Shown in pieces: positions 1-64,000 of a stretch of 64,000 nt of DNA (within the stretch, counting starts at the first letter, position 1; every line of letters starts with the position of its first letter). The stretch is from Lachnospiraceae bacterium (GTDB lineage: Bacteria > Bacillota > Clostridia > Lachnospirales > Lachnospiraceae): positions 1-64,000 of the forward strand of contig JAILRO010000045.1 of assembly GCA_024698145.1 (NCBI GenBank). Direction: 5' to 3'. Position numbers and translations under genes: made by a program. The notes beneath the pieces are model-generated. The model had not been told where the DNA came from, ran no database searches, and saw only the letters and a program-made list of their open reading frames with translations.

Positions 1-115
1 TACCAATTTTATCATAATTCTTGACGAAATCAATGGGATTAGGTATAGTCAAAACGAGCTGGACAACGGTAATCTTACCGCCATACAGCTCGTCAATTAT
101 CTTAGGATATCTCAT
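1..115 (-). CDS. hypothetical protein, N-terminal fragment cut by the window edge
   Basis: An open frame on the minus strand begins with ATG at 115 and runs without a stop off the left edge, giving 38 residues that start MRYPKIIDELYGG. It lies 30 bases downstream of the acyltransferase stop codon in the same direction, so it is probably co-transcribed with it. No strong ribosome binding site is seen; a purine-rich GAGAGTG lies about 20 bases upstream. I do not recognise the family. Confidence 0.45.
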   Translation of the reverse strand, partial: MRYPKIIDELYGGKITVVQLVLTIPNPIDFVKNYDKIG

Positions 116-145
116 TTACAGAAAAACTTTCACACTCTCGATACT

Positions 146-1420
146 TTAACCCCTACGAATTTTGTACATTTCCTCAGTTGCAAGACGTGCCTTTGCGACG
201 ACATCACCGGCGTCTTTCGGAAAACAATAGTATTGAACGTGAATGTCCCCGATGCTTATGACATCGCCTATCTCGTACCAATAGTAATCTGAATTAAGGC
301 AATATGTTGCCGACGGCTTCTGCTCATATGTCAGTTTTCCATCACAACCGTTTAAATGAAATCCTTCATTATCATGAACAAGCCTTCCTTTCCCAAGATG
401 GCATAAGCTTTTTGTATCTATTAGCGCATAAATATCCACTGCGACATCAAGCTTATATGTCCCCTCGCTGATATCCTTTGCAACACATTCCCGCTGCCAA
501 CGATACCAATCAGGAATATGCGGATACTCTGTTTCTCCCTCACAAGCCTTCATCTGTCCGTTCTCTGTAAGTTCATACTTCTTTCCGCATTTATCACATT
601 CAAGGTAAATGCCCAAGCCATGCATATGTCCTTCCGCGCCGCATGCCGGACATTTATACAACACGCGATTGAGACAATCCGCACGAAACGGCTCATCGAT
701 TATTATTCCATTGTCCCGCTGCCAGGCAAAATTATCAAACTCGAACTGCTTCTCTATCAATGCCTGGATTTCTTTTGTGCTCTTTTTCTCAACCTCTTCG
801 GCCGACAATAACAAGTTAACTTCTGCCGTTACCGCAACATTTCTAAGCTGTAAATTGTTGTATAACGGATCTCTGTGAAACGCACCATACGTCCTTACCA
901 TAACAACCGGAATCCCCAGCGCCTTAACACATTTACCCAAACTCTTAGGAAGTGTCGTTGCCGTTCCGTCAAAACTATAGCCCGCTTCCGGATACATCAG
1001 AATGGAATTGCCCAGTTTCTTTGCTGCATACGCCATATCTTTGACAAGTCCAACATCCGTCACAAACTTGTGCGTAGGTATACAGCCGACAGATCGCATA
1101 AGCGATTCCTTACCGACAAATCCATCATATGTACATACTATCTGAAATGGTCTGTCAGCAAAAATGTATTCAGCAATTTCCAAATCAATGAAGCTTGAAT
1201 GATTCATAAGGATAAGACATGGCTCTTTTTTCCCAAGCTTTTCCACGCCTACTTTTTCGTATGTAAATCCAACCTTCTTAAGATCATTATGAGACAATGT
1301 CTTAACAAGCTTTCTAAGGACAGGATTAGGCGTTTTCGGTCTTTTTCTTGGTGCAGAGAGTGCTTTTTGTTGCCGTTCCAAAAACTCTTCAAATGTTACA
1401 TCTTCAACTTTTATCTTCAT
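146..1420 (-). CDS. lysophospholipid acyltransferase family protein (PlsC-like) with C-terminal zinc ribbon
   Basis: Probable acyl-CoA or acyl-ACP dependent 1-acylglycerol-3-phosphate acyltransferase of phospholipid synthesis, acting at the inner face of the membrane. The catalytic HX4D signature is visible as NHSSFIDLE near residues 72-80, and the second block YPEAGYSFDG near 143-152 sits where other family members carry an EGTRS-like motif. Residues about 258-285 contain a four-cysteine zinc ribbon (CPAC ... CDKC), and a further 130 residues follow. At 424 residues it is much longer than the usual 200-250 residue PlsC, so it may be a specialised acyltransferase rather than the housekeeping one. 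A sigma-A promoter (1481-1509) lies upstream, leaving a 5' leader of about 50 bases. The acyltransferase assignment is fairly firm; the substrate is not known. Confidence 0.85.
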   Translation of the reverse strand: MKIKVEDVTFEEFLERQQKALSAPRKRPKTPNPVLRKLVKTLSHNDLKKVGFTYEKVGVEKLGKKEPCLILMNHSSFIDLEIAEYIFADRPFQIVCTYDGFVGKESLMRSVGCIPTHKFVTDVGLVKDMAYAAKKLGNSILMYPEAGYSFDGTATTLPKSLGKCVKALGIPVVMVRTYGAFHRDPLYNNLQLRNVAVTAEVNLLLSAEEVEKKSTKEIQALIEKQFEFDNFAWQRDNGIIIDEPFRADCLNRVLYKCPACGAEGHMHGLGIYLECDKCGKKYELTENGQMKACEGETEYPHIPDWYRWQRECVAKDISEGTYKLDVAVDIYALIDTKSLCHLGKGRLVHDNEGFHLNGCDGKLTYEQKPSATYCLNSDYYWYEIGDVISIGDIHVQYYCFPKDAGDVVAKARLATEEMYKIRRG

Positions 1421-1480
1421 CTCAAAACCCTTTATAAATCAAAATAATAAAATCTCGAAAGCTAATTTTCATTAATTTGA

Positions 1481-1509
1481 ATTATATCTTATTTCAAGCG
1501 GAAGTTCAA
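1481..1509 (-). promoter_or_regulatory. sigma-A promoter of the PlsC-like gene
   Basis: Read on the minus strand the boxes are TTGAAC, 17 bases, TATAAT, a close match to the vegetative consensus with ideal spacing. It points at the start codon at 1420. Confidence 0.65.
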
Positions 1510-1543
1510 ATAATGATTAGGACATTGAGTGTGTATTTTGTTC

Positions 1544-1571
1544 TTGCACAACAGAAAAAAAAGTGTATAAT
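1544..1571 (+). promoter_or_regulatory. sigma-A promoter of the antisense/antitoxin RNA
   Basis: TTGCAC, 16 bases, TATAAT on the plus strand, just before the structured RNA that ends in the terminator at 1632-1678. No protein gene lies downstream on this strand, which supports a small RNA promoter. Confidence 0.55.
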
Positions 1572-1577
1572 ATACTT

Positions 1578-1678
1578 AACAAGACATCCGGAAGGTAGGT
1601 TGTGGCTACCCGCCCGGTCAACTTTAACTATGAAATAGTCGTCAGCTTCTCAGGGCAGGACGGCTATTTCTTATTTTT
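1578..1678 (+). ncRNA. predicted antitoxin RNA convergent with the small toxin gene
   Basis: The predicted transcript starts near 1578 under the promoter at 1544-1571 and ends at a strong terminator whose stem is 1632-1643 paired with 1659-1670 (12 pairs, one G-U), followed by TTATTTTT. It contains a small hairpin (GGTAG 1594-1598 with CTACC 1606-1610). Its 3' end overlaps the last codon and the 3' end of the minus-strand toxin message, so the two RNAs can pair over the terminator region. Outer inverted repeats, CATCCGG 1585-1591 with CCGGATG 1793-1799 and CTACCCG 1606-1612 with CGGGTAG 1777-1783, bracket the whole locus. This is the layout of convergent type I toxin-antitoxin loci in Firmicutes. 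Function is inferred from layout only. Confidence 0.55.
1632..1678 (+). terminator. shared hairpin terminator of the toxin/antitoxin locus
   Basis: A 12-pair stem (1632-1643 with 1659-1670) and a 15-base loop are followed on the plus strand by a U-rich run at 1671-1678. The stop codon of the minus-strand toxin peptide (1664-1666) lies inside the stem. Confidence 0.65.
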
Positions 1679-1747
1679 CATGTTCAGAATCGTGACAATC
1701 AACAACGAAGTCGTCAATATAATCATAAACTCTTCATATGTACTCAT
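1664..1747 (-). CDS. putative holin-like type I toxin peptide (27 aa)
   Basis: A 27-residue peptide starts MSTYEEFMIIL and ends NMKNKK: a short polar N-terminus, one hydrophobic segment (about residues 8-21) and a lysine-rich tail. This matches the look of the small putative holin-like toxins (Hol-Tox family) of Firmicutes, which are membrane-active peptides controlled by an overlapping antisense RNA. A strong AGGGGGA ribosome binding site lies about 8 bases before the ATG. The gene is too short for ordinary ORF calling. The convergent plus-strand RNA and shared terminator support a type I system. The family call is by resemblance; toxicity is inference. Confidence 0.6.
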   Translation of the reverse strand: MSTYEEFMIILTTSLLIVTILNMKNKK

Positions 1748-1865
1748 AAGCATTCCCCCTTCCGCAAGACTCGAAACGGGTAGCGCCATCCCCCGGATGC
1801 CCGGTTAAATATATTATGTTTGTATTTTTTATTATGGATTCTTAAAAAGAAAATCTCGAAAATAT

Positions 1866-1910
1866 AGAAAAAGGAATCTATTATGTGTCTTTCATCATAA
1901 TAGATTCCTT
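1866..1910 (-). terminator. terminator of valS
   Basis: A perfect 15-base inverted repeat (1871-1885 and 1896-1910, 10-base loop) directly follows the valS stop on the minus strand. It continues into a T-rich run (CCTTTTTC), a textbook intrinsic terminator. Confidence 0.85.
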
Positions 1911-1936
1911 ATTAATTGTCAATTATAATTTTAGTC

Positions 1937-4612
1937 CTAACCTAACTGCGCCAATCTCTCTTTTACCGTCTCAAGCATTCCCGTGTACTTCTCAAGTTTA
2001 GCCTTCTCCTCATCAATCTTAGCCTGAGGTGCTTTACCTACGAAGTTAGGATTATTAAGCATGCCTTCACATCTCTTAATCTCGCCTGTAAGACGCTTCT
2101 CTTCTTTTTCAAGACGCTCTTTTTCCTTTGCAATATCCACAAGGTCTGCAAGAGGGATATATACAACTGCATCATGAATTACAGCAGATACAGCATCATC
2201 AGCAATACCTGACTTGTCAGCCTGAACGACAACCTCTGAAGCAAATCCGAGTGTTGCGAAGAATACCTTTGCATCCTCAAATATCTTTCTGATGCCGTCC
2301 TTCTCTGAAACAACATATACTGTTGCCTTCTTAGAGTTAGGTACGTTCATATCCTTTCTTAAGTTTCGGATTCCACGAACCGCATCCTTGATTGTATCAA
2401 CAGCTGTCTCATCAGCCTCGAAGTTCCACTCATCCTTAAATACAGGCCATGATGCTATCATTATAGACTCTTCCATAGTAGCAGCATTTACTCCTGCCTC
2501 AATTAACACTTCGCGAAGGTTAACGTAGATTTCCTCTGTGATAAATGGCATGTATGGGTGAAGCATCTTAAGCGCCTGGATAAGAACAGTCTTAAGTGTC
2601 CAAAGTGCTGCTGCCTTGGTAGTATCATCATCATTGTAAAGACGTGGCTTAACCATCTCGATATACCAATCGCAGAACTCTTCCCAAATAAAGTCATATA
2701 CTTTAGAAGCAGCAATACCAAGCTCGTACTTATCAAGGTTCTCTGTCATATCCTTAGCAAGTCTGTTAACCTTTGAAAGTATCCATCTGTCTGCAAGTGT
2801 AAGGTCAGAAGGTGCAACCTCTGAAATTGTTGCTTTTTCCATATTCATCATTATGAAACGTGAAGCATTCCAAACCTTGTTTGCAAAGTTACGGCTTGCC
2901 TCAACTCTCTCCCAATAGAAACGCATGTCATTTCCGGGAGCATTACCTGTAATAAGTGTAAATCTAAGTGCGTCTGCACCATACTTGTCAATAACCTCAA
3001 GCGGATCGATACCATTGCCAAGTGACTTACTCATCTTTCTACCCTGGTCATCACGAACAAGACCGTGGAAGAGTACTGTATGGAATGGAAGCTCTCCTGT
3101 CTGCTCAATTGATGAGAATACCATTCTTATTACCCAGAAGAAAATGATATCGTAACCGGTAACAAGTACATCTGTCGGGAAGAAGTAATCAAGCTCTTCT
3201 GTCTTATCCGGCCAACCAAGTGTAGAGAATGGCCAAAGCGCTGATGAGAACCATGTATCAAGAGTATCCGGATCCTGCTTCATGTTTGTGCTTCCACATT
3301 TTGGACATGTATGAACCTCGTACTTTGATACAACGATCTCTCCACAATCCTGACAGTAATATGCAGGGATTCTATGACCCCACCAAAGCTGTCTGGATAC
3401 ACACCAGTCACGAATGTTCTCCAACCAGTTATAGTAATTCTTATTCATACGCTCCGGAATGAGCTTAAGTTTTCCGGACTTAACAGCCTCAAGTGCAGGA
3501 CGAGCCATCTCCTCCATCTTAACAAACCACTGTGGCTTGATAAGTGGCTCAACCGTAGTCTTACAACGGTCATGAATACCAACCGCATGCTCATGAGGAA
3601 CAGTCTTAACCAAAAGACCTTCTGCCTCAAGATCAGCAAGCATTGCTTTTCTTGCCTCGTATCTGTCCATTCCTGCATACTTGCCACCCATCTGATTGAT
3701 AGTAGCATCATCGTTCATTATATTAATCTCTTCGAGATTATGACGCTTTCCAACCTCGAAATCGTTAGGGTCGTGAGCAGGTGTAATCTTAACGCAACCT
3801 GTTCCGAACTCCTTATCAACATACTCATCTGCAATAACAGGAATCTCTCTGTCTGTAAGAGGAAGCTTAAGCATCTTACCGATTATATCCTGATATCTCT
3901 CATCATCAGGATTAACAGCAACAGCAGTATCACCAAGAAGTGTCTCCGGACGCGTTGTTGCAATCTCAACAAAGCGGCCTTCCTCACCAACAATTGGATA
4001 ATTGATATGCCAGAAGTTACCCTGCTGATCCTCATGCTCTACCTCTGCATCGGAAATGGTAGTCTGACATACAGGACACCAGTTAACGATTCTTGAGCCC
4101 TTGTATATCCAACCCTTTTCATAGAGCTTGCAAAATACTTCATTAACGGCATCATTGTTACCGTCGTCCATTGTGAAACGCTCTCTATCCCAGTCAGCAG
4201 ATGAACCAAGTTTCTTTAACTGATTAATGATTCTTCCACCGTACTCTGCTTTCCACTCCCAAGCTTTCTCAAGGAAGCCGTCTCTTCCAAGGTCTTCTTT
4301 ATCAATTCCTTTTTCCTTCAAAGACTCAATAATCTTAACCTCTGTTGCAATAGCTGCATGGTCTGTTCCCGGCTGCCACAAAGCATTGTAGCCTTCCATT
4401 CTCTTGTAACGAATGAGGATATCCTGCATTGTATTATCAAGAGCATGTCCCATATGAAGCTGTCCTGTAATATTTGGAGGCGGCATTACAATAGTAAATG
4501 GTTTCTTGCTCTTGTCCACCTCTGCATGAAAGTACTTTTTGTCCAACCAATTCTTGTAGATTCTGTCCTCAATCTCGGACGGATTGTAGTTCTTTTCAAG
4601 TTCCTTTGCCAT
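1937..4612 (-). CDS. valS: valyl-tRNA synthetase
   Basis: Cytoplasmic class I synthetase charging tRNA-Val with valine. The HIGH-type motif appears as [13 protein letters not shown] near residues 45-57, the KMSKS motif as [10 protein letters not shown] near 523-532, and the CP1 editing domain lies between them with the [10 protein letters not shown] signature. The C-terminal 65 residues are a charged coiled-coil arm ([13 protein letters not shown]) typical of ValRS. Length (891 residues) is normal. I place the start at ATG 4612 (MAKELEKN), because the AAGGAG site sits 9 bases before it but only 3 before the alternative ATG at 4618. Expression is controlled by the valine T-box leader upstream, and an intrinsic terminator follows. 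Confidence 0.98.
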
Positions 4613-4709
4613 GATCATGTTCTCCTTTTATACTTTACTCTGTTCTGCTTTTGTACATGCTTACCGTGTCTACAATTTATTTGTGGTACATGTCTCATAG
4701 CTTACATGC

Positions 4710-4990
4710 AAAAAGCCCTTACATCTGATAAACAGACGTAAGGGCGTTATACGCGGTACCACCTTATCTTATAACTCATCATATCCTATAACGGGGACGA
4801 TTCCGGCATGACCTACTTAACACATCTGCATTTATTACAGTCAAATATATCTAACCTAAAATGTATGTTCAGCCACACGGTTCAGAAGCTACCTTCAAAG
4901 CATTCTTCTTGAAATGACCTCCCAGCGCATCAGTCATTCTCTCTGACAAGGAACTGCTTCTACTCCTCTTCATCATAACCTTTTCAACTT
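4710..4990 (-). promoter_or_regulatory. T-box riboswitch leader of valS, valine (GUA) specifier
   Basis: Read on the minus strand, the leader contains the T-box core AAGGTGGTACCGCG (complement of 4752-4765), which pairs with the uncharged tRNA acceptor end. It is followed by a terminator hairpin (about 4714-4746) ending in TTTTT at 4710-4714. The 5' part shows stem I features: GAGGAGTAGAA, AGAGAGAATGACTGATGCGC and the GGGAGG region. The specifier loop reads TTTGAAGGTAGCTTC, placing the valine codon GUA at 4892-4890. Known mechanism: uncharged tRNA-Val stabilises the antiterminator and allows valS transcription. Confidence 0.92.
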
Positions 4991-4996
4991 TTTAAT

Positions 4997-5025
4997 AATA
5001 TAATGGATGAATCAATAAATGTCAA
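4997..5025 (-). promoter_or_regulatory. sigma-A promoter of the valS T-box transcript
   Basis: TTGACA, 17 bases, TATATT on the minus strand gives a transcription start near 4990, just before stem I of the T-box. Confidence 0.75.
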
Positions 5026-5034
5026 GCTATGCTA

Positions 5035-5229
5035 TCAATCCTTTATATCAACGATTGCAAACATTGTGAGCATCTGGTGTCCCTGTGCATTCGTAAGCTG
5101 TTCAACCTTAACATCAACCAAAGCTGCATTAGGGTTCTGCGCAAGCCATTTATTAAGCTCATCTGTAATACGAACTGCTGCACTCTCCATATTCTTGAAC
5201 GGATCTGTAAAACATCTTACCTGTCGCAT
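5035..5229 (-). CDS. small conserved hypothetical protein (64 aa)
   Basis: A 64-residue acidic-to-neutral protein beginning MRQVRCFTDPFKN, with no membrane segment or signal peptide. The alternating pattern (a helix with NKWLAQNP, then strands VDVKVEQL and MLTMFAIVDI) is like small alpha-beta proteins of the sporulation Cse60 type, a loose resemblance only. An excellent AAGGAGG site lies 7 bases before the ATG, and a promoter with TATAAT (5280-5309) sits upstream, so it is very likely expressed. It lies between the carboxypeptidase gene and the valS leader on the same strand. Function unknown. Confidence 0.7.
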   Translation of the reverse strand: MRQVRCFTDPFKNMESAAVRITDELNKWLAQNPNAALVDVKVEQLTNAQGHQMLTMFAIVDIKD

Positions 5230-5279
5230 CTTATATCCTCCTTATTATGAGCTCCCCACCTATACATTTATTATCTCAT

Positions 5280-5309
5280 ATTATATATCAATGTATATTT
5301 ACTTTGCAA
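5280..5309 (-). promoter_or_regulatory. probable promoter of the 64-aa gene
   Basis: TTGCAA, 18 bases, TATAAT on the minus strand. The -35 box lies within the last codons of the upstream carboxypeptidase gene. Confidence 0.45.
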
Positions 5310-6999
5310 GCGAACGATAGATTCCTACATGGTCATAGATACATCTCCAAGAACTGTAAGTATCTCCTGTTACGCATACATATTCCTTACCGGAATTGCT
5401 CTTATAATAACTTGCACAACAAAAGCCTGCTGCATTAACGAATCCAGTCTTGGCACCAAGAACCTCACCACCGGTATCCTTATCTTCAATTCTTCTCATA
5501 AACCAGTTGGATATCTGAACTCCCTCTGTTGCAATCTGCAAAACTCCCGGGTCGATTTCTTCTGTTGTTGAATCATCACCCGCTTGTTCTGACGAACCAT
5601 CTGTTGTGGCCTCTGTAGCTGCTTCTGTTGTACTTTCCGTTGCTGTTTCGCTTGAAGCATCCTCACCTTCAGTACTCTCGGAAGATTCCGTATTATTAAG
5701 ATACTTATCCTTCAAGTCGTCCGGAAGGAACGAAGGATCAGGAGCTGTCTGATATATTCTTGTGGTAAGTACATCTCTTAACAAATCATTCTGCATTGCT
5801 GTAGAAATGATAACTGCCATATCTTCCATTGTACAATGAAGGTTCTCATCATACACACCAACAACATTTGTAAAATGTGCTGTCTCACTTATACCAAGTT
5901 CTTCAGCTTTCGCATTCATTTTCTCAACAAATGCTTCCTGACTTCCGCAACAGTACTCTGCAAGCGAAACCGCCGCATCTGCTCCCGAGCACACGATTGT
6001 TCCATATATGAGATCCTTAACAGGAACCGTCTCACCTGCCAAAAATCCTACTGCACTACAATCATGCTCTGCCGCATAAGAAACAGCATTTTGTGATACC
6101 TTAAATGTATCATCAAGACTATCTATCATATCAACCGCAGTTAATACAGTTAGAATCTTTGTCATTGACGCAGGGTTAACTACCAAATCACTGTCACGTT
6201 TGGCAACAATGGAATCATCCGACAAATCCACAAGTACCATGTATCTGCTTGTCATTTGCTGTGTTTCTCCCGGATTGGTCGGGTCAGGGTTTGTCGAATT
6301 AAGTGAACCCTCAACAGGGGTTAAGGTAATTGCCGGATATCTTTCTTCCTGAGTGGCATCTCTTACCTCGCCGTTATCATCCCTGAAAATCGGTCTGTCT
6401 TCTACAGGATATTTAAGACTAAATGCATTACTGTCAAACACTATTGTGTTCTCCGTGGCATGCGGTTTATGTAATGTATAATTGACCGTTGCGTACGGTT
6501 TGGCAGGTTCTTCCGTAACTTCTTCCGTCGTAGTCACTGCCTCCGTCGTTGTTGGAGCTTCCGTCTTCTCCTCACCGTTTTTCCAGTTCTTAAAGCCATC
6601 CGTATAGTGATACACCGCATATCCGCCGGCACCGCCGATAAGAAGTATAAGCAAAACAGTAATCACTACCGACATTACGCCGGTATCCTCTTTGTAAGGA
6701 TCTTTTTCCTTGCGTCTTCTTTGCTTCTTGTTCTTCTTCGGTTCCTTGTATCTTAACGTGTCCACATAAGGCTCATCATCAAGCAATGATACCTCTAACG
6801 GACTTACATCATCAGGATATACCGTCTTTTCTCTCTTCGGCTCGCTGTAACCTGTACTAACCTCTTCTATATGGTCAAGATATTCATCAAGCTCGCTGTT
6901 ATTTTCAAAATCAAGATTATCCATATAAGCGTTAAGTGCCTGCTGGTCGTTGGCATCCAGACCACCTATATAATCATCAAATTCATTATCGCTTCCCAT
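5299..6999 (-). CDS. membrane-anchored D-alanyl-D-alanine carboxypeptidase (peptidase S11 / PBP5 family)
   Basis: Penicillin-binding-protein-type D,D-carboxypeptidase that trims peptidoglycan stem peptides outside the cell. Layout: an acidic then basic cytoplasmic region (1-108), one transmembrane helix (about 109-132), a Thr/Glu-rich linker, then the S11 domain. The SXXK motif is SMTK with S278 and K281; KTG is K517-G519. The middle SXN motif reads S338-G339-A340-D, so the usual asparagine is absent. A roughly 45-residue Ser/Thr/Glu-rich stretch (about 440-490) is inserted between catalytic motifs. The N-terminal anchor replaces the usual signal peptide and C-terminal amphipathic helix. A sigma-A promoter lies at 7044-7072 and an AAAGGAT ribosome site before the ATG. 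The family is secure; full activity is uncertain given the changed second motif. Confidence 0.88.
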   Translation of the reverse strand: MGSDNEFDDYIGGLDANDQQALNAYMDNLDFENNSELDEYLDHIEEVSTGYSEPKREKTVYPDDVSPLEVSLLDDEPYVDTLRYKEPKKNKKQRRRKEKDPYKEDTGVMSVVITVLLILLIGGAGGYAVYHYTDGFKNWKNGEEKTEAPTTTEAVTTTEEVTEEPAKPYATVNYTLHKPHATENTIVFDSNAFSLKYPVEDRPIFRDDNGEVRDATQEERYPAITLTPVEGSLNSTNPDPTNPGETQQMTSRYMVLVDLSDDSIVAKRDSDLVVNPASMTKILTVLTAVDMIDSLDDTFKVSQNAVSYAAEHDCSAVGFLAGETVPVKDLIYGTIVCSGADAAVSLAEYCCGSQEAFVEKMNAKAEELGISETAHFTNVVGVYDENLHCTMEDMAVIISTAMQNDLLRDVLTTRIYQTAPDPSFLPDDLKDKYLNNTESSESTEGEDASSETATESTTEAATEATTDGSSEQAGDDSTTEEIDPGVLQIATEGVQISNWFMRRIEDKDTGGEVLGAKTGFVNAAGFCCASYYKSNSGKEYVCVTGDTYSSWRCIYDHVGIYRSLAK

Positions 7000-7043
7000 A
7001 AAGCTTTATCCTTTCGTAAATCATTCTGTAAAACATCGCAACC

Positions 7044-7072
7044 ATTATATACAATAATGTATAATTCGGCAA
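7044..7072 (-). promoter_or_regulatory. sigma-A promoter of the D,D-carboxypeptidase gene
   Basis: TTGCCG, 17 bases, TATAAT on the minus strand, with start expected near 7036 and the ATG at 6999. Confidence 0.65.
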
Positions 7073-7104
7073 GGAAATGCTATTGCTATTTTCAAAAGAA
7101 ATTT

Positions 7105-7142
7105 AAGCTGCAACAATGTAAAATTATACATTATCGCAGCTT
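7105..7142 (-). terminator. hairpin after the ABC transporter genes
   Basis: AAGCTGC (7105-7111) pairs with GCAGCTT (7136-7142), and an inner AATGTA/TACATT pairing extends the stem. It follows the ABC ATPase stop and continues into an A/T-rich tract, so it probably ends that transcript. Confidence 0.5.
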
Positions 7143-7147
7143 TTACG

Positions 7148-7975
7148 TCAAATCAACATAGCTTCTATTTTTCTCTTATATTCAATGAACTCATCTGCAA
7201 GAGTAAATGCATGATTTCTCTTCTTATCTGTCTTTATGACTATCTCGCCACCTATTAAGGCCGGGCTTCCTTTCATAATGCAGACTCTGTCTGAAAGCAA
7301 TATCGCCTCATCTACATCATGCGTTATAAGAAGTGTCGACAAACCGACATTTCCCATAATATCCAAATACCAATCATATATAGATTTTCTTGTAAGAGCA
7401 TCCAATGCACTAAACGGCTCATCTAACAGCATAACTTTCTTTCCGCACAAATAAGTCCTTAAGAAGGCCGCTCGCTGTCTCATGCCACCTGACAACTGGT
7501 TAGGGTATTTCTTTTCCGTTCCTTCAAGACCAAATCTCGCAAAATGTTCCCTTGCTCTTTGCCGGGCTTCCTTCTTGCCAACGCCGTCCAAAACAAGAGG
7601 TAATGCCACATTATCGATAACAGTCTTGTGAGGCAGAAGCATATCCTTTTGTAACATATAACTTAAATATCCCGTTTGCCCTGTTATGTCAGTTTTTTCT
7701 ACTTCTGTACTCGTCTCGTAAACATCATCATTTTCCTTGATGCTTTTTTCCGAAAATTTGTCAGGGTTGTAAGAAATATCTCCATACAAAGCGACACTGC
7801 CCGCGTCAGGCTTGGTAAGTCCGGACAATATATTAAATAGCGTTGTTTTTCCAACTCCGCTTATACCAAGGACACTAACCAATTCACCTTCACCAAGACA
7901 TACATTTATATTCTCAAGAATTTTCTTGCCATCAAAACTCTTATCAATATTAACCGCAGTCAAAATCTTTTTCAT
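7148..7975 (-). CDS. ABC transporter ATP-binding protein (SsuB/TauB/ThiZ type)
   Basis: Cytoplasmic ATPase of an importer. Visible motifs in order are Walker A GISGVGKTTLF (about 38-48), Q-loop YMLQKDMLLP (about 106-115), signature LSGGMRQRAAF (about 160-170), Walker B VMLLDEPFSALD (about 180-191) and the H-loop LLITHD. Residues about 65-100 contain an acidic insertion before the Q-loop. It starts 14 bases after the stop of the NMT1/THI5-like binding protein, so the two form one operon. That partner suggests import of a pyrimidine thiamine precursor or similar small molecule. No permease gene accompanies them here, so the complete transporter must draw a permease from elsewhere. Confidence 0.9.
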   Translation of the reverse strand: MKKILTAVNIDKSFDGKKILENINVCLGEGELVSVLGISGVGKTTLFNILSGLTKPDAGSVALYGDISYNPDKFSEKSIKENDDVYETSTEVEKTDITGQTGYLSYMLQKDMLLPHKTVIDNVALPLVLDGVGKKEARQRAREHFARFGLEGTEKKYPNQLSGGMRQRAAFLRTYLCGKKVMLLDEPFSALDALTRKSIYDWYLDIMGNVGLSTLLITHDVDEAILLSDRVCIMKGSPALIGGEIVIKTDKKRNHAFTLADEFIEYKRKIEAMLI

Positions 7976-7989
7976 GTCATCTAACCTTT

Positions 7990-9003
7990 TTATTCAGGAA
8001 GGTACTTGTTGGTAAAACCGTAACCTTCCGGTATCTCTTCTGAAAGTCCGTTATCAGAAAGCCACTTGTAGAAAGCATCCCATCTTGTCTGATCAATGTA
8101 GCCCCACTGCTCCACCTCTGCTTTGTACTGAGGTGACAACCACTCCTGGCTCTCTTTTACAAGATCAAGGCTAAGTTCCGGAACCTGTTTAACCAAAATC
8201 TCTGCAGCCTTATCCGGATTATCTATTGCAAACTCATAGCCTTTCTTTGTTGCACGAAGAAACGCTTTAGCTGTCTCTTCATTTTCCGCAAGCCAATCCG
8301 AGTTTGAAACAATTACAGGACTGTAAAAATCAAACTCCGGTGTTATATCCTTAAAGTAAATCATATTTGTATCAAGACCTGCCTGTTTTGTGGATATTCC
8401 GGCCCATGCATAATAAACCCAAATAGCATCTATATCCTGCTGTAATGCCGCAGCTTCATTCTCTACATATTCAGGGATAAGATTAACCTTCTCAAAATCT
8501 CCACCATCAGCCTCAACAATGTTTTTCATCATGGCTTTCTCTATCGGCAAATCCCAAGTCGCATAATTCTTACCCTCAAGATCCTTTGGCGAATTAATAT
8601 TATCTTCCTTAAGAGAAATGATTCCCGAAGTGTTATGCTGAATAATTGTTGCAACTGCCTCTACAGGAATCTTTTCTTCCGATGTAAATACAGGCGGAAG
8701 GTAATCCTGGAAATCTATACCAAACTCTGCCTGTCCGCTTGCAACCATTGTTGTTGCGCCATCCTCAGGCGGTTGAACTATATTAACTTTGAGACCTTCT
8801 TCTTCAAAATAGCCCTCATTTTGTGCCACATAAAAACCTGTATGGTTTGTGTTCGGAGTCCAATCAAGCACAAGCGTGATTTCCTTAAGTTCTCCATCCT
8901 TTTTTTCTGCCTTGTTTCCACCGGCAGTTTCCTCTTTCTTACCACAACCAGCAAGTGCCAAAACCATTACACTTGCCAAAATTATTCCTGCTATCTTTTT
9001 CAT
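7990..9003 (-). CDS. NMT1/THI5-like ABC substrate-binding lipoprotein
   Basis: Extracellular solute-binding lipoprotein. The signal peptide ends in the lipobox LALAGC near residues 15-20. The mature part begins with the NMT1/THI5 hallmark VLDWTPNTNHTGFYVAQNEGYF-like segment (about 44-66), followed by the GQAEFGIDF region that shapes the ligand pocket. Family members bind the thiamine precursor hydroxymethylpyrimidine (ThiY) or related aromatic ligands. Length (337) is normal. A GAAAGGAT ribosome site precedes the ATG. No TPP riboswitch is recognised upstream; instead the upstream 500 bases form the large structured RNA candidate, which if transcribed leftward would be contiguous with this gene. 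Ligand is unproven. Confidence 0.88.
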   Translation of the reverse strand: MKKIAGIILASVMVLALAGCGKKEETAGGNKAEKKDGELKEITLVLDWTPNTNHTGFYVAQNEGYFEEEGLKVNIVQPPEDGATTMVASGQAEFGIDFQDYLPPVFTSEEKIPVEAVATIIQHNTSGIISLKEDNINSPKDLEGKNYATWDLPIEKAMMKNIVEADGGDFEKVNLIPEYVENEAAALQQDIDAIWVYYAWAGISTKQAGLDTNMIYFKDITPEFDFYSPVIVSNSDWLAENEETAKAFLRATKKGYEFAIDNPDKAAEILVKQVPELSLDLVKESQEWLSPQYKAEVEQWGYIDQTRWDAFYKWLSDNGLSEEIPEGYGFTNKYLPE

Positions 9004-9079
9004 AATTCTATCCTTTCAATTTTATTGCTGTTTAGTTACATTTTACGAGCGAAACTTCTAATTGTTTTTTAAGCGTCTC

Positions 9080-9587
9080 TTATGATTGCAGTTCCAACGC
9101 AGGCAAGCTTTCGCCCGTTTTGAGCGCAACGGTACTAAGTTCGTACTACGTATTCACTAAGTACCGGCGGTCAAAGAGGACCTGCTTATGGATACTGCAA
9201 CATAATTCGACGCCTGATATACGGTTTGAAGTTTCGCATGTACAACATAGAGGGCGGCACGCGACTCGCCTTCGGCTCGCATCAGCTGATTTGATGCACT
9301 TTCATACATGAAGTAACAGCGTAAGATTATCTGTGTATGAAATATCCTGTGACATCTGAAAGGTACTTAGAGGTTGTTGGTATGCCGTGAGTACCTAAGC
9401 GAATGCCTGACATGGATGTCAGGCAAGGCATGTTGAGACAGGATGTCGAATCCATAGCCGGTCGCGTATTATGAGAAAGTGTAGTCGGCATACCTACAAC
9501 CTCTTAGTGCGTTTCACCTGGATACAGGATATTCATACATCTGATAATCTATACGCGTTCGTTATATAGAAAAAGTGCATCACATCA
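9080..9587. ncRNA. candidate large, highly structured non-coding RNA (about 500-600 nt)
   Basis: No plausible gene covers 9004-9709, but the stretch is full of long complementary arms. Domain 1: 9080-9092 with 9194-9205 (12 pairs, one bulge), 9099-9103 with 9181-9185, 9131-9136 with 9160-9165. Domain 2 is nested: 9292-9302 with 9572-9582 (11 perfect pairs), 9319-9331 with 9543-9556 (13 pairs, one bulge), 9334-9350 with 9524-9539 (16 pairs, one bulge), 9369-9387 with 9486-9504 (18 of 19), and an inner hairpin 9405-9411 with 9418-9424. Mismatched loops and bulges argue against a simple repeat. Size and complexity are like the ROOL, GOLLD and OLE classes; ROOL is known from rumen Firmicutes, but I cannot assign a class. 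Strand is unresolved: a TTGCAC-18-TATATA promoter (9644-9673, minus) would give a leftward RNA of about 560 nt. Confidence 0.6.
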
Positions 9588-9654
9588 ATTTGTGCGAATG
9601 GTTTAGTGGTGTCTCAAGAAAAGTCGTGTATCTTCCGACATAGTATATAGATGT

Positions 9655-9683
9655 TTGTCGAAAATAGGTGCAAGTGATATAAT
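9655..9683 (+). promoter_or_regulatory. sigma-A promoter of the FliK-like/flagellin unit
   Basis: TTGTCG, 17 bases, TATAAT on the plus strand, with start near 9690 and the ATG at 9710. It overlaps the possible leftward promoter of the structured RNA (boxes at 9644-9649 and 9668-9673), so the two would compete. Confidence 0.6.
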
Positions 9684-9709
9684 TGTGACTATGGAAAAGA
9701 GGTGGCAGG

Positions 9710-12700
9710 ATGAATTATCAGATTACCGGAAATAAAGCAACAGGAGATAACACAATGTTTGGTAACTTTAATATAAATGCAGGTGGCACAGGGAATGGAA
9801 AGTCAGGTTTGTTTGGTGGGAACAGTGTCGGCGATGTTCTTGCATGTACTTTGATACAGGGTGGAAAAGAACCGGTGCTTGATCTTAATGGAGTAAGTAT
9901 TAAGACTCATGCGACGGAAGAACTTTCCAATGCAAAGCCGGGTGATACCGTGTATCTTAAGATTCAGAGTGCGGATGCAGGCAAGGTTTCTCTTAAGATG
10001 ATAGGTCTTAAAGAGGCGCCTGAAGGTATGCAGATGAGTGCCGCGACAAGTGCACAGGTTATGAATAACACAGAGCAGATGTCAGAGATGATTAAGGATA
10101 ATCTTGATGGTTCGCTTGATGAAAAAGAAGCCAAAGAGAATCAGAAACAGATTCTTAGAAGCATATCTTCAGAAGAACTGGCACAACTTAAGATGATGCA
10201 GATAGATGTCACCAATGCCACACTTTCGGACCTTATGGGAATGGTAGTGACATTGCGCTCAGGAGAACATAGACAGGAAGTTAATGACCAATTAGGTGAT
10301 ATAGTCAAGGAGACTATCGGCAAATTACGAAATGAGCTTATGGCAGGAACGGAACCTACCAAGACATCAACTGCAGATGTTTCCGGTAATACTGCTGATA
10401 ATATAAATGATGAGGATAAGGGAATCAACAGACTTAACAGCGAAGGATACGTAGTTAAAGTTCGTGCACCGAAAGCAAATGTGGGTGCTGCATTTACAGG
10501 TGCAACACAAACAGGTCAAACGTCTGCGTTTGGCGATATTAAGGTGTCTGAGGAACAGATGATATATCTTATTCGTAATGGCATGAAGTTTACGATTGAT
10601 AATGTGGATGTTGCCAAGAATAGCGTTAATGAGGAAAGTCCATCGGCTGCGCTACCGCTTGATGAGAAGGTGTGGAATGATATATATCCGCAGGTGACAT
10701 CGATTATTGAGTCGGCGGGAATGTCGGTTTCGGAGCAGAGTCTTTCGGGCGCAAAGTTCATGCTCTCTCATGAACTTCCAATTACAGTAGATTCGCTTCG
10801 TATGTATATGGCGATCAATTCTCTTAATCAGAGAGGAATAACAGAGGCACAGTTAGCTGCTAACATAACCGAGCAGATTGCAATGGGTAATCCGCCGGAA
10901 AATGCAAGGATTATCGGACCGACTCTTAATGAGAAAGCACAGCAGTTTGTTGAAAAAGTGCAGGCAATAACGGCTCGTTCTGTTGATATGGCGATTAATC
11001 AGGGTAAGCCTGTAACGATATCATATTTGTACAATTCTTCGATGCGTAATGTAGATGTGAAGCGTATGCGTACAGCCGTAAATACCGGTGTTGAGGGCGC
11101 ATCACTTTCTCTTAGTGCAGTAGATAATGATAGTGTGGCAGAGGGAGCAGGAGTTCCGCTTTCTAATAATCCGATGGCGGTCAGCGCCAGAAGACAGTTA
11201 GAGGAAATCCGTCTTTCGATGACCTTAGAGGCTGCCAACAGACTTGTAAGACAGGATTTTAATATAGATGCAAGACCACTATCTGCGGTTGTGGAAATGC
11301 TCAGGAATCAGGAAAATACCTTGTATGAGAATGTTGTTTCTTCGCACGATATTCATGACATTCCGGAAGATGTAGATCTTGTTAAAGAGACTTTGAAGGA
11401 AACAGAGGCGTTAAAGAGTCTTCCTGCATATGCAATGGCAGACGTGGTAAGACGTCCGGGAATGACAGTTGGTGGCTTATATGAAAGAGCAAGTCACCTT
11501 AAGATGACATTGGCAGGTCAGGCGTATGAGACGATGATGACTAAACCGAGACAGGATATGGGCGATTCGATAAATGATGCCTTCCGCAATGTGGACGAGA
11601 TTCTTGCCGACATGAATATGGACAGAAACCGAGAGAATCAGCGTGCAATAAGGATACTTGCATATAACGAGATGGAGCTTTCGCCCGAGAATATAGCAAG
11701 TGTTAAAACGGTTGATGCCAAGGTGCAGCAGATGTTTGAAACTCTCACGCCACAGATAGTTCTTAATCTTATAAGAGAGAATAAGAATCCTCTCAATATG
11801 ACAATAGACGGTCTTAATCAGGAGATAAGCGCGCAGCGGGATATAAGAGGAATTACGGACGAACAGAGATTTTCCGAGTTCTTATACCAGCTTGACAAAA
11901 ACGGTAATATCACAAAAGAAGAGAGAACAAGTTTTATCGGCATTTATAGACTTCTTGATAAAATTGAGAAATCTCATGGTAAAGATATAGGTGCAATAGT
12001 AAGAAACGGTCAGGAGGTTACTCTTGCTAATCTTTTCTCTGCGGATAAGAGTAGACAGGTTCGCGGAATGGATGTAAGGGTCAACGACAACTTTGGCGAG
12101 AGAGTTGATGTGGCAACTGACAATAAGAGTATTCTAGACCAGATTAACACGGCCTATAATGAAACGCTTGCAGGCAGCATTTTGCGTCATATACAACCGG
12201 AAACACTTATGAGTATGGACCGCACAAGCTATATGAATATGTCCTTTGAGGAACTTAACAACATCATGAAAGCCGGCTTTACAAAAGAAGGTCAGCTGGA
12301 TTTGAGTGACCAGTTAGAATCAAGACTTGCGGATGCACTTTCGTATGAGGAAGATGTAGCAACGATGCTAGAGGCTAATGACATGCCGGGTACGGTAACA
12401 AATATAATTGCCGCACAGCAGGTTATGTACGGTGAGGACGGCATTTTCGGAATGGTACGTGACTTAAAACGTGGACTTTCAAAGGAAGCAAGAGAACGTA
12501 TAACAGAAAGGGAAGGACAGGTTCTTGAAACTCTCGAAAGCAAAGAAAATGTTATGTACGCTATGGAGAATATAAGAGCGGAACTTTCAAGGGAGGTTCA
12601 TGCCAAGGAAACGGATGGTACGATTACTGCGAAGGATATACAGTCGCTTAAGTACATCAACGCGGGCATGCCCATAGCACTTAGAAGTGCGGAAAATGAT

Positions 12701-13096
12701 GCCTTCTCTGTACCGCTTATTATCGGTGATGAAGTGAGCATTATGAAGGTGTCGATTTTAAGGGATGGCAGTTACGCCGGAGAAGTCAGGACATCTGTGG
12801 ATACAGCTCATTATGGAAAACTTGAGGCTTTTGTACGTGTTTCAAATAATCAGGTTGAAGGTTACATTACCACAGAGCAGGAAGCAGGTCAGAGAAAGCT
12901 TGAGGAGAATGAATTAACTCTTCGTTCAAGCCTTGCCAAGGCAGGTATGGAAGTTAAAGATTTGCGACTTGATGGAACACGTCCGGTTCAGTATATAGAA
13001 GACGACAGACAGGCAGTAGAAACCTCCAAACTTTATCAGGTGGCAAAACAACTGCTCACCGCTGTTAAGTTAATGGGAGTTGTGTCCGATAATTAA
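9710..13096 (+). CDS. very large FliK-like flagellar protein (DUF6240-like)
   Basis: An 1128-residue soluble protein with no signal peptide or membrane segment, rich in long helices. Its last 180 residues look like the FliK/Flg_hook C-terminal domain: strands around MKVSILRDGSYAGEVRTS, then AHYGKLEAFVRVSNNQVEGY, then a helix with LRSSLAKAGMEVKDLRLDG. The N-terminal 110 residues (DLNGVSIKTHA, KPGDTVYLKIQS) form another beta-rich module. Proteins of this kind occur next to flagellin in Lachnospiraceae (DUF6240). Family knowledge and position suggest hook-length control or an export-substrate role, but the central 800 residues are unrecognised. It has a strong AGAGGTGG ribosome site and its own sigma-A promoter; the flagellin gene follows after 105 bases. 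Confidence 0.7.
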   Translation: MNYQITGNKATGDNTMFGNFNINAGGTGNGKSGLFGGNSVGDVLACTLIQGGKEPVLDLNGVSIKTHATEELSNAKPGDTVYLKIQSADAGKVSLKMIGLKEAPEGMQMSAATSAQVMNNTEQMSEMIKDNLDGSLDEKEAKENQKQILRSISSEELAQLKMMQIDVTNATLSDLMGMVVTLRSGEHRQEVNDQLGDIVKETIGKLRNELMAGTEPTKTSTADVSGNTADNINDEDKGINRLNSEGYVVKVRAPKANVGAAFTGATQTGQTSAFGDIKVSEEQMIYLIRNGMKFTIDNVDVAKNSVNEESPSAALPLDEKVWNDIYPQVTSIIESAGMSVSEQSLSGAKFMLSHELPITVDSLRMYMAINSLNQRGITEAQLAANITEQIAMGNPPENARIIGPTLNEKAQQFVEKVQAITARSVDMAINQGKPVTISYLYNSSMRNVDVKRMRTAVNTGVEGASLSLSAVDNDSVAEGAGVPLSNNPMAVSARRQLEEIRLSMTLEAANRLVRQDFNIDARPLSAVVEMLRNQENTLYENVVSSHDIHDIPEDVDLVKETLKETEALKSLPAYAMADVVRRPGMTVGGLYERASHLKMTLAGQAYETMMTKPRQDMGDSINDAFRNVDEILADMNMDRNRENQRAIRILAYNEMELSPENIASVKTVDAKVQQMFETLTPQIVLNLIRENKNPLNMTIDGLNQEISAQRDIRGITDEQRFSEFLYQLDKNGNITKEERTSFIGIYRLLDKIEKSHGKDIGAIVRNGQEVTLANLFSADKSRQVRGMDVRVNDNFGERVDVATDNKSILDQINTAYNETLAGSILRHIQPETLMSMDRTSYMNMSFEELNNIMKAGFTKEGQLDLSDQLESRLADALSYEEDVATMLEANDMPGTVTNIIAAQQVMYGEDGIFGMVRDLKRGLSKEARERITEREGQVLETLESKENVMYAMENIRAELSREVHAKETDGTITAKDIQSLKYINAGMPIALRSAENDAFSVPLIIGDEVSIMKVSILRDGSYAGEVRTSVDTAHYGKLEAFVRVSNNQVEGYITTEQEAGQRKLEENELTLRSSLAKAGMEVKDLRLDGTRPVQYIEDDRQAVETSKLYQVAKQLLTAVKLMGVVSDN

Positions 13097-13117
13097 TATA
13101 AGTGATTATATAGGATA

Positions 13118-13135
13118 CAGAATAAGGATGTTCTG
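13118..13135 (+). promoter_or_regulatory. putative CsrA-binding hairpin in the first flagellin leader
   Basis: CAGAA (13118-13122) pairs with TTCTG (13131-13135), exposing an AGGAT loop, the classic CsrA target form. Further GGA motifs lie at about 13161-13164 (TGGATGT) and at the ribosome site AAAGGATAGGG (13184-13193). The pairing of one upstream site with one at the ribosome site is how CsrA blocks hag translation in B. subtilis. Confidence 0.4.
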
Positions 13136-13201
13136 GAAAAAAGTGAGGCTATTGCAAAAATGGATGTTTGTGGGCTAAGCTGAAAGGATAGGGTGAATAC
13201 T

Positions 13202-14590
13202 ATGAGACTTAACCATAATGCAATGGCTTATACTGCCAATAATAACCTTAATGCAATTAATAATAATCTTACAAAGTCTATGCAGAGACTTTCTTCAGGA
13301 TATAAGATTAACAAGTCTTCTGATGATCCCGCTGCCAAGGCAATCTCACAGAGAATGCGTGCGCAGATAAGAGGACTTGACCGCGCGGTTGATAATTCCA
13401 ATGATGGAATATCACTTATTCAGACAGCAGAGGGTGCGCTTGATGAGACACATGCAATCCTTGCAAGAATGAGAGAACTTGCCGTTCAGGCTGCTAACCA
13501 GACTTATGATGAGTCTGACAAGGATTCAATTCAGGCAGAGCTTGAACAGTTAAAAGATGAGCTTGATCGTATTTCGGAGAGCACAGAGTTTAACGGACGT
13601 AAGCTTCTTAACGGCGAGCTTAACAAAAAAGGCTACACGGATTCGGATATGTTATCTATCGTGGAGATTGGTGGAGATATCGACCCGGGTGAGTATGGCA
13701 TTTCGATACTTAGCAACGGTACTCAGGCAAAGACCACACTTACCCCTGTTCCCGATGCGCATGTTATAACTGCAACAGAAGCAGGATCAATGGCGATTAA
13801 CGGTCTTGACATTTATATAACTGAAGGCATGACGGGCAAAGATGTCAATGAGAGAATAAGGGATGCTGCAGCAAAGATGGGAATCAGTTATGATTTCACA
13901 ACAGGAGAAATAATAAGTGATGAGTACGGTGAGAGCCAGTTTATTAAGATAAGTGCATCATCAGATGATTTGAAGGCGCTTACAGGCGCAGACGGAACCG
14001 AATACAGAGGAACCGATTGTGAAGCTGAGTTTGCAACAAGTGGTGGCGAGAGAATAGGATTTAAAGATACAGCTACTATCGATACAGATGGTAATCGTAT
14101 AACTGTGACAGATAAGAATGGTTTTAAGATGACATATGACACAGATCCAACAAGCGGTGCGGTAAATGATATAACCGTAACTGTTCTTTCTGCAGGACCT
14201 ATGGTTCTTCAGATTGGAAACAATGAAGGTCAGACTTTAGATGTCAATATAGCAAAGACAACAGCAGATTCTCTTGGCATAAATACAATTAATATCTATA
14301 CACACGAATATGCCAGCAATGCGATAGAGAAGATAGATGCAGCAGTTGTTAAGGTATCAGGCATACGTTCTTCGCTTGGTGCATACCAGAACAGACTTGA
14401 CCACACAATTAACAATCTCGGTACATCTAATGAGAATCTTACAAGTGCAGTTTCACGTATTCAGGATACAGATATGGCAGAGGAGATAACTGAATATACA
14501 CAACAGAATGTGTTAAGCCAGAGTGCATTGCAGATGCTCATGAAATCCAATGCACGACCTGAAGGACTTTTGCAGTTGTTCCAGAGATAA
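13202..14590 (+). CDS. flagellin with a large central insertion
   Basis: Filament subunit exported through the flagellar type III apparatus. The N-terminal D0/D1 region (1-140) has LSSGYKINKSSDDPAAKAIS and the FNGRKLLNG motif; the C-terminal region (about 385-462) has LGAYQNRLDHTINNL and ends LLQLFQR. About 240 central residues form a variable domain, making this flagellin (463 residues) much larger than the two at 38382 and 53862. I prefer ATG 13202 (MRLNHNAM) over GTG 13193, because the AAAGGATAGGG site is correctly spaced from it. An intrinsic terminator follows, and a FliS-like chaperone gene lies next. It may be a minor or alternative filament protein. Confidence 0.95.
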   Translation: MRLNHNAMAYTANNNLNAINNNLTKSMQRLSSGYKINKSSDDPAAKAISQRMRAQIRGLDRAVDNSNDGISLIQTAEGALDETHAILARMRELAVQAANQTYDESDKDSIQAELEQLKDELDRISESTEFNGRKLLNGELNKKGYTDSDMLSIVEIGGDIDPGEYGISILSNGTQAKTTLTPVPDAHVITATEAGSMAINGLDIYITEGMTGKDVNERIRDAAAKMGISYDFTTGEIISDEYGESQFIKISASSDDLKALTGADGTEYRGTDCEAEFATSGGERIGFKDTATIDTDGNRITVTDKNGFKMTYDTDPTSGAVNDITVTVLSAGPMVLQIGNNEGQTLDVNIAKTTADSLGINTINIYTHEYASNAIEKIDAAVVKVSGIRSSLGAYQNRLDHTINNLGTSNENLTSAVSRIQDTDMAEEITEYTQQNVLSQSALQMLMKSNARPEGLLQLFQR

Positions 14591-14605
14591 ATATGATATA
14601 TAATA

Positions 14606-14638
14606 CAAAAGAAGCATTTTTTTAAGATGCTTCTTTTG
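14606..14638 (+). terminator. terminator after the first flagellin gene
   Basis: A 12-pair stem (14606-14617 with 14627-14638) whose 3' arm contains CTTCTTTTG; strong and directly after the stop codon. Confidence 0.8.
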
Positions 14639-14658
14639 GTGCGATTGGGGGTATATAT

Positions 14659-15126
14659 ATGACAGATGAGCAGATGAATGTGTACAAGATGAGAATAACA
14701 CAGGCAGGTGTTGGTGAACTTACGGTCATCATGCTTGAGATGGAGATGCAATGGATAAATGAAGCCATTGATGCATTTAACTCAAGTGATATGGAGACAT
14801 ATATTGATTGTGTTGACAAAGCACAGGCAACACAGGTGGAACTTATGAATGTGTTGAATCTTGATAATGAAGTTTCGAAAGATGTTTATTCGGTTTTTTG
14901 TTTCTTCAACAAGCAGTTGATTAATTCAAAGATAAAAAGAATACCACAGGAACTTGATAAAATTATTGATATGTTAGAAAAATATCATCAGAGTTTTTCA
15001 CAGATTGCATCAACGGACAACCAGGGTCCGATTATGGAGCAAAGCGAGAAAGTTTATGCGGGTCTTACTTACGGCTCAGGAGGACTTGTGGAAAGCAGTC
15101 TCGGAGGAACCGAGTACACAGTGTAA
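14659..15126 (+). CDS. FliS-like flagellar chaperone (divergent)
   Basis: A 155-residue helical protein starting MTDEQMNVYKMRITQ. Its pattern of helices (VGELTVIMLEMEMQWINEAIDAF, then DKAQATQVELMNVLNL, then KDVYSVFCFFNKQLINSKIK) follows FliS, the cytosolic chaperone that holds flagellin unfolded until export. A low-complexity Gly/Ser tail follows residue 125. The position right after a flagellin gene supports the call. A more typical FliS is encoded at 37231, so this copy may serve the large flagellin at 13202. The ribosome site is GGGGG before ATG 14659. Confidence 0.7.
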   Translation: MTDEQMNVYKMRITQAGVGELTVIMLEMEMQWINEAIDAFNSSDMETYIDCVDKAQATQVELMNVLNLDNEVSKDVYSVFCFFNKQLINSKIKRIPQELDKIIDMLEKYHQSFSQIASTDNQGPIMEQSEKVYAGLTYGSGGLVESSLGGTEYTV

Positions 15127-15179
15127 GAAACATAGGTGAGTAACCTATGCAAGAAATATAGAAAGAGGAGATAACAACA

Positions 15180-15596
15180 ATGAGAAAAGACGATTGTATT
15201 TTTTGTAAAATAGCAGCAGGAGAGATTCCGTCAACAACAATTTACGAGGATGATTTGCATCGCGTATTTTTTGATATAGCACCGGGTTCGGAGGGTCATT
15301 GCCTTATAGTGCCGAAGAATCATTATGACGATATTTTTGATATGGATGAGAAAGCAGGAGCTGACCTTTTTGCACTTGCAACCAAAGTTGCCAAGGCACT
15401 TAAGGAAGTTACAGGTTGCGAAGGTATGAATATTGTTCAGAACAACGGAAGTATAGCCGGACAGACAGTATTTCATTTCCATATGCATTTAATTCCAAGA
15501 TACACAGGTGACACTGTCAATGTCGGCTGGGTGCCGGGAGAGGCAGATATGGATAAGTTGTCTGAAATGGCAGACAAAGTAAGAAAAGCCATGTAA
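15180..15596 (+). CDS. HIT family nucleotide-binding protein
   Basis: Histidine-triad hydrolase or transferase acting on nucleoside phosphoramidates and related nucleotides in the cytoplasm. The catalytic HXHXH motif is VFHFHMHLIPRY near residues 98-109, and the N-terminal CIFCKIAAGEIPS zinc-type start is typical of Firmicutes HIT proteins. Length (138) is standard. A good GAGGAG ribosome site lies before the ATG. The short leader contains a small hairpin (15131-15137 with 15143-15149) without a T tract. It does not appear to be part of the flagellar system. Confidence 0.95.
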   Translation: MRKDDCIFCKIAAGEIPSTTIYEDDLHRVFFDIAPGSEGHCLIVPKNHYDDIFDMDEKAGADLFALATKVAKALKEVTGCEGMNIVQNNGSIAGQTVFHFHMHLIPRYTGDTVNVGWVPGEADMDKLSEMADKVRKAM

Positions 15597-15602
15597 ATTG
15601 AT

Positions 15603-16280
15603 TTAGTCAATGAGATATGTATTAATAGAATAAAGAATCATAAGATGCAGTGGGTAATAGCAATAGAAAAACCACTGCATTTTGTTTGTTCCTCTTTTTC
15701 CGTTATAAAGATAAATAAATATGAGCGAGAAGAGGGCCGGAAGTTCTGAAACACCAAAGAAAACATAACAAATTAATCCGAACAGGATAATTCTAACCCA
15801 TACAGAATCTTTTGTTATGTAAAACATACATATCATTAGCACACCGCCGATGCCGTAATCGCATCTTATGAAGAAAGATATTGTTAAAAGTATTATGAAA
15901 AAGATACCAAACCACTGGCGTGATTTCATTTCTTCCAGGCAGAAAAGACAGGCAAGACCAAGTGCAAGTGTTACAAAAACATTCTGATGGTTTGGGTCAA
16001 AAATTGTTCCGAAAAATGCCAAATCAAACGGGACTTCCGAAAGCAAGGCAAATACGGAAAGTCTGAACAGATAGTTGAGAGGACTTTTTGTGTGTTGGAA
16101 GCCCTCGACTATAAGAAAACAAAATATAGGAAAAGCAATTCTTCCAAATCCGCGTAAATAAAGGTATGCGGAAGTGTTGGGATTGACGAAAATATATCCG
16201 AAATGATCAACTGTCATGGCAATAACAGCTATCATTTTGAGTGTAAAATTGTTCATGAATCCTTGTGATTTCTCTTGCAT
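15603..16280 (-). CDS. TraX family membrane protein
   Basis: Polytopic membrane protein with about eight hydrophobic segments. The opening MNNFTLKMIAVIAMTVDHFGYIF is characteristic of the TraX family, whose founding member acetylates F-pilin; Lachnospiraceae homologues are probably membrane acyltransferases of unknown substrate. I set the start at ATG 16280, since GGAAGGATT is ideally spaced from it; the frame could begin at TTG 16295 but that would overlap the ribosome site. It is transcribed toward, and ends next to, the HIT gene. Its promoter (16345-16373) is back to back with that of the DivIVA-like gene. Confidence 0.85.
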   Translation of the reverse strand: MQEKSQGFMNNFTLKMIAVIAMTVDHFGYIFVNPNTSAYLYLRGFGRIAFPIFCFLIVEGFQHTKSPLNYLFRLSVFALLSEVPFDLAFFGTIFDPNHQNVFVTLALGLACLFCLEEMKSRQWFGIFFIILLTISFFIRCDYGIGGVLMICMFYITKDSVWVRIILFGLICYVFFGVSELPALFSLIFIYLYNGKRGTNKMQWFFYCYYPLHLMILYSINTYLID

Positions 16281-16344
16281 GTTGAATCCTTCCAATCTAT
16301 GTGATATTAAGGTTTTATTTGTGTAATAATATATATCGTGAAAT

Positions 16345-16373
16345 AGTATAACAAATGATACTTGTTTCTACAA
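16345..16373 (-). promoter_or_regulatory. sigma-A promoter of the TraX gene
   Basis: TTGTAG, 17 bases, TATACT on the minus strand, about 65 bases before the start codon. Confidence 0.55.
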
Positions 16374-16416
16374 TAGATTTGGCAAATTTTGGGTAGCATT
16401 TATAAGCGAATATTGA

Positions 16417-16422
16417 TATAAT
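16417..16422 (+). promoter_or_regulatory. extended -10 promoter of the DivIVA-like/PAS genes
   Basis: TGATATAAT on the plus strand is an extended -10 element (TATAAT at 16417-16422). No clear -35 box is seen at the expected distance. Confidence 0.4.
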
Positions 16423-16502
16423 ACATGTAATAATGTCCATTTGCAGAGAGAATTAGTAAAGTGGCATATAATATTAATAATCAAAGAAAGCGGGGTAACG
16501 TG

Positions 16503-17414
16503 ATGGCAAGGGATGAAAGATTTAAGACAGTTTCATTTGGAGGATATGACAAGGCAACAGTAGACAATTATATTTCCGATCTTACAAAATCGCATCAGCA
16601 GGATATAGCAGACCTTAAACAGACTATAAGTAAGCTCTCGGACACGGTTAAGAGTTTGCAGCTTGTTAAAGACAGCATGAGTTCTGAATCTAACCAGGCA
16701 ATTGAGAATATGCAGAAGTATAACGAGTCCTTGCAGAAAGAATTGGATAAGGCCAATAAGAGATTATCTGAGCAGGAGGAAAGCTCAAAAGAATATACCG
16801 ATAAGCTTGAGATGATTTCACGTACCCTTGTTGAAACAAATGAGAGATGCGATGCTATGCTTGCAGACGCAAAAGAAAAGAGCGAGAAAATGATTTCGGA
16901 AGCGGAAGAAAGCAGCAAGAAAATGCTTCTTGAGGCGAAGGAGCAGAGCGATAAACTTCTTTCGGATGCAAAAAGCCAGAGTAATTATATGGTTACCGAT
17001 GCCGAGAAGAGAAGCAAGAATTTGATAGGAGATTCAGAAAAACAGAGCGAGAAGATATTAAGAAGAGCAGAAGAAGAAAGAGAGACATTAAAAGTTCGTG
17101 CCGAGGAGGAATACAAGCAATCAGTTGCAAAGACAAGCGAAGATTGTAAGAGAATGATTGAGCTTGCCGAGGAAGAAAAGGAGAAGATGCTTTCAGAGGC
17201 AAGAGATAAAGTTAGCAATATAAGAGGTTCTATGAAGCGTGAGTGCGAGAATGTAAGTAATTACATGGCAAGTCTTATGGAATCTGTTGAAGGTGTTGTT
17301 AAGGCATGTAACGAAACTAAGGTTCTTACGGACAAAGCGTTTGGTATAGACAAAAAAGAGCAGGCTATGTTAACAGATAAGGATGACGAGGAAATACCGC
17401 AGATAAAGTTCTAG
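16503..17414 (+). CDS. DivIVA-like coiled-coil protein
   Basis: The first 35 residues (FKTVSFGGYDKATVDNYI) match the N-terminal DivIVA/GpsB motif that binds curved membrane, followed by about 230 residues of coiled coil with repeated AEESSKKML and AKEQSDKLL segments. Such proteins recruit cell-wall or division proteins at poles and septa. I chose ATG 16503 (MARDERF), preceded by GCGGGGT, over a GTG at 16461. The multi-PAS gene starts 28 bases downstream and mbl/mreB follows, so this looks like a small cell-shape unit leading into flagellar rod genes. A polar scaffold role is inference. Confidence 0.75.
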   Translation: MARDERFKTVSFGGYDKATVDNYISDLTKSHQQDIADLKQTISKLSDTVKSLQLVKDSMSSESNQAIENMQKYNESLQKELDKANKRLSEQEESSKEYTDKLEMISRTLVETNERCDAMLADAKEKSEKMISEAEESSKKMLLEAKEQSDKLLSDAKSQSNYMVTDAEKRSKNLIGDSEKQSEKILRRAEEERETLKVRAEEEYKQSVAKTSEDCKRMIELAEEEKEKMLSEARDKVSNIRGSMKRECENVSNYMASLMESVEGVVKACNETKVLTDKAFGIDKKEQAMLTDKDDEEIPQIKF

Positions 17415-17442
17415 GCTTTAGAAAAGGCCAAGGAGGAAGGTA

Positions 17443-19941
17443 ATGGATAATAAACGTATTGATATCTTCAAAGAGTTTGCTTCGTATATAGAATACCCTA
17501 TGGTAGTTTTTGAGGCCCAGTCAGGTAATGTGCTGGATATTAACTACGAAGCAGAAGTAATAATCGGCAAAGATATAAAGAATATTCAAGTTGAACCGGG
17601 GCGAACAATAGTTAAGGACGATTTTTGGGAGGTGCTCCGCACAAAGAAAAGTCTTATTTGGCACAGGATAAGAATGATTGCAGACGGCAAACAGCATTTG
17701 GTAAGTGGACTTGTCAATGAAACAACTGTTGATGACAGGCTCATTTATACTGTATTGTTCGAGCTTCGTGCTGACCTTAACATTGGAAGTCTGACCCTTG
17801 AAAGAATAGTTAATCATGCAGGTGTAGTTGCACTTCATGTTAGCCTTGACGAAAACGGCGAAAGACGTGTGGAATACGCATCGCAGAATATTAATCAATA
17901 CGGATATTCAAGAGTGCAGTTGTACGATCGGGGCATGAAGGTTGAAGATATAGTTTGTCCCGAGGATATAGATTCTCTTGAAGAAGCTATAAGGATTGCC
18001 TCAGAGAATCAGGATGAGGAAAGCTCGTTTGAGTGTAGATTACTTACTGAAGAGAGAGAACTTATTCCTGTACGAATTTTATTCCATTACAACTATGATG
18101 AGAATGGTAAACTTACTGACTATGAAGCTCTTGCTTTGGATAGAAAAGAGGAATTGAGAAGAAGCGCCGAGAATACTTATCTTAGCAATGCTATGTTTAA
18201 GATGAAGAGTGTACTATTGGTTAAGTCGTATCATGCCGGTAAGAGGAGTATCAAGTATATTTCCCCTAATGCAGGAATGCTTGGTATGAATGTTGAAGCT
18301 TTGCAAAAAGGATATAAGCTTACGGAAGACTACGTTCATCCGGAGGACAGAGATAGTGTTATAGATACCATTTATCAGGCTGTTGCTAATGGCGTTGCTG
18401 ACTATGTTCAGACTTGCAGAATGGTCAGAGATGACGGCAAACAGATATGGGTAGAGAATCAGGTTACAATCAATCGTGTTTCAGATGGTGAAGCAGAAGT
18501 GGCATTTCTTATGACGGATATTACCGAGTATAAGGAAATGGAAAAAGAACTTGAAAAAATGTCAAAGGGAGCAGCCCCTGCAGGTGAGAGTAAGGCAAAG
18601 GCTGATAACAAGGCTACAGAAAAGAGTTCGGAAATAGACATTGCCGGACAGCTGCAGCTTTTGGCGGAAAGCTTTGGAAAGAATATAGATTACTATATTG
18701 TGGCAATTCGTGACGACGGTTCTTTGATAACAGATCCGATAGGACCGAATGACGATCTTGGAGTTTTTTATGATGTGTTTGAGAGACCTCAATACAGAGA
18801 ACAGATAAAAGAAGCTCTGGGTCAGGCGAAAATACAGATTATTCCGAAGAATCTTGATATAGAACTTAGCGGTATTTCCGTTCACATGATTATTTCGCCG
18901 TTGGTTGTAGATGACGATGTGAAGGCGTATTGGGTGCTTTCAAGTATCAACGGCAAGGTATTGGAAACTATCAACAATGTTGTGGAACCGCAATGGAGAC
19001 TTGCACAGGCGATTATTGATAACTACAGTGCCAAAGATATGGCATCTGCAGAGGTTAAGAACAGAAAGATCGTTGAGTACAAGCTTCACAGAGAAAAACA
19101 GGAAAGAAAAACGTTGCAGGAGCTTCTCGACATTTCATATAATGACGGCGAGGCCGGACTTGGTGAAATGTGTCAGCGTATGAGTGTTTATCTTTCTGTA
19201 TCTCACATAGGTGTCTATATTGAGAATAAAGAAAAGAGAAATGCGGAAAAATATTTTACATGGGATCAGACAGGTGAAGATGTTGCGTTCTTTGACAAAA
19301 TGGGGCTTGCCCCGGCGGAGATGGATGAAATCAAGGCGATGATGGGAACTGACAGCACAATCTGTTTTACGGAAAAGACAAGTAATCCTTTGTTAAAAGA
19401 AATTATTACCGCTACTAACATGAAAGTGATAGCAATTCGTCGTATGTCGGTAGATTTTGAGACGGGAGGCTATATTGTGTTTGCAGATGCGGGAAGAGAT
19501 TCTGAGTTTGAACACAATGAGAAGAGTTTCATTGATATATCATCAAAGATGATACAGGAGCTCGTGTTCTCGAAACGACTTGGCGTTAAGAAAGATGTTA
19601 TTCGCGATGGTTTCCTTGAGACATATGACCATATAAGAGATGCGGTCTTTGTTAAGAATAATGAGTCGGGTGAAATCATTTTTGCAAATAAAGCTATGGA
19701 GAAACTTTTTGGCTACAGCATTGTCGGAATGCAGGCACAGGATGTGGTTAACGATCAGATGGAACAATATCGTTTGATACAGGGAATGAGAAAAAGATTC
19801 ATTGCCAACAACAAAGTTTCCAAGTGGCAGAGTTATCTTAAGGAAGTCGATCAGATAATGAATGTTACAGAGGTTCAATTAAGCGTGTTTACGAACACTA
19901 ACTTAAGTCTGGTCATTCTTAAGAAAAACAAAAATAAATAA
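17443..19941 (+). CDS. multi-PAS/GAF protein without a recognisable output domain
   Basis: An 832-residue cytoplasmic protein built from sensory modules: PAS-like folds at about 1-110, 115-235 and 250-375 (the last with the PAC-type ending VAFLMTDITEYKEMEKEL), an unassigned alpha-beta module at about 400-540, a GAF-like module at about 560-715, and a C-terminal PAS at about 720-832 (DAVFVKNNESGEIIFANKAMEKLFGY). No kinase, GGDEF, EAL, HD or DNA-binding segment is visible. It follows the DivIVA-like gene by 28 bases with an AAGGAGGAAGG ribosome site, implying co-translation. It may act as a scaffold or signal sensor through protein contacts. Function unknown. Confidence 0.75.
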   Translation: MDNKRIDIFKEFASYIEYPMVVFEAQSGNVLDINYEAEVIIGKDIKNIQVEPGRTIVKDDFWEVLRTKKSLIWHRIRMIADGKQHLVSGLVNETTVDDRLIYTVLFELRADLNIGSLTLERIVNHAGVVALHVSLDENGERRVEYASQNINQYGYSRVQLYDRGMKVEDIVCPEDIDSLEEAIRIASENQDEESSFECRLLTEERELIPVRILFHYNYDENGKLTDYEALALDRKEELRRSAENTYLSNAMFKMKSVLLVKSYHAGKRSIKYISPNAGMLGMNVEALQKGYKLTEDYVHPEDRDSVIDTIYQAVANGVADYVQTCRMVRDDGKQIWVENQVTINRVSDGEAEVAFLMTDITEYKEMEKELEKMSKGAAPAGESKAKADNKATEKSSEIDIAGQLQLLAESFGKNIDYYIVAIRDDGSLITDPIGPNDDLGVFYDVFERPQYREQIKEALGQAKIQIIPKNLDIELSGISVHMIISPLVVDDDVKAYWVLSSINGKVLETINNVVEPQWRLAQAIIDNYSAKDMASAEVKNRKIVEYKLHREKQERKTLQELLDISYNDGEAGLGEMCQRMSVYLSVSHIGVYIENKEKRNAEKYFTWDQTGEDVAFFDKMGLAPAEMDEIKAMMGTDSTICFTEKTSNPLLKEIITATNMKVIAIRRMSVDFETGGYIVFADAGRDSEFEHNEKSFIDISSKMIQELVFSKRLGVKKDVIRDGFLETYDHIRDAVFVKNNESGEIIFANKAMEKLFGYSIVGMQAQDVVNDQMEQYRLIQGMRKRFIANNKVSKWQSYLKEVDQIMNVTEVQLSVFTNTNLSLVILKKNKNK

Positions 19942-19959
19942 ACATTTAGCCTGAATGTA

Positions 19960-19987
19960 TTAATAATATCTTCATTTTGGGCGATAT
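19960..19987 (+). promoter_or_regulatory. possible sigma-28 promoter of the mbl/flhO/flhP unit
   Basis: TTAA, 16 bases, GGCGATAT; the -10 half resembles the flagellar sigma consensus GCCGATAT and the spacing fits. The -35 half is weak. Confidence 0.35.
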
Positions 19988-20008
19988 ATATATGAAAGGG
20001 GCAAGAAC

Positions 20009-21007
20009 ATGGCTAGTTCAGATATTGGAATTGATTTAGGTACAGCCAGTATTTTGGTTTATGTAAAAGGAAAGGGAGTAGTTCTTAAAGAGCCTTCTGT
20101 TGTAGCATTCGACAGAGACACTAACAAGATTAAAGCAATCGGTGAAGAGGCAAGACTTATGCTTGGAAGAACGCCTGGTAATATTGTTGCGGTAAGACCG
20201 CTTAGACAGGGTGTTATATCTGATTACAGAATTACAGAGAAGATGCTTAAGTACTTCATTCAGAAAGCTGTCGGTAAGAGTTTCTTCGGAAGAAGACCGA
20301 GAATATCGGTTTGCGTACCGAGTGGAGTTACCGAGGTTGAGAAGAAGGCAGTTGAAGATGCTACGTATCAGGCAGGAGCCAGAGACGTGTCTATTATTGA
20401 AGAACCGGTGGCTGCAGCAATCGGAGCCGGAATTGATATATCAAGACCTTGCGGTAATATGATTGTTGATATCGGTGGAGGAACTGCAGATATTGCGGTC
20501 ATTTCGCTTGGTGGTACGGTTGTAAGTACTTCGATTAAGACTGCTGGTGATGATTTTGATGAGGCAATTGTCCGCTTTATGAGAAAGAAACATAATCTTC
20601 TCATTGGTGAACGTACTGCAGAGGAGATTAAGATTAAGATAGGTACTTGTTACAGAAGACCGGAGAATCTTATGTTGGATATCCGTGGAAGAAACTTAGT
20701 AACAGGTCTTCCAAGAACAGTAACTGTAACTTCTGAAGAGACTGTAGAGGCTCTTGAAGAAGTAACGGAGGAGATTGTAGAGGCGGTACATTCGGTACTT
20801 GAGAAAACACCGCCGGAGCTTGCAGCAGATATTGCTGACAGAGGTATCGTTCTTACGGGTGGTGGAGCAATGCTTCATGGACTTGAGGAATTATTAGAGG
20901 AAGAAACCGGTATTACAACTATGACTGCAGAAGATCCTATGACTTGTGTGGCTATAGGAACCGGTAAATATATAGAATTTTTAAGTGGCGCGATGGAAGA
21001 AGAATAG
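20009..21007 (+). CDS. MreB/Mbl actin-like rod-shape protein
   Basis: Bacterial actin homologue that forms membrane-associated filaments guiding lateral wall synthesis. The phosphate-1 motif is IGIDLGTASILVY at the N-terminus, phosphate-2 is IVDIGGGTADIAVIS near residues 153-167, and the adenosine motif is GIVLTGGGAML near 279-289. Length (332) is normal. It is followed by two FlgG-family genes, exactly the mbl-flhO-flhP order of B. subtilis, so it is more likely the Mbl-type paralogue than the mreBCD one. The ribosome site is AAAGGGG. Family certain, paralogue name inferred. Confidence 0.95.
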   Translation: MASSDIGIDLGTASILVYVKGKGVVLKEPSVVAFDRDTNKIKAIGEEARLMLGRTPGNIVAVRPLRQGVISDYRITEKMLKYFIQKAVGKSFFGRRPRISVCVPSGVTEVEKKAVEDATYQAGARDVSIIEEPVAAAIGAGIDISRPCGNMIVDIGGGTADIAVISLGGTVVSTSIKTAGDDFDEAIVRFMRKKHNLLIGERTAEEIKIKIGTCYRRPENLMLDIRGRNLVTGLPRTVTVTSEETVEALEEVTEEIVEAVHSVLEKTPPELAADIADRGIVLTGGGAMLHGLEELLEEETGITTMTAEDPMTCVAIGTGKYIEFLSGAMEEE

Positions 21008-21024
21008 CGTAAAGGAGTGACGAG

Positions 21025-21813
21025 ATGGTAAGAGGTCTTTACACAGGATGGACCGGTATGGTTAACGAGCAGAAGAGACTTGATGTTATTACCAATAACA
21101 TGGCAAACTCTGATACTACCGGTTACAAGAAACAAGGGGTGACCTCTCAGTCCTTTGATGATGAGTTAACATTAAGGATTCACAATGATAATGAATATTC
21201 AGGTGTTCATTATAAAATTGGTAATATGAATCTGGGTGTTAAGATAGGTGAGACCTATCATGACTTTTCACAGGGAAGCTTGAGAGAAACAGGAAACACC
21301 TACGATCTTGCACTTAGTGGAGACGGATTCTTTACCATTCAGACAACAAACAAGCAGGGACAGACCACTGTCAGATATACGCGAGATGGTTCGTTTACTG
21401 TTAACACGGAAGGTTATCTTGTTACCAAGGATGGGGATTATGTGTTGGACAAGAATGGCAAGACAATCCAAATTCCGGGTGCACAGACGGCGGCGGAAGT
21501 CGCAATTGATGTTAAGGGTAACATTTTGGTTAACGGTAATAACGTTGCACAGCTTGGCATTGCGAGATTTACCAATCCACAGGCATTGCTTTTATATGGT
21601 GAGAACATGTTTGAAGCAACCGATGCAGCAGGACTTGTGGCGGATGATACGACAGCAGTTCATCAGGGATATTTGGAAATGTCCAATACTAATGTAATCA
21701 AGGAAATGGTTGATATGATTACGATTACACGTGCATACGAGGCAGGACAGAAGGTAGTTCAGACTATGGACGAGACACTTGACAAGTCCGTTAATGAAAT
21801 AGGCAGAATATAA
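21025..21813 (+). CDS. flhO: flagellar hook-basal body rod protein (FlhO/FlgG family)
   Basis: Extracellular distal-rod component exported by the flagellar apparatus. The N-terminal rod motif reads LDVITNNMANSDTTGYKKQ (about 15-33), the ASGDGFF-like block is ALSGDGFFTIQ, and the C-terminal helix is EMVDMITITRAYEAGQKVVQ. It starts 17 bases after mbl and precedes a second FlgG-type gene by 24 bases, matching flhO-flhP synteny. Length (262) fits. The gene symbol rests on synteny with B. subtilis. Confidence 0.9.
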   Translation: MVRGLYTGWTGMVNEQKRLDVITNNMANSDTTGYKKQGVTSQSFDDELTLRIHNDNEYSGVHYKIGNMNLGVKIGETYHDFSQGSLRETGNTYDLALSGDGFFTIQTTNKQGQTTVRYTRDGSFTVNTEGYLVTKDGDYVLDKNGKTIQIPGAQTAAEVAIDVKGNILVNGNNVAQLGIARFTNPQALLLYGENMFEATDAAGLVADDTTAVHQGYLEMSNTNVIKEMVDMITITRAYEAGQKVVQTMDETLDKSVNEIGRI

Positions 21814-21837
21814 TGACTTGCAAAGGAGGATACTGAT

Positions 21838-22686
21838 ATGATGAGATCGTTATGGTCTGCAGCATCGGGAATGATTGCTCAGCAGACAAATCTTGATAAC
21901 ATTGCTAACAATTTATCCAATGTTAATACAACCGGTTTCAAGAAGGACACGGTTGAGTTTAAATCGCTTCTTTATCAGACATTACAGTCGAAATCGACTA
22001 ACAATGCAGGCGAGAACAAGCCGATTCCTGCGCAGGTTGGACTCGGAACAAGAGTTGCTTCAATAACAACAGTATATACTCAGGGAAACCTTCAGGCGTC
22101 TGACGGTCCGGCGCATATGGCAATAGAAGGTAACGGATTTTTCAAGGTAAAGAATCCGGATGGTGATATATGCTATACACGAGACGGTAGTTTCAATCTA
22201 ACACCGTTTGATGTTGATGGCGAGAAGAAGCTTTTGCTTTGTACTACTGCAGGTGATCCGGTGCTTGATGAGAAAGGTAACAATATTACGGTTCCGGCAG
22301 GCGCAAAGCTTATAGTAGACAGAACCGGTAATATTTCATATTCGTATTTTGAGGTGACCAACGCAGAGACAGGACAGGGTGAAGAGAAGATAGTTCCACT
22401 TAATGCAAAGATAGGAATTGTTCAGTTCAATAACCCTTCCGGTTTGTTTGAAGCGGGTGGCAATTTGTATAAGGAGACTGTTGCTTCGGGAGCACCGTTG
22501 GAGGAATCGACAACTAACGGACTTAAGACAAGTCTTGTTCATCAGGGATATTTGGAGATGTCCAATGTTCAGGTTGCAGACGAGATGGTTAACATGATAG
22601 TTGCACAAAGAGCATATGAGATGAATTCCAAGGCTATACAGGCAACAGACGAAATGCTTCAGCAGGCGAATAATTTGCGTAGATAA
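21838..22686 (+). CDS. flhP: flagellar distal rod protein (FlhP/FlgG family)
   Basis: A second FlgG-family rod subunit (282 residues). The N-terminal LDNIANNLSNVNTTGFKKD motif, MAIEGNGFFKV and the C-terminal ADEMVNMIVAQRAYEMNSKAIQ helix are all present. The ribosome site AAAGGAGG is strong. Together with the preceding gene it probably forms the distal rod that spans the thick wall. Confidence 0.92.
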   Translation: MMRSLWSAASGMIAQQTNLDNIANNLSNVNTTGFKKDTVEFKSLLYQTLQSKSTNNAGENKPIPAQVGLGTRVASITTVYTQGNLQASDGPAHMAIEGNGFFKVKNPDGDICYTRDGSFNLTPFDVDGEKKLLLCTTAGDPVLDEKGNNITVPAGAKLIVDRTGNISYSYFEVTNAETGQGEEKIVPLNAKIGIVQFNNPSGLFEAGGNLYKETVASGAPLEESTTNGLKTSLVHQGYLEMSNVQVADEMVNMIVAQRAYEMNSKAIQATDEMLQQANNLRR

Positions 22687-22748
22687 CAATAACATATTGA
22701 TAATGTGGGAAATGTGTGATAGAATTTTCTCATGGTTAGGAGGTATAT

Positions 22749-23105
22749 ATGGCAATAACAGGAGTAGATCCAAGTAGCTATTACAGCGATTATTATTCCA
22801 ATGTGTCCAATGTATCAAAGGATGCCTTAGAGAAGACTTTGACAAGCGTAGATGGTCAGACGTCTGAAGAAGAGTTGATGAAGGCATGCAAAGAGTTTGA
22901 AGCGTATTTTGTCGAGCAGATATTCAAAGGGATGGAGAAGACTGTCATCAAGTCAGGGGATGAAGAGTCTAATGTATCCAAGTACAAAGATTATTTTGGG
23001 GAAATGCAGACTAAGGAATATGCAAAAGCAGCTACGGAACAAGGAGAAGGAATCGGCCTCGCTAATCAGTTGTTTCAGCAGATGAAACGCAACTATGGAC
23101 TATAG
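22749..23105 (+). CDS. flagellar rod-binding protein (FlgJ N-terminal-like)
   Basis: A 118-residue protein whose core, LMKACKEFEAYFVEQIFKGM then YFGEMQTKEYAKAATEQG and GIGLANQLFQQM, matches the rod-binding domain of FlgJ, which caps growing rods. It lacks the C-terminal muramidase of proteobacterial FlgJ, as is usual in Firmicutes. It is preceded by a good TTAGGAGG site and follows the two rod genes, so it likely belongs to the same operon. Confidence 0.9.
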   Translation: MAITGVDPSSYYSDYYSNVSNVSKDALEKTLTSVDGQTSEEELMKACKEFEAYFVEQIFKGMEKTVIKSGDEESNVSKYKDYFGEMQTKEYAKAATEQGEGIGLANQLFQQMKRNYGL

Positions 23106-23128
23106 CATTGATTGAGAGGAGCAACATA

Positions 23129-23491
23129 ATGAAGGTTGAAAATTTGACTGACTGTGAAGAAGTGGTTATGAAGGGAGTATGGGATTTTGATAAAGAACCT
23201 GTGCTTTCGGAAATAGTAGCGCATGTTAATAAGGTTTACGGGAGAGAATGGGCTCCGCAGACGGTGTCTACTTATTTGGCCAAGCTTTGCCGCAAAGGAT
23301 ATCTTGAACTTAAGCGTAATGGCAAGATATATACTTACAAAATCCTTGTTAAAGAAAAGGTATACAGACGTAAGTTGTATAGGGAACACATAAGTTTTTG
23401 GAATAACAATGATGTTAAGCAGTTTATTTCGGAAATGATTGCTAACGGCGATTTGAAAGAAGAAACTTTGAAAAGCTTAATCAGCAAGTGA
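23129..23491 (+). CDS. BlaI/MecI/CopY family transcriptional repressor
   Basis: A 120-residue winged-helix repressor: EVVMKGVWDFDKEPVLSEIVAHV, then the recognition segment APQTVSTYLAKLCRKGYL and the wing ELKRNGKIYTYKIL. The family usually represses beta-lactamase, MecA or copper genes together with a BlaR-like protease. No such partner is seen here. It starts at ATG 23129 after GAGAGGAG, 23 bases behind the rod-binding gene, so it may be carried on the flagellar transcript. Target unknown. Confidence 0.88.
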   Translation: MKVENLTDCEEVVMKGVWDFDKEPVLSEIVAHVNKVYGREWAPQTVSTYLAKLCRKGYLELKRNGKIYTYKILVKEKVYRRKLYREHISFWNNNDVKQFISEMIANGDLKEETLKSLISK

Positions 23492-23510
23492 AAGTTTATC
23501 GTATGATATT

Positions 23511-23540
23511 ACAAGGGCAAAGTGTGTACTTTGCCCTTGT
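23511..23540. terminator. bidirectional terminator between convergent regulators
   Basis: A perfect 13-pair stem (23511-23523 with 23528-23540) with a 4-base loop, between the BlaI-type gene (plus) and the XRE gene (minus). It serves either strand. Confidence 0.8.
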
Positions 23541-23544
23541 GTTA

Positions 23545-23844
23545 TTAAAAATCATTATCTTTTAAAGACATACTTTTTTGTGGTCCGGGAAAAGGTTCGA
23601 AGAAATACTTCAAGGGAACGTTTAACTCCCTGCTTATGTTAAAAAGTATTTCGAGCGAAAATGACTGGGAAGTGTTTGGAGTTTCTATACGACTCAGATA
23701 AGCTCGTGATATTTTAACTCTTTCTGCCAGTTCTCTTTGTTTGAGATTGGCTCGTTTTCTATAAAAAGCGATATGTTCGCCGAGCTCTACATACAAATCC
23801 CTGTTTTCAAATGATGGATAGGTGGATTCTATATCAACGTTCAT
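23545..23844 (-). CDS. XRE family helix-turn-helix regulator
   Basis: A 99-residue DNA-binding protein with a Cro/C1 helix-turn-helix at about residues 20-75 (ANLKQRELAERVKISRAYLS is the recognition region) and a short tail. It is divergent from recD2, and the intergenic DNA contains a perfect palindrome at 23930-23952, which could be its operator. The ribosome site ATGGAGG precedes the ATG. The target is inferred from position only. Confidence 0.85.
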   Translation of the reverse strand: MNVDIESTYPSFENRDLYVELGEHIAFYRKRANLKQRELAERVKISRAYLSRIETPNTSQSFSLEILFNISRELNVPLKYFFEPFPGPQKSMSLKDNDF

Positions 23845-23899
23845 GCAATACCTCCATTAAAAACTTTATATGAAATGAGTATAATTTATAATTATTTGA

Positions 23900-23952
23900 T
23901 TGAACACATAATGTAATTAGACGTATACATGTGTTAACGTATGGTTAACACA
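23900..23952 (+). promoter_or_regulatory. recD2 promoter with palindromic operator
   Basis: TTGAAC (23900-23905), 18 bases, TATACA (23924-23929) form a promoter. Directly over the expected start lies a perfect palindrome, TGTGTTAAC (23930-23938) and GTTAACACA (23944-23952), separated by 5 bases. A weaker divergent promoter for the XRE gene (TGTTCA-17-TATACT, 23878-23906, minus) overlaps the -35 region. Repression by the XRE protein is a reasonable guess. Confidence 0.5.
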
Positions 23953-23967
23953 CACGAAGGAGAAACA

Positions 23968-26229
23968 ATGGAACTTAAAGGAATGATATCCAAGTTAATA
24001 TACAGAAATGACACGAATCAATATAATGTATTTGTTGTCGAGACAGAGGATGGCGAAGATGAAGTTATGGTTGGCTATCTTTCCGGGATAGAGGAGGGAA
24101 TGTATGTTATTGCACGCGGTGATTATCGTGAGAATAAGCAATATGGCATGCAGTTTTTTGTAGAGGAATACGAGGTTGCCATGCCGGATGATATAGTCAG
24201 TATGGAAAGGTATCTGTCATCGGGAGTTATCAAAGGAATTGGCGAAATTACAGCCAAAAGAATTGTCAAAAAGTTCGGTATGGATTCTTTTAATATAATA
24301 GAGAATGAACCGGAGAGATTGTCGGAAATAAAAGGTATATCACCTAAAAAAGCGAGGGAAATCGGAGTGCAGTTTCTTGAAAAACAGGAACTTAGAAATG
24401 CAATGATGTTTCTCTCAAAATATGGTTTATCGCCGTCGATGGCGGTAAAGATTTACAACGAATACGGTAATAGGTTATACACTGTTGTGAAGAATAACCC
24501 TTACAGAATTGCCGAGGATGTAAGCGGCGTTGGATTTAAGACGGCAGATGCTATTGCTATGCACGGGGGAATAGGCGTCTATTCAGAGTTTCGTATAAGG
24601 GCAGCACTTGTATATACACTTAATCAGGCAGCGGGACTTGGACATGTTTATCTTCCTAAAAGGATGTTACTTAATTGGACAATAAAACTTCTTTCTCAAA
24701 ATGGTCAGGAAGATGATCACGACTATGATTCTGTCGCCGAGACAACAGAGGTTCAATTGTCTAACCTGGCTGTAGAAGGCAAGGTTGTGATGAGCAGACA
24801 AAATGATGAAGATATAGTCTATTCTTCATATTACTACAACAAGGAAAAAGACACTGCAAGGTTGCTGTTAGAAACGCGCATGGTTGCTGAATATTCGGAA
24901 AAAGTGCTTGAAATGACGGTATCATTTATCGAGAGTGAGGAGGGCATTGAACTTGAGGATATGCAGAGAGAGGCTGTAAAACAGGCTGCCTCTAACGGTG
25001 TTGTTGTAATAACGGGAGGTCCCGGAACCGGTAAGACAACAACAATCAATGCGATTATCAAATATTTCCAGATGCAGGGAGAGGACATTCTTCTTGCGGC
25101 ACCTACCGGAAGAGCAGCAAAGCGTATGACGGAAGCAACAGGATACAAAGCACAAACGATACATAGATTACTCGAGTTTTCGGGTGGTGGAGATGAGTCG
25201 GGAGATGTTTCGGTAAGATTTGAAAGGAATGCAGGCAACCCACTAGAAGCGGATGTGATAATTATTGATGAGATGTCTATGGTAGATCAGGCGCTTATGC
25301 ATTCGCTTATGTCTGCGATACTTCCGGGAATGCATCTTATATTGGTGGGAGATCAGAACCAGCTTCCTTCGGTGGGAGCCGGCAATGTTCTTAAGGATAT
25401 AATCAAATCCGGTTGCATACCTGTCGTTGAATTGAAACAGATATTCCGTCAGGAAAATGGTAGTGATATAGTTGAAAATGCGCACAAAATCAACAACGGA
25501 GAACCGATAACCCTTGATAATAAAAGCAATGATTTCTTTTATGTTCCACGAACTAATGTCAATGATGTTGCGACGGAAACAGCAGAACTTCTTTCAGGAA
25601 AATTACCGCGATATGTAGGCTGCGATGCAATGGATATTCAAGTATTAACCCCTATGAGAAGCGGACCACTTGGTGTCGAACAGCTTAATAAGGAATTGCA
25701 GCAGGTCCTCAATCCCCCGGCGCGTGACAAAAAAGAGAAAGAGTTTAGGAACGGTATGATTCTTCGGACAGGTGATAAGGTTATGCAGACAAGAAATAAC
25801 TATAAGCTTGAGTGGGGAATATACGGTGGCAAAGGAAGATTCAAGGTTGAAGAAGGAATGGGCGTATTCAACGGAGATATGGGCGTTGTCAAGGAGATAG
25901 ATGACTATAATGAAGAGGTCGTAATTATTTTTGATGATGATAAAGAGGTAAGATATCCATATTCTTTGTCAGATGATTTGGAGCTTTCTTATGCGATAAC
26001 AATTCACAAATCGCAGGGGAGTGAGTATCCGGCTGTGATACTTCCGTTGTTTTCCGGACCAAAGGTTTTGATGAACAGGAATCTTTTGTATACTGCTGTT
26101 ACAAGGGCACGAAACTGTGTGGTTATTGTTGGCAGCGGGAATATGGTAGCGAGTATGATCACTAATAACGATGAGAAGGAAAGATATTCTTCTCTTGATT
26201 TAAGGTTGAAGGAGTTTGATAGTATTTGA
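23968..26229 (+). CDS. recD2: ATP-dependent DNA helicase RecD2
   Basis: SF1B 5'-3' helicase of the RecD2/YrrC type, acting in DNA repair without RecBC. Order: N-terminal OB-like region, tandem helix-hairpin-helix segment (IKGIGEITAKRIVKKFG and LSEIKGISPKKAREI, about 95-140), Walker A TGGPGTGKTTT near residues 347-357, Walker B VIIIDEMSM, and a C-terminal UvrD-like SH3 and motif VI region (ITIHKSQGSEYPAVIL near 676). I place the start at ATG 23968 (MELKGM) with GAAGGAG correctly spaced, rather than 23941. It overlaps comF by four bases (TTGA), giving translational coupling. Confidence 0.95.
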   Translation: MELKGMISKLIYRNDTNQYNVFVVETEDGEDEVMVGYLSGIEEGMYVIARGDYRENKQYGMQFFVEEYEVAMPDDIVSMERYLSSGVIKGIGEITAKRIVKKFGMDSFNIIENEPERLSEIKGISPKKAREIGVQFLEKQELRNAMMFLSKYGLSPSMAVKIYNEYGNRLYTVVKNNPYRIAEDVSGVGFKTADAIAMHGGIGVYSEFRIRAALVYTLNQAAGLGHVYLPKRMLLNWTIKLLSQNGQEDDHDYDSVAETTEVQLSNLAVEGKVVMSRQNDEDIVYSSYYYNKEKDTARLLLETRMVAEYSEKVLEMTVSFIESEEGIELEDMQREAVKQAASNGVVVITGGPGTGKTTTINAIIKYFQMQGEDILLAAPTGRAAKRMTEATGYKAQTIHRLLEFSGGGDESGDVSVRFERNAGNPLEADVIIIDEMSMVDQALMHSLMSAILPGMHLILVGDQNQLPSVGAGNVLKDIIKSGCIPVVELKQIFRQENGSDIVENAHKINNGEPITLDNKSNDFFYVPRTNVNDVATETAELLSGKLPRYVGCDAMDIQVLTPMRSGPLGVEQLNKELQQVLNPPARDKKEKEFRNGMILRTGDKVMQTRNNYKLEWGIYGGKGRFKVEEGMGVFNGDMGVVKEIDDYNEEVVIIFDDDKEVRYPYSLSDDLELSYAITIHKSQGSEYPAVILPLFSGPKVLMNRNLLYTAVTRARNCVVIVGSGNMVASMITNNDEKERYSSLDLRLKEFDSI

Positions 26230-26954
26230 ATAAAATCGCAAATGGCATAATTAATCTTCTGTATCCAACGGTCTGCCCGGTCTGCGGGGGTGCCCGCGAG
26301 TATGGGGATGCCGGGATATGTGACTCGTGTAGTAAAAACTTGCATTGGATAACTGCGCCTACGTGTCTTAAATGTGGCAAAACCATAGACAACGCTGAAG
26401 ATGAGTATTGCAGTGACTGCAAGGAGATCCCCAAAAGTTATGATAAGGGTTTTCCTGTGTTTTCGTATGAAGGACCGATAAAGGATTCTTTATATGCCTT
26501 CAAATACAAAAATCAGCGTCATCAGGCATCATTTTATGCTGATTGCATAATGGAAAAATATGGCGAGGAACTTAATCATTTGTCTTTGTCCGGAATTGTG
26601 CCTGTTCCTGTGCACAAAAACAAGAGAAGAATAAGGGGCTATAATCAGGCGGAACTTATTGCCGGAGAACTTTCAAAAAGACTTAAAGTGGAGATGTATC
26701 CGGATTATATTGTAAGAATCAGAAAGACAAATCCCCAAAAAGAATTAGATGCAAATGAGCGTATGAAAAATCTAAAAAATGCTTTCAAAATCGGTGAAAA
26801 TGATGTAAAATTAGATAAGGTGCTAATCGTTGATGACATATACACCAGCGGGGCAACTATAGAAGCCTGTACCCAGGCATTGAAAAATAAAGGAATACGT
26901 AATATATATTATGTCAGCGTAGCAATCGGAAAGGGGTATTCTGTATGGAAGTAA
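26226..26954 (+). CDS. comFC: ComF family protein (ComFC-like phosphoribosyltransferase)
   Basis: A 242-residue cytoplasmic protein needed for DNA uptake in competent relatives. The N-terminal zinc-finger cysteines (CPVCGG, CDSC, CLKCGK, CSDC) precede a PRTase domain with the PRPP-binding loop VLIVDDIYTSGAT near residues 199-211. It starts with TTG overlapping the recD2 stop and ends 10 bases inside yvyF. The comFC-yvyF-flgM order is that of B. subtilis. Confidence 0.9.
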   Translation: MNKIANGIINLLYPTVCPVCGGAREYGDAGICDSCSKNLHWITAPTCLKCGKTIDNAEDEYCSDCKEIPKSYDKGFPVFSYEGPIKDSLYAFKYKNQRHQASFYADCIMEKYGEELNHLSLSGIVPVPVHKNKRRIRGYNQAELIAGELSKRLKVEMYPDYIVRIRKTNPQKELDANERMKNLKNAFKIGENDVKLDKVLIVDDIYTSGATIEACTQALKNKGIRNIYYVSVAIGKGYSVWK

Positions 26955-27349
26955 GGACATGTAGACAATGTAAGAAGTTATTTAATTATTTGACAGGACC
27001 TAATATCTGTCAGCCGTGTAAGGATGCACTTGAGAAGAAATTCCAGGAGGTAAAACAATATATTGAAGAGAATCCTTCGGATGGCATTACCAAAGTTGCA
27101 GAGGCCAATGATGTGTCAACTAAGCAGATTCAGCGTTGGATCAGAGAGGAACGTCTTGCTTTTTCCGCAGAATCGGGTGTTGGAATAGAGTGCGAGTCTT
27201 GCGGAGCCATGATTCTTTCGGGTCGTCTTTGTCAGAAATGCAAGGATAATCTTATAGGTGCTGTTAACAATATGTATAAGACAAACAGTGATTCGATTGT
27301 TGAAAAGAAACACAGGGAAGCAGCAAGAATGCGTTTCTTAGACAACTAA
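26945..27349 (+). CDS. YvyF-like flagellar region protein
   Basis: A 134-residue zinc-ribbon protein: CRQCKKLF plus CQPCKDAL at the N-terminus, a central helix-turn-helix-like segment (ITKVAEANDVSTKQIQRWI) and a second ribbon (CESCG, CQKCKDN). It matches the TIGR03826/YvyF family found between comFC and flgM in flagellated Firmicutes, where a regulatory role is suspected. It overlaps comFC by 10 bases and is followed by a terminator. Confidence 0.85.
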   Translation: MEVRTCRQCKKLFNYLTGPNICQPCKDALEKKFQEVKQYIEENPSDGITKVAEANDVSTKQIQRWIREERLAFSAESGVGIECESCGAMILSGRLCQKCKDNLIGAVNNMYKTNSDSIVEKKHREAARMRFLDN

Positions 27350-27360
27350 TATGTGTATTT

Positions 27361-27390
27361 GTCAGGGCATTTATGCCCTGACTCTTTTTA
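27361..27390 (+). terminator. terminator after yvyF
   Basis: GTCAGGGCAT and TGCCCTGAC form a tight hairpin followed by TCTTTTTATTT. It separates the recD2-comFC-yvyF unit from the flgM operon. Confidence 0.85.
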
Positions 27391-27416
27391 TTTATCAACT
27401 TTTTTGCCAAGTAGTA

Positions 27417-27443
27417 TAATGTTTTTAAAAATAATTCCGATAT
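27417..27443 (+). promoter_or_regulatory. probable sigma-28 promoter of the flgM-flgN-flgK unit
   Basis: TAAT, 16 bases, CCGATAT, close to the flagellar sigma consensus (TAAA, 15-16, GCCGATAT). The location right after a terminator and before flgM supports a late flagellar promoter. Confidence 0.5.
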
Positions 27444-27501
27444 AATTAATGACTCTATTAAGATTAATAGTTTGAAGTTAGTTTAGGAGGAAGGTGTAAC
27501 T

Positions 27502-27789
27502 ATGAGAATAGGAGCATACAATCAGGTTGCGCAGGTATATGGCAGCCAGAAGATTTCAAAGAGTTACGGAGCCGGTTCGGTTAACGCAACATCTACATTA
27601 GATAAGGTTTCATTTTCTAATATAGGCAAAGATATGCAGGTTGCTAAGAACGCTCTTAAGAATGTGCCTGATGTAAGAGAAGACAAAGTTAATGCTCTTA
27701 AGGCAAGTATTGCTGACGGAACATATCAGGTAAGTTCAGAGAATTTTGCCGACAAGCTTATTGCTGCATTTGAGGCAAAGGCAATATAA
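27502..27789 (+). CDS. flgM: anti-sigma-28 factor FlgM
   Basis: A 95-residue protein with a disordered N-terminus and the C-terminal sigma-28 binding helices: DKVSFSNIGKDMQVAKNAL, VREDKVNALKASIADGTY, and FADKLIAAF. FlgM holds the flagellar sigma factor inactive until hook completion allows its export. Position between yvyF and flgN is canonical. The ribosome site is TTTAGGAGGAAGG. Confidence 0.93.
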   Translation: MRIGAYNQVAQVYGSQKISKSYGAGSVNATSTLDKVSFSNIGKDMQVAKNALKNVPDVREDKVNALKASIADGTYQVSSENFADKLIAAFEAKAI

Positions 27790-27799
27790 GGAGAGTCAG

Positions 27800-28315
27800 A
27801 TGGCGAGTTTGATTGAGAATTTGATTACCGTATTTGAAGAGGAAAGCAATCTTTATGATGCGCTTACCAAGGAATCAATGAACAAAACGCCCGCAATTGT
27901 TGCTAATGACCTAAAAAGACTTGAGGATGCTAATTCAAAAGAGCAACAGATTGTGGATAAAATAACAGCAGTGGCTCACAAAAGAGATGAGGCACTTAAG
28001 GAGATTGCAACAGTATTAGGCAAGGATGCAAACACCATTACTGTTTCAGAAATCATTGTAGCAATGGAGAAACAGCCGGAGTTTCAGCATCCTTTAACTG
28101 TTTTAAGGGACAAGATGGTCAAACAGGTGGAGACTTTAAGACAGGTAAGCCTTCACAATCAGGAATTGCTTAAAGAAGCGCTTGAAATGACAGAGTATTC
28201 AATCAATCTTGTTCAATCGCTTAATCAGGCACCTGAAACAGCCAATTATTCAGGCTCGGGTTACAGTGGCTCGACGCTTGGCAGTTCAAGATCATCATTT
28301 GATACGAAACAATAA
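27800..28315 (+). CDS. flgN: FlgN-like export chaperone for hook-associated proteins
   Basis: A 171-residue helical protein starting MASLIENLITVFEEE, with two long helices and a Gly/Ser-rich tail. FlgN keeps FlgK and FlgL soluble and delivers them to the export gate; the flgM-flgN-flgK order supports the call. ATG 27800 is preceded by AAGGAGAG that overlaps the flgM stop. Confidence 0.85.
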   Translation: MASLIENLITVFEEESNLYDALTKESMNKTPAIVANDLKRLEDANSKEQQIVDKITAVAHKRDEALKEIATVLGKDANTITVSEIIVAMEKQPEFQHPLTVLRDKMVKQVETLRQVSLHNQELLKEALEMTEYSINLVQSLNQAPETANYSGSGYSGSTLGSSRSSFDTKQ

Positions 28316-28344
28316 TTATTATTTTGAGAAAGGAGTAAGCCTAT

Positions 28345-30255
28345 ATGTCAACAACTTTGGGTAATTTCTATGTTGGTGCATCAGGGATGCAAACAAGCCA
28401 ATATGCGCTTAATACAACTGCACATAATATTACCAATGAGGGAACTAAGGGTTACTCCAGACAGCAGGTATTGCTTACGGATTTGACCTACACTAATATC
28501 GGTAATACCGCAATAGGTAAGAATCAGGAAGGTCTCGGTACAAGAATTGCAGATGTTCGTCTTGTAAGGGACCGTTTTGTGGATAAGGCATATCGTAATG
28601 AACTTGGCCGTGAACAGTTTTATCAGAGCAAGTATGACGTTGTAGCCGAGGTTGAGAATTACTTCGGAGAATTGGAAAGTAGCGATTTTAGAACATACAT
28701 GCAGGAGTTGTGGTCGGCAGCACAGGAACTTCAGAAGGAATCTAACAGTATTGTTACCAGAAGTTCATACATTGCAAGTGCTGTAACATTTGTAGACCAG
28801 GCTAATGAGATATACAAGCAGTTAACCACGTATCAGAAGAATCTTAATGCGGAGATACAGGATCAGGTTAACAGAATTAATGAAATAGCAGATGAGATAT
28901 ATGATCTTAATTATAAAATAACAATGGTTGAGGCGTCAGGCATAGAAAGTGCCAATGACTACAGAGACCAGAGAGACGCGTTGCTCGATGAACTTGGAGG
29001 AATTGTTTCGGTTTCTTATAGAGAGAATGCGGATGCAGGAGTTGATGTGTATATAGAGCACAGATGTCTTGTCAGTATGGATAAGACTTACAAGCTCGAT
29101 GTAAGACCTGCCAGTGACTCTTGTGAATATTATGTGCCAATTTGGAAGGATGATCAGGCTGACCTTTTTAATGTGCATGGTGCAAAAGTAGAAGTGGGTG
29201 GCACTGATGAAGGTCCTTACTTTAATCCTAATGATACTATATGGGATTCGGTAGATTCGGACAAAATTAAGATGGTTATAGCGCCGAATGCAGAGTCGGG
29301 AACGGATGTAGGATCGCTTAAGGGAATTATAATGTCGCGTGGTGACTGGGTTGCTAATTACACAGACATTCCTAAAGCACCGACAGAACCTACAAGACCG
29401 GTTAGAAGCAATTATGACAATGATGCGGATTATACAGCAGCTCTTGATCAATATCAGAATGTGGATTATCCGCAATATCAGCAGGATTATGCAAGATTTT
29501 TAAAGACCAAAGATTATTATAATACATATCTTGAACCATATACAGTCAATAATATTATTGCACAGTTCGATCAATTGATTAACGGTATAGTCACAAAGAT
29601 AAATGATGTCTTGTGCCCGAACAAAGAAATCGAGCTTGCTGACGGGAGCAAGATTATGGTACTGGATGAGGAAAATGCCGGCTATGGTATGGGTGATAGG
29701 AATCAGGTGCAGGGAACAGAGCTTTTTGTTCGTAACACGATGCAAAGATATACGGAACAGACTGTAACACTTGCTGATGGAACGTCAGCAACGGTTCAGG
29801 TATATAACCAGGAAAGTGCAAGTAATTATCTTTCGCTTTATTCGTTGGGTAACATTCAGGTTAACGATGAATTAATCAAGAATCCAAGCCTTTTGCCACT
29901 AACCAATCTTCAGAACGAAGAATTACAGGGTGTGGCAGACCAACTTATTCATATATGGGATGAACCATTTACAACAATAGGTCCCAACAGTCTTGTCACC
30001 AACGACTTTATGGGCTATTACAAAGAGTTTATAGCAGATTTTGCAAACAAAGGAAGTACCTATAACGGAATTGCAGAATCGCAGAACAAGTCGGTACTCG
30101 AACTTGATAATCAGAGACAAGTTGTACTTGGTGTTTCTACAGATGAGGAATTAAGTAATCTTATTAAGTTCCAGCAGGGATTTAATGCAGCTTCAAGATA
30201 TTTTACGGTAGTATCGGATATGGTTGAGCATCTTATCATGAAGTTGGGCTCATGA
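28345..30255 (+). CDS. flgK: flagellar hook-associated protein FlgK (first copy)
   Basis: Hook-filament junction protein, exported. The N-terminal motif ALNTTAHNITNEGTKGYSRQQ and the C-terminal helix ELSNLIKFQQGFNAASRYFTVVSD are typical. Its 636-residue length and long variable middle are normal for Lachnospiraceae. A second FlgK follows after 25 bases; the two differ throughout the middle, so they are old paralogues and not a recent copy. The ribosome site is AAAGGAG. Confidence 0.95.
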   Translation: MSTTLGNFYVGASGMQTSQYALNTTAHNITNEGTKGYSRQQVLLTDLTYTNIGNTAIGKNQEGLGTRIADVRLVRDRFVDKAYRNELGREQFYQSKYDVVAEVENYFGELESSDFRTYMQELWSAAQELQKESNSIVTRSSYIASAVTFVDQANEIYKQLTTYQKNLNAEIQDQVNRINEIADEIYDLNYKITMVEASGIESANDYRDQRDALLDELGGIVSVSYRENADAGVDVYIEHRCLVSMDKTYKLDVRPASDSCEYYVPIWKDDQADLFNVHGAKVEVGGTDEGPYFNPNDTIWDSVDSDKIKMVIAPNAESGTDVGSLKGIIMSRGDWVANYTDIPKAPTEPTRPVRSNYDNDADYTAALDQYQNVDYPQYQQDYARFLKTKDYYNTYLEPYTVNNIIAQFDQLINGIVTKINDVLCPNKEIELADGSKIMVLDEENAGYGMGDRNQVQGTELFVRNTMQRYTEQTVTLADGTSATVQVYNQESASNYLSLYSLGNIQVNDELIKNPSLLPLTNLQNEELQGVADQLIHIWDEPFTTIGPNSLVTNDFMGYYKEFIADFANKGSTYNGIAESQNKSVLELDNQRQVVLGVSTDEELSNLIKFQQGFNAASRYFTVVSDMVEHLIMKLGS

Positions 30256-30279
30256 TGCAGATAGAAAGGAAGGGATATT

Positions 30280-32187
30280 ATGCCATCAACATTTTTAGGT
30301 CTTAATACAGGAATGTCGGGACTTGGTTATTACCAGGCAACTCTTAATACAACTGCACATAATATCTCTAATGCTGATGTTAAGGGATATTCAAGACAGG
30401 TGGTTAATTCGCAGGCGTCATATCCTATTCGCGTTAACAGTGCTTATGGTATGATGGGTACCGGTGTTGAGATGACCGGAATAGATCAGCAAAGAAATGT
30501 GTATTATGACACAAAGTATCATGCGGCAACTTCTAAGTACAATGAGTATGAAGCGGTTAAGGAGCAGCTCACACAGCTTCAGACATATCTTAACGAGATG
30601 CAGTCTGAGACAGGATATACAAAGCTTATGGCTAAGATTAGTTCGGCAATGCAGGATTTGGCTTCAAGCCCTGCGGATCCGACATATCGTACACAGTTTA
30701 ATCAGGCAATGAAGAATTTTACTGACTTGATTAAAGAGACGTCTGTAAACTATCAGAATACTCAAAGAGATATCAATAACGAAGTGGCAATACATGTTGA
30801 TACTATCAATTCTATAGCTTCGCAGATATATACGCTTAATCAGCAGATAATGAACATAGAGACTCGTTGGGGCAATGCCAATGATTTGAGAGATCAGAGA
30901 GAAGTGCTTGTTGACCAGTTGTCAGAGCTTGTTAATGTAACGGTAACAGAAGTGCCGATTATGTATGGTTACGGTGGGGATGCTACCAAATCCGGAGCAA
31001 GCAGATACGAGGTTCGTATCGGTAGTACAGTGTTGGTTGATGAGATGGAATGTAAGCAGTTAAAAGTTGCTGCAAGACAGGAGAAGATTAACCAGAACGA
31101 TATAGATGGTCTTTACGATGTATATTGGGAAGGTTTAAATGGAAGCCTTGGTGAGGAGTTTAACTTCAACAGCGCCAACGTAACAGGTAGGATTAAGGGA
31201 CTTCTTGAAGTCAGAGACGGTAATAATTTTGACCCGTTCTCGGGCACCATTGAGAGTATGACTTCAACTACAACAGGCGAGGCTTCGTCAGTTGTTGTAA
31301 GTGTTAAGCCGGGCGTATCGGTAGATAAGCTTAATCTTCCGCAGGATGGAATAATTACCCTTAATTGTAAGGACTACTACTATGAAGGTTTTGAAGCCAC
31401 GGTTGATGCAGATGGACTTCTTACATCATTTACTTTCAAGAATGTTACTGTTCCGGATGATGAAGGTAAGAGAGTACCTGCTCAGTTTGATACATCGCTT
31501 GATGTCGGCAAAGAAGCTCTTATGGGAGAGAGAATAGACTGTCAGGGAATACCTTATTACATGACTCAGCTTAATGAGTTTGTAAGAACATTCTCTAATT
31601 ATATGAACGATTTGTTTACAAGTGGTGCGGATGCTAATGGCGATGCCGGACTTGATTATTTCACTACTCCGGATGTAAGAGGCGTTGACAGAGTTCTTAC
31701 TACAAGAGACACGACCACAGGGGATATTATTAAGCCGACGGAGATTAAGTCTTCAGAATCTAATTATTATCAGATTACAGCGCTCAACTGGTCGATTAAT
31801 GAGTCGGTAATGGCTAATCAGGAGAAACTTGTAGTTTCTTATAAGGAAGATATAGAACAGCATAACAAAGAGGCCAAAGGAGTTCTTGAGAAGGTTATAG
31901 CAGGTCTTAGTGACAGAAGTATGTATGCTCAAGGTACACCTACACAGTTTTTGCAGTCGATTACAACTTCACAGGCGGTTGATATTTCCAAGTTTGAATC
32001 ATTTTCTAAAAACATGGATGAGGTTTCTACAGTAATCAACAAGCAGAGACAGTCAATTTCTTCAGTAGATACTAATGAAGAAGCAGCCCACCTTGTTATG
32101 TATCAGAATGGTTACAATCTCTCAAGTAAGGTTATATCAATTCTTAATCAGGTTTATGATAAGCTTATTAATCAGACGGGTATTTAG
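30280..32187 (+). CDS. flgK: flagellar hook-associated protein FlgK (second copy)
   Basis: A second FlgK paralogue (635 residues): TLNTTAHNISNADVKGYSRQV at the N-terminus, NEEAAHLVMYQNGYNLSSKVIS at the C-terminus. It is in the same operon as the first and followed by flgL. Two junction proteins may form a mixed ring or serve different filament types (the window also has three flagellins). The function of the duplication is inference. Confidence 0.93.
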   Translation: MPSTFLGLNTGMSGLGYYQATLNTTAHNISNADVKGYSRQVVNSQASYPIRVNSAYGMMGTGVEMTGIDQQRNVYYDTKYHAATSKYNEYEAVKEQLTQLQTYLNEMQSETGYTKLMAKISSAMQDLASSPADPTYRTQFNQAMKNFTDLIKETSVNYQNTQRDINNEVAIHVDTINSIASQIYTLNQQIMNIETRWGNANDLRDQREVLVDQLSELVNVTVTEVPIMYGYGGDATKSGASRYEVRIGSTVLVDEMECKQLKVAARQEKINQNDIDGLYDVYWEGLNGSLGEEFNFNSANVTGRIKGLLEVRDGNNFDPFSGTIESMTSTTTGEASSVVVSVKPGVSVDKLNLPQDGIITLNCKDYYYEGFEATVDADGLLTSFTFKNVTVPDDEGKRVPAQFDTSLDVGKEALMGERIDCQGIPYYMTQLNEFVRTFSNYMNDLFTSGADANGDAGLDYFTTPDVRGVDRVLTTRDTTTGDIIKPTEIKSSESNYYQITALNWSINESVMANQEKLVVSYKEDIEQHNKEAKGVLEKVIAGLSDRSMYAQGTPTQFLQSITTSQAVDISKFESFSKNMDEVSTVINKQRQSISSVDTNEEAAHLVMYQNGYNLSSKVISILNQVYDKLINQTGI

Positions 32188-32195
32188 GTCGATAT
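32168..32195 (+). promoter_or_regulatory. possible sigma-28 promoter ahead of flgL
   Basis: TTAA, 16 bases, GTCGATAT, overlapping the end of the second flgK. The -10 half is flagellar-like, the -35 half weak. It would give flgL a separate transcript with a long, structured leader. Confidence 0.3.
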
Positions 32196-32204
32196 ATAAT
32201 ATAG

Positions 32205-32303
32205 CAGTTCTTTGAATGGAAAGTGCTTAATAGAGATAAGATACAGGAACTGTGTACAAGGATGTGTATAATAACAGGTTAATGGAGTAGCCGGACAGGA
32301 GAG
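32205..32303 (+). promoter_or_regulatory. flgL leader with CsrA consensus site
   Basis: The leader contains GTACAAGGATGT at 32254-32265, an exact match to the CsrA SELEX consensus (RUACARGGAUGU). A second ACAGGAGAG at 32295-32303 overlaps the ribosome site. CAGTTC (32205-32210) can pair with GAACTG (32247-32252), presenting the first site just outside the stem. Dual sites of this type are how CsrA blocks translation, and csrA lies 2 kb downstream. Confidence 0.6.
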
Positions 32304-32308
32304 AGTTT

Positions 32309-33823
32309 ATGAGAGTTACGAATCAGATGGTTACAAGCGGCTCGCTTAGAAATATGCAGAAATCCATGCAACGTGTGGACAAATTAAATAATCAGGTGAC
32401 GACCGGCAAGAAGATATCGGCTCCCTCAGAGGATCCTGTAGTTGCAATCCGTGCACTTAAACTTCGTACAACGGTTGATCAGCTTGATCAATATAAGAAT
32501 AAAAATATACAGGATGCTTTGTCGTGGCTTGATACAACACAGACGTCTGTACAGAATGTATATGACAGACTTCAGGATGTGTATTATTATTGCGAACAGG
32601 GTGCTCAGGATACATTCCAGACAAAGGATCGTCATACCATAGTTGAAGAACTTCAGGAACTTAAGGATGCCATTTACAGAGAAGGTGGTATGACATATGC
32701 AGGAAGATATCTCTTCTCAGGATATAAGACAGAGACTAATCTTATATTCCAGGATGCGGCTTCGAAAGAAGGATTGTCGTACAAGATAACAGAAGATATA
32801 AGTCCTGATAAGATTGAGAACAAGAACGTGGTTCTTAACGAGATTGATACATCCAAAGTAGATGGAATTATTGCAGGTACGGACACATACAATTCGCCTG
32901 TATCTGAAAGTGTATATAAGTTGAGACTTTCGTATAATGATCTTGATAAAGCACAAAGTGACATCAACATTGAGTTAAAGGATGCTGGCGGTAATGTATT
33001 AAGCGTTCTTACACCTAAAGTTAAGCAGGTTGCTGACTCGGCAACTTATTATAAGGTCGAGGCGGCAGATGGAATTAACTATATTCCGGAGACCGGTGAG
33101 ATAATATTTGATCAGACTATGTATGATACGGTTAAGAATGCAGCCAGCATATCTGTGACATATAACAAATCAAACTTTGCGGTTGGTGATTTGAGACCGG
33201 AAATGTATTTTAATTGTGTTCAGACAAGAGATATGCCTGACGGAACACAGAAAATTACCGATTTTACAGTAGATGAGGCTGGACAACCGATACAATATGA
33301 GGTAAACTTTAGTCAGTACATTACGGTTAATGCACAAGGTAAGGATTTCATTTTGCACGACATGGGCAACAAGATTGACGACCTTGCAAGTTCTGTCCAG
33401 GATGTCTTGGACATAGAGGAAACTATTTCTAAGCTCAAGGGATTGCTCGAGTTGCCACAGTACAAGAATGACGATGCTGCAACGGCTCAGATTAATAAGA
33501 TGCTTACTGATGCAGATGTTGAGCTTGCAATGAAGCGCAAAAACATGCAGACGCTGTTTGGTAATAACATGACTAATTTCCAGAACTTCATGGAGCAGGT
33601 TAGTGCAGTTCAGGCTAAGGTTGGAACGACATATTCTAAGCTTGAACTTATAGAAACTCGTGTTACTGAACAGCTTGCCAACTTCAAGGAACTTAAGTCA
33701 TCCAATGAGGATGTTGAGACAGAGGAAGCGGCTATTGAGATGTATCAGTCGGAACTTGTGTATGAATCTGCACTTGCAACAACCAGTAGTGTTATTAAGA
33801 AAACATTGTTGGATTATATCTAA
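32309..33823 (+). CDS. flgL: flagellar hook-associated protein FlgL
   Basis: Second junction-zone protein between hook and filament. The flagellin-like N-terminus (MVTSGSLRNMQKSMQRV, VTTGKKISAPSEDPVVAI) and the C-terminus (YQSELVYESALATTSSVIKKTLLDYI) are clear. Length (504) is on the long side because of a central domain of about 250 residues. It has its own leader with CsrA motifs and is followed by fliW. Confidence 0.95.
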   Translation: MRVTNQMVTSGSLRNMQKSMQRVDKLNNQVTTGKKISAPSEDPVVAIRALKLRTTVDQLDQYKNKNIQDALSWLDTTQTSVQNVYDRLQDVYYYCEQGAQDTFQTKDRHTIVEELQELKDAIYREGGMTYAGRYLFSGYKTETNLIFQDAASKEGLSYKITEDISPDKIENKNVVLNEIDTSKVDGIIAGTDTYNSPVSESVYKLRLSYNDLDKAQSDINIELKDAGGNVLSVLTPKVKQVADSATYYKVEAADGINYIPETGEIIFDQTMYDTVKNAASISVTYNKSNFAVGDLRPEMYFNCVQTRDMPDGTQKITDFTVDEAGQPIQYEVNFSQYITVNAQGKDFILHDMGNKIDDLASSVQDVLDIEETISKLKGLLELPQYKNDDAATAQINKMLTDADVELAMKRKNMQTLFGNNMTNFQNFMEQVSAVQAKVGTTYSKLELIETRVTEQLANFKELKSSNEDVETEEAAIEMYQSELVYESALATTSSVIKKTLLDYI

Positions 33824-33856
33824 TAACAGACAACATGGATGAGAGGAGAAGGGTGT

Positions 33857-34321
33857 ATGGTAGTACAGACTAAGTTTTTTGGTGAAGTAGAGATTGATGA
33901 TGCGAAGATTCTTGATTTCCCTAACGGTATAATCGGTTTTGAGGATTTTAAGAAGTTTGCTATTATTTATGATATTGATGATGATAAGGAGACAAAGATA
34001 AGCTGGCTTCAGTCGGTTGAAGAGCCTACATTGGCACTTCCTGTAATTGATCCGATGGCAATTGTTGCTGAATATTCTCCTATGATAGAGGATGAACTTC
34101 TTAAGCCACTTGGTAACTCTGCAGATGAAGATCTCCTTTGCTTGTTAGTTATGACAGTTCCTTCTGATATGACCAAGGTTACGGCTAATATGAAGGCACC
34201 GGTTATAATCAATTCCAAGACGAACAAAGGTGTGCAGCTTATAGTTGATAATGCGGATTATCCTGTTAAATTTAACGTATATGAATCCGTTCAGAAGATG
34301 AAGAAGGAAGCGGGTGAATAA
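33857..34321 (+). CDS. fliW: flagellar assembly factor FliW
   Basis: A 154-residue beta-rich protein that binds flagellin and antagonises CsrA. Typical segments are [27 protein letters not shown] and [19 protein letters not shown] 33857 is chosen because GAGGAGAAGGG sits just upstream; the earlier ATG at 33839 has no ribosome site. It is followed by csrA with one base between stop and start, the standard FliW-CsrA pair. Confidence 0.95.
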
Positions 34322-34322
34322 T

Positions 34323-34541
34323 ATGTTAGCATTATCAAGAAAGTCGAATGAATCAATAATTATCGGTAATGACATAGAGATAACTGTTCTTGAGGTTAAA
34401 GGTGAACAGGTTAAAATAGGAATTAAAGCTCCAAAGTCAATACCTGTATACAGAGAAGAGGTTTATCAGCAGATTAGAGAAGCTAATAAGGAAGCTGCTT
34501 CTGATGCTGTGACTGAGAATATTAAGAATCTTTTTAAATAA
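34323..34541 (+). CDS. csrA: translational regulator CsrA
   Basis: RNA-binding dimer (72 residues) starting [18 protein letters not shown], with the conserved [15 protein letters not shown] strand-helix region. It binds GGA loops near ribosome sites and blocks translation, chiefly of flagellin in Gram-positives, and is sequestered by FliW. Start is ATG 34323, with GAAGGAAGCGGG upstream inside fliW. The C-terminal tail is slightly extended. Candidate targets in this window are the leaders at 13118, 32205, 38344 and 53770. Confidence 0.97.
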
Positions 34542-34556
34542 TTAGCTTATAGGAAG

Positions 34557-34586
34557 GACCCTGACATGTTATGTTGGGGTCTTTTT
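34557..34586 (+). terminator. terminator after csrA
   Basis: Eleven-pair stem (34557-34567 with 34571-34581, two G-U pairs) followed by TTTTT. Confidence 0.85.
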
Positions 34587-34629
34587 CGAAGATTATTTCA
34601 AAAAAGTTGAAAAAAAGTAAAATTAGGTA

Positions 34630-34657
34630 TAAAATTATTAAGTGGATAGGTCGATAT
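34630..34657 (+). promoter_or_regulatory. sigma-28 promoter of flaG-fliD
   Basis: TAAA, 16 bases, GTCGATAT. It matches the flagellar sigma consensus well and lies between the csrA terminator and flaG. Confidence 0.6.
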
Positions 34658-34722
34658 ATATATCGAAGTATCTCAATAGATGTATTTACATGTGTTAATT
34701 TATCCGCAAGGAGGATGAAAAT

Positions 34723-34779
34723 ATGCAGGTGAATAAGGAAATGCAATTTCACATGGAGGTGAAGAGTTATGGCAATTGA
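34723..34779 (+). CDS. possible 18-residue leader peptide overlapping flaG
   Basis: ATG 34723 follows a perfect AAGGAGG site and opens an 18-codon frame (begins MQVNKEMQFHMEVK) that stops inside the flaG start region, overlapping it by 11 bases. Translation of this frame could couple to, or tune, flaG initiation. The AAGGAGGA and ATGGAGG elements also look like paired CsrA targets. Translation is not demonstrated, and the strong site could be a relic. Confidence 0.35.
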   Translation: MQVNKEMQFHMEVKSYGN

Positions 34780-35221
34780 AGGAATTAAGAGTACTGTGAT
34801 GAGTTCACAGCAGACAACACAGCCGGTAAGAAAGGCTGAACCTGTAGTGGCAGAAAGTTCTACTGTTGCACCGCAGGATAGTGTATCTCAGGCAGCAATT
34901 AACGTTTCTGCAAGAAGAGATAACTACGATCAGAGGAAAGAGGGAGACGACAAGGACTCTCGTAAGCGTGATGAGGGCAAGGATCTTAAGGATGTTTCTC
35001 CTGAAAAGGTTCAGGATGCAATATCTGAGATTAACAGAAAGATTGCACCTACTCACACAGAATGTCAGTTTAAGTATCACGAGAAGACACACAGAATTTC
35101 AATCACAGTCAAGGATAAAGATACAGATAAGGTTATTCGTGAGATTCCACCGGAGAAGACGCTTGATATGATAGCTAAGACTTTGGAACTTGCGGGTATT
35201 TTAGTAGATGAGAAGAGATAA
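34769..35221 (+). CDS. flaG: FlaG family flagellar protein
   Basis: A 150-residue protein with a charged N-terminal half and the FlaG core: AISEINRKIAPTHTECQFKYHE, RISITVKDKDTDKVIREIPPEK, LDMIAKTLELAGILVDEK. FlaG influences filament length and sits next to fliD in many flagellated bacteria. The ribosome site is GGAGGTG. fliD starts 13 bases downstream. Confidence 0.92.
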   Translation: MAIEGIKSTVMSSQQTTQPVRKAEPVVAESSTVAPQDSVSQAAINVSARRDNYDQRKEGDDKDSRKRDEGKDLKDVSPEKVQDAISEINRKIAPTHTECQFKYHEKTHRISITVKDKDTDKVIREIPPEKTLDMIAKTLELAGILVDEKR

Positions 35222-35233
35222 GGAGGGATTGTT

Positions 35234-37126
35234 ATGGCAGGAATAAGAATGACAGGTCTCGCCTCAGGTCTCGATACACAGAGCCTTGTCGGCGAACTCT
35301 CCAAAGCATATCAGAAGAAGGTAGACAACTCTAAAAAGGCTCAGACCAAAGCGGAGTGGAAAAAAGATGCGTGGTCTGCACTTAATACAAAGCTTACCGA
35401 TTTTTATAAGGGCGTATTGTCAACATTCAAGACAACAGGCACATACAAAGCAAAGTCTGTAAGTGGCACTTTTTCGGGAGTTAAGATTACTGCCGGCAAT
35501 AATGCTGTTAACGGTAATCATAAAGTTAAAGTTATTGGTACTGCAAGTGCTCAGATGTGGACTGGTAAGCAGATTAATAAGGGTACCGTTACTGCAACAT
35601 CATATACAGCAGCAGAAGGAAGTGCTAAACTATCAGAACTTACGGACTCTGACGGTAATAACATTCTTAATTCGTTAAATGGTGCCGAGTTTAAGATTAG
35701 CAAAGATGGTGTTGAGTCAACAGTCAATCTTGACATTGCAGGTAATCTTAGTGGAGATTCTACGGTAGAAGATCTCACAAGCTATATTAACAGTCAATTA
35801 TCGGGAACAGGTCTTACAGCATCTTATGACAATGGTAAGCTTAAGTTTACAAATGACAATAGCGAAGAGGTTAAGATTTCTGCGGCAAATACCCAGGCTA
35901 AGGCTTTTGGTGTTACTGATGGAGATGGATTGACGATTGCGGGTCACGAGGAAGGTTCGGATGCAGTATCGGCAAGTGGTAGTTCATTTGCTTATGTTGA
36001 AACTAAGACAGCGGGAGCAAGTGTTTCGGGTTCTACAAGAGTAAGTGACCTTATGGGAGCTAATTGGACAGGAAGTACGACACTTACCGTTAATGGTGAG
36101 ACAGTGACGATAGATCAAAACACAACACTTGATAGTCTTGCTAAAGCAATGGCAGGTACAGGAATAAACGCAAGTTATGATTCTAATCAGGGCAGATTTT
36201 ATTTGAGTTCTACCAATACAGGCGTTGGTAATTCGTTTGATGTGACCGGTGACGCAAATGTAGTCGCCGCGCTCGGACTTGACCTTGCGGACGGTGATCC
36301 GGGTAAGATTGCTGCAAGTAGCGCTTCTATAGAATATAACGGTGTTACGTATACGAGTGATACTAACAATTTCAGCATTAATGGCCTTACCTTTGATGTG
36401 ACGGAGAAAGGCGAGACAATCCAATTTACTGTTGGTAACGACGTTGATGGTATTTATAATAAGGTCAAGGATTTTCTTAAGCAGTACAATTCATTACTTA
36501 AAGAAATGAATACTCTTTATAATGCTGCAAGTTCAAGAGGTTATGAGCCGCTCACTTCGGATGAGAAGGATGAGATGTCAGAAGATGAGGTTAAAGAGTG
36601 GGAGAAGAAGATTAAGGATTCGCTTCTTCGTCGTGATGACAGATTAAGTGCTTATACAACTAACTTTAGAACTATAATGAACAAGTCTATAGAGGTTAAT
36701 GGAACAAGATATTCGTTATCAAGTTTTGGAATTAACACAGGCGATTGGAATGAAAGAGGGCTTCTTCATCTTGATGGTGATGCGGATGACACAAGCACTT
36801 CTGGTAATGAAGATAAACTCAAAGCAGCGATAGCAGCTAATCCTGAAGCGGTAACCAAGACGTTAGCCGGACTTGGCAATGAACTGTATAATTATTTGAT
36901 GAAGGCTCAGGCCAAGACTACGACAAGTTCATCTCAGACATTTTATGATGATGTTACATTGGATGCTGACATAAAGACAAAGAAAGATGATGTCAAGAAG
37001 ATGCAACAGAAGATGCAGGATGAGGAAGATAAGTATTACAAGCAATTCTCTGCTATGGAGTCTGCTATGGCGAAACTTCAATCGCAACAGACATATCTTT
37101 CGGGATTGTTTGGTGGAATGTCATAA
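35234..37126 (+). CDS. fliD: flagellar filament capping protein FliD
   Basis: Cap protein (630 residues) that guides flagellin folding at the filament tip. N-terminus IRMTGLASGLDTQSLVGEL, a long variable middle, and a C-terminal coiled coil (MQQKMQDEEDKYYKQFSAME, LQSQQTYLSGLFGGM) are typical. A run of Ser/Thr/Gly-rich residues at about 60-400 forms the exposed domain, a possible glycosylation target. fliS and the FliT-like gene follow. Confidence 0.95.
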   Translation: MAGIRMTGLASGLDTQSLVGELSKAYQKKVDNSKKAQTKAEWKKDAWSALNTKLTDFYKGVLSTFKTTGTYKAKSVSGTFSGVKITAGNNAVNGNHKVKVIGTASAQMWTGKQINKGTVTATSYTAAEGSAKLSELTDSDGNNILNSLNGAEFKISKDGVESTVNLDIAGNLSGDSTVEDLTSYINSQLSGTGLTASYDNGKLKFTNDNSEEVKISAANTQAKAFGVTDGDGLTIAGHEEGSDAVSASGSSFAYVETKTAGASVSGSTRVSDLMGANWTGSTTLTVNGETVTIDQNTTLDSLAKAMAGTGINASYDSNQGRFYLSSTNTGVGNSFDVTGDANVVAALGLDLADGDPGKIAASSASIEYNGVTYTSDTNNFSINGLTFDVTEKGETIQFTVGNDVDGIYNKVKDFLKQYNSLLKEMNTLYNAASSRGYEPLTSDEKDEMSEDEVKEWEKKIKDSLLRRDDRLSAYTTNFRTIMNKSIEVNGTRYSLSSFGINTGDWNERGLLHLDGDADDTSTSGNEDKLKAAIAANPEAVTKTLAGLGNELYNYLMKAQAKTTTSSSQTFYDDVTLDADIKTKKDDVKKMQQKMQDEEDKYYKQFSAMESAMAKLQSQQTYLSGLFGGMS

Positions 37127-37159
37127 TTTGAGAAGGATTATGAACAACTAGTAATTATA

Positions 37160-37191
37160 AGGATTCGCCGGATAGTTGCCCGGTGAATCCT
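37160..37191 (+). terminator. hairpin between fliD and fliS
   Basis: A 12-pair stem (37160-37171 with 37180-37191) with an 8-base loop. The following bases (ATGTTATATT) are only weakly T-rich, so it may be an attenuator or an RNA-processing site and not a full terminator. Confidence 0.5.
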
Positions 37192-37230
37192 ATGTTATAT
37201 TAACAATAGTAGTGATAAGGAGAGTACAGT

Positions 37231-37635
37231 ATGGCACCTAGGAATCCGTATGCAACATATGCTAATAACAAGGTGGCGTCAGCTACGCCGGCAGAACTAA
37301 CACTTATGCTATATGAAGGTGCAATCAAGTTCTGTAACCTTGCAAAGATAGATATAGAAAAACAAGAATATGGTGATTCGATTGGACATATTCAGAGAGC
37401 AAGAAACATAATAGTTGAATTACAGACAACATTGGATTTTAAATATCCTGTAGCGAAGGAGTTTGATACCATTTACAGGTATGTCTTCTCTCTGATGGCA
37501 GAGGTTAATAAGAATCATGATATCGAGACGCTAGACGAGCTGTTAAATGAGCTTAGAGAACTAAGAGATATATGGAAGATGGTCATGAAGAATGCAAAAT
37601 TGCCTCAGACTGTCTCGAACAATAGCGAGGAATAG
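37231..37635 (+). CDS. fliS: flagellin export chaperone FliS
   Basis: A 134-residue helical protein; YATYANNKVASATPAELTLML, YEGAIKFCNLAKIDIE and HIQRARNIIVELQTTLDFKY match FliS closely. It binds the C-terminus of flagellin in the cytosol, and in B. subtilis also links FliW and flagellin. It starts after AAGGAGAG and is followed by the FliT-like gene three bases after its stop. Confidence 0.95.
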   Translation: MAPRNPYATYANNKVASATPAELTLMLYEGAIKFCNLAKIDIEKQEYGDSIGHIQRARNIIVELQTTLDFKYPVAKEFDTIYRYVFSLMAEVNKNHDIETLDELLNELRELRDIWKMVMKNAKLPQTVSNNSEE

Positions 37636-37638
37636 CTT

Positions 37639-38124
37639 ATGGCTCAGAATGATAATTATGTAGATATACTTGTAGATATACTAAGCAAGCAGGTATCTAC
37701 TCTTGAAGATGTATTGAGGATAACAAAAACACAGGAAGATATCGCGAATGCTACTGATTTTGATGAAGAGGCATTTGATGAATCGCTGATGCGCAAAGAC
37801 ATATGCATAGCAAAACTTAATGAATATGATAATGCATTTGTATCCGTATATGACAGAGTGAAGAATGCGGTTAAGGCAGATACAAATAGATATGCGGATA
37901 AGATATCGAATATACAATCACTTATTAGAAGATGTACGGATTTGGGTAACGAGATAAGTACATTGGAAACTCGCAATAAAGACAAACTAGCTGTTTGCTT
38001 TTCCGGTAAGAAGCAGGAATATACAGCCAGACAAACTGCGGCAACAGTTGCAGGCAAGTATAATACGACCATGAAGAATGCTAATCTTATGGGAGAAGGA
38101 TATCGGTTTAATCTGGATAAATGA
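37639..38124 (+). CDS. FliT/FlgN-like flagellar chaperone
   Basis: A 161-residue helical protein (MAQNDNYVDILVDILSKQ) with no recognisable catalytic motif. Position after fliD-fliS is the place of FliT, the FliD chaperone; sequence resemblance is weak and closer to FlgN-type helical bundles. The tail (KYNTTMKNANLMGEGYRFNLD) resembles the short C-termini of FlgN-like proteins. Assigned by synteny. Confidence 0.65.
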   Translation: MAQNDNYVDILVDILSKQVSTLEDVLRITKTQEDIANATDFDEEAFDESLMRKDICIAKLNEYDNAFVSVYDRVKNAVKADTNRYADKISNIQSLIRRCTDLGNEISTLETRNKDKLAVCFSGKKQEYTARQTAATVAGKYNTTMKNANLMGEGYRFNLDK

Positions 38125-38195
38125 TTATTGTGAAATGTGTACGATTATTTCTGTGAATATAATAAAAAATTATTGAATTTTTTTCAAAAAAGGTG

Positions 38196-38222
38196 TAAAG
38201 TATTCTTATAAACATCCGATAT
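38196..38222 (+). promoter_or_regulatory. sigma-28 promoter of the second flagellin gene
   Basis: TAAA (38196-38199), 16 bases, CCGATAT (38216-38222), a near-perfect flagellar sigma promoter. The start would be near 38230, giving a leader of about 150 bases. Confidence 0.8.
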
Positions 38223-38343
38223 ATATTATGTAAGGGTCAGAACAGAGACTTACATACAACTTAATAACAATGTATGGCGTGATAATAGCTCGCAAGAGAT
38301 ATTATAAATTATTATTAACGGGTGCTAAGCACCTAGTACATCT

Positions 38344-38374
38344 CGCAAGGATGCGGGATTATATTCAAGGAGGA
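38344..38374 (+). promoter_or_regulatory. paired CsrA sites in the second flagellin leader
   Basis: CGCAAGGATGCG (38344-38355) is a perfect 4-pair hairpin with AGGA in the loop, the ideal CsrA target. A second site, CAAGGAGGA (38366-38374), covers the ribosome site. A further small hairpin GGTGC-TAA-GCACC lies just upstream (about 38320-38333). This mirrors the two-site hag leader of B. subtilis. Confidence 0.65.
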
Positions 38375-38381
38375 ATGAATT

Positions 38382-39200
38382 ATGGTAGTACAACACAACA
38401 TGCAGGCAGTGAATGCCAACAGAATGCTCGGCGGTAACGTTAAGGCAGTAGCAAAGAACACAGAGAAGCTTTCTTCGGGTTACAAAGTTAACCGTGCAGC
38501 AGATGATGCAGCAGGACTTTCGATTTCTGAGAAGATGAGAAATCAGATCAGAGGTTTGAATCAGGCAGTATCTAATGCAGAGGATGGTCAGTATCTTATC
38601 CAGACAGCAGAAGGAAACATGAATGAGATTCATTCAATTCTTCAGCGTATGGGCGAGCTTGCTACAAAGGCAGCCAACGACGTTAACGCTACAGAAGATC
38701 GTACATCAATCAGTGACGAGATGAAGCAGCTTCATTCAGAGATTGATTCTATTGCAAGTAAGGCTGCATTCAATGGAACTAAGTTATTGAATGGTGATAT
38801 GGCAAGTGGTAAGTATTTGCAGGTGGGAGCTAATGCTAAGGAGAATATGAAGATTTCCATTGCTAAGCTTAATACAACTGGACTTGCAATTGGTACAGTT
38901 CCTACAGTTGACACACATGCTAACGCTTCAACAGCTATGTCAAACATAACTAAGGCAATCAAGTGTGTATCTGCACAGAGATCTAAGCTTGGTGCTATCC
39001 AGAATCGTCTTGATTACACGATCAACAACTTGGAGAACTATTCAGAGAACTTAACAGCATCTGAGTCTAATATCCGTGATACAGATATGGCTAAAGAGAT
39101 GGTTAACTACTCTAAGAATCAGATTCTTCAGCAGGCTGCTCAGTCAATGCTTGCACAAGCTAACCAGTCTAACCAGGGCGTATTATCATTACTTCAGTAA
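38382..39200 (+). CDS. flagellin (second copy, short form)
   Basis: Compact 272-residue flagellin (MVVQHNMQAVNANRML; LSSGYKVNRAADDAAGLS; C-terminus NQGVLSLLQ), nearly all D0/D1 with a very short variable part. Its first 115 or so residues are identical to those of the flagellin at 53862. An unusual cysteine lies in the C-terminal helix (AIKCVSAQRSKLG). Sigma-28 promoter and CsrA sites upstream and a terminator downstream make it a free-standing late gene, probably the major filament subunit. Confidence 0.97.
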   Translation: MVVQHNMQAVNANRMLGGNVKAVAKNTEKLSSGYKVNRAADDAAGLSISEKMRNQIRGLNQAVSNAEDGQYLIQTAEGNMNEIHSILQRMGELATKAANDVNATEDRTSISDEMKQLHSEIDSIASKAAFNGTKLLNGDMASGKYLQVGANAKENMKISIAKLNTTGLAIGTVPTVDTHANASTAMSNITKAIKCVSAQRSKLGAIQNRLDYTINNLENYSENLTASESNIRDTDMAKEMVNYSKNQILQQAAQSMLAQANQSNQGVLSLLQ

Positions 39201-39222
39201 TCAATTGAGATTATTGCAGGGG

Positions 39223-39249
39223 AAGCTGACCGCAAGGTCAGCTTTCTTT
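39223..39249 (+). terminator. terminator after the second flagellin
   Basis: A nine-pair stem (39223-39231 with 39236-39244) closed by a GCAA tetraloop and followed by TCTTTGTTT. Confidence 0.85.
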
Positions 39250-39291
39250 GTTTAGTTATATCGTATCAATAATTGGGAAGGGGGGAAGTGG

Positions 39292-40410
39292 ATGCAGGAG
39301 AGAAAGATTAATCCGCTTGTTTTTTCAGATGATTTCTTTTTGGCTGAAGATAGAGAAGGTTTTCATGTAACAGGGTTGATGAAAAGAGTTTGGGCTACTC
39401 AATTACATGTTCTGGCGGAAATAGACAGAATATGTAATAAGTACAATTTAACGTGGTTTGCTGATTGGGGGACATTGCTTGGAGCAGTGCGACATAAGGG
39501 ATTCATTCCGTGGGATGATGATATTGATATATGTATGCCTCGTCAGGACTATGACATATTTCATTCAGTGCTAAAGGATGAATTGGGAGGAGAATATAAC
39601 TGGTTGGATCCATTTTCGAACGAAGATGTATTTCGCCACTTTTTTTTGAGAGTGGTAAACACAAGATATATTAATTTTGACGAGGGATCTCTTGAAAGAT
39701 TTTATGGAGTTCCATATTCGTGTGGCGTTGATATTTTTCCGATTGATGGTGTCCCGGATGATGATGAAGAATGGGAGTTGTTGAAAAGTATTGTTAACAA
39801 TATTTTATATGCAGGAAAAATAATAGAAGATCAACCGGAAAATGACATAGAAGAGTTTATCACAGAGATAGAGAAACTGTGTGGCGTGACTTTAGATAGA
39901 AAGAAAAATATTAAGACACAACTAACCGTTTTAGCTGATGCATTGTGCAGAAGTTACAATTTTGGCGAAACAAAAAGAGCAGTTTGTGTTTCGGAATATG
40001 CACTGGGGGAAGGAAAAACATTATGTAATACATCTTGGTTTAAACAATCAATTCGTGTTCCGTATGAGAATTGGAATATTTCTATTCCAAAAGAATATAA
40101 TGAAGTTTTGACAGCCTTGTTTGGTGCTGATTATATGGTTCCGGTTAGGGGAACTCAATCACATGAGTATCCATTTTATAAAAAACAAAAAAAACTTGCA
40201 AAAGAAAAGATTGGCATTGCAGGGTGGGAAGATAGAGAAAAGAGAGTTGCAAAATGGTTAAATCTTGATGAAACAGAGATTTTTGAATATAAATTATTGA
40301 AGAAGAATGAAACTATGGATGCATATTACTTTTTTTGTCAAAGTGAAATGAAAGCAATATGGATTCCACATGACGAAAACAAAGAACCGATACTGGCGGA
40401 AATAGTATAG
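39292..40410 (+). CDS. LicD family phosphotransferase
   Basis: A 372-residue cytoplasmic enzyme of the LicD/FKTN family. The signature WFADWGTLLGAVRHKGFIPWDDDIDICMP-like block lies near residues 57-83, with the GAVRH and DDDID metal-binding elements. LicD enzymes transfer phosphocholine or similar phospho-substituents from CDP or CMP donors to surface sugars. It is the first gene after the flagellin in the glycosylation island, and the neighbours include a nucleotidyltransferase of the PepM-linked type and a PhnW-like aminotransferase. That suggests a phospho- or phosphono-substituent on a flagellin or surface glycan. The substrate is inference. Confidence 0.85.
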   Translation: MQERKINPLVFSDDFFLAEDREGFHVTGLMKRVWATQLHVLAEIDRICNKYNLTWFADWGTLLGAVRHKGFIPWDDDIDICMPRQDYDIFHSVLKDELGGEYNWLDPFSNEDVFRHFFLRVVNTRYINFDEGSLERFYGVPYSCGVDIFPIDGVPDDDEEWELLKSIVNNILYAGKIIEDQPENDIEEFITEIEKLCGVTLDRKKNIKTQLTVLADALCRSYNFGETKRAVCVSEYALGEGKTLCNTSWFKQSIRVPYENWNISIPKEYNEVLTALFGADYMVPVRGTQSHEYPFYKKQKKLAKEKIGIAGWEDREKRVAKWLNLDETEIFEYKLLKKNETMDAYYFFCQSEMKAIWIPHDENKEPILAEIV

Positions 40411-40427
40411 ACAAGGAGGATAGAGAA

Positions 40428-40694
40428 ATGGATGGATTAGAGACGATAATTAATGAGTTGTCATTGGTGGCAGAACTTTTTTATCAGGAGAATTTAAAAA
40501 ATGCATATGCTGGCCTTGTTGCAGCACTTCCTAAATTAGAAAAAGAGTTACAGGAAATTGAGGATGACGATGCTCGTCAGGAAGTAACTGACAAGCTTAA
40601 TCTCACATTACAAGCTATGGAGGATAATGATTCGATATTAATAGCAGACACGATCCAATATGAACTAATCGAAGCTTTGCAGCAGCTAATCTAA
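40428..40694 (+). CDS. small helical hypothetical protein (88 aa)
   Basis: An acidic, all-helical protein (MDGLETIINELSLVAELFYQEN) without motifs I recognise. It starts 17 bases after licD with an AAGGAGG site and ends 20 bases before the tandem maf gene, so it is part of that operon. Similar small helical proteins sit next to Maf genes in Lachnospiraceae glycosylation islands as far as I recall. Function unknown. Confidence 0.65.
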   Translation: MDGLETIINELSLVAELFYQENLKNAYAGLVAALPKLEKELQEIEDDDARQEVTDKLNLTLQAMEDNDSILIADTIQYELIEALQQLI

Positions 40695-40713
40695 TTAATA
40701 GAGGGGGAAAACG

Positions 40714-43700
40714 ATGCAGTTTAATGCTAATATTAATGCCATCACCAAATATAATGCAGTTATAAAAGAATATTATATGAGACACAATTGCAAAGAACCG
40801 ATGGAGGGTGTAGAAAACAGCCTCACCAAAGATGATTGCTTGGTGCTAAGAGTCAACATTGATGGGAAATGGTATTATCTTGGAAGCAGATATTCAAGCA
40901 AAGATGAGACAACGAGATTTTTGTCTGCATTTAATGGCGTTAATGATTATGCATTAGTTGTTATTTACGGGTTTAACAATGGATTGTTAATTCGTGATTT
41001 GATGGCGATGCTGCCGAAACATGTTGAACTTATAGTCTTTGAACCATCGATTAATCTATTTACATATGTAATTAATAACTATGATATACGAGACTTGTTG
41101 TGTGAAACAAGATTGCATCTGGTAGTATACGGAATAAATGAAAAAGATTTTGATATACTTTTAAGAAGCAAACTGAATGAGACAAATTACAAAATAAGTA
41201 TTGTTAGGGAATTGCCACAGTATAAAACAGTTTTTTCAGATGTTTATAATTTTTTTTATGATATACAAAAAGCAGCATGGGACAATTGTGAATCTGATAT
41301 GATTTCGGGAATGGTTCAAAATCGAAGAGAGGCTGAACATGCAATACGTAATCTAAGATACTGCTTTGACTGTTATTGCATGGAACAGTTTAAAGATGTC
41401 TTTCCAAACAATCTTCCGGTTGTTATTGTCTCAGCCGGACCTTCGCTTGAAAAGAATGGTATTTTTTTGAAAAAAATAAAAGGAAAGTTGCTGATATTAG
41501 CTGTTGATGCGGCGCTTCCATACCTTATGTCAATAGATGTTATTCCGGATATAGCTGTAACTGTAAGTCCCACAAAAGATATTACTTTAAAAACCTTGTA
41601 TGATGATGAAAGGTTCAAAGATATAACATTTGCTGTTGATGCAACAGTTACATATAAAGGGCTGGAAAAGGTGGCTTTGGATGGAAGAAAGCTGATTTAT
41701 GCATCTGCATCAGCTCCATATTATAAAAAAGTTTTTTCACTTGGTAATCATAATATAGGTGAATTAGACAATGGTGGTTCTGTATCTACTATTGCCATGT
41801 CGTTGGCTATGCAATGGGGATATAAGGACTTTGTTTTTGTTGGATTAGATTTATCATTAAAACCTAATAAACTTTATGCCGGTAAAATAAATGATGAAGT
41901 GATTGTACCGGAAGGTGTTATAAAAACAGAGGGATATTATGGAGAAGATGTTTATACCCTCCCGCCTTACAGACTGCATCAAGATTGGTTTGAAATGATA
42001 ATAAGAACACATCCTGAGTTTAACGTATATAACGCTACAGAAGGTGGGGTTAGGATAAAAGGTTCCAAACAGGTTGACTTATGTAATATTGCGGAAAAAT
42101 ACATTGATGAAGAGTATAATTATGAAAAAATAATTAGAAGTATTCCATCGGCAATACATTCTGATTATATGATTAAATTATATAGTATATATTCTGAAAG
42201 TATAACAAGACTTGATGTTTTAAAAAAAGCAATAGAAGATGGTAGAAATGCAATAAATAAGAGCATAAATCTGTTAGATAACGGAGTGTCAAGAACTGAC
42301 AGAAAAGTCCTTGAATTATACAATGAAGTGAACAAGGTATTTTTTCTGTGCGAAAACATAGAAGAGAGCTATTTTGTCGAAAGGGTTATCGGGGAAGAAC
42401 AGGGACAAGTCCTTGAAGATATCTATGTATCTGAAGATGACCCTGATATGGAATATAGACGAATACTTAATAAGTTAGGTACATATTTGGAATATATGCA
42501 TGGCGCGACGGATGATGTGAAGAACATGTTCAAAGAATTGCTTGAGGATGTCAATGCGGATTACCCTGGTTTGCAAGATGCATATTATAATAGCGATCAT
42601 AATAATACTGCAAAAGATATTTTAAACAGGAATTGCGCAATTATCAGTCGTAATTGTTCTGATCTATTTGAAAAGTTAAAAGGTATTGATAGAGAAGAGG
42701 TTATAACAACAGAACTGGTTGAAACCAAGGAAAATAACAAGATAATACGTATTATAAACAATGGTGAGGCGCAGTATTTAAATAGTCCGTATTATCCGTC
42801 AAAAGAGGTTGAGCGCTTTGTTGCTCAATTTAATGACATAACGGATTATTCAATTGTCGTTATGTATGGGTTTGGGGATGGAAATATCGCCAGAAAAATG
42901 ATAGCATCTCTTGGCAAAAATGTTTTGTTTTTTTTCTACGAACCATCGTTGGCTATATTTAGGTGTGCAGCTAACAACTACTATATTGGGGATGTACTCG
43001 ATAATGACAGGGTTAAGTTATATGTTAATGGAATAAATGAATATTGTTTAGAAGAAGAATTGGCATCTGTAGTTAATGAGTCAAATTATAATCATGTAAT
43101 ATTTAATACTTTGCCAAAGTATGCACAACTTTTTGCAGAAGATTATAATCAAATTAAAACAAGATGCGATGTGATTGTTTCTAGTGTCGAAAGAAATATA
43201 AGCACTCATAAGTGGGCAAGTCGTGAAGAAATAGAGAACAATATTTACAATCTGAAACATCTTAATGCTTGTTATTGTGAAGAAGGGTTGCGAGATATTT
43301 TTCCGACAGAATTACCGGTGGTTTTAATTGCTTCAGGACCATCACTTGAGAAAAATGTGGATATATTAGCAAGATTAAAAAATAAGCTTCTAATGATTGC
43401 AGTTGATACAGCAATGCCCTTTTTAATGTCTAAAGGGATAATGCCAGATATTATTGTCGCGGTGGATCCAAAGATTTCACTCTCTTATTTTGAGTGTTTC
43501 AAGGATGAGGAGGTTATACTGGCGTATTCTTCTGCACTGAATTACAAAGTATTGGATATGATGAAAAATGCTTGCAAGATTGTAGTTACATCAACCAATG
43601 CTTATTATGACAAGTTGTTGCAGATTGCGGGACATCATATGTATGAACTAAATAATGGAGGATCGGTTGCAACTGTTGCGTTTGCCTTGGCTCAGTCGTG

Positions 43701-44433
43701 GGGGTATAAAAAGTTTGTTCTTGTTGGACAAGATCTTGCAATAAAAGATAAGCAACGATATGCGGGTGAGGACAATCATGAAGGAATGCTTGAGAGTATT
43801 ACTGTTGATGGATATTATGGGGGCAAAGTTGAAACGTTGCCTGATTTGAAATGCTATCTTGATTGGTATGAAATGATGGCAAGAACAAATCCGGATTTTA
43901 CTATAATTGATGCTACGGAAGGTGGAGCATTAATTAGAGGGACGGTTATACAACCACTTGCTGATATTGAAGAGAAATTTAAAAATGAGCATCATGATTA
44001 TGTGTCATATATTACCAATCAGATGCCATTATTTGTAGGGGAAAGTTATCTACAATTAAATAAGTACATATCAGAAAGCGTTGATCGTTTGAAAAATATG
44101 AAGATCAAACTAATCAATGGGTTGGACATGATTGAATATGGCAAAAAGTTTTTATCTTCGTCCGCCGGTATTGGCAAAGAATTCATAGAATTGAACGAGA
44201 AAATAAGCAACTTGCTTGCAGAATGTGACGAGATGGAAGAAATATATTTTGTAGATGTTCTGATATCGGAGAAACAAGGGGATGTTTTGAACAATATTTA
44301 TAATCAGTCTGATGATCCTATAGAGGAATCAAGACGAATCTTAGATAAATTATATGATTACATATCAGACATAGTAGGAGCAATAGACGAAGTTCAAGAA
44401 ATGTTTAATGAAGTAGTTAACGGCTTGCAGTAA
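40714..44433 (+). CDS. tandem double Maf glycosyltransferase (two DUF115/MptE-like modules)
   Basis: Motility accessory factor expected to transfer CMP-nonulosonic acids to Ser/Thr of flagellin in the cytoplasm. Two complete homologous halves are visible. Half 1 (1-620) has LPVVIVSAGPSLEKNG near 230-245 and DNGGSVSTIAMSLAMQWGYKD near 352-372. Half 2 (about 640-1239) has LPVVLIASGPSLEKNV near 866-881 and NNGGSVATVAFALAQSWGYKK. Each half has its own helical tail ending in repeated SDDPxxExRRILxKL motifs. Single Maf proteins are about 600 residues, so this is an in-frame fusion of two. The gene lies 20 bases after the 88-residue gene. Confidence 0.9.
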   Translation: MQFNANINAITKYNAVIKEYYMRHNCKEPMEGVENSLTKDDCLVLRVNIDGKWYYLGSRYSSKDETTRFLSAFNGVNDYALVVIYGFNNGLLIRDLMAMLPKHVELIVFEPSINLFTYVINNYDIRDLLCETRLHLVVYGINEKDFDILLRSKLNETNYKISIVRELPQYKTVFSDVYNFFYDIQKAAWDNCESDMISGMVQNRREAEHAIRNLRYCFDCYCMEQFKDVFPNNLPVVIVSAGPSLEKNGIFLKKIKGKLLILAVDAALPYLMSIDVIPDIAVTVSPTKDITLKTLYDDERFKDITFAVDATVTYKGLEKVALDGRKLIYASASAPYYKKVFSLGNHNIGELDNGGSVSTIAMSLAMQWGYKDFVFVGLDLSLKPNKLYAGKINDEVIVPEGVIKTEGYYGEDVYTLPPYRLHQDWFEMIIRTHPEFNVYNATEGGVRIKGSKQVDLCNIAEKYIDEEYNYEKIIRSIPSAIHSDYMIKLYSIYSESITRLDVLKKAIEDGRNAINKSINLLDNGVSRTDRKVLELYNEVNKVFFLCENIEESYFVERVIGEEQGQVLEDIYVSEDDPDMEYRRILNKLGTYLEYMHGATDDVKNMFKELLEDVNADYPGLQDAYYNSDHNNTAKDILNRNCAIISRNCSDLFEKLKGIDREEVITTELVETKENNKIIRIINNGEAQYLNSPYYPSKEVERFVAQFNDITDYSIVVMYGFGDGNIARKMIASLGKNVLFFFYEPSLAIFRCAANNYYIGDVLDNDRVKLYVNGINEYCLEEELASVVNESNYNHVIFNTLPKYAQLFAEDYNQIKTRCDVIVSSVERNISTHKWASREEIENNIYNLKHLNACYCEEGLRDIFPTELPVVLIASGPSLEKNVDILARLKNKLLMIAVDTAMPFLMSKGIMPDIIVAVDPKISLSYFECFKDEEVILAYSSALNYKVLDMMKNACKIVVTSTNAYYDKLLQIAGHHMYELNNGGSVATVAFALAQSWGYKKFVLVGQDLAIKDKQRYAGEDNHEGMLESITVDGYYGGKVETLPDLKCYLDWYEMMARTNPDFTIIDATEGGALIRGTVIQPLADIEEKFKNEHHDYVSYITNQMPLFVGESYLQLNKYISESVDRLKNMKIKLINGLDMIEYGKKFLSSSAGIGKEFIELNEKISNLLAECDEMEEIYFVDVLISEKQGDVLNNIYNQSDDPIEESRRILDKLYDYISDIVGAIDEVQEMFNEVVNGLQ

Positions 44434-44434
44434 A

Positions 44435-44463
44435 TTGTAAGTAGTATTGGTGTATGGTATAAT
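44435..44463 (+). promoter_or_regulatory. sigma-A promoter of the aminotransferase-to-pseB operon
   Basis: TTGTAA, 17 bases, TATAAT, with TG one base before the -10 box; it overlaps the end of the tandem maf gene by no coding bases. Confidence 0.65.
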
Positions 44464-44510
44464 AAAAAAACCTATTATTATGTGGAATTATAAAAAGGAT
44501 TATTAAGAAG

Positions 44511-45638
44511 ATGGATATTATAAAAAGGAATATTTTATTAAATCCCGGCCCGTCAACAACGACAAATTCTGTTAAAATGGCGCAGGTGGTTCCGGATATT
44601 TGTCCGAGAGAAAAGGATTTTTCTATATTAATGCAGCAGCTAAGAACTGATTTGGTAAGGATAGTTCATGGTGACTTAGATAAATATACAGCTGTACTTT
44701 TTTGTGGATCTGGAACCATTAACATAGATGTATGTATCAACTCGCTTGTTCCCGAGGGTAAAAAGATATTAGTAGTGAATAATGGATTATACAGTACACG
44801 TGCAGTTGAGATTTGTAATAGTTACAATATTCAGTGTGTTGATATGAAATATTCCATTACTGAATTGCCTAATTTAGATGAAATTGAAAGTGCGTTGAGA
44901 GATGATGATATAGCGGTGGTATATACGACACATCAGGAAACGGGAACAGGTCTGCTTAATCCAATTAGAGAGATAGGAGAATTAGCTCATAAATATGGAG
45001 CGATATTTGTTGTTGACACAACATCAACTTATGCGATGGTTCCAATAGATGTTGAGAGGGATAATATAGATTTTTGTATGGCGTCGGCACAAAAGGGGTT
45101 GATGGCGATGACGGGCTTATCTTTTGTTATTGGGAATAAAAAAGTTATAGAACAGTCGAAGAATTATCCTATGCGTTCATATTATTGCAATCTTTATATG
45201 CAGTATGAGTTTTTTGAGCGAACCGGTGAGATGCATTTCACGCCACCTGTTCAGACGGTGTATGCTGCAGTTCAAGCAATGAAAGAATATTGGCAAGAGG
45301 GTGAGCAGGCTAAATGGGCGAGGCACACAAGAGTTTTTGATGCTATTCATAAAGGACTTGATGAATTAGGATTTAAGGATGCAATCAGACGAGAGTGGCA
45401 GGCTGGGCTTGTTATTTCTGTACTATACCCTGATGATGATGCGTGGGATTTTTATAGAATTCATGATTACTGTTATTCAAAAGGATTTACTATTTTCCCC
45501 GGTAGGATTGAGGCAAAGAACACTTTTCGTTTATGTGCATTGGGAGCGATAGATGAGTGCGATATAGAAGATTTCTTTGCTGTATTTCGAGAAGGATTAG
45601 AAAAAATTGGGGTTAAAACGCCTGTTACATATTTGTAG
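44511..45638 (+). CDS. PhnW-like class V aminotransferase (2-aminoethylphosphonate:pyruvate type)
   Basis: PLP enzyme of fold type I, subgroup IV (375 residues). It opens with LLNPGPSTTTNSVKMAQ, the phosphonate-aminotransferase signature, and continues with VLFCGSGTINIDVCINS, YTTHQETGTGLLNPI, and VDTTSTYAMVPID. The PLP lysine is expected in MASAQKGLMAMTGLS (near 192-198). Family members interconvert 2-aminoethylphosphonate and phosphonoacetaldehyde. No phosphonopyruvate mutase or decarboxylase is in the window. In this glycan island it may make an aminoethylphosphonate donor with the gene at 46730. Alternative: amination of another aldehyde in glycan synthesis. Confidence 0.8.
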   Translation: MDIIKRNILLNPGPSTTTNSVKMAQVVPDICPREKDFSILMQQLRTDLVRIVHGDLDKYTAVLFCGSGTINIDVCINSLVPEGKKILVVNNGLYSTRAVEICNSYNIQCVDMKYSITELPNLDEIESALRDDDIAVVYTTHQETGTGLLNPIREIGELAHKYGAIFVVDTTSTYAMVPIDVERDNIDFCMASAQKGLMAMTGLSFVIGNKKVIEQSKNYPMRSYYCNLYMQYEFFERTGEMHFTPPVQTVYAAVQAMKEYWQEGEQAKWARHTRVFDAIHKGLDELGFKDAIRREWQAGLVISVLYPDDDAWDFYRIHDYCYSKGFTIFPGRIEAKNTFRLCALGAIDECDIEDFFAVFREGLEKIGVKTPVTYL

Positions 45639-45670
45639 GATAGGATAAGTTAATATTAGAGGGTGTTGAT

Positions 45671-46696
45671 ATGAAAAAAATAATTTTGTATGCACGAAAT
45701 AGAGATGACCTAAATGAAATGCTAGAATATGATAAAGCAACATGGACTTCTGGCCATGTTATTTGTGTTATATCTGATTCAAAGGATTTGTGGGGAAAGA
45801 ATTTTCTAGACGACGTAATACTTCCTCCGGAAAAGATTTCGTTGTTTGAATATGATTATATTGTTCTATTTGGAAAGATTGAAATGAGCCGTTCTTTAAA
45901 GAAGAGGTTGATTGATAGAGCGGGAATAGCCGAGAAAAAGATTGTTCATTATTCAGAGATTTTTCAATTTAATTCCGGTGTACATTCGGTTGATTGGTCA
46001 TCTATAAAGAATATTAAGGAATTAAGAGCAGCCCTAGGTGAATGCGACGATTTGAACGATATTGAACAGTGGTATTATAAATTACCGCACCGCGTTATTA
46101 ACAAATATGTTCACTATTTGGATGTATATAACAGACATCTTTCAAGATTCAGAGGGAAAGATTGTGTAATAGTAGAAGTAGGAGTTTTTAAAGGTGGCTC
46201 TATGCAAATGTGGAAGCATTGGCTTGGTGATAAGGCTCAGGTTATCGGTGTCGATATAGATGAACATGTAAAAGAGTATGAAGAAGATAGAATTAAAATA
46301 GAAATAGGTTCCCAGTCGGATCGAGAGTTTTGGAAATATTTTAGAGAAAAGTATCCTAGAGTTGATATTTTTTTGGACGATGGTGGGCATACAATGGAAC
46401 AACAAATTGTCACATTCGAAGAGATGTTTCCACATATATCAAATGGTGGGGTATATTTGTGTGAAGACTTACATACATCATATTGGGATAATTTTGGAGG
46501 AGGATATAAAGAAGCCGGTTCGTTTGTGGAATACAGCAAAAATTTCATAGACTATATACATGCATGGCATTCTATTCAATTTGAGGAAAACCAATACACG
46601 AGATCTATGAATAGTATACATTATTATAACAGTATGTGCGTTATTGAGAAACAAGAAATGTATCCGCCGGTTGCTGTGCTTACAGGAATGGAATAA
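45671..46696 (+). CDS. class I SAM-dependent methyltransferase (CmcI/Methyltransf_24-like) with N-terminal domain
   Basis: A 341-residue protein. The C-terminal 220 residues carry the SAM-binding glycine loop VIVEVGVFKGGSMQMWKHW, acidic strand VIGVDIDEHV and the DIFLDDGGHTMEQQI metal/catalytic region, as in CmcI-type O-methyltransferases acting on sugars. The N-terminal 120 residues have a separate alpha-beta fold (MKKIILYARNRDDLNEML). It belongs to the operon starting at 44511 and probably methylates a glycan sugar or substituent. Confidence 0.78.
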   Translation: MKKIILYARNRDDLNEMLEYDKATWTSGHVICVISDSKDLWGKNFLDDVILPPEKISLFEYDYIVLFGKIEMSRSLKKRLIDRAGIAEKKIVHYSEIFQFNSGVHSVDWSSIKNIKELRAALGECDDLNDIEQWYYKLPHRVINKYVHYLDVYNRHLSRFRGKDCVIVEVGVFKGGSMQMWKHWLGDKAQVIGVDIDEHVKEYEEDRIKIEIGSQSDREFWKYFREKYPRVDIFLDDGGHTMEQQIVTFEEMFPHISNGGVYLCEDLHTSYWDNFGGGYKEAGSFVEYSKNFIDYIHAWHSIQFEENQYTRSMNSIHYYNSMCVIEKQEMYPPVAVLTGME

Positions 46697-46729
46697 AAAG
46701 TAATATACACTTAATTGGAGGATTATAGT

Positions 46730-47155
46730 ATGAGTACTAAAAAAACGGTTTATGTTCCCATGGCTGTGGATATTGTTCATCCGGGGCATATTAACATCAT
46801 CAAGAAAGCGGCAGAACTTGGAGAGGTGACAGTCGGACTTTTTACGAATGAAGCAATTGCATCATATAAGGCAGAACCATATATGGATTATGAAATGCGT
46901 AAAATAGTCATAGAAAATGTTAAAGGGGTAGAACACGTTATACCTCAAGAGACAAGGGACTATGAACCCAATTTAAGGAAGCTAAAACCCGATTACATGG
47001 TGCACGGAACAGATTGGAGAGAAGGACCACTTGCAGATGTGCGTGCAAAAGCTATTTCAATAATGGCCGAATGGGGAGGTAAAATTGTGGAACCTGAATA
47101 TACAAAAGGTGTATCATCATCTTCAATAAAAAAAGAAATTCGAGAAAGAAAATAG
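46730..47155 (+). CDS. cytidylyltransferase-family nucleotidyltransferase (PepM-linked type)
   Basis: A 141-residue nucleotidyltransferase with the HIGH-like motif VDIVHPGHINIIKKAAEL near residues 12-29 and ISSTALK-like C-terminus VSSSSIKKEIRER. It closely resembles the domain often fused to phosphoenolpyruvate phosphomutase in phosphonate-glycan loci (ENVKGVEHVIPQETRDY, PDYMVHGTDWREG). Such domains are expected to make CMP- or CDP-phosphonate or phospho-alcohol donors. Start ATG 46730 follows GGAGG. It sits between a methyltransferase and pseF, with LicD and PhnW-like genes nearby, consistent with making a donor for a LicD-type transferase. Confidence 0.78.
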   Translation: MSTKKTVYVPMAVDIVHPGHINIIKKAAELGEVTVGLFTNEAIASYKAEPYMDYEMRKIVIENVKGVEHVIPQETRDYEPNLRKLKPDYMVHGTDWREGPLADVRAKAISIMAEWGGKIVEPEYTKGVSSSSIKKEIRERK

Positions 47156-47175
47156 TATTGGAAGGATGTATAGAC

Positions 47176-47862
47176 ATGGAGACATTAGCTATAATTACTG
47201 CAAGGGGAGGGAGTAAAAGAATTCCCCGAAAAAACATAAAAGATTTTTGTGGAAAACCTATTATTGCATATTCTATAGAAGCAGCGATTGAATCTGGGCT
47301 ATTTAGTGAGGTGATGGTTTCCACAGATAGTGAAGAAATAGCTGATGTTGCCAGACGGTATGGCGCAAGTGTGCCATTTATGAGAAGTGAGAGGACTTCT
47401 GATGATTATGCAACAACGCATGATGTATTAAAGGAAGTGTTGCAGGAGTATGGGAAAAGGGATAAGAATTATGATATTTTTGCTTGTCTTTATCCAACAG
47501 CACCATTTGTCACAGCAAGAAAATTAATAGATGCGTATGAGTTGATTAAAAAAGAAGAGGCAGATGCGGTTTACCCGGTTGTAAAATATTCATTCCCACC
47601 ACAAAGAGCATTTATTATTAAGGATGGTTTTTTAAAATATCAATACCCTGAAAATATTAATAAAAGATCTCAGGATCTTGAACCGATATATCATGATTGC
47701 GGGCAATTCTATTTTAAGAGGGCAAGGAATATTCTTAATGATATTGCTGAAGAAAAGCGAATTCCTTTTATAGTGAATGAAATGGAAGTTCAAGATATTG
47801 ATAATGAGGAAGATTGGAAAATTGCTGAGATAAAATATCAGTCAATGATTGTTAAAAAATAG
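47176..47862 (+). CDS. pseF: pseudaminic acid cytidylyltransferase
   Basis: Activates pseudaminic acid to CMP-pseudaminic acid (228 residues). The nucleotide loop ITARGGSKRIPRKNIKDF, the STDSEEIADVA motif and the PseF-type C-terminal blocks SQDLEPIYHDCGQFYF and MEVQDIDNEEDWKIAEIKY are visible and match PseF better than NeuA. ATG 47176 with GAAGGATG is preferred to the upstream TTG. With PseB and PseH downstream it covers part of the pseudaminic acid route; PseC, PseG and PseI are not in the window. Confidence 0.85.
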   Translation: METLAIITARGGSKRIPRKNIKDFCGKPIIAYSIEAAIESGLFSEVMVSTDSEEIADVARRYGASVPFMRSERTSDDYATTHDVLKEVLQEYGKRDKNYDIFACLYPTAPFVTARKLIDAYELIKKEEADAVYPVVKYSFPPQRAFIIKDGFLKYQYPENINKRSQDLEPIYHDCGQFYFKRARNILNDIAEEKRIPFIVNEMEVQDIDNEEDWKIAEIKYQSMIVKK

Positions 47863-47897
47863 TACTGTTTGACTGTGAATAAGGAGAAAGTATTTTT

Positions 47898-49532
47898 ATG
47901 AGCAAAATAGCAGTTTTATCAAATGTTAATATGGATGCAATTGTTAAGAATCTCCAACGAAAATATGAGGTTTTTTCGCCGGCTGGGTACGGTAATGTGG
48001 TGGAAGAATTATCCAATGCAGGTTCCGAGTTAAATGCATTTAAACCGGATATCTGTTTTATTATTATTGATGCAAGCGCTATGTTTGATAGATACGACCG
48101 TTTTGAAGAAGGAGCGGGTGTAATAACCTCTTTTTTTGGTATTCTTGAGTCTGCTATGGGGACTAATACAACTTATTATATAAATGATTTGGACTTCAGA
48201 TCGGACGTTTTAAAAACAGATATAATTGATAATATTCAGGAACTATATGCAGCAGAGTGGACGAGTGCGTTTTTTGAGTTTTCAAAAAAACATAATAATG
48301 TTCATATGTTGACATTTTCTTCATTAGTTAAACGGATAGGCTCTTGTGATTTTTATTCAGCAAAGATGTGGTATTTGGGTAGAATTCCATTTTCTGTGCT
48401 TGGACGCAACGAAATACAAAATGAGATAGAAAAATGTATAAAACTGCATGAGGGTATGTGTGTAAAGAAAGTATTATTGCTGGATCTTGATAATACTTTG
48501 TGGGGAGGCATATGCGGAGAGGGCAAAGTAATTTTGTCTGATGAGAATGTTGGTCTGATTTATAAAGATTTGCAGTATGTTATAAAACGAATGAAAAGAA
48601 GCGGGGTTATATTAGGCATTGTTTCAAAAAATAATGAAGAAGATGCCCTTGATGTATTACGTAACAATCAGCATATGATATTGGAAGAGTCAGATTTTGC
48701 CATCATGAAGATTAATTGGGAGAATAAGGATAAGAATATAAGAGAAATCGCGGATGAACTTAATGTTGGTTTGTCTTCGATTGTTTTTTTTGATGATAGC
48801 GAAAATGAAAGAATGCTTGTAAAAACGATGCTGCCGGAAGTGACGGTTCCTGATTTCCCGGATAAGACAGAAAATCTTCCTGAGTGTATGGTGAATATAT
48901 TTTTCGAATATTTTGATAAAGAAAACTATACACTTGAAGATAGTAAGAAGACAGAATTGTATAGACAGAATAAGGAGAGAGAACTTTTTAAGCAACGGAG
49001 TATATCGTACGAAGATTATCTAAAAGAACTAAAAATAAAAATCTATCCGGTATCTGCGAAAGAAAATGAAGAAAGAGTATATCAGTTGGTACACAAGACA
49101 AACCAGTTTAATCTTACTACAAAAAGATACTCTAGGGATGATTTGCATGAAATGCTTAATAGCGATGAGTATATTGTTTATACATTTGACATAAAAGACA
49201 AATTTGGAGATAATGGTATTACAGCTGTTGTCATTGTATCTTTAAGTGATGTTGCAGAAATAGACACTTTTATCATGAGCTGTAGAATAATGGGTCGCAA
49301 AATAGAGGATTCAATAATTGCCTATGTAGAAAACAAATTAAAAATAAATGGTTTTGGTGTAGTCAGAGCATCCTATATAAATACGGAAAAGAACAAACCT
49401 GTTGAAAAATTGTATGATGGGTTAGGATATAAGTGCATTGAATGTTCCAATGGATTAAAGAGATATGAACTGAAACTATGCGACGTGCAAAAAAGAGAAC
49501 TTTATGCCGAAATTAGTGAGAGAGAGGATTAA
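47898..49532 (+). CDS. FkbH-like HAD-IIIC protein
   Basis: A 544-residue three-part protein: an N-terminal alpha-beta domain (1-185), a HAD phosphatase domain with the nucleophile motif LLLDLDNTLWGGICGEG near residues 193-209 and VFFDDSENERML, and a C-terminal GNAT-like region (VYQLVHKTNQFNLTTKRYS). FkbH proteins load a glyceryl group from 1,3-bisphosphoglycerate onto an acyl carrier protein. The adjacent 73-residue ACP gene supports this. In glycan islands the product could acylate a sugar with a glyceryl or related group. Confidence 0.85.
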   Translation: MSKIAVLSNVNMDAIVKNLQRKYEVFSPAGYGNVVEELSNAGSELNAFKPDICFIIIDASAMFDRYDRFEEGAGVITSFFGILESAMGTNTTYYINDLDFRSDVLKTDIIDNIQELYAAEWTSAFFEFSKKHNNVHMLTFSSLVKRIGSCDFYSAKMWYLGRIPFSVLGRNEIQNEIEKCIKLHEGMCVKKVLLLDLDNTLWGGICGEGKVILSDENVGLIYKDLQYVIKRMKRSGVILGIVSKNNEEDALDVLRNNQHMILEESDFAIMKINWENKDKNIREIADELNVGLSSIVFFDDSENERMLVKTMLPEVTVPDFPDKTENLPECMVNIFFEYFDKENYTLEDSKKTELYRQNKERELFKQRSISYEDYLKELKIKIYPVSAKENEERVYQLVHKTNQFNLTTKRYSRDDLHEMLNSDEYIVYTFDIKDKFGDNGITAVVIVSLSDVAEIDTFIMSCRIMGRKIEDSIIAYVENKLKINGFGVVRASYINTEKNKPVEKLYDGLGYKCIECSNGLKRYELKLCDVQKRELYAEISERED

Positions 49533-49534
49533 TT

Positions 49535-49756
49535 ATGAGAGAGAAGGTATATGACATCATTTCAAAAAAATTGGAAATGGATATTAATGATATAAATGAT
49601 GAGCTTAGGATAGCAGATGTTGAAGCGTGGGATTCTCTTACGTATCTATTGATATTAGAGGAAATAGAAATGGCTACCGGTAAAACAATTCCGATTGAAA
49701 AGGCAGCAGAAGCGGAATCTGTTGGTCAGCTTGTGGAATGGTTGGAGGAAGAATGA
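49535..49756 (+). CDS. acyl carrier protein
   Basis: A 73-residue phosphopantetheine carrier; the attachment serine is S34 in AWDSLTYL. It follows the FkbH-like gene by two bases and overlaps the acetyltransferase start (ATGA). It is the probable acceptor for a glyceryl group made by the FkbH protein and distinct from the housekeeping fatty-acid ACP, which has DSLD. Confidence 0.88.
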   Translation: MREKVYDIISKKLEMDINDINDELRIADVEAWDSLTYLLILEEIEMATGKTIPIEKAAEAESVGQLVEWLEEE

Positions 49757-50301
49757 ACATAAAGTTGAGAAGGCTTGTTGAATCGGATCTTGAACGTGTA
49801 ATGGAATGGCGCATGAAGCCGGAAGTTACAAAATGGATGTATACAGATCCAAAACTTACGATGGAAAAGCAAATATCATGGTACAATTCGATAAAAACCT
49901 CACAGGACGACATGTATTGGATAATTGAGGTTGATAATACACCTGTGGGTTTGATGAATATAAAGCACATAGATTATAAAGATTCAAAATGTAGCTGGGG
50001 TTATTATGTCGGGGAGCAGAAATATAAATCTTTAAAACTTGCTTTGACTCTGGAGTGGAATCTATATGACTATGTTTTCGATGTTTTGAAATTAAACTAT
50101 TTAAATAATGAGGTGTTGGGCATTAATAAAGGGGTTATCGCACTTCATAAACAATGTGGCAGCAGAGTGGTCGGAGTTGATGAGTCTGCCGTAGAGAAGA
50201 ATGGTGAAAAATATGACGTTGTTAATATGACAATTTCAAAAACAGAATGGATGACAAGAAGAGATAAAATTACGTATGAGAAGGTGGTGTTTGAAGATTG
50301 A
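49753..50301 (+). CDS. pseH: PseH-like GNAT acetyltransferase
   Basis: A GNAT-fold N-acetyltransferase of 182 residues. LRRLVESDLERVMEWRMKPEVTKWM and the YYVGEQKYKSLKLALTLEWNLYDYVFDVLKL block match PseH, which acetylates UDP-4-amino-4,6-dideoxy-AltNAc in the pseudaminic acid route. ATG 49753 is chosen with TTGGAGGAAGA upstream, overlapping the ACP stop. It overlaps the next broken gene by four bases. Confidence 0.8.
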   Translation: MNIKLRRLVESDLERVMEWRMKPEVTKWMYTDPKLTMEKQISWYNSIKTSQDDMYWIIEVDNTPVGLMNIKHIDYKDSKCSWGYYVGEQKYKSLKLALTLEWNLYDYVFDVLKLNYLNNEVLGINKGVIALHKQCGSRVVGVDESAVEKNGEKYDVVNMTISKTEWMTRRDKITYEKVVFED

Positions 50302-50628
50302 AGGTGCATCATATTGCATACGTCGTTAAAGACATACATGAGGTTGCGGTTAAATTTAAAAAACTTGGATATCTGATACCCTGATTGAACTGGTAGAGCC
50401 GTCAGGAGAAGATAATGATGTAGATAAACTCCTCAAAAAATCAAAGGGGATTTCGTCTTTGTATCATATGTGTTATGAGTGTGACAAATCAATTGAGGAA
50501 ACGATGACGTTGCGTAAAAATCAAGGCTTTTTAGTTGTGAAAAGCCATTGGAAGCTCCTGCAATTGGTGGTCGTAAAGTTGCATTTCTTTTCTCTAAGCA
50601 AACTGGGTTGATAGAGATTGTTGAATAG
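50298..50628 (+). pseudogene. broken VOC/glyoxalase-like gene
   Basis: A TTG start at 50298 (overlapping the pseH stop) opens VHHIAYVVKDIHEVAVKF, a vicinal-oxygen-chelate start like methylmalonyl-CoA epimerase and relatives. A stop at 50382-50384 ends it after 28 residues, next to an apparent deletion. Frame 2 then continues DTLIELVEPSGEDNDVDKL and SLYHMCYECDKSIEETM. A second frameshift near 50541-50550 moves to the frame ending GGRKVAFLFSKQTGLIEI and a stop at 50628. The pieces add up to a VOC protein lacking part of its first half. In intact islands such a gene pairs with fkbH and acp. It is probably non-functional, unless the sequence contains assembly errors. Confidence 0.7.
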
Positions 50629-50658
50629 TGGGAGAAAGACAAAAAGGAGAGTGTTGGG

Positions 50659-51648
50659 ATGTTAAATGACAAAGTGGTTTTGATTACAGGTGGAACAGGT
50701 TCTTTTGGTAAAAAATTTCTAGAAATGATATTTGAAAAATATACTCCTAAAAAAGTTATTATATATTCTAGGGATGAGTATAAGCAAAGTGTAATGCAGG
50801 CAGAATATAAGGACAAAATAGATATGAAACGCGTTCGTTTCTTTATAGGGGATGTAAGAGATAGAGAAAGATTGTATAGAGCTTTTTATGGAGTTGACTA
50901 TGTTATTCATGCTGCAGCCTTAAAGCAAGTCCCTACGTGTGAATATAATCCTATGGAAGCTATAAAAACCAATATTCACGGTGCTCAGAATATAATAGAT
51001 GCGGCATTGGACAGAGGAGTTAAGAAAGTAGTTGCCTTGTCTACAGATAAAGCTGTTAATCCAATTAATTTATATGGTGGAACAAAATTAGTTTCCGACA
51101 AATTGTTTATCGCTGCAAATGCATATAGTGGTGAGAGCGGAACAGTCTTTTCTGTTGTAAGATATGGTAATGTTGCGGGAAGTAGAGGATCGGTTATTCC
51201 TATATGGGATAAAATAATAAATGAGGGTGGAACAAAACTTGGAGTGACGGATTTACGAATGACTCGTTTTTGGATTACCTTGGAACAAGGAGTTGAGCTT
51301 GTTTTTAAGGCGTTGGAGGAGTCAAAAGGTGGAGAAACATACATATCCAAAATACCTTCGTTTTATATCAAGGACCTTGCAAAGGCCATGCTTCCGGAGT
51401 GCACTATTGAGGAGATAGGAATACGAGAGGGAGAGAAGTTACATGAAGTGATGGTTACAAAGGATGATTCAAGGAGTACATATGAATATGAAAAGCATTA
51501 TATAATATATCCAAACTATATATGGGCAAATCCTGGAAACATAATTCCTGGTGGTAAGCTTGTTGATGAGGGGTTTGAATATAATTCCGGTAATAATACT
51601 GAGTGGTTGGATGTTAATGAACTAAAAGAAGCAATTAAGAATATCTGA
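50659..51648 (+). CDS. pseB: UDP-N-acetylglucosamine 4,6-dehydratase (inverting)
   Basis: First enzyme of pseudaminic acid synthesis, converting UDP-GlcNAc to the 4-keto-6-deoxy-L-arabino sugar (329 residues, cytoplasmic). The NAD(P) loop LITGGTGSFGKKFLE is at residues about 8-22, then IHAAALKQVPTCEYNPMEAI and the LSTDKAVNPINLYGGTK catalytic region. This is the short, soluble PseB form, not the large membrane dehydratase. It ends the plus-strand operon and converges on the DUF616 gene. Confidence 0.93.
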   Translation: MLNDKVVLITGGTGSFGKKFLEMIFEKYTPKKVIIYSRDEYKQSVMQAEYKDKIDMKRVRFFIGDVRDRERLYRAFYGVDYVIHAAALKQVPTCEYNPMEAIKTNIHGAQNIIDAALDRGVKKVVALSTDKAVNPINLYGGTKLVSDKLFIAANAYSGESGTVFSVVRYGNVAGSRGSVIPIWDKIINEGGTKLGVTDLRMTRFWITLEQGVELVFKALEESKGGETYISKIPSFYIKDLAKAMLPECTIEEIGIREGEKLHEVMVTKDDSRSTYEYEKHYIIYPNYIWANPGNIIPGGKLVDEGFEYNSGNNTEWLDVNELKEAIKNI

Positions 51649-51720
51649 TAATGTTCGTATATGACAAAAAGAGTACGGGTTAGTGGGGAGAAGATACTAA
51701 TCTGTTCCTTTAAGTTTTTT

Positions 51721-51755
51721 GTAACCCCTGCTATGTTTGAAATGGCAGGGGTTAC
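51721..51755. terminator. hairpin between convergent pseB and glycosyltransferase genes
   Basis: A perfect 11-pair stem (51721-51731 with 51745-51755). It lies between convergent genes; neither side has a strong T run directly after the stem, so termination strength is uncertain. Confidence 0.6.
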
Positions 51756-51771
51756 ATTATAGATAATATTA

Positions 51772-52845
51772 TTATTTGCTGTGATTAACAACGCTAAAGT
51801 AAGGGTTGTTATAGATTGAAAAATTGCAAAGATCATAGACAAGCCCTGTTTTGTTACAAGCATAATTGAAGCTTAATTGGTCGCGAGTACTTTCGTTAAG
51901 TACTTCATTCCACCAAGTATCCATCGTTGATTTAAGTAAAGAATCAGAATGTAGTCTGAATAACACACAACTATCTATGAGGCCGTTGTGTTCGGGATAG
52001 TTTTCGTCTCTATATTTTTGCACTTGTTTCTCTATGTCTTTGGAAATGCCTTTGCCTTCTGACAAACATTTTTCTGCTTCGTCATATATGCAGTCACGTT
52101 CATAATGTGGCATACATAAAATTGGTGAATCAAGGTGATAGCGATCAACTATTTCGCTTAAATCCCCACATATTTGTATTTTTCCGTCAACCCAGATACT
52201 GAAATCATATTCTCCCAAATAATTGGTGCATAAAATCTTGTGCTTTCGTGCAAGACGAATTGGGTCAAGATTATCAGGGTTTTCTATTATGCGAATCTGC
52301 CAAACGTCTGATGTGATTTTTTCGTTGTCTGTAAAACAAATATAATCCATTTTGTCATTAACATATTCCGGCTCAGCTAAATTATCATATCCACCGGTTA
52401 TAGCGGTATACACGACGCCTGACCCGGTAAATCTATTTGTGTGCGGAAGCAGTTTGTTTATGTGTTTTTCCCATTGATGACGCGTGTATATATCATGACG
52501 ATTTATTAGTTGATTGTATTCTAAAGTACCGGCCCAACTTAATTCCAAGTTAATAAATGATTCTAGCTGTGAAAGGATTATTATAAGCAGATTCGAACAC
52601 ATGTCTCGGTTTCCGGACTGTGAGGCAATTTCAAATAGAGAAAATGTGTTATTAATGCTTTGTTGAAAGGATGGCATTGGGTCAAAATAACCGCTTGATG
52701 AAGAAATGCTATTATTAATCAAATCATTTAAATCGTACAGTGATAAAGATTTTACGTCGATTTGGTTGTTATTTATCTTTTCAACTAGTTTTACAATATG
52801 ATTTGCTATTTTATCATATATTTGTTGAAGTGAGTATTGATCCAT
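51772..52845 (-). CDS. DUF616/TOD1-type glycosyltransferase
   Basis: A 357-residue protein. Its last 215 residues look like the DUF616 glycosyltransferase family: VVYTAITGGYDNLAEPEYV, DYICFTDNEKITSDVWQI, KILCTNYLGEYDFSIWVDGKI and CVLFRLHSDSLLKSTMD. The first 140 residues form a separate helical domain (VEKINNNQIDVKSLSLYDL). It is transcribed leftward, 25 bases after the methyltransferase gene, and is probably one of the sugar transferases for a flagellin-linked or surface glycan. The acceptor and donor are unknown. Confidence 0.78.
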   Translation of the reverse strand: MDQYSLQQIYDKIANHIVKLVEKINNNQIDVKSLSLYDLNDLINNSISSSSGYFDPMPSFQQSINNTFSLFEIASQSGNRDMCSNLLIIILSQLESFINLELSWAGTLEYNQLINRHDIYTRHQWEKHINKLLPHTNRFTGSGVVYTAITGGYDNLAEPEYVNDKMDYICFTDNEKITSDVWQIRIIENPDNLDPIRLARKHKILCTNYLGEYDFSIWVDGKIQICGDLSEIVDRYHLDSPILCMPHYERDCIYDEAEKCLSEGKGISKDIEKQVQKYRDENYPEHNGLIDSCVLFRLHSDSLLKSTMDTWWNEVLNESTRDQLSFNYACNKTGLVYDLCNFSIYNNPYFSVVNHSK

Positions 52846-52870
52846 ATAGTATTACCTCGTATTATTTTTA

Positions 52871-53614
52871 TTACATGCTACACATGAAAGCCAAGTCTTT
52901 AGATACGATTAGACCTGTCCCTTTTTCACCTTGGTAAATTGTACTGGAGTGTGGAATATTACTTTCCGAAAGGGTGGATTTGATAAGGTTAAAAGTATTT
53001 TCTTCTCCTAACCTGTCACAATCATCTAAAAGAATAACAAAGCGCTCATTTAAGCATTCAGGCAATATATTAAATATGTCAATTCTAGAGTATTCAGGAT
53101 CGTTAAAGCCGTAGGGGCCGTCTATGCATATGAAATCATATTTTTTATCTTTGAACTTTTCATAAAAGCCATTATATATAATTACGTCGGTTGGTGCCTC
53201 ACCTAAATTAATGGATGCTTCGACTATTGGTAATTGAACTACATGAGTGGTTTTTGGTAGCTCAAAATGATTACAGAAAAATGAAATCCATTCTGGGTCG
53301 TGTTCTACAACTTCATGTATACAGGATGAATGCTTGTGATTGTATAATCCTATCATTTTGGTGGATTGCCCCATGCCCATTTCAAGAATGTTGTTGGGCT
53401 TTAATTCATCGAGAATTCTATATAATACGTATAGAGCAGGGTATCCTAGAGCACCGCGTCCCGGAGAGAAAGGAAAGTTTTTCGGTAGCCATGAACTGCC
53501 TTTGATTGTGTCGTGAAAAACCTGAGAAAATATCAATTCTTGGTTCTGATTATAAATTGAATGCTGATTACTGATAAGTGATTCGATATATATATCCAAT
53601 TCTGTATTGTTCAT
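52871..53614 (-). CDS. class I SAM-dependent methyltransferase-like protein
   Basis: A 247-residue Rossmann-fold protein. ILEMGMGQSTKMIGLYNH (about 74-91) is the SAM-binding loop, and YDFICIDGPYGFNDPEYSRID is a metal/substrate region seen in glycan O-methyltransferases. The start has AACAGGAGG upstream and a promoter at 53656-53684. It heads a two-gene minus-strand unit with the DUF616 gene, inserted between pseB and the third flagellin. Confidence 0.7.
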   Translation of the reverse strand: MNNTELDIYIESLISNQHSIYNQNQELIFSQVFHDTIKGSSWLPKNFPFSPGRGALGYPALYVLYRILDELKPNNILEMGMGQSTKMIGLYNHKHSSCIHEVVEHDPEWISFFCNHFELPKTTHVVQLPIVEASINLGEAPTDVIIYNGFYEKFKDKKYDFICIDGPYGFNDPEYSRIDIFNILPECLNERFVILLDDCDRLGEENTFNLIKSTLSESNIPHSSTIYQGEKGTGLIVSKDLAFMCSM

Positions 53615-53655
53615 TACAAAATCCTCCTGTTTTGCACGTGTATTTACTACTTTAT

Positions 53656-53684
53656 ATTATACATTTTGTTGGTGAGAAAATAAA
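53656..53684 (-). promoter_or_regulatory. promoter of the minus-strand methyltransferase unit
   Basis: TTTATT, 17 bases, TATAAT. Good -10, weak -35. It is back to back with the flagellin sigma-28 promoter. Confidence 0.45.
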
Positions 53685-53720
53685 CATTAAATAAAAATAA
53701 TAAAAAAATTAAAAAAGATA

Positions 53721-53747
53721 TAAAGTATATTTTTTTAACGCCGATAA
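53721..53747 (+). promoter_or_regulatory. sigma-28 promoter of the third flagellin
   Basis: TAAA (53721-53724), 15 bases, GCCGATAA (53740-53747): a perfect flagellar sigma promoter. The start near 53755 gives a leader of about 107 bases. Confidence 0.88.
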
Positions 53748-53769
53748 TATAAGTGTAAATGATAATAGC

Positions 53770-53854
53770 CCTTGCGATACAGGATGTTGGTAAGATATAA
53801 TCTTAGCATAATGTCGCAAGGAAAATAAAAAAGCGACATTATAGTCAAGGAGGA
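53770..53854 (+). promoter_or_regulatory. structured CsrA-target leader of the third flagellin
   Basis: Three GGA sites are visible: ACAGGATGT (53779-53787, the CsrA consensus core), AAGGA (53818-53822) in the loop of ATGTCGC/GCGACAT (53811-53817 with 53833-53839), and CAAGGAGGA (53846-53854) over the ribosome site. CCTTGCGA (53770-53777) can instead pair with TCGCAAGG (53814-53821), hiding the middle site. The two stems exclude each other because they share 53814-53817. A small hairpin TAAGAT-ATA-ATCTTA lies between. This could work as a FliW/CsrA-responsive switch. Confidence 0.6.
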
Positions 53855-53861
53855 TAAGATT

Positions 53862-54686
53862 ATGGTAGTACAACACAATATGCAGGCAGTAAATGCAAAC
53901 AGAATGCTTGGAGGAAATGTAAAGGCAGTAGCTAAGAACACAGAGAAACTTTCATCAGGTTATAAAGTTAACCGTGCAGCTGATGATGCAGCTGGACTTT
54001 CAATTTCAGAGAAGATGAGAAATCAGATTAGAGGTTTGAATCAGGCAGTATCTAATGCAGAGGATGGTCAGTATTTGATTCAGACAGCAGAAGGTAATAT
54101 GAATGAGATTCATTCAATACTTCAGCGTATGGGAGAACTTGCTACAAAGGCAGCCAATGATGTAAATGCAACAGAAGATCGTACATCAATCAGCGATGAG
54201 ATGAAGCAGTTGCAGGCGGAGATAGATTCGATTGCAAGTAAAGCAGCATTTAATGGAACTAAGTTGCTTGATGGTTCTATGAGCACTGGAAAATATTTGC
54301 AGGTTGGTGCAAATGCCGGTGAGAATATGACAGTTTCAATTGCACAGCTTAATACTACAGGAATAGGCTTAAATGGAGATGCTAACATATCTGTTTCTAC
54401 TCATGCCGATGCATCTAATACGATGTCAAACATCACAAAGGCAATTAAGTGTATTTCTGCACAGAGATCTAAACTTGGTGCTATTCAGAATCGTCTTGAT
54501 TATACAATTAACAATTTGGAGAATTACTCTGAGAACCTTACAGCATCTGAATCTAACATTCGTGATACAGATATGGCTACTGAGATGGTTGCATACTCTA
54601 AGAATCAGATTCTTCAGCAGGCTGCACAGTCTATGCTTTCACAGGCTAACCAGTCGACTCAGGGAGTTATGTCATTACTTCAGTAA
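53862..54686 (+). CDS. flagellin (third copy, short form)
   Basis: A compact 274-residue flagellin. Its N-terminal 115 or so residues are identical to the copy at 38382; differences lie in the short variable region (around 118-185, e.g. LDGSMSTGKYLQ against LNGDMASGKYLQ) and a few C-terminal positions. The odd cysteine (AIKCISAQ) is also kept. It has its own sigma-28 promoter, CsrA-type leader and terminator. It sits in the middle of the glycan island, directly before glycosyltransferase and Maf genes. Confidence 0.97.
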   Translation: MVVQHNMQAVNANRMLGGNVKAVAKNTEKLSSGYKVNRAADDAAGLSISEKMRNQIRGLNQAVSNAEDGQYLIQTAEGNMNEIHSILQRMGELATKAANDVNATEDRTSISDEMKQLQAEIDSIASKAAFNGTKLLDGSMSTGKYLQVGANAGENMTVSIAQLNTTGIGLNGDANISVSTHADASNTMSNITKAIKCISAQRSKLGAIQNRLDYTINNLENYSENLTASESNIRDTDMATEMVAYSKNQILQQAAQSMLSQANQSTQGVMSLLQ

Positions 54687-54704
54687 TTATAATAGAAGCA
54701 TTAA

Positions 54705-54743
54705 AGCCCTTAACAGTTATAGCTGTTAAGGGCTATTGTTTTT
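54705..54743 (+). terminator. terminator after the third flagellin
   Basis: A 12-pair stem (54705-54716 with 54723-54734) followed by ATTGTTTTTTC. Confidence 0.88.
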
Positions 54744-54745
54744 TC

Positions 54746-54775
54746 TTGGAAGATAATAGTGGGATATGTTATAAT
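54746..54775 (+). promoter_or_regulatory. promoter of the CgeB-like/GT/maf operon
   Basis: TTGGAA, 18 bases, TATAAT with TG one base before the -10 box (extended -10). Confidence 0.55.
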
Positions 54776-54809
54776 GTGATTATATTTAAAAGAGGAATTG
54801 GACCGGGAA

Positions 54810-55982
54810 ATGAAGATTTTATACGTGGATTACAACATGTTTGGTAAAAATGATATAATAGATGCATTTTGCGAATTGGGATTTGATGTCGATGTTGAAG
54901 ATTGTCCAATTAAGCATGGTGAAGAATCGGTCAAAACATTGCAAGAACTAAAAAGGCTTATTTCCCAATTTAATTACAGTTTTGTTTTCTCGTCTAATTA
55001 TTATCCAGGCTTGTCAGATATATGTGAATCTTCCAAAGTGAAATACATTTCGTGGACATACGATAGCCCGAGAATTGCTTTGTATGATAAAAGTATTAAT
55101 AATCAATGTAATTATGCTTTTGTTTTTGACAGTGCAGAATGCATAAAACTTAGAAAAAAAGGAGCAACTAGAGTTTTTTATATGCCTCTGGGGGTTAATG
55201 TTAATAGAATTGATAGAGTAGGGATAAGTGACAAAGACAGAGAGGTGTTTGGAGCAGATGTGAGTTTGGTTGCATCTCTTTATAATGAAGAACACAATTT
55301 ATATGATCGAATCTATGAGAGACTAAGTGACTATAATAAAGGTATGTTTGATGCCTTGATACAATGTCAGAAATACATATTTGGAGGGTTTATTCAGGAG
55401 GAAGTTTTAGATGGCAATATGGTTGAGGCGCTGTATAAAGCAATGCCATATGCAATTTCAGAAGGTAGCTTGGCAGATCTTGAATATGTATATGCAAATT
55501 ATTTCCTGGCCAGAAAGACTGCAACGTGTCAAAGGATGGATTTTATAAGAAGAATTGCAAAACATTTTGACATGAAAGTATACTCTCCTGGTAATTTAGA
55601 GGGTATACCGTTTGTAAAACATATGGGTGTTGTTGATTATAACACTGATATGAATAAGGTTTTTAAGCTGAGTAAAATTAATCTTAATATAACGTTGCCA
55701 TCAATACAAACGGGTATTCCGCTAAGAGCATTGGATATTATGGGGGCTGGCGGATTCTTACTTACAGATTATAGACCTGATTTTGAGGGTTTGTTCGAAC
55801 CTGGGGAAGATTTTGTATATTATACATCCATTGATGATGCAATTGAAAAAATATATTATTATATCGAACATGAGGACGAGAGAATTAATATTGCTGAGAA
55901 CGGAAAGAATAAAGTTGAAATAGGCTTTACATATGCTAAAAGATTAACAGACATGTTACAGATTGCAGGTTTTGATATTTAA
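54810..55982 (+). CDS. CgeB-like glycosyltransferase
   Basis: A 390-residue GT-B fold protein. The N-terminal half (ILYVDYNMFGKNDIIDAF; ISWTYDSPR) matches the DUF3880/CgeB start; the C-terminal glycosyltransferase domain has LNITLPSIQTGIPLRALDIMGAGG-type and DYRPDFEGLFEPGEDFVYY blocks near 295-335. CgeB-type enzymes glycosylate spore or flagellar proteins and glycans. ATG 54810 is preferred to TTG 54798, which would lie on top of AGAGGA. It begins a three-gene operon with the next glycosyltransferase and a Maf gene. Confidence 0.85.
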   Translation: MKILYVDYNMFGKNDIIDAFCELGFDVDVEDCPIKHGEESVKTLQELKRLISQFNYSFVFSSNYYPGLSDICESSKVKYISWTYDSPRIALYDKSINNQCNYAFVFDSAECIKLRKKGATRVFYMPLGVNVNRIDRVGISDKDREVFGADVSLVASLYNEEHNLYDRIYERLSDYNKGMFDALIQCQKYIFGGFIQEEVLDGNMVEALYKAMPYAISEGSLADLEYVYANYFLARKTATCQRMDFIRRIAKHFDMKVYSPGNLEGIPFVKHMGVVDYNTDMNKVFKLSKINLNITLPSIQTGIPLRALDIMGAGGFLLTDYRPDFEGLFEPGEDFVYYTSIDDAIEKIYYYIEHEDERINIAENGKNKVEIGFTYAKRLTDMLQIAGFDI

Positions 55983-56006
55983 ATTGGGAGAGGGAAAACA
56001 AGTAAT

Positions 56007-57359
56007 ATGGATATTGATTATTCAATTCGACGAATTAAAGAAATAAGACAACATTTTGTTGAAGAGATTTGGTCGTTATTAGAAAAGGGCATGTATAATG
56101 ATGCTTACAATGTTTTTAGAAATGAAGTGAGTAATGGGACTGATATAAAAGAAGAATGGCTGTCAACGGAAATAGTTATATTTGATATTGCGTTCGCAAT
56201 ATGTAAAAAAACAGAAGATATAATCGATGAAAACATTTTCACACGCGTCTCAACATTTGAAGACTTGAAAAAAGTCATTATGCTTGGGAAAAGGTTTTTA
56301 AGAAGATTTGAGAATGAAGTTAGTATAGAAGATGAGCAGACGTTTATAGAATATGTTGAAAAGTACAAAGTCGATGAAAATACCATATGTGAATTGATTA
56401 GGAGATTTATAAATAATACCGGGAAGGTTTCTAATGCTGTAGCAAAAAGTCTTTTCAATAATAAAAAATATGACATGGTACTTCCTCTTTTAATAAAAGA
56501 ATATATTGGGAAAGAAAAAAATGAATATTATGAAGAAACATGTTATAACCTTGCGCATTACCTTGCGTTATTTGGGGATTTTGTGACGGCTAATGATATA
56601 GTGTCAAGACAGAGTTTCAATACCAAGAGGTATGTGAGTCTTAAGAATCATATAACGCACATGGTTAATAAGGATAATCTTGATGCATGTAAGAAAAGGA
56701 TTTCCTTTATCGTATGCGTAAATGATGAGGATGCCTATAGTGAGTGTGAGTGGTATATCAATAAATTGATTGTGCCGGAAGGATATGATATGGATATAAT
56801 TCCTGTAAGAAATGCTAGGAGTATGTGCAGCGGGTATAATATCGGCATGAATAAATCGGACGCAAGGTATAAGATATATATACATCAAGATGTTTTGTGT
56901 GTTAATAAATATATGTTATACGATATTTTAGAAATCTTCAATGCTGATGGGAATATCGGTCTTATTGGGGTTGCAGGATGTGATCGAATGCCGGAAACAG
57001 GAATGTGGTGGGATGCAAGTAATCAATATTACTACATTTATCAGGATACTGGCATTGGAACGGTATGTAGAATAACCGACGGAATAAATGCTGGAATATA
57101 TGAAACCGTGGATGTAATTGATGGGGTTCTGATGGCGACGTCAAAAGATGTTGGATGGAGGGAGGATTTATTTAAAGGTTTTCACTTTTATGATATATCT
57201 CAGAGTATGGAGTTTAAACGTAAAGGATATGAAGTGGTAATAGGAAAAACAAGTAATCCGTGGATATTGCATGATGAAAAGGTTGATAAGTTTTTGGATA
57301 GTGACTACGAGGTGGCGAAGACAGTATTTTTGAAAGAATATGAGGAGAATATAGGTTGA
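56007..57359 (+). CDS. GT2-type glycosyltransferase with N-terminal helical domain
   Basis: A 450-residue protein. The first 220 residues are helical and tetratricopeptide-like (KYDMVLPLLIKEYIGKEK, NLAHYLALFGDFVTANDIV). The last 215 residues look like a GT-A glycosyltransferase: RISFIVCVNDEDAYSECEWYI, YKIYIHQDVLCVNKYMLYDI, then a substrate region with VDVIDGVLMATSKDVGWRED. The typical DXD is represented by the HQDV block. It overlaps the following maf start by four bases (TTGA), implying coupled translation. Donor and acceptor unknown. Confidence 0.78.
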   Translation: MDIDYSIRRIKEIRQHFVEEIWSLLEKGMYNDAYNVFRNEVSNGTDIKEEWLSTEIVIFDIAFAICKKTEDIIDENIFTRVSTFEDLKKVIMLGKRFLRRFENEVSIEDEQTFIEYVEKYKVDENTICELIRRFINNTGKVSNAVAKSLFNNKKYDMVLPLLIKEYIGKEKNEYYEETCYNLAHYLALFGDFVTANDIVSRQSFNTKRYVSLKNHITHMVNKDNLDACKKRISFIVCVNDEDAYSECEWYINKLIVPEGYDMDIIPVRNARSMCSGYNIGMNKSDARYKIYIHQDVLCVNKYMLYDILEIFNADGNIGLIGVAGCDRMPETGMWWDASNQYYYIYQDTGIGTVCRITDGINAGIYETVDVIDGVLMATSKDVGWREDLFKGFHFYDISQSMEFKRKGYEVVIGKTSNPWILHDEKVDKFLDSDYEVAKTVFLKEYEENIG

Positions 57360-59035
57360 AGGATTTATTCTATAAAAATGCAGAGTTAATCAGTCGTATA
57401 GAAATATTACAATCGAATATTAATTATCAAAGAGAAACAGCAGCAATCAATGATATTTTTTGGATTGTGACCAACATGCCCGGTATTATTGAAAAAATAG
57501 CAAATAACAATAATTATTTTGCGTCTTTAGGGCTGGTGATTAATTTTGATTTGCTTGCATCTACTTTGGCGGATGTTCTTTCTGCCCAAAAGAATGAAGA
57601 CTTCATAACCTGCTCAGATGTGTTAAATACTCATCTTAAACCCGTTTTGCTGAATGTTCAGGGGCTAATTAGTGGAAATGAGGATATTTTTGAGAACTAT
57701 TTTGACTATAATATGCAAAGATTGTCAGAAAAGGATTCGGTATTATATAGTCAACTACGAGATAGTGATAAATATCACGATGCTTCGCCGTACAAAGATG
57801 ATATATATATGATTGAAAACAGCCAGGTTGGATATGCAACTTTGGCAGTTGCTTCGGGAACAGATACGTTGCGTCTCCACAGCTTTTCAAATCCGATGAT
57901 TTCGTCAAGAGACTTTGTTTGTGATTTTTATAATCCAAGTAAGTCTGATTACATAATTTTTGGACTTGGGCTTGGGTATCATTGTGAAGAGCTTGTGGCA
58001 AAAGATTCTGAGCTTAATATTAAGATAATAGAAAATGATATAGGAATAATCGAACTGGCAATGACATATACCAATATGAATTGGTATTTTAATAATAAAG
58101 ATGTTGAGATAATATATGATCCGGATTTCAAAGAGTTAGGAAAGGCTATTGAGGATATTGCCGACAAGCTGATTGCTTTTCACAGACCTTCTGTGAGAAG
58201 AATCAAGAACAGTCAGATAGTCGATATAATAAAACAGCTATGGGTACGAGAGGACTCTGCAAAAATGCAGAGGGATTGGATGGAAAGCAATTTCTTATAC
58301 AATATAAAAAGCTGTAATCATAATATAGATAGTATAAAAGATGATATACATGGAAAAAATGTAATAATTGTAGCGGCAGGACCATCGCTTGATAAGAATA
58401 TAGATTTGCTCAAACCCAAACATGAAGATGTTGTTATTCTCGCCCTTAGTGCAGTATGTAGAAAATTAGTTGACAAGAGTATTGATATGGATTACATAGT
58501 TGTGTCTGACGCTAAGCCTGTGATGAACAAACAATTTGAAGGGATAGAAAGTCTTGATGTCCCAATGCTTGCATTATCCACAACATCAAAAAAAGTAACA
58601 AAGATGTATTCCGGGAATAAATACTTAATGTGTCAGAGTGGTTTTCCATTGGCTGAGAAATATGCAAGGGATAATGATTTGGAGCTTTTTGAAACAGGAG
58701 GCTCTGTTGTCACATTTGCTATTGATTTGAGTGTTCGATTCGGTGCAAAGAAAATAGTGTTTGTCGGTTTGGATTTGGCTTATACAGATAACAAGAACCA
58801 TGCAACTGGAGCGGGTGTAGAGAAAGTTGCTGTGATGGGAGAGGAAATATTGGTCGAAGATGTAAATGGTAATATGGTGGCTACCAATAGACCATTTGAT
58901 ATGTTCAGAAAATGGATAGAAAAACGGATTCGACAAGATGATGTTACAATGCCGATTATTGATGCTTCGGAAGGCGGCGCAAAAATTAAGGGAGCAGAAT
59001 TGCATACGCTTGAAGAAGTAATGGATAGCCTATAA
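57356..59035 (+). CDS. Maf family flagellin glycosyltransferase (DUF115)
   Basis: A 559-residue Maf-type protein with the MptE-like core: VIIVAAGPSLDKNID near 340-354, FETGGSVVTFAIDLSVRFGAKKI and DASEGGAKIKG near the end. The N-terminal 220 residues differ from the other Maf proteins in the window (FGLGLGYHCEELVAKD replaces the usual YGFGxGN block), so it belongs to a separate subgroup. TTG start overlaps the upstream stop; AGGAG is well placed. It ends VMDSL, inside the inverted repeat at 59021-59054. Confidence 0.88.
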   Translation: MKDLFYKNAELISRIEILQSNINYQRETAAINDIFWIVTNMPGIIEKIANNNNYFASLGLVINFDLLASTLADVLSAQKNEDFITCSDVLNTHLKPVLLNVQGLISGNEDIFENYFDYNMQRLSEKDSVLYSQLRDSDKYHDASPYKDDIYMIENSQVGYATLAVASGTDTLRLHSFSNPMISSRDFVCDFYNPSKSDYIIFGLGLGYHCEELVAKDSELNIKIIENDIGIIELAMTYTNMNWYFNNKDVEIIYDPDFKELGKAIEDIADKLIAFHRPSVRRIKNSQIVDIIKQLWVREDSAKMQRDWMESNFLYNIKSCNHNIDSIKDDIHGKNVIIVAAGPSLDKNIDLLKPKHEDVVILALSAVCRKLVDKSIDMDYIVVSDAKPVMNKQFEGIESLDVPMLALSTTSKKVTKMYSGNKYLMCQSGFPLAEKYARDNDLELFETGGSVVTFAIDLSVRFGAKKIVFVGLDLAYTDNKNHATGAGVEKVAVMGEEILVEDVNGNMVATNRPFDMFRKWIEKRIRQDDVTMPIIDASEGGAKIKGAELHTLEEVMDSL

Positions 59036-59054
59036 TTATTTATAGGCTATCCAT
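59021..59054. repeat. perfect inverted repeat joining two convergent maf genes
   Basis: A 15-base perfect inverted repeat (59021-59035 and 59040-59054, 4-base loop) covers the last codons of both convergent maf genes, so each ends with MDSL and a stop. It can fold into a terminator hairpin on either strand; T-rich sequence follows on the plus side. It may also mark a recombination junction. Confidence 0.8.
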
Positions 59055-60872
59055 CATTTTAATAAACATTTCTTTGACGGTTTCGGTTGCTGATGCCATA
59101 TCTGTCAAGTAGTCTTTGATAGTTTTTAATATTTGTCTGTATTCATCATCAGGATTACTACCCGACTCATAAAGAGAGGATAGCATATCGCTTTGAGTAT
59201 CATTTATTACTTTTTCGACAAAGAAACTTTCGTTATATGAGCCGCAGGTGTCAATAATTGAACTAATTTGCTTGTACAACAGCATTACGTTTGGGTCATT
59301 TTGGGTAAGACCATTATTTAGTAAAGTAAAACTCTCGTCTATTAAAGAAATTGCCTTATTCAAATCTGACTTCATACTTTCGAGTGTGGTTATGCTGCCG
59401 ACAAAGTGAGAAGATAAAACGCTGTGTTTGTCCTCACATATTGCAGGTTCAGTGTTGTGGAGAATTGCTTCGTAGTCAAATGAAACATCTTTATACTCGT
59501 CTACGATTGTATTAAATGGTATATTTTGTGTACCATGAATAAGAGCGCCGCCTTCTGTAGAATTGATTATCAAAAGGCCGGGATTATTTGATGCCATTTG
59601 TTCATACCAGTCGAGGTACAATTTGTAGTCGCTTACGGTATATACTGTATCTCCGTAGTATCCTTCTATCGGGATTCTTTTTCGAGTATCCTTTGAAAGG
59701 TCTGTTTCCCTTCCGGCATGTAGCTTGGTATCTCCAAGAGCAAGGTCTTGACCAATTAATATTAGCTTGGTGTATCCCCATGATAATGCAAGAGTGAAGG
59801 CTAATGTAGATACGGAACCGCCGTTTTCCAAAAAATACATGTGTTGTCCTCCAATTTGAAAAACTGCATCATAATATGCGTTGGAGGACTCGATAAAAAT
59901 AGGCTTTCGTCCAATGACTTTTTCCATACCTTGGTGGGTGAATGCAGAGTCAATTGCGAAGGTGATGTCTTTTAATCTTTCATCTTCAAACAAGGTTAAA
60001 TCCTTAATTGGATCTGCGGCTACTACAAGGTCAGGGATAATATTGTTTGACATGAGGTATGGTAGTGCAGAGTCAACAGCGATAATTAAAAGCTTACCTT
60101 TAACATCCTTAAGTAATAGGCCATTTTTTTCCAAAGACGGTCCGGCGGCAACTAAAACTACAGGTAAATCAGTTGGAAATTTATCTAGAAATTGATCCGT
60201 GCAATTGCATGAATAGGTGTATTTAAGATTAAGTATGTTGTTTTCTGCTTCGGTTTTATTAATTACAGTGCCTGTATAGACAGATGATTTTCTTATAATA
60301 ACTGCATTTTCAAAAGCATGTTGTAAATAATTGCATGCTTCAGGGAAGAGAAACTTATATTTTGGAAGTGAGTCAAAATAAGCACGTTTATAGTTGATTT
60401 CTGTTACCGCGGATTGGAAAAAGCTTTCCACACCATTTGAGTTAATGTTATTAACAATAATGAAAACATTAGGCATAGATAGGATATCTGAAATGTCATA
60501 CTCTTCGATGACATGTTTGAATATTTGTTCAGATGGTTCATAAAAAATAATAGTACATTGAGAGGGGAGTGTTTTAATAATCTCTCTCGCTATTATTCCG
60601 TTTCCCATGCCGTAAAAAAGGAAAACAGAGAAATCACTGATGTCTTTGTATTGTGATGCAAAGTGTTCAGCTTCACGTTCGGGGTTATATGGACTATTCA
60701 TATATTGTCTGTTTTCGTCTTTAATAACTGCCAAAGTAGGCGAATTATTTTTTGCGGCAATCGTTTCGACAGATATATTGCTGACTTGATTGGTGGGGAT
60801 TTCAAGCAGGGCTGACGAGAACGTTGGATATCTTTTTTCTAATATTTCTAAGTTTGAGTTATAGTTATTCAT
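59040..60872 (-). CDS. Maf family flagellin glycosyltransferase (DUF115)
   Basis: A 610-residue Maf of the same subgroup as both halves of the tandem protein at 40714: FYGMGNGIIAREIIKTL near 87-103, LPVVLVAAGPSLEKNGLLLKD near 232-252, ENGGSVSTLAFTLALSWGYTK near 354-374 and NSTEGGALIHGT near 447. The helical tail ends DDEYRQILKTIKDYLTDM. It is the last gene of the neuB-neuC-neuA-maf operon, overlapping neuA by one base (TAATG). This suggests it transfers the CMP-sugar made by that operon. Confidence 0.92.
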   Translation of the reverse strand: MNNYNSNLEILEKRYPTFSSALLEIPTNQVSNISVETIAAKNNSPTLAVIKDENRQYMNSPYNPEREAEHFASQYKDISDFSVFLFYGMGNGIIAREIIKTLPSQCTIIFYEPSEQIFKHVIEEYDISDILSMPNVFIIVNNINSNGVESFFQSAVTEINYKRAYFDSLPKYKFLFPEACNYLQHAFENAVIIRKSSVYTGTVINKTEAENNILNLKYTYSCNCTDQFLDKFPTDLPVVLVAAGPSLEKNGLLLKDVKGKLLIIAVDSALPYLMSNNIIPDLVVAADPIKDLTLFEDERLKDITFAIDSAFTHQGMEKVIGRKPIFIESSNAYYDAVFQIGGQHMYFLENGGSVSTLAFTLALSWGYTKLILIGQDLALGDTKLHAGRETDLSKDTRKRIPIEGYYGDTVYTVSDYKLYLDWYEQMASNNPGLLIINSTEGGALIHGTQNIPFNTIVDEYKDVSFDYEAILHNTEPAICEDKHSVLSSHFVGSITTLESMKSDLNKAISLIDESFTLLNNGLTQNDPNVMLLYKQISSIIDTCGSYNESFFVEKVINDTQSDMLSSLYESGSNPDDEYRQILKTIKDYLTDMASATETVKEMFIKMMDSL

Positions 60873-61573
60873 TATAATACCTCGTTTTTTAGTATTTCCT
60901 CTGCTTTTATAAGATCTTCAGGAGTGTCTATATCAATGGAATATTTTTTGTCCATTAAATAAGGCATTTTATTGTCATTCAGACTTGTGTTTTCGTTGAG
61001 GTTGTTATTTATGCGATTTATATAGATGGAACCATTGACTTTGTAGACTGTAGTAAAATCCTGCCGCCTGACTGTGCTTGAAATGGGTAGTATGGATTGC
61101 AGGGTTCCTTCACTGTTTAGTGTACGCATAAGAATTGGATGCTCAGAAGTCGGGCATATACTAACCAAAGAATCATAGGAAGAATTAATAATGGTTTCAA
61201 TAGCCTCATCGATATGACATGCTTTTCTTATAGGTTGCGTGGGTTGCAGAAGAATAACGTAATCATATGTTTGCCCATTGTTACGTAGAAAATTGATGGC
61301 GTGAATAACGCAATCTATTGTCTTTGAAGTATCCGATGCCAGTTCTGCAGGACGAAGAAAGGGTGTTGTAGCCCCATATTCATTGGAAACCTGTGCGATT
61401 TTTTCTGAATCCGTAGAGACAACAATATCATCTATATAACGGCTGTTTTTGGCTGCTAAAATAGAATAGGCAATCAATGGTTTGCCTGCCAGATTGGTGA
61501 TGTTTTTGTTGGGAATTCCTTTGCTCCCGCCTCGCGCAGGGATAAGGGCGAGGATTTTCTTGTTCTTATACAT
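60872..61573 (-). CDS. neuA: CMP-nonulosonic acid synthetase (NeuA/LegF type)
   Basis: A 233-residue cytidylyltransferase: ALIPARGGSKGIPNKNI loop, VVSTDSEKIAQVS, LLQPTQPIRKACHIDEAIE and the metal-binding end YSIDIDTPEDLIKAEEIL. The QPTQP block is typical of NeuA and LegF, in contrast to the PseF-like gene at 47176. ATG 61573 has GAAGGAG upstream; a longer frame to 61684 would overlap neuC by 100 bases. Substrate is N-acetylneuraminic or legionaminic acid; the sequence alone does not decide. Confidence 0.88.
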   Translation of the reverse strand: MYKNKKILALIPARGGSKGIPNKNITNLAGKPLIAYSILAAKNSRYIDDIVVSTDSEKIAQVSNEYGATTPFLRPAELASDTSKTIDCVIHAINFLRNNGQTYDYVILLQPTQPIRKACHIDEAIETIINSSYDSLVSICPTSEHPILMRTLNSEGTLQSILPISSTVRRQDFTTVYKVNGSIYINRINNNLNENTSLNDNKMPYLMDKKYSIDIDTPEDLIKAEEILKNEVL

Positions 61574-61583
61574 TACGGCTCCT

Positions 61584-62744
61584 TCAATAATCAATGTCAA
61601 TAAAGTGTTTTTGAATATCCATGTGCCAAATTTTTGGTTGAGAGAGAATATCCATAAATATTTCGTTACTGTTACCAATGCCAAATTCTGAAGATGGGAT
61701 TATGTCTAATGCCTTTGCTTCTTTAATGGTATCAACGCTAAATGTATCCTCACTGGTGTGAATTATATGATGGGATTTTGATGGTGAGTAACGATTATGT
61801 TGCCTGGTCCCCAAATCGATAGCCGGTATACCGTATATACCTGCTTCTCTTATGCCTGAACTTGAGTTGCCAATCATACACTCCGAATTTTTAAGAAGTG
61901 TTAAAAAGTATTCAAAACGCATTGACGGGAATATTCGGAAGTGGTCATGATTAGTCAAGGTCTTGTATTCATTAATGATAAATTCACACCCAAAATCGTT
62001 GTTTGGATATATGACTACATTATTATCGCCGCTCTTAAGTAGTACGTTGATAATTGAGCGGATATGAGATGCTATGCAATCATATTCTGTTGTTACCGGG
62101 TGATACATTAATATGTTGTATTTATTAAATGGGATTTCGTAATATGATTTGACATCGTCTATTGTTGGAAGGTTTGACGAGTGCATAATATCAATGTCGG
62201 GGGAACCGAATATGTATATGTTATCAGAAGGTTCACCTAACTGTTTTATTCTTTTTTTTGCTTCCTCATTGGCAACAAAATGAAAATGAGAAAATTTGGT
62301 TATTGCGTGACGAATTGATTCGTCTATTGTACCGGAAACTTCCCCTCCTTCAATGTGGAAAACTCTAATGTTTCGTAGAGCACCTACAATTGCACCGGCT
62401 AATGCTTCGAGTCTGTCGCCGTGAACAACGATTCCGTCTGGTTCTAGTTCTGCAACATAATTAGAAAGACCGGTAATGGTATTGGCTAAAGCAATATCCA
62501 TATCTGTGTGTTGATTCTGGTTAACAAACGTATAGAGGTTTGGAAACCCGTCCTTCTGTATTTCTCTGTAAGTTGAACCGTATGTAGAAAGCATATGCAT
62601 TCCGGTTGCGAATATATATACTTCAAATTCATTGTTGCTACTCAATATTTTGATGAGAGATTTTAATTTGCCGTAATCAGCACGAGTTCCGGTTAGAAAC
62701 ATAATGCGTTTTTTTGAGTTTTTGTCTCTTGCGTGTACACTCAT
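61584..62744 (-). CDS. neuC: hydrolysing UDP-sugar 2-epimerase (NeuC/LegG type)
   Basis: A 386-residue GT-B-fold epimerase that hydrolyses UDP-GlcNAc (NeuC) or UDP-diNAc-bacillosamine (LegG) to the free 2-epimer. MFLTGTRADYGKLKSLIKIL at the N-terminus, VVHGDRLEALAGAIVGAL near 105-122, HIEGGEVSGTIDESIRHAITK near 129-149, and GNSSSGIREAGIYGIPAIDLG near 293-313 are the family hallmarks. It ends 10 bases before neuA and starts 31 bases after neuB. Confidence 0.92.
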   Translation of the reverse strand: MSVHARDKNSKKRIMFLTGTRADYGKLKSLIKILSSNNEFEVYIFATGMHMLSTYGSTYREIQKDGFPNLYTFVNQNQHTDMDIALANTITGLSNYVAELEPDGIVVHGDRLEALAGAIVGALRNIRVFHIEGGEVSGTIDESIRHAITKFSHFHFVANEEAKKRIKQLGEPSDNIYIFGSPDIDIMHSSNLPTIDDVKSYYEIPFNKYNILMYHPVTTEYDCIASHIRSIINVLLKSGDNNVVIYPNNDFGCEFIINEYKTLTNHDHFRIFPSMRFEYFLTLLKNSECMIGNSSSGIREAGIYGIPAIDLGTRQHNRYSPSKSHHIIHTSEDTFSVDTIKEAKALDIIPSSEFGIGNSNEIFMDILSQPKIWHMDIQKHFIDIDY

Positions 62745-62775
62745 TTTAGATATTCCCCCAATTAGATAACTAAAA

Positions 62776-63807
62776 CTATATAGTAACGTCAGTCATTTTT
62801 AAATGTTCCCCTGAAGCAATAAAACGAGGAGCTTTTTGACCTAGACATTTTTCATAGAATTCTGCTGCTATAGCGCCTGTTCCGGGACGTTTGACCCATA
62901 TATTGTCCTGCGTAAATGCCTCTCCTTCGTGTATGTCATTAATAGTAACAACTGTAGCGTATGCGAAGTCTATGGTGACTTGTTCTTCGGGTAAAGCGGA
63001 TTTCTCTCCGCCACGCATTTTAAAGATCTCTTTTGAGCTGTGTATGAGCTCTTTTAAAGATGTTGGATCCATAGAACATATTATGTCAGGTCCTTCGCGG
63101 TACATACTATCCGTGAAATGTCGTTCGAGAATAGATGCGCCAAGTGCAGTTGCTGCAAGGCATGCGTTATTGTTAAGACTATGGTCGGACAAACCAACAG
63201 GTATGTCGGGAAAAGCATTCATGAGTTCTGTCATGGCTCCCAACCTAATTTGCTCAGGTTTGGTCGGATATATATTTGTGCAATGCATCAGAGCATAATC
63301 AATATTGTATTTTTTAAGGATTTCAACAGTCTTTTTAATGCTGGAGATATCATTCATTCCGGTAGATACAATCATTGGTTTACCAAATTGAGCAATATGT
63401 TCGATTAGAGGATAGTTATTGCATTCTCCCGAACCGATTTTGAACGCAGATACATTCATGCGTTTGAGTCTGTCTGCAGCTGCTCTGGAAAAAGGTGTGC
63501 TTAGGAATATCATGCCTTTAGATTCTACATAATTCTTTAATTCGATTTCCTCATCCTCTGAGAGAGCGCAGCGCTCCATTATGTCATAGATAGACACATC
63601 GGCATTGCCGGGGATAACATTCTTTGCTGCAGGGGACATTTCATCCTCCACAACATGAGTTTGGTGTTTGATAATTTCAGCCCCTGACGAAGCGGCAGCG
63701 TCAACCATTTGTTTTGCGGTTTCTAATGATCCTTCATGATTAATTCCTATCTCCGCGATGACGAGAGGAGGATAATCGGGTCCAATTTTCCTATGCTCAA
63801 TCTGCAT
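62776..63807 (-). CDS. neuB: N-acetylneuraminate/legionaminate synthase (NeuB family)
   Basis: Condenses phosphoenolpyruvate with a 2-acetamido sugar to give a nine-carbon nonulosonic acid (343 residues). The TIM barrel starts [18 protein letters not shown], with the PEP-binding KHQTH and the [18 protein letters not shown] and [17 protein letters not shown] blocks. The C-terminal 60 residues form the antifreeze-like SAF domain ([17 protein letters not shown]). It leads the operon with a strong promoter (63845-63873). Product identity (Neu5Ac or legionaminic acid) is open. Confidence 0.93.
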
Positions 63808-63844
63808 TAAAACACATCCTTTTGTTATTGAAAATACTTACATT

Positions 63845-63873
63845 ATTATATAATAACAATGGCGCAAAATCAA
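63845..63873 (-). promoter_or_regulatory. sigma-A promoter of the neuB-neuC-neuA-maf operon
   Basis: TTGATT, 17 bases, TATAAT on the minus strand, with AAAGGATG before the neuB start. Confidence 0.7.
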
Positions 63874-63874
63874 A

Positions 63875-63903
63875 TGGATTTACCTATACATTTATGGTAT
63901 AAT
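63875..63903 (+). promoter_or_regulatory. divergent promoter of the right-edge gene
   Basis: TGGATT, 17 bases, TATAAT on the plus strand. Its -35 box is one base from that of the neuB promoter, so the two are back to back and could share a regulator. Confidence 0.5.
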
Positions 63904-63962
63904 ATTAATGTTTTTATGTGGTAGAAATGAGTATTGTTTATAGAGTTGTATATGGGGAAAAT

Positions 63963-64000
63963 ATGGGTAGATTTGATGAACTGTTTGAACAAAAATATGA
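63963..64000 (+). CDS. hypothetical protein, N-terminal fragment cut by the window edge
   Basis: ATG 63963 with GGGGA upstream opens a frame (MGRFDELFEQKYD) that runs off the right edge. An in-frame ATG at 63927 is possible but has no ribosome site. Too short to classify. Confidence 0.4.
   Translation, partial: MGRFDELFEQKY

Follow-up and report, generated by a model that had tools for sequence, protein, structure and literature searches.

Introduction

What is the large, gene-free structure at positions 9080-9600 of a 64,000-nucleotide stretch of Lachnospiraceae DNA (hereafter the window): a single giant RNA, the leader of a neighbouring gene, or something else? In this study, we find that TwoAYGGAY (RF01731; PMC2864571), a family filed by Rfam as cis-regulatory and proposed in 2014 to be a clostridial CsrA-binding sRNA (PMC4333381), sits here at the tip of a multi-copy, transposon-like repeat that has defined ends, other modules and, in one genome (G309), target duplications. 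In this light a known RNA family becomes the cargo of mobile repeats; module A is a new structured repeat besides. The open literature, taken without the supplement of PMC2864571, yielded no published account of TwoAYGGAY mobility or of its co-occurrence with csrA.

Fold and parts of the window copy

The sequence at 9080-9600 has a predicted minimum free energy of -211.7 kcal/mol, compared with -144.2 (sd 6.4) for 100 shuffled sequences, none of which was as low (z -10.5), and the long helices described at this locus in an initial annotation, together with their coordinates, are borne out by this comparison. The minus strand folds nearly as well (-194.9 kcal/mol, z -10.0) because the structure is an imperfect palindrome; since both strands fold well, the strand is not assignable from folding alone. 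The two-domain layout noted earlier also reappears in the predicted fold, its 5' domain being module A and its 3' domain module B, and the reported absence of a gene holds: the longest open reading frame (ORF) wholly within the structure is 63 amino acids, on which ground a protein-coding reading was dropped.

The identity suggested for the structure did not survive. The initial annotation had pointed to giant RNA classes, yet a scan of 9000-9710 with Rfam 15, on both strands and to E = 10, gave no match to the ROOL, GOLLD, OLE or raiA models and returned TwoAYGGAY alone. At curated thresholds, Rfam 15 likewise gives no other match anywhere in the 64-kb window; the segment at 9355-9518 (+) aligns to model positions 1-168 of 168 at 83.8 bits against a cut-off of 43. 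Of the earlier proposal of a large ornate non-coding RNA, what stands is a conserved, covarying, gene-less structured nucleic acid; what falls is the single giant RNA, in place of which we find a composite repeat, present in many copies and built of separable modules. A match to a repeat family had been named in advance as incompatible with that proposal, and the structure is in effect such a case, a dispersed repeat.

As delimited by copy alignments and comparison with a sister species (G251), this copy of the composite foldback element spans approximately 9027-9580 (+). Its left end reads GCTGTTTAGTTA, with the left terminal repeat GCTGTTTAGTTAC at 9027-9039 (+), and it is without the usual right end, TAAACAGC, terminating at the joint GTGCAT (9575-9580). 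Within it lie the module A core (9080-9206, +), a structured repeat of about 125 bases that has no Rfam match and recurs in the genus both alongside module B and apart from it, and module B itself (9290-9580, +), a long imperfect palindrome recognised from the fold and from copy alignments, with the TwoAYGGAY core (+) at its tip. In the core, hairpin 1 (9404-9425, +) presents, with its closing pair, the loop CATGGATG (9411-9418), a candidate CsrA-type site, and hairpin 2 (9437-9447, +) presents CAGGATG (9439-9445), identical to the CsrB repeat CAGGA(U/A/C)G. Set against the AYGGAY loop pattern, the window core has AUGGAU in loop 1 and AGGAU, shorter by one base, in loop 2.

A dispersed repeat with defined ends

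The window's genome (G000; 2.89 Mb in 71 contigs) contains 21 TwoAYGGAY matches at E <= 0.001, 18 of them above the curated score and several at contig ends. When copies were aligned with their flanks, similarity extended to sharp edges, outside which the sequences were unrelated; the left end reads GCTGTTTAGTTAA and the right end TTAAACAGC. Searching the genome for these ends with up to 3 mismatches gave 27 left and 33 right ends, and reversed controls gave 0. Two-ended copies in this genome and in G251 range from approximately 380 to 790 bases and are variable inside: L090 and L091 are without the TwoAYGGAY tip, L089 has another tip, L023 is without module A, and some copies in G251 hold a pair of oppositely directed TwoAYGGAY cores (L186, from full sequence; L189, from blast pieces). 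By blast, the element or parts of it occur in 20 of the 26 genomes of the genus, where the part up to ~9284, which includes module A, and the remainder, module B, are found joined or separately. The element joins two separable modules.

Some arrangements of the cores deserve mention in their own right. In L012 (G000:C1:1-504) the half bearing the tip is inverted with respect to the remainder of the copy, through either inversion at the palindrome or faulty assembly at the contig end. Among the matches listed, six close pairs of cores, 116-300 bases apart, run in opposite directions (G086:C1:72285-72913, G008:C47:139778-140356, G008:C33:53805-54433, G208:C69:180277-180803, G037:C123:25808-26314 and G449:C47:4850-5280), and in 6/6 the minus copy comes first, so that the GGA strands face outward, an arrangement reminiscent of BIME doublets; two more close pairs among the matches listed (G166:C36 and G492:C1) run in the same direction.

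Nine element sites of G000 were sought in G251. One of them (L021) has no element in G251, where its flanks join directly; at two (L011 and L013) an element adjoins the site in both genomes; and at the other six the two flanks lie at different places in G251. Two flanks that border different elements in G000 adjoin in G251 (C12:59837/59842) with no element between them, and the window copy is itself a joint of this kind: G251 shares the continuation of its right flank but not that of its left, and the copy breaks off at the shared GTGCAT, short of its last bases. These re-paired flanks could result from recombination between copies or from mis-assembly. Taken by themselves, the six re-paired sites may reflect elements that drive chromosome rearrangements or that mislead assembly.

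The copies lie between genes, none of 56 loci being inside a long ORF. Of these loci, 45 have ORFs nearby on either side; by a mechanical ORF call, the strands of the upstream and downstream neighbours, taken relative to the GGA strand, were ++ in 12, -- in 16, +- in 10 and -+ in 7. The copies thus have no clear orientation bias to neighbouring genes, which speaks against a leader role. Past the element in the window lies a promoter-like site at 9655-9683 (a consensus match alone) that would serve the rightward gene, which encodes a DUF6240 protein with a FliK-like match slightly below the cut-off. A leader RNA was dropped on the orientation counts and on this site. The initial annotation had raised, as an alternative, a giant leader of the NMT1-type binding-protein gene, and to both of these observations must be added that the GGA-loop strand heads away from that gene. 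Whether cast as such a leader, as the leader of a flagellar gene, or as a single giant ornate RNA of the ROOL, GOLLD or OLE type, an explanation of this kind would suit the size, the fold and the gene-free gap, but with repeat copies beside unrelated genes, the scan for those classes empty to E = 10, and strand and promoter-like site placed as they are, we consider it extremely improbable.

Target duplications and mobility

In three further genomes (G122, G176 and G042), TwoAYGGAY lies within foldback elements of ~310-340 bases whose ends, with variation, read GGTGTCAAAA...TTTTGACACC. A single-contig genome from another family, G309, has 24 left ends and eight copies, seven of them near-identical, in unrelated flanks. 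We examined 26 loci in G309 for target duplications; five had no recognisable left or right end and three more were dropped, leaving 18 that were scored. An exact direct repeat of 8-12 bases lay outside the ends in 12 of the 18, as opposed to 1 of 306 mismatched flank pairs, and we therefore take these repeats as a mark of DNA transposition. A stricter test at fixed offset was weaker than this free test, yet still above controls, reaching at best 7/20 copies with at least 6 of 8 bases (controls 2.6%) and 5/20 with at least 8 of 10 (controls 0.24%). In the window's genus, where the target is AT-rich, we saw no clear target duplication (at least 5 bases in 3/15, control 29/210). With defined ends in dispersed copies, a site empty in the sister species and duplications in G309 only, mobility of the element is well supported.

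The structure would then be one copy of a non-autonomous, MITE-like foldback transposable element with no gene of its own, placed between genes by a transposase supplied in trans. Like MITEs, the element is short, non-coding, intergenic and multi-copy, with terminal inverted repeats and, in G309, target duplications, and the window copy has lost its last right-end bases; unlike them, it bears a covarying core that has been kept across 11 families as ends change and interiors are swapped. REP, BIME and REPIN sequences are dispersed extragenic palindromes. The present element resembles them in this respect, and in forming some inverted doublets, but is larger and has target duplications in G309.

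No transposase was found between two ends in the end-pattern search of G309 or in eight longer stretches, and a guessed end pattern applied to six genomes gave 2 matches, in G042 only. In G042, a csrA paralogue ~1.2 kb from a TwoAYGGAY copy was considered as a coding partner and rejected; by eye its neighbours, a flagellin, a tyrosine-recombinase-like ORF and an aspartyl-tRNA-synthetase-like ORF, showed nothing element-like. Plasmids queried with a G309 copy gave no match, nor did phages queried with the window element. In L143 (G122) inverted flanking sequence extends for ~15 bases beyond the element ends, and the same is seen less clearly in L148 (G176); insertion into a small hairpin or terminator, at its loop, could leave such a pattern.

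Covariation in both modules and the GGA loops

Covariation among homologues, on which the initial annotation had made its RNA reading depend, is present both in the TwoAYGGAY stems and in module A. For the core we aligned one sequence from each of 36 genomes (the window and 35 of 36 retrieved loci, L203 being left out), for which RNAalifold predicted 20 pairs, 18 with two-side changes. In this alignment 89.6% of cells pair (57.0 when shuffled), 233 cells have two-side changes (shuffled 69.1), and the covariation score is 0.783, compared with 0.195 for shuffles and a maximum of 0.191 for the slid structure; the number of pairs with two-side changes was not beyond shuffles (18 vs 16.6, with 94 of 500 shuffles reaching 18).

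Module A was scored in the same manner, against shuffles and a slid structure, with the window fold as reference, on 23 sequences of the 9080-9206 core taken from 28 loci with a match, several rows sharing a genome. Here 81.7% of cells pair (shuffled 70.8), two-side changes occur in 31 of 48 pairs (shuffled mean 24.0) and in 157 cells (shuffled 65.8), and the covariation score is 0.349 (shuffled 0.165; slid maximum 0.118). Further pair types were not above shuffles (58 vs 59.9), and conservation is poor in the five outermost pairs. Module A is a covarying structured repeat in its own right. Its core (window 9080-9206 and loci L158-L175) has many invariant bases, and many genomes of the genus hold several copies.

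Quasipalindromes are subject to template switching, in which correction of one arm of a palindrome by the other could make double changes in one step. As the source of the covariation this was rejected, since one-side changes dominate among recent copies (one-side versus two-side Watson-Crick cells: 39 vs 3 in G309, 24 vs 2 in G122 and 9 vs 0 in G176), and the double changes therefore look stepwise. The corresponding counts in G000 are 40 vs 16 for module B and 47 vs 13 for module A, and one-step arm correction may contribute in that genome.

The GGA loops are mostly conserved. GGA is present in loop 1 in 31 of the 36 cores, in loop 2 in 31, in both in 28, in at least one in 34 and in neither in 2, fractions that are biased upward because the search model itself includes the loops; CACGATG, a loop that lacks GGA, occurs in 4 and 4 of the 36. 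All 36 cores share the C-G pair that closes hairpin 1. Published descriptions of CsrA sites include the CAGGA(U/A/C)G repeats of CsrB, RUACARGGAUGU from SELEX and an ANGGAN hexaloop for RsmE (PMC7652899), and the window loops, CAUGGAUG and CAGGAUG, appear to fit them. CsrA binding by the core is probable. The core also resembles the CsrA-titrating sRNAs CsrB, CsrC and RsmX/Y/Z in its predicted placement of GGA in hairpin loops, CAGGAUG and a CANGGANG-like sequence, but CsrB has ~20 loops as opposed to two per TwoAYGGAY core, and the core is found in many dispersed copies, with no promoter or terminator of its own in evidence.

Co-occurrence with csrA and the proposed role of the element

We defined carriers by a TwoAYGGAY match at E <= 0.001 and CsrA by PF02599 at E <= 0.001, and compared the two in partly overlapping samples of the family (250 genomes, 249 genera; 39 carriers, 37 above the Rfam cut-off) and of the class (341 genomes; 32 carriers in 11 families, 23 above and 9 below the cut-off). 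CsrA was present in 38/39 carriers and 90/211 non-carriers of the family (Fisher p 9.7e-12), and in 27/32 carriers and 84/309 non-carriers of the class (p 2.8e-10), p values that overstate the association because they ignore kinship and motility, and lineage and motility go with csrA. By hand count, CsrA was present in 19/23 class carriers above the cut-off and, when the window's family was removed from the class sample, in 22/27 carriers and 78/301 others. The carriers without CsrA are G168 in the family sample and G449, G490, G529, G547 and G589 in the class sample, and each of the latter five has CsrA-positive congeners in the sample. TwoAYGGAY is nearly restricted to csrA genomes, and most carriers have at least two matches (32/39 in the family and 24/32 in the class, lower bounds given that 10 or 8 candidates were scored per genome).

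The window itself encodes, outside the element, flagellin, FliS, FlgK, a second flagellin-type gene, FliW (33839-34321, +; PF02623, E 2.8e-39) and CsrA (ORF 34323-34541, +; PF02599 match at 34323-34481, E 3.2e-26). This CsrA has the residues L4 and R44 named in PMC7652899, where FliW is described as the protein antagonist of CsrA, the one known in Firmicutes. The flagellin leader (window 13097-13193) contains several GGA sites (AAGGAUG, AUGGAUG and AAGGAU), as would be expected of a CsrA target.

On balance, we think it probable that the element is a foldback cassette, mobilised by a transposase, with a transcript that binds CsrA. Transcription of the GGA strand would yield a stable arm with two CsrA-type loops able to hold CsrA, so that a transcribed copy might titrate CsrA, as a small decoy or a docking site for it. 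Such elements may even form a class of bacterial transposable elements with a conserved CsrA-decoy RNA payload: mobile CsrA sponges that spread among csrA-bearing Clostridia with changing ends and modules, and whose copy number and insertion sites would re-tune or rewire the CsrA network (flagella, metabolism). We offer this wider proposal tentatively, as a possibility short of a likelihood.

A purely selfish foldback element would explain much of the same evidence. Its stems and loops would be recognised, as DNA or RNA, by the transposase or another protein, and csrA would co-occur merely as a marker of motile lineages; the target duplications, random orientation and intergenic placement agree with this, as do the few G-U pairs in the core stems and, in G309, the elements of ~110 bases that have identical ends and no core. 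That the core and its GGA loops have been kept over 11 families despite changing ends, and that the csrA association is strong, speak against it, and we regard it as unlikely. We would give still less credence to domesticated genes for CsrA-binding sRNAs, multiplied and kept by the host like CsrB and CsrC, with mobility only in their past origin. Such genes are in line with the covariation, the loops and the csrA association, and with the proposal already in print (PMC4333381), but copy positions differ between sister species, target duplications in G309 are fresh, and there is no orientation or promoter signature; this makes them improbable.

CsrA-titrating sRNAs have been described as confined to Gammaproteobacteria (PMC4333381). 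If CsrA binds the core of the cassette that we favour, a regulator-binding RNA would be spread by transposition, adding an RNA layer in Firmicutes beside the protein FliW. The question of CsrA-binding RNAs outside Gammaproteobacteria also becomes directly testable. Several carriers (G008, G037, G042, G060, G157 and G143) also encode extra, divergent CsrA-like proteins of ~93-132 amino acids; in G143, whose TwoAYGGAY match scores highest in the family sample, the sole CsrA-like protein is divergent.
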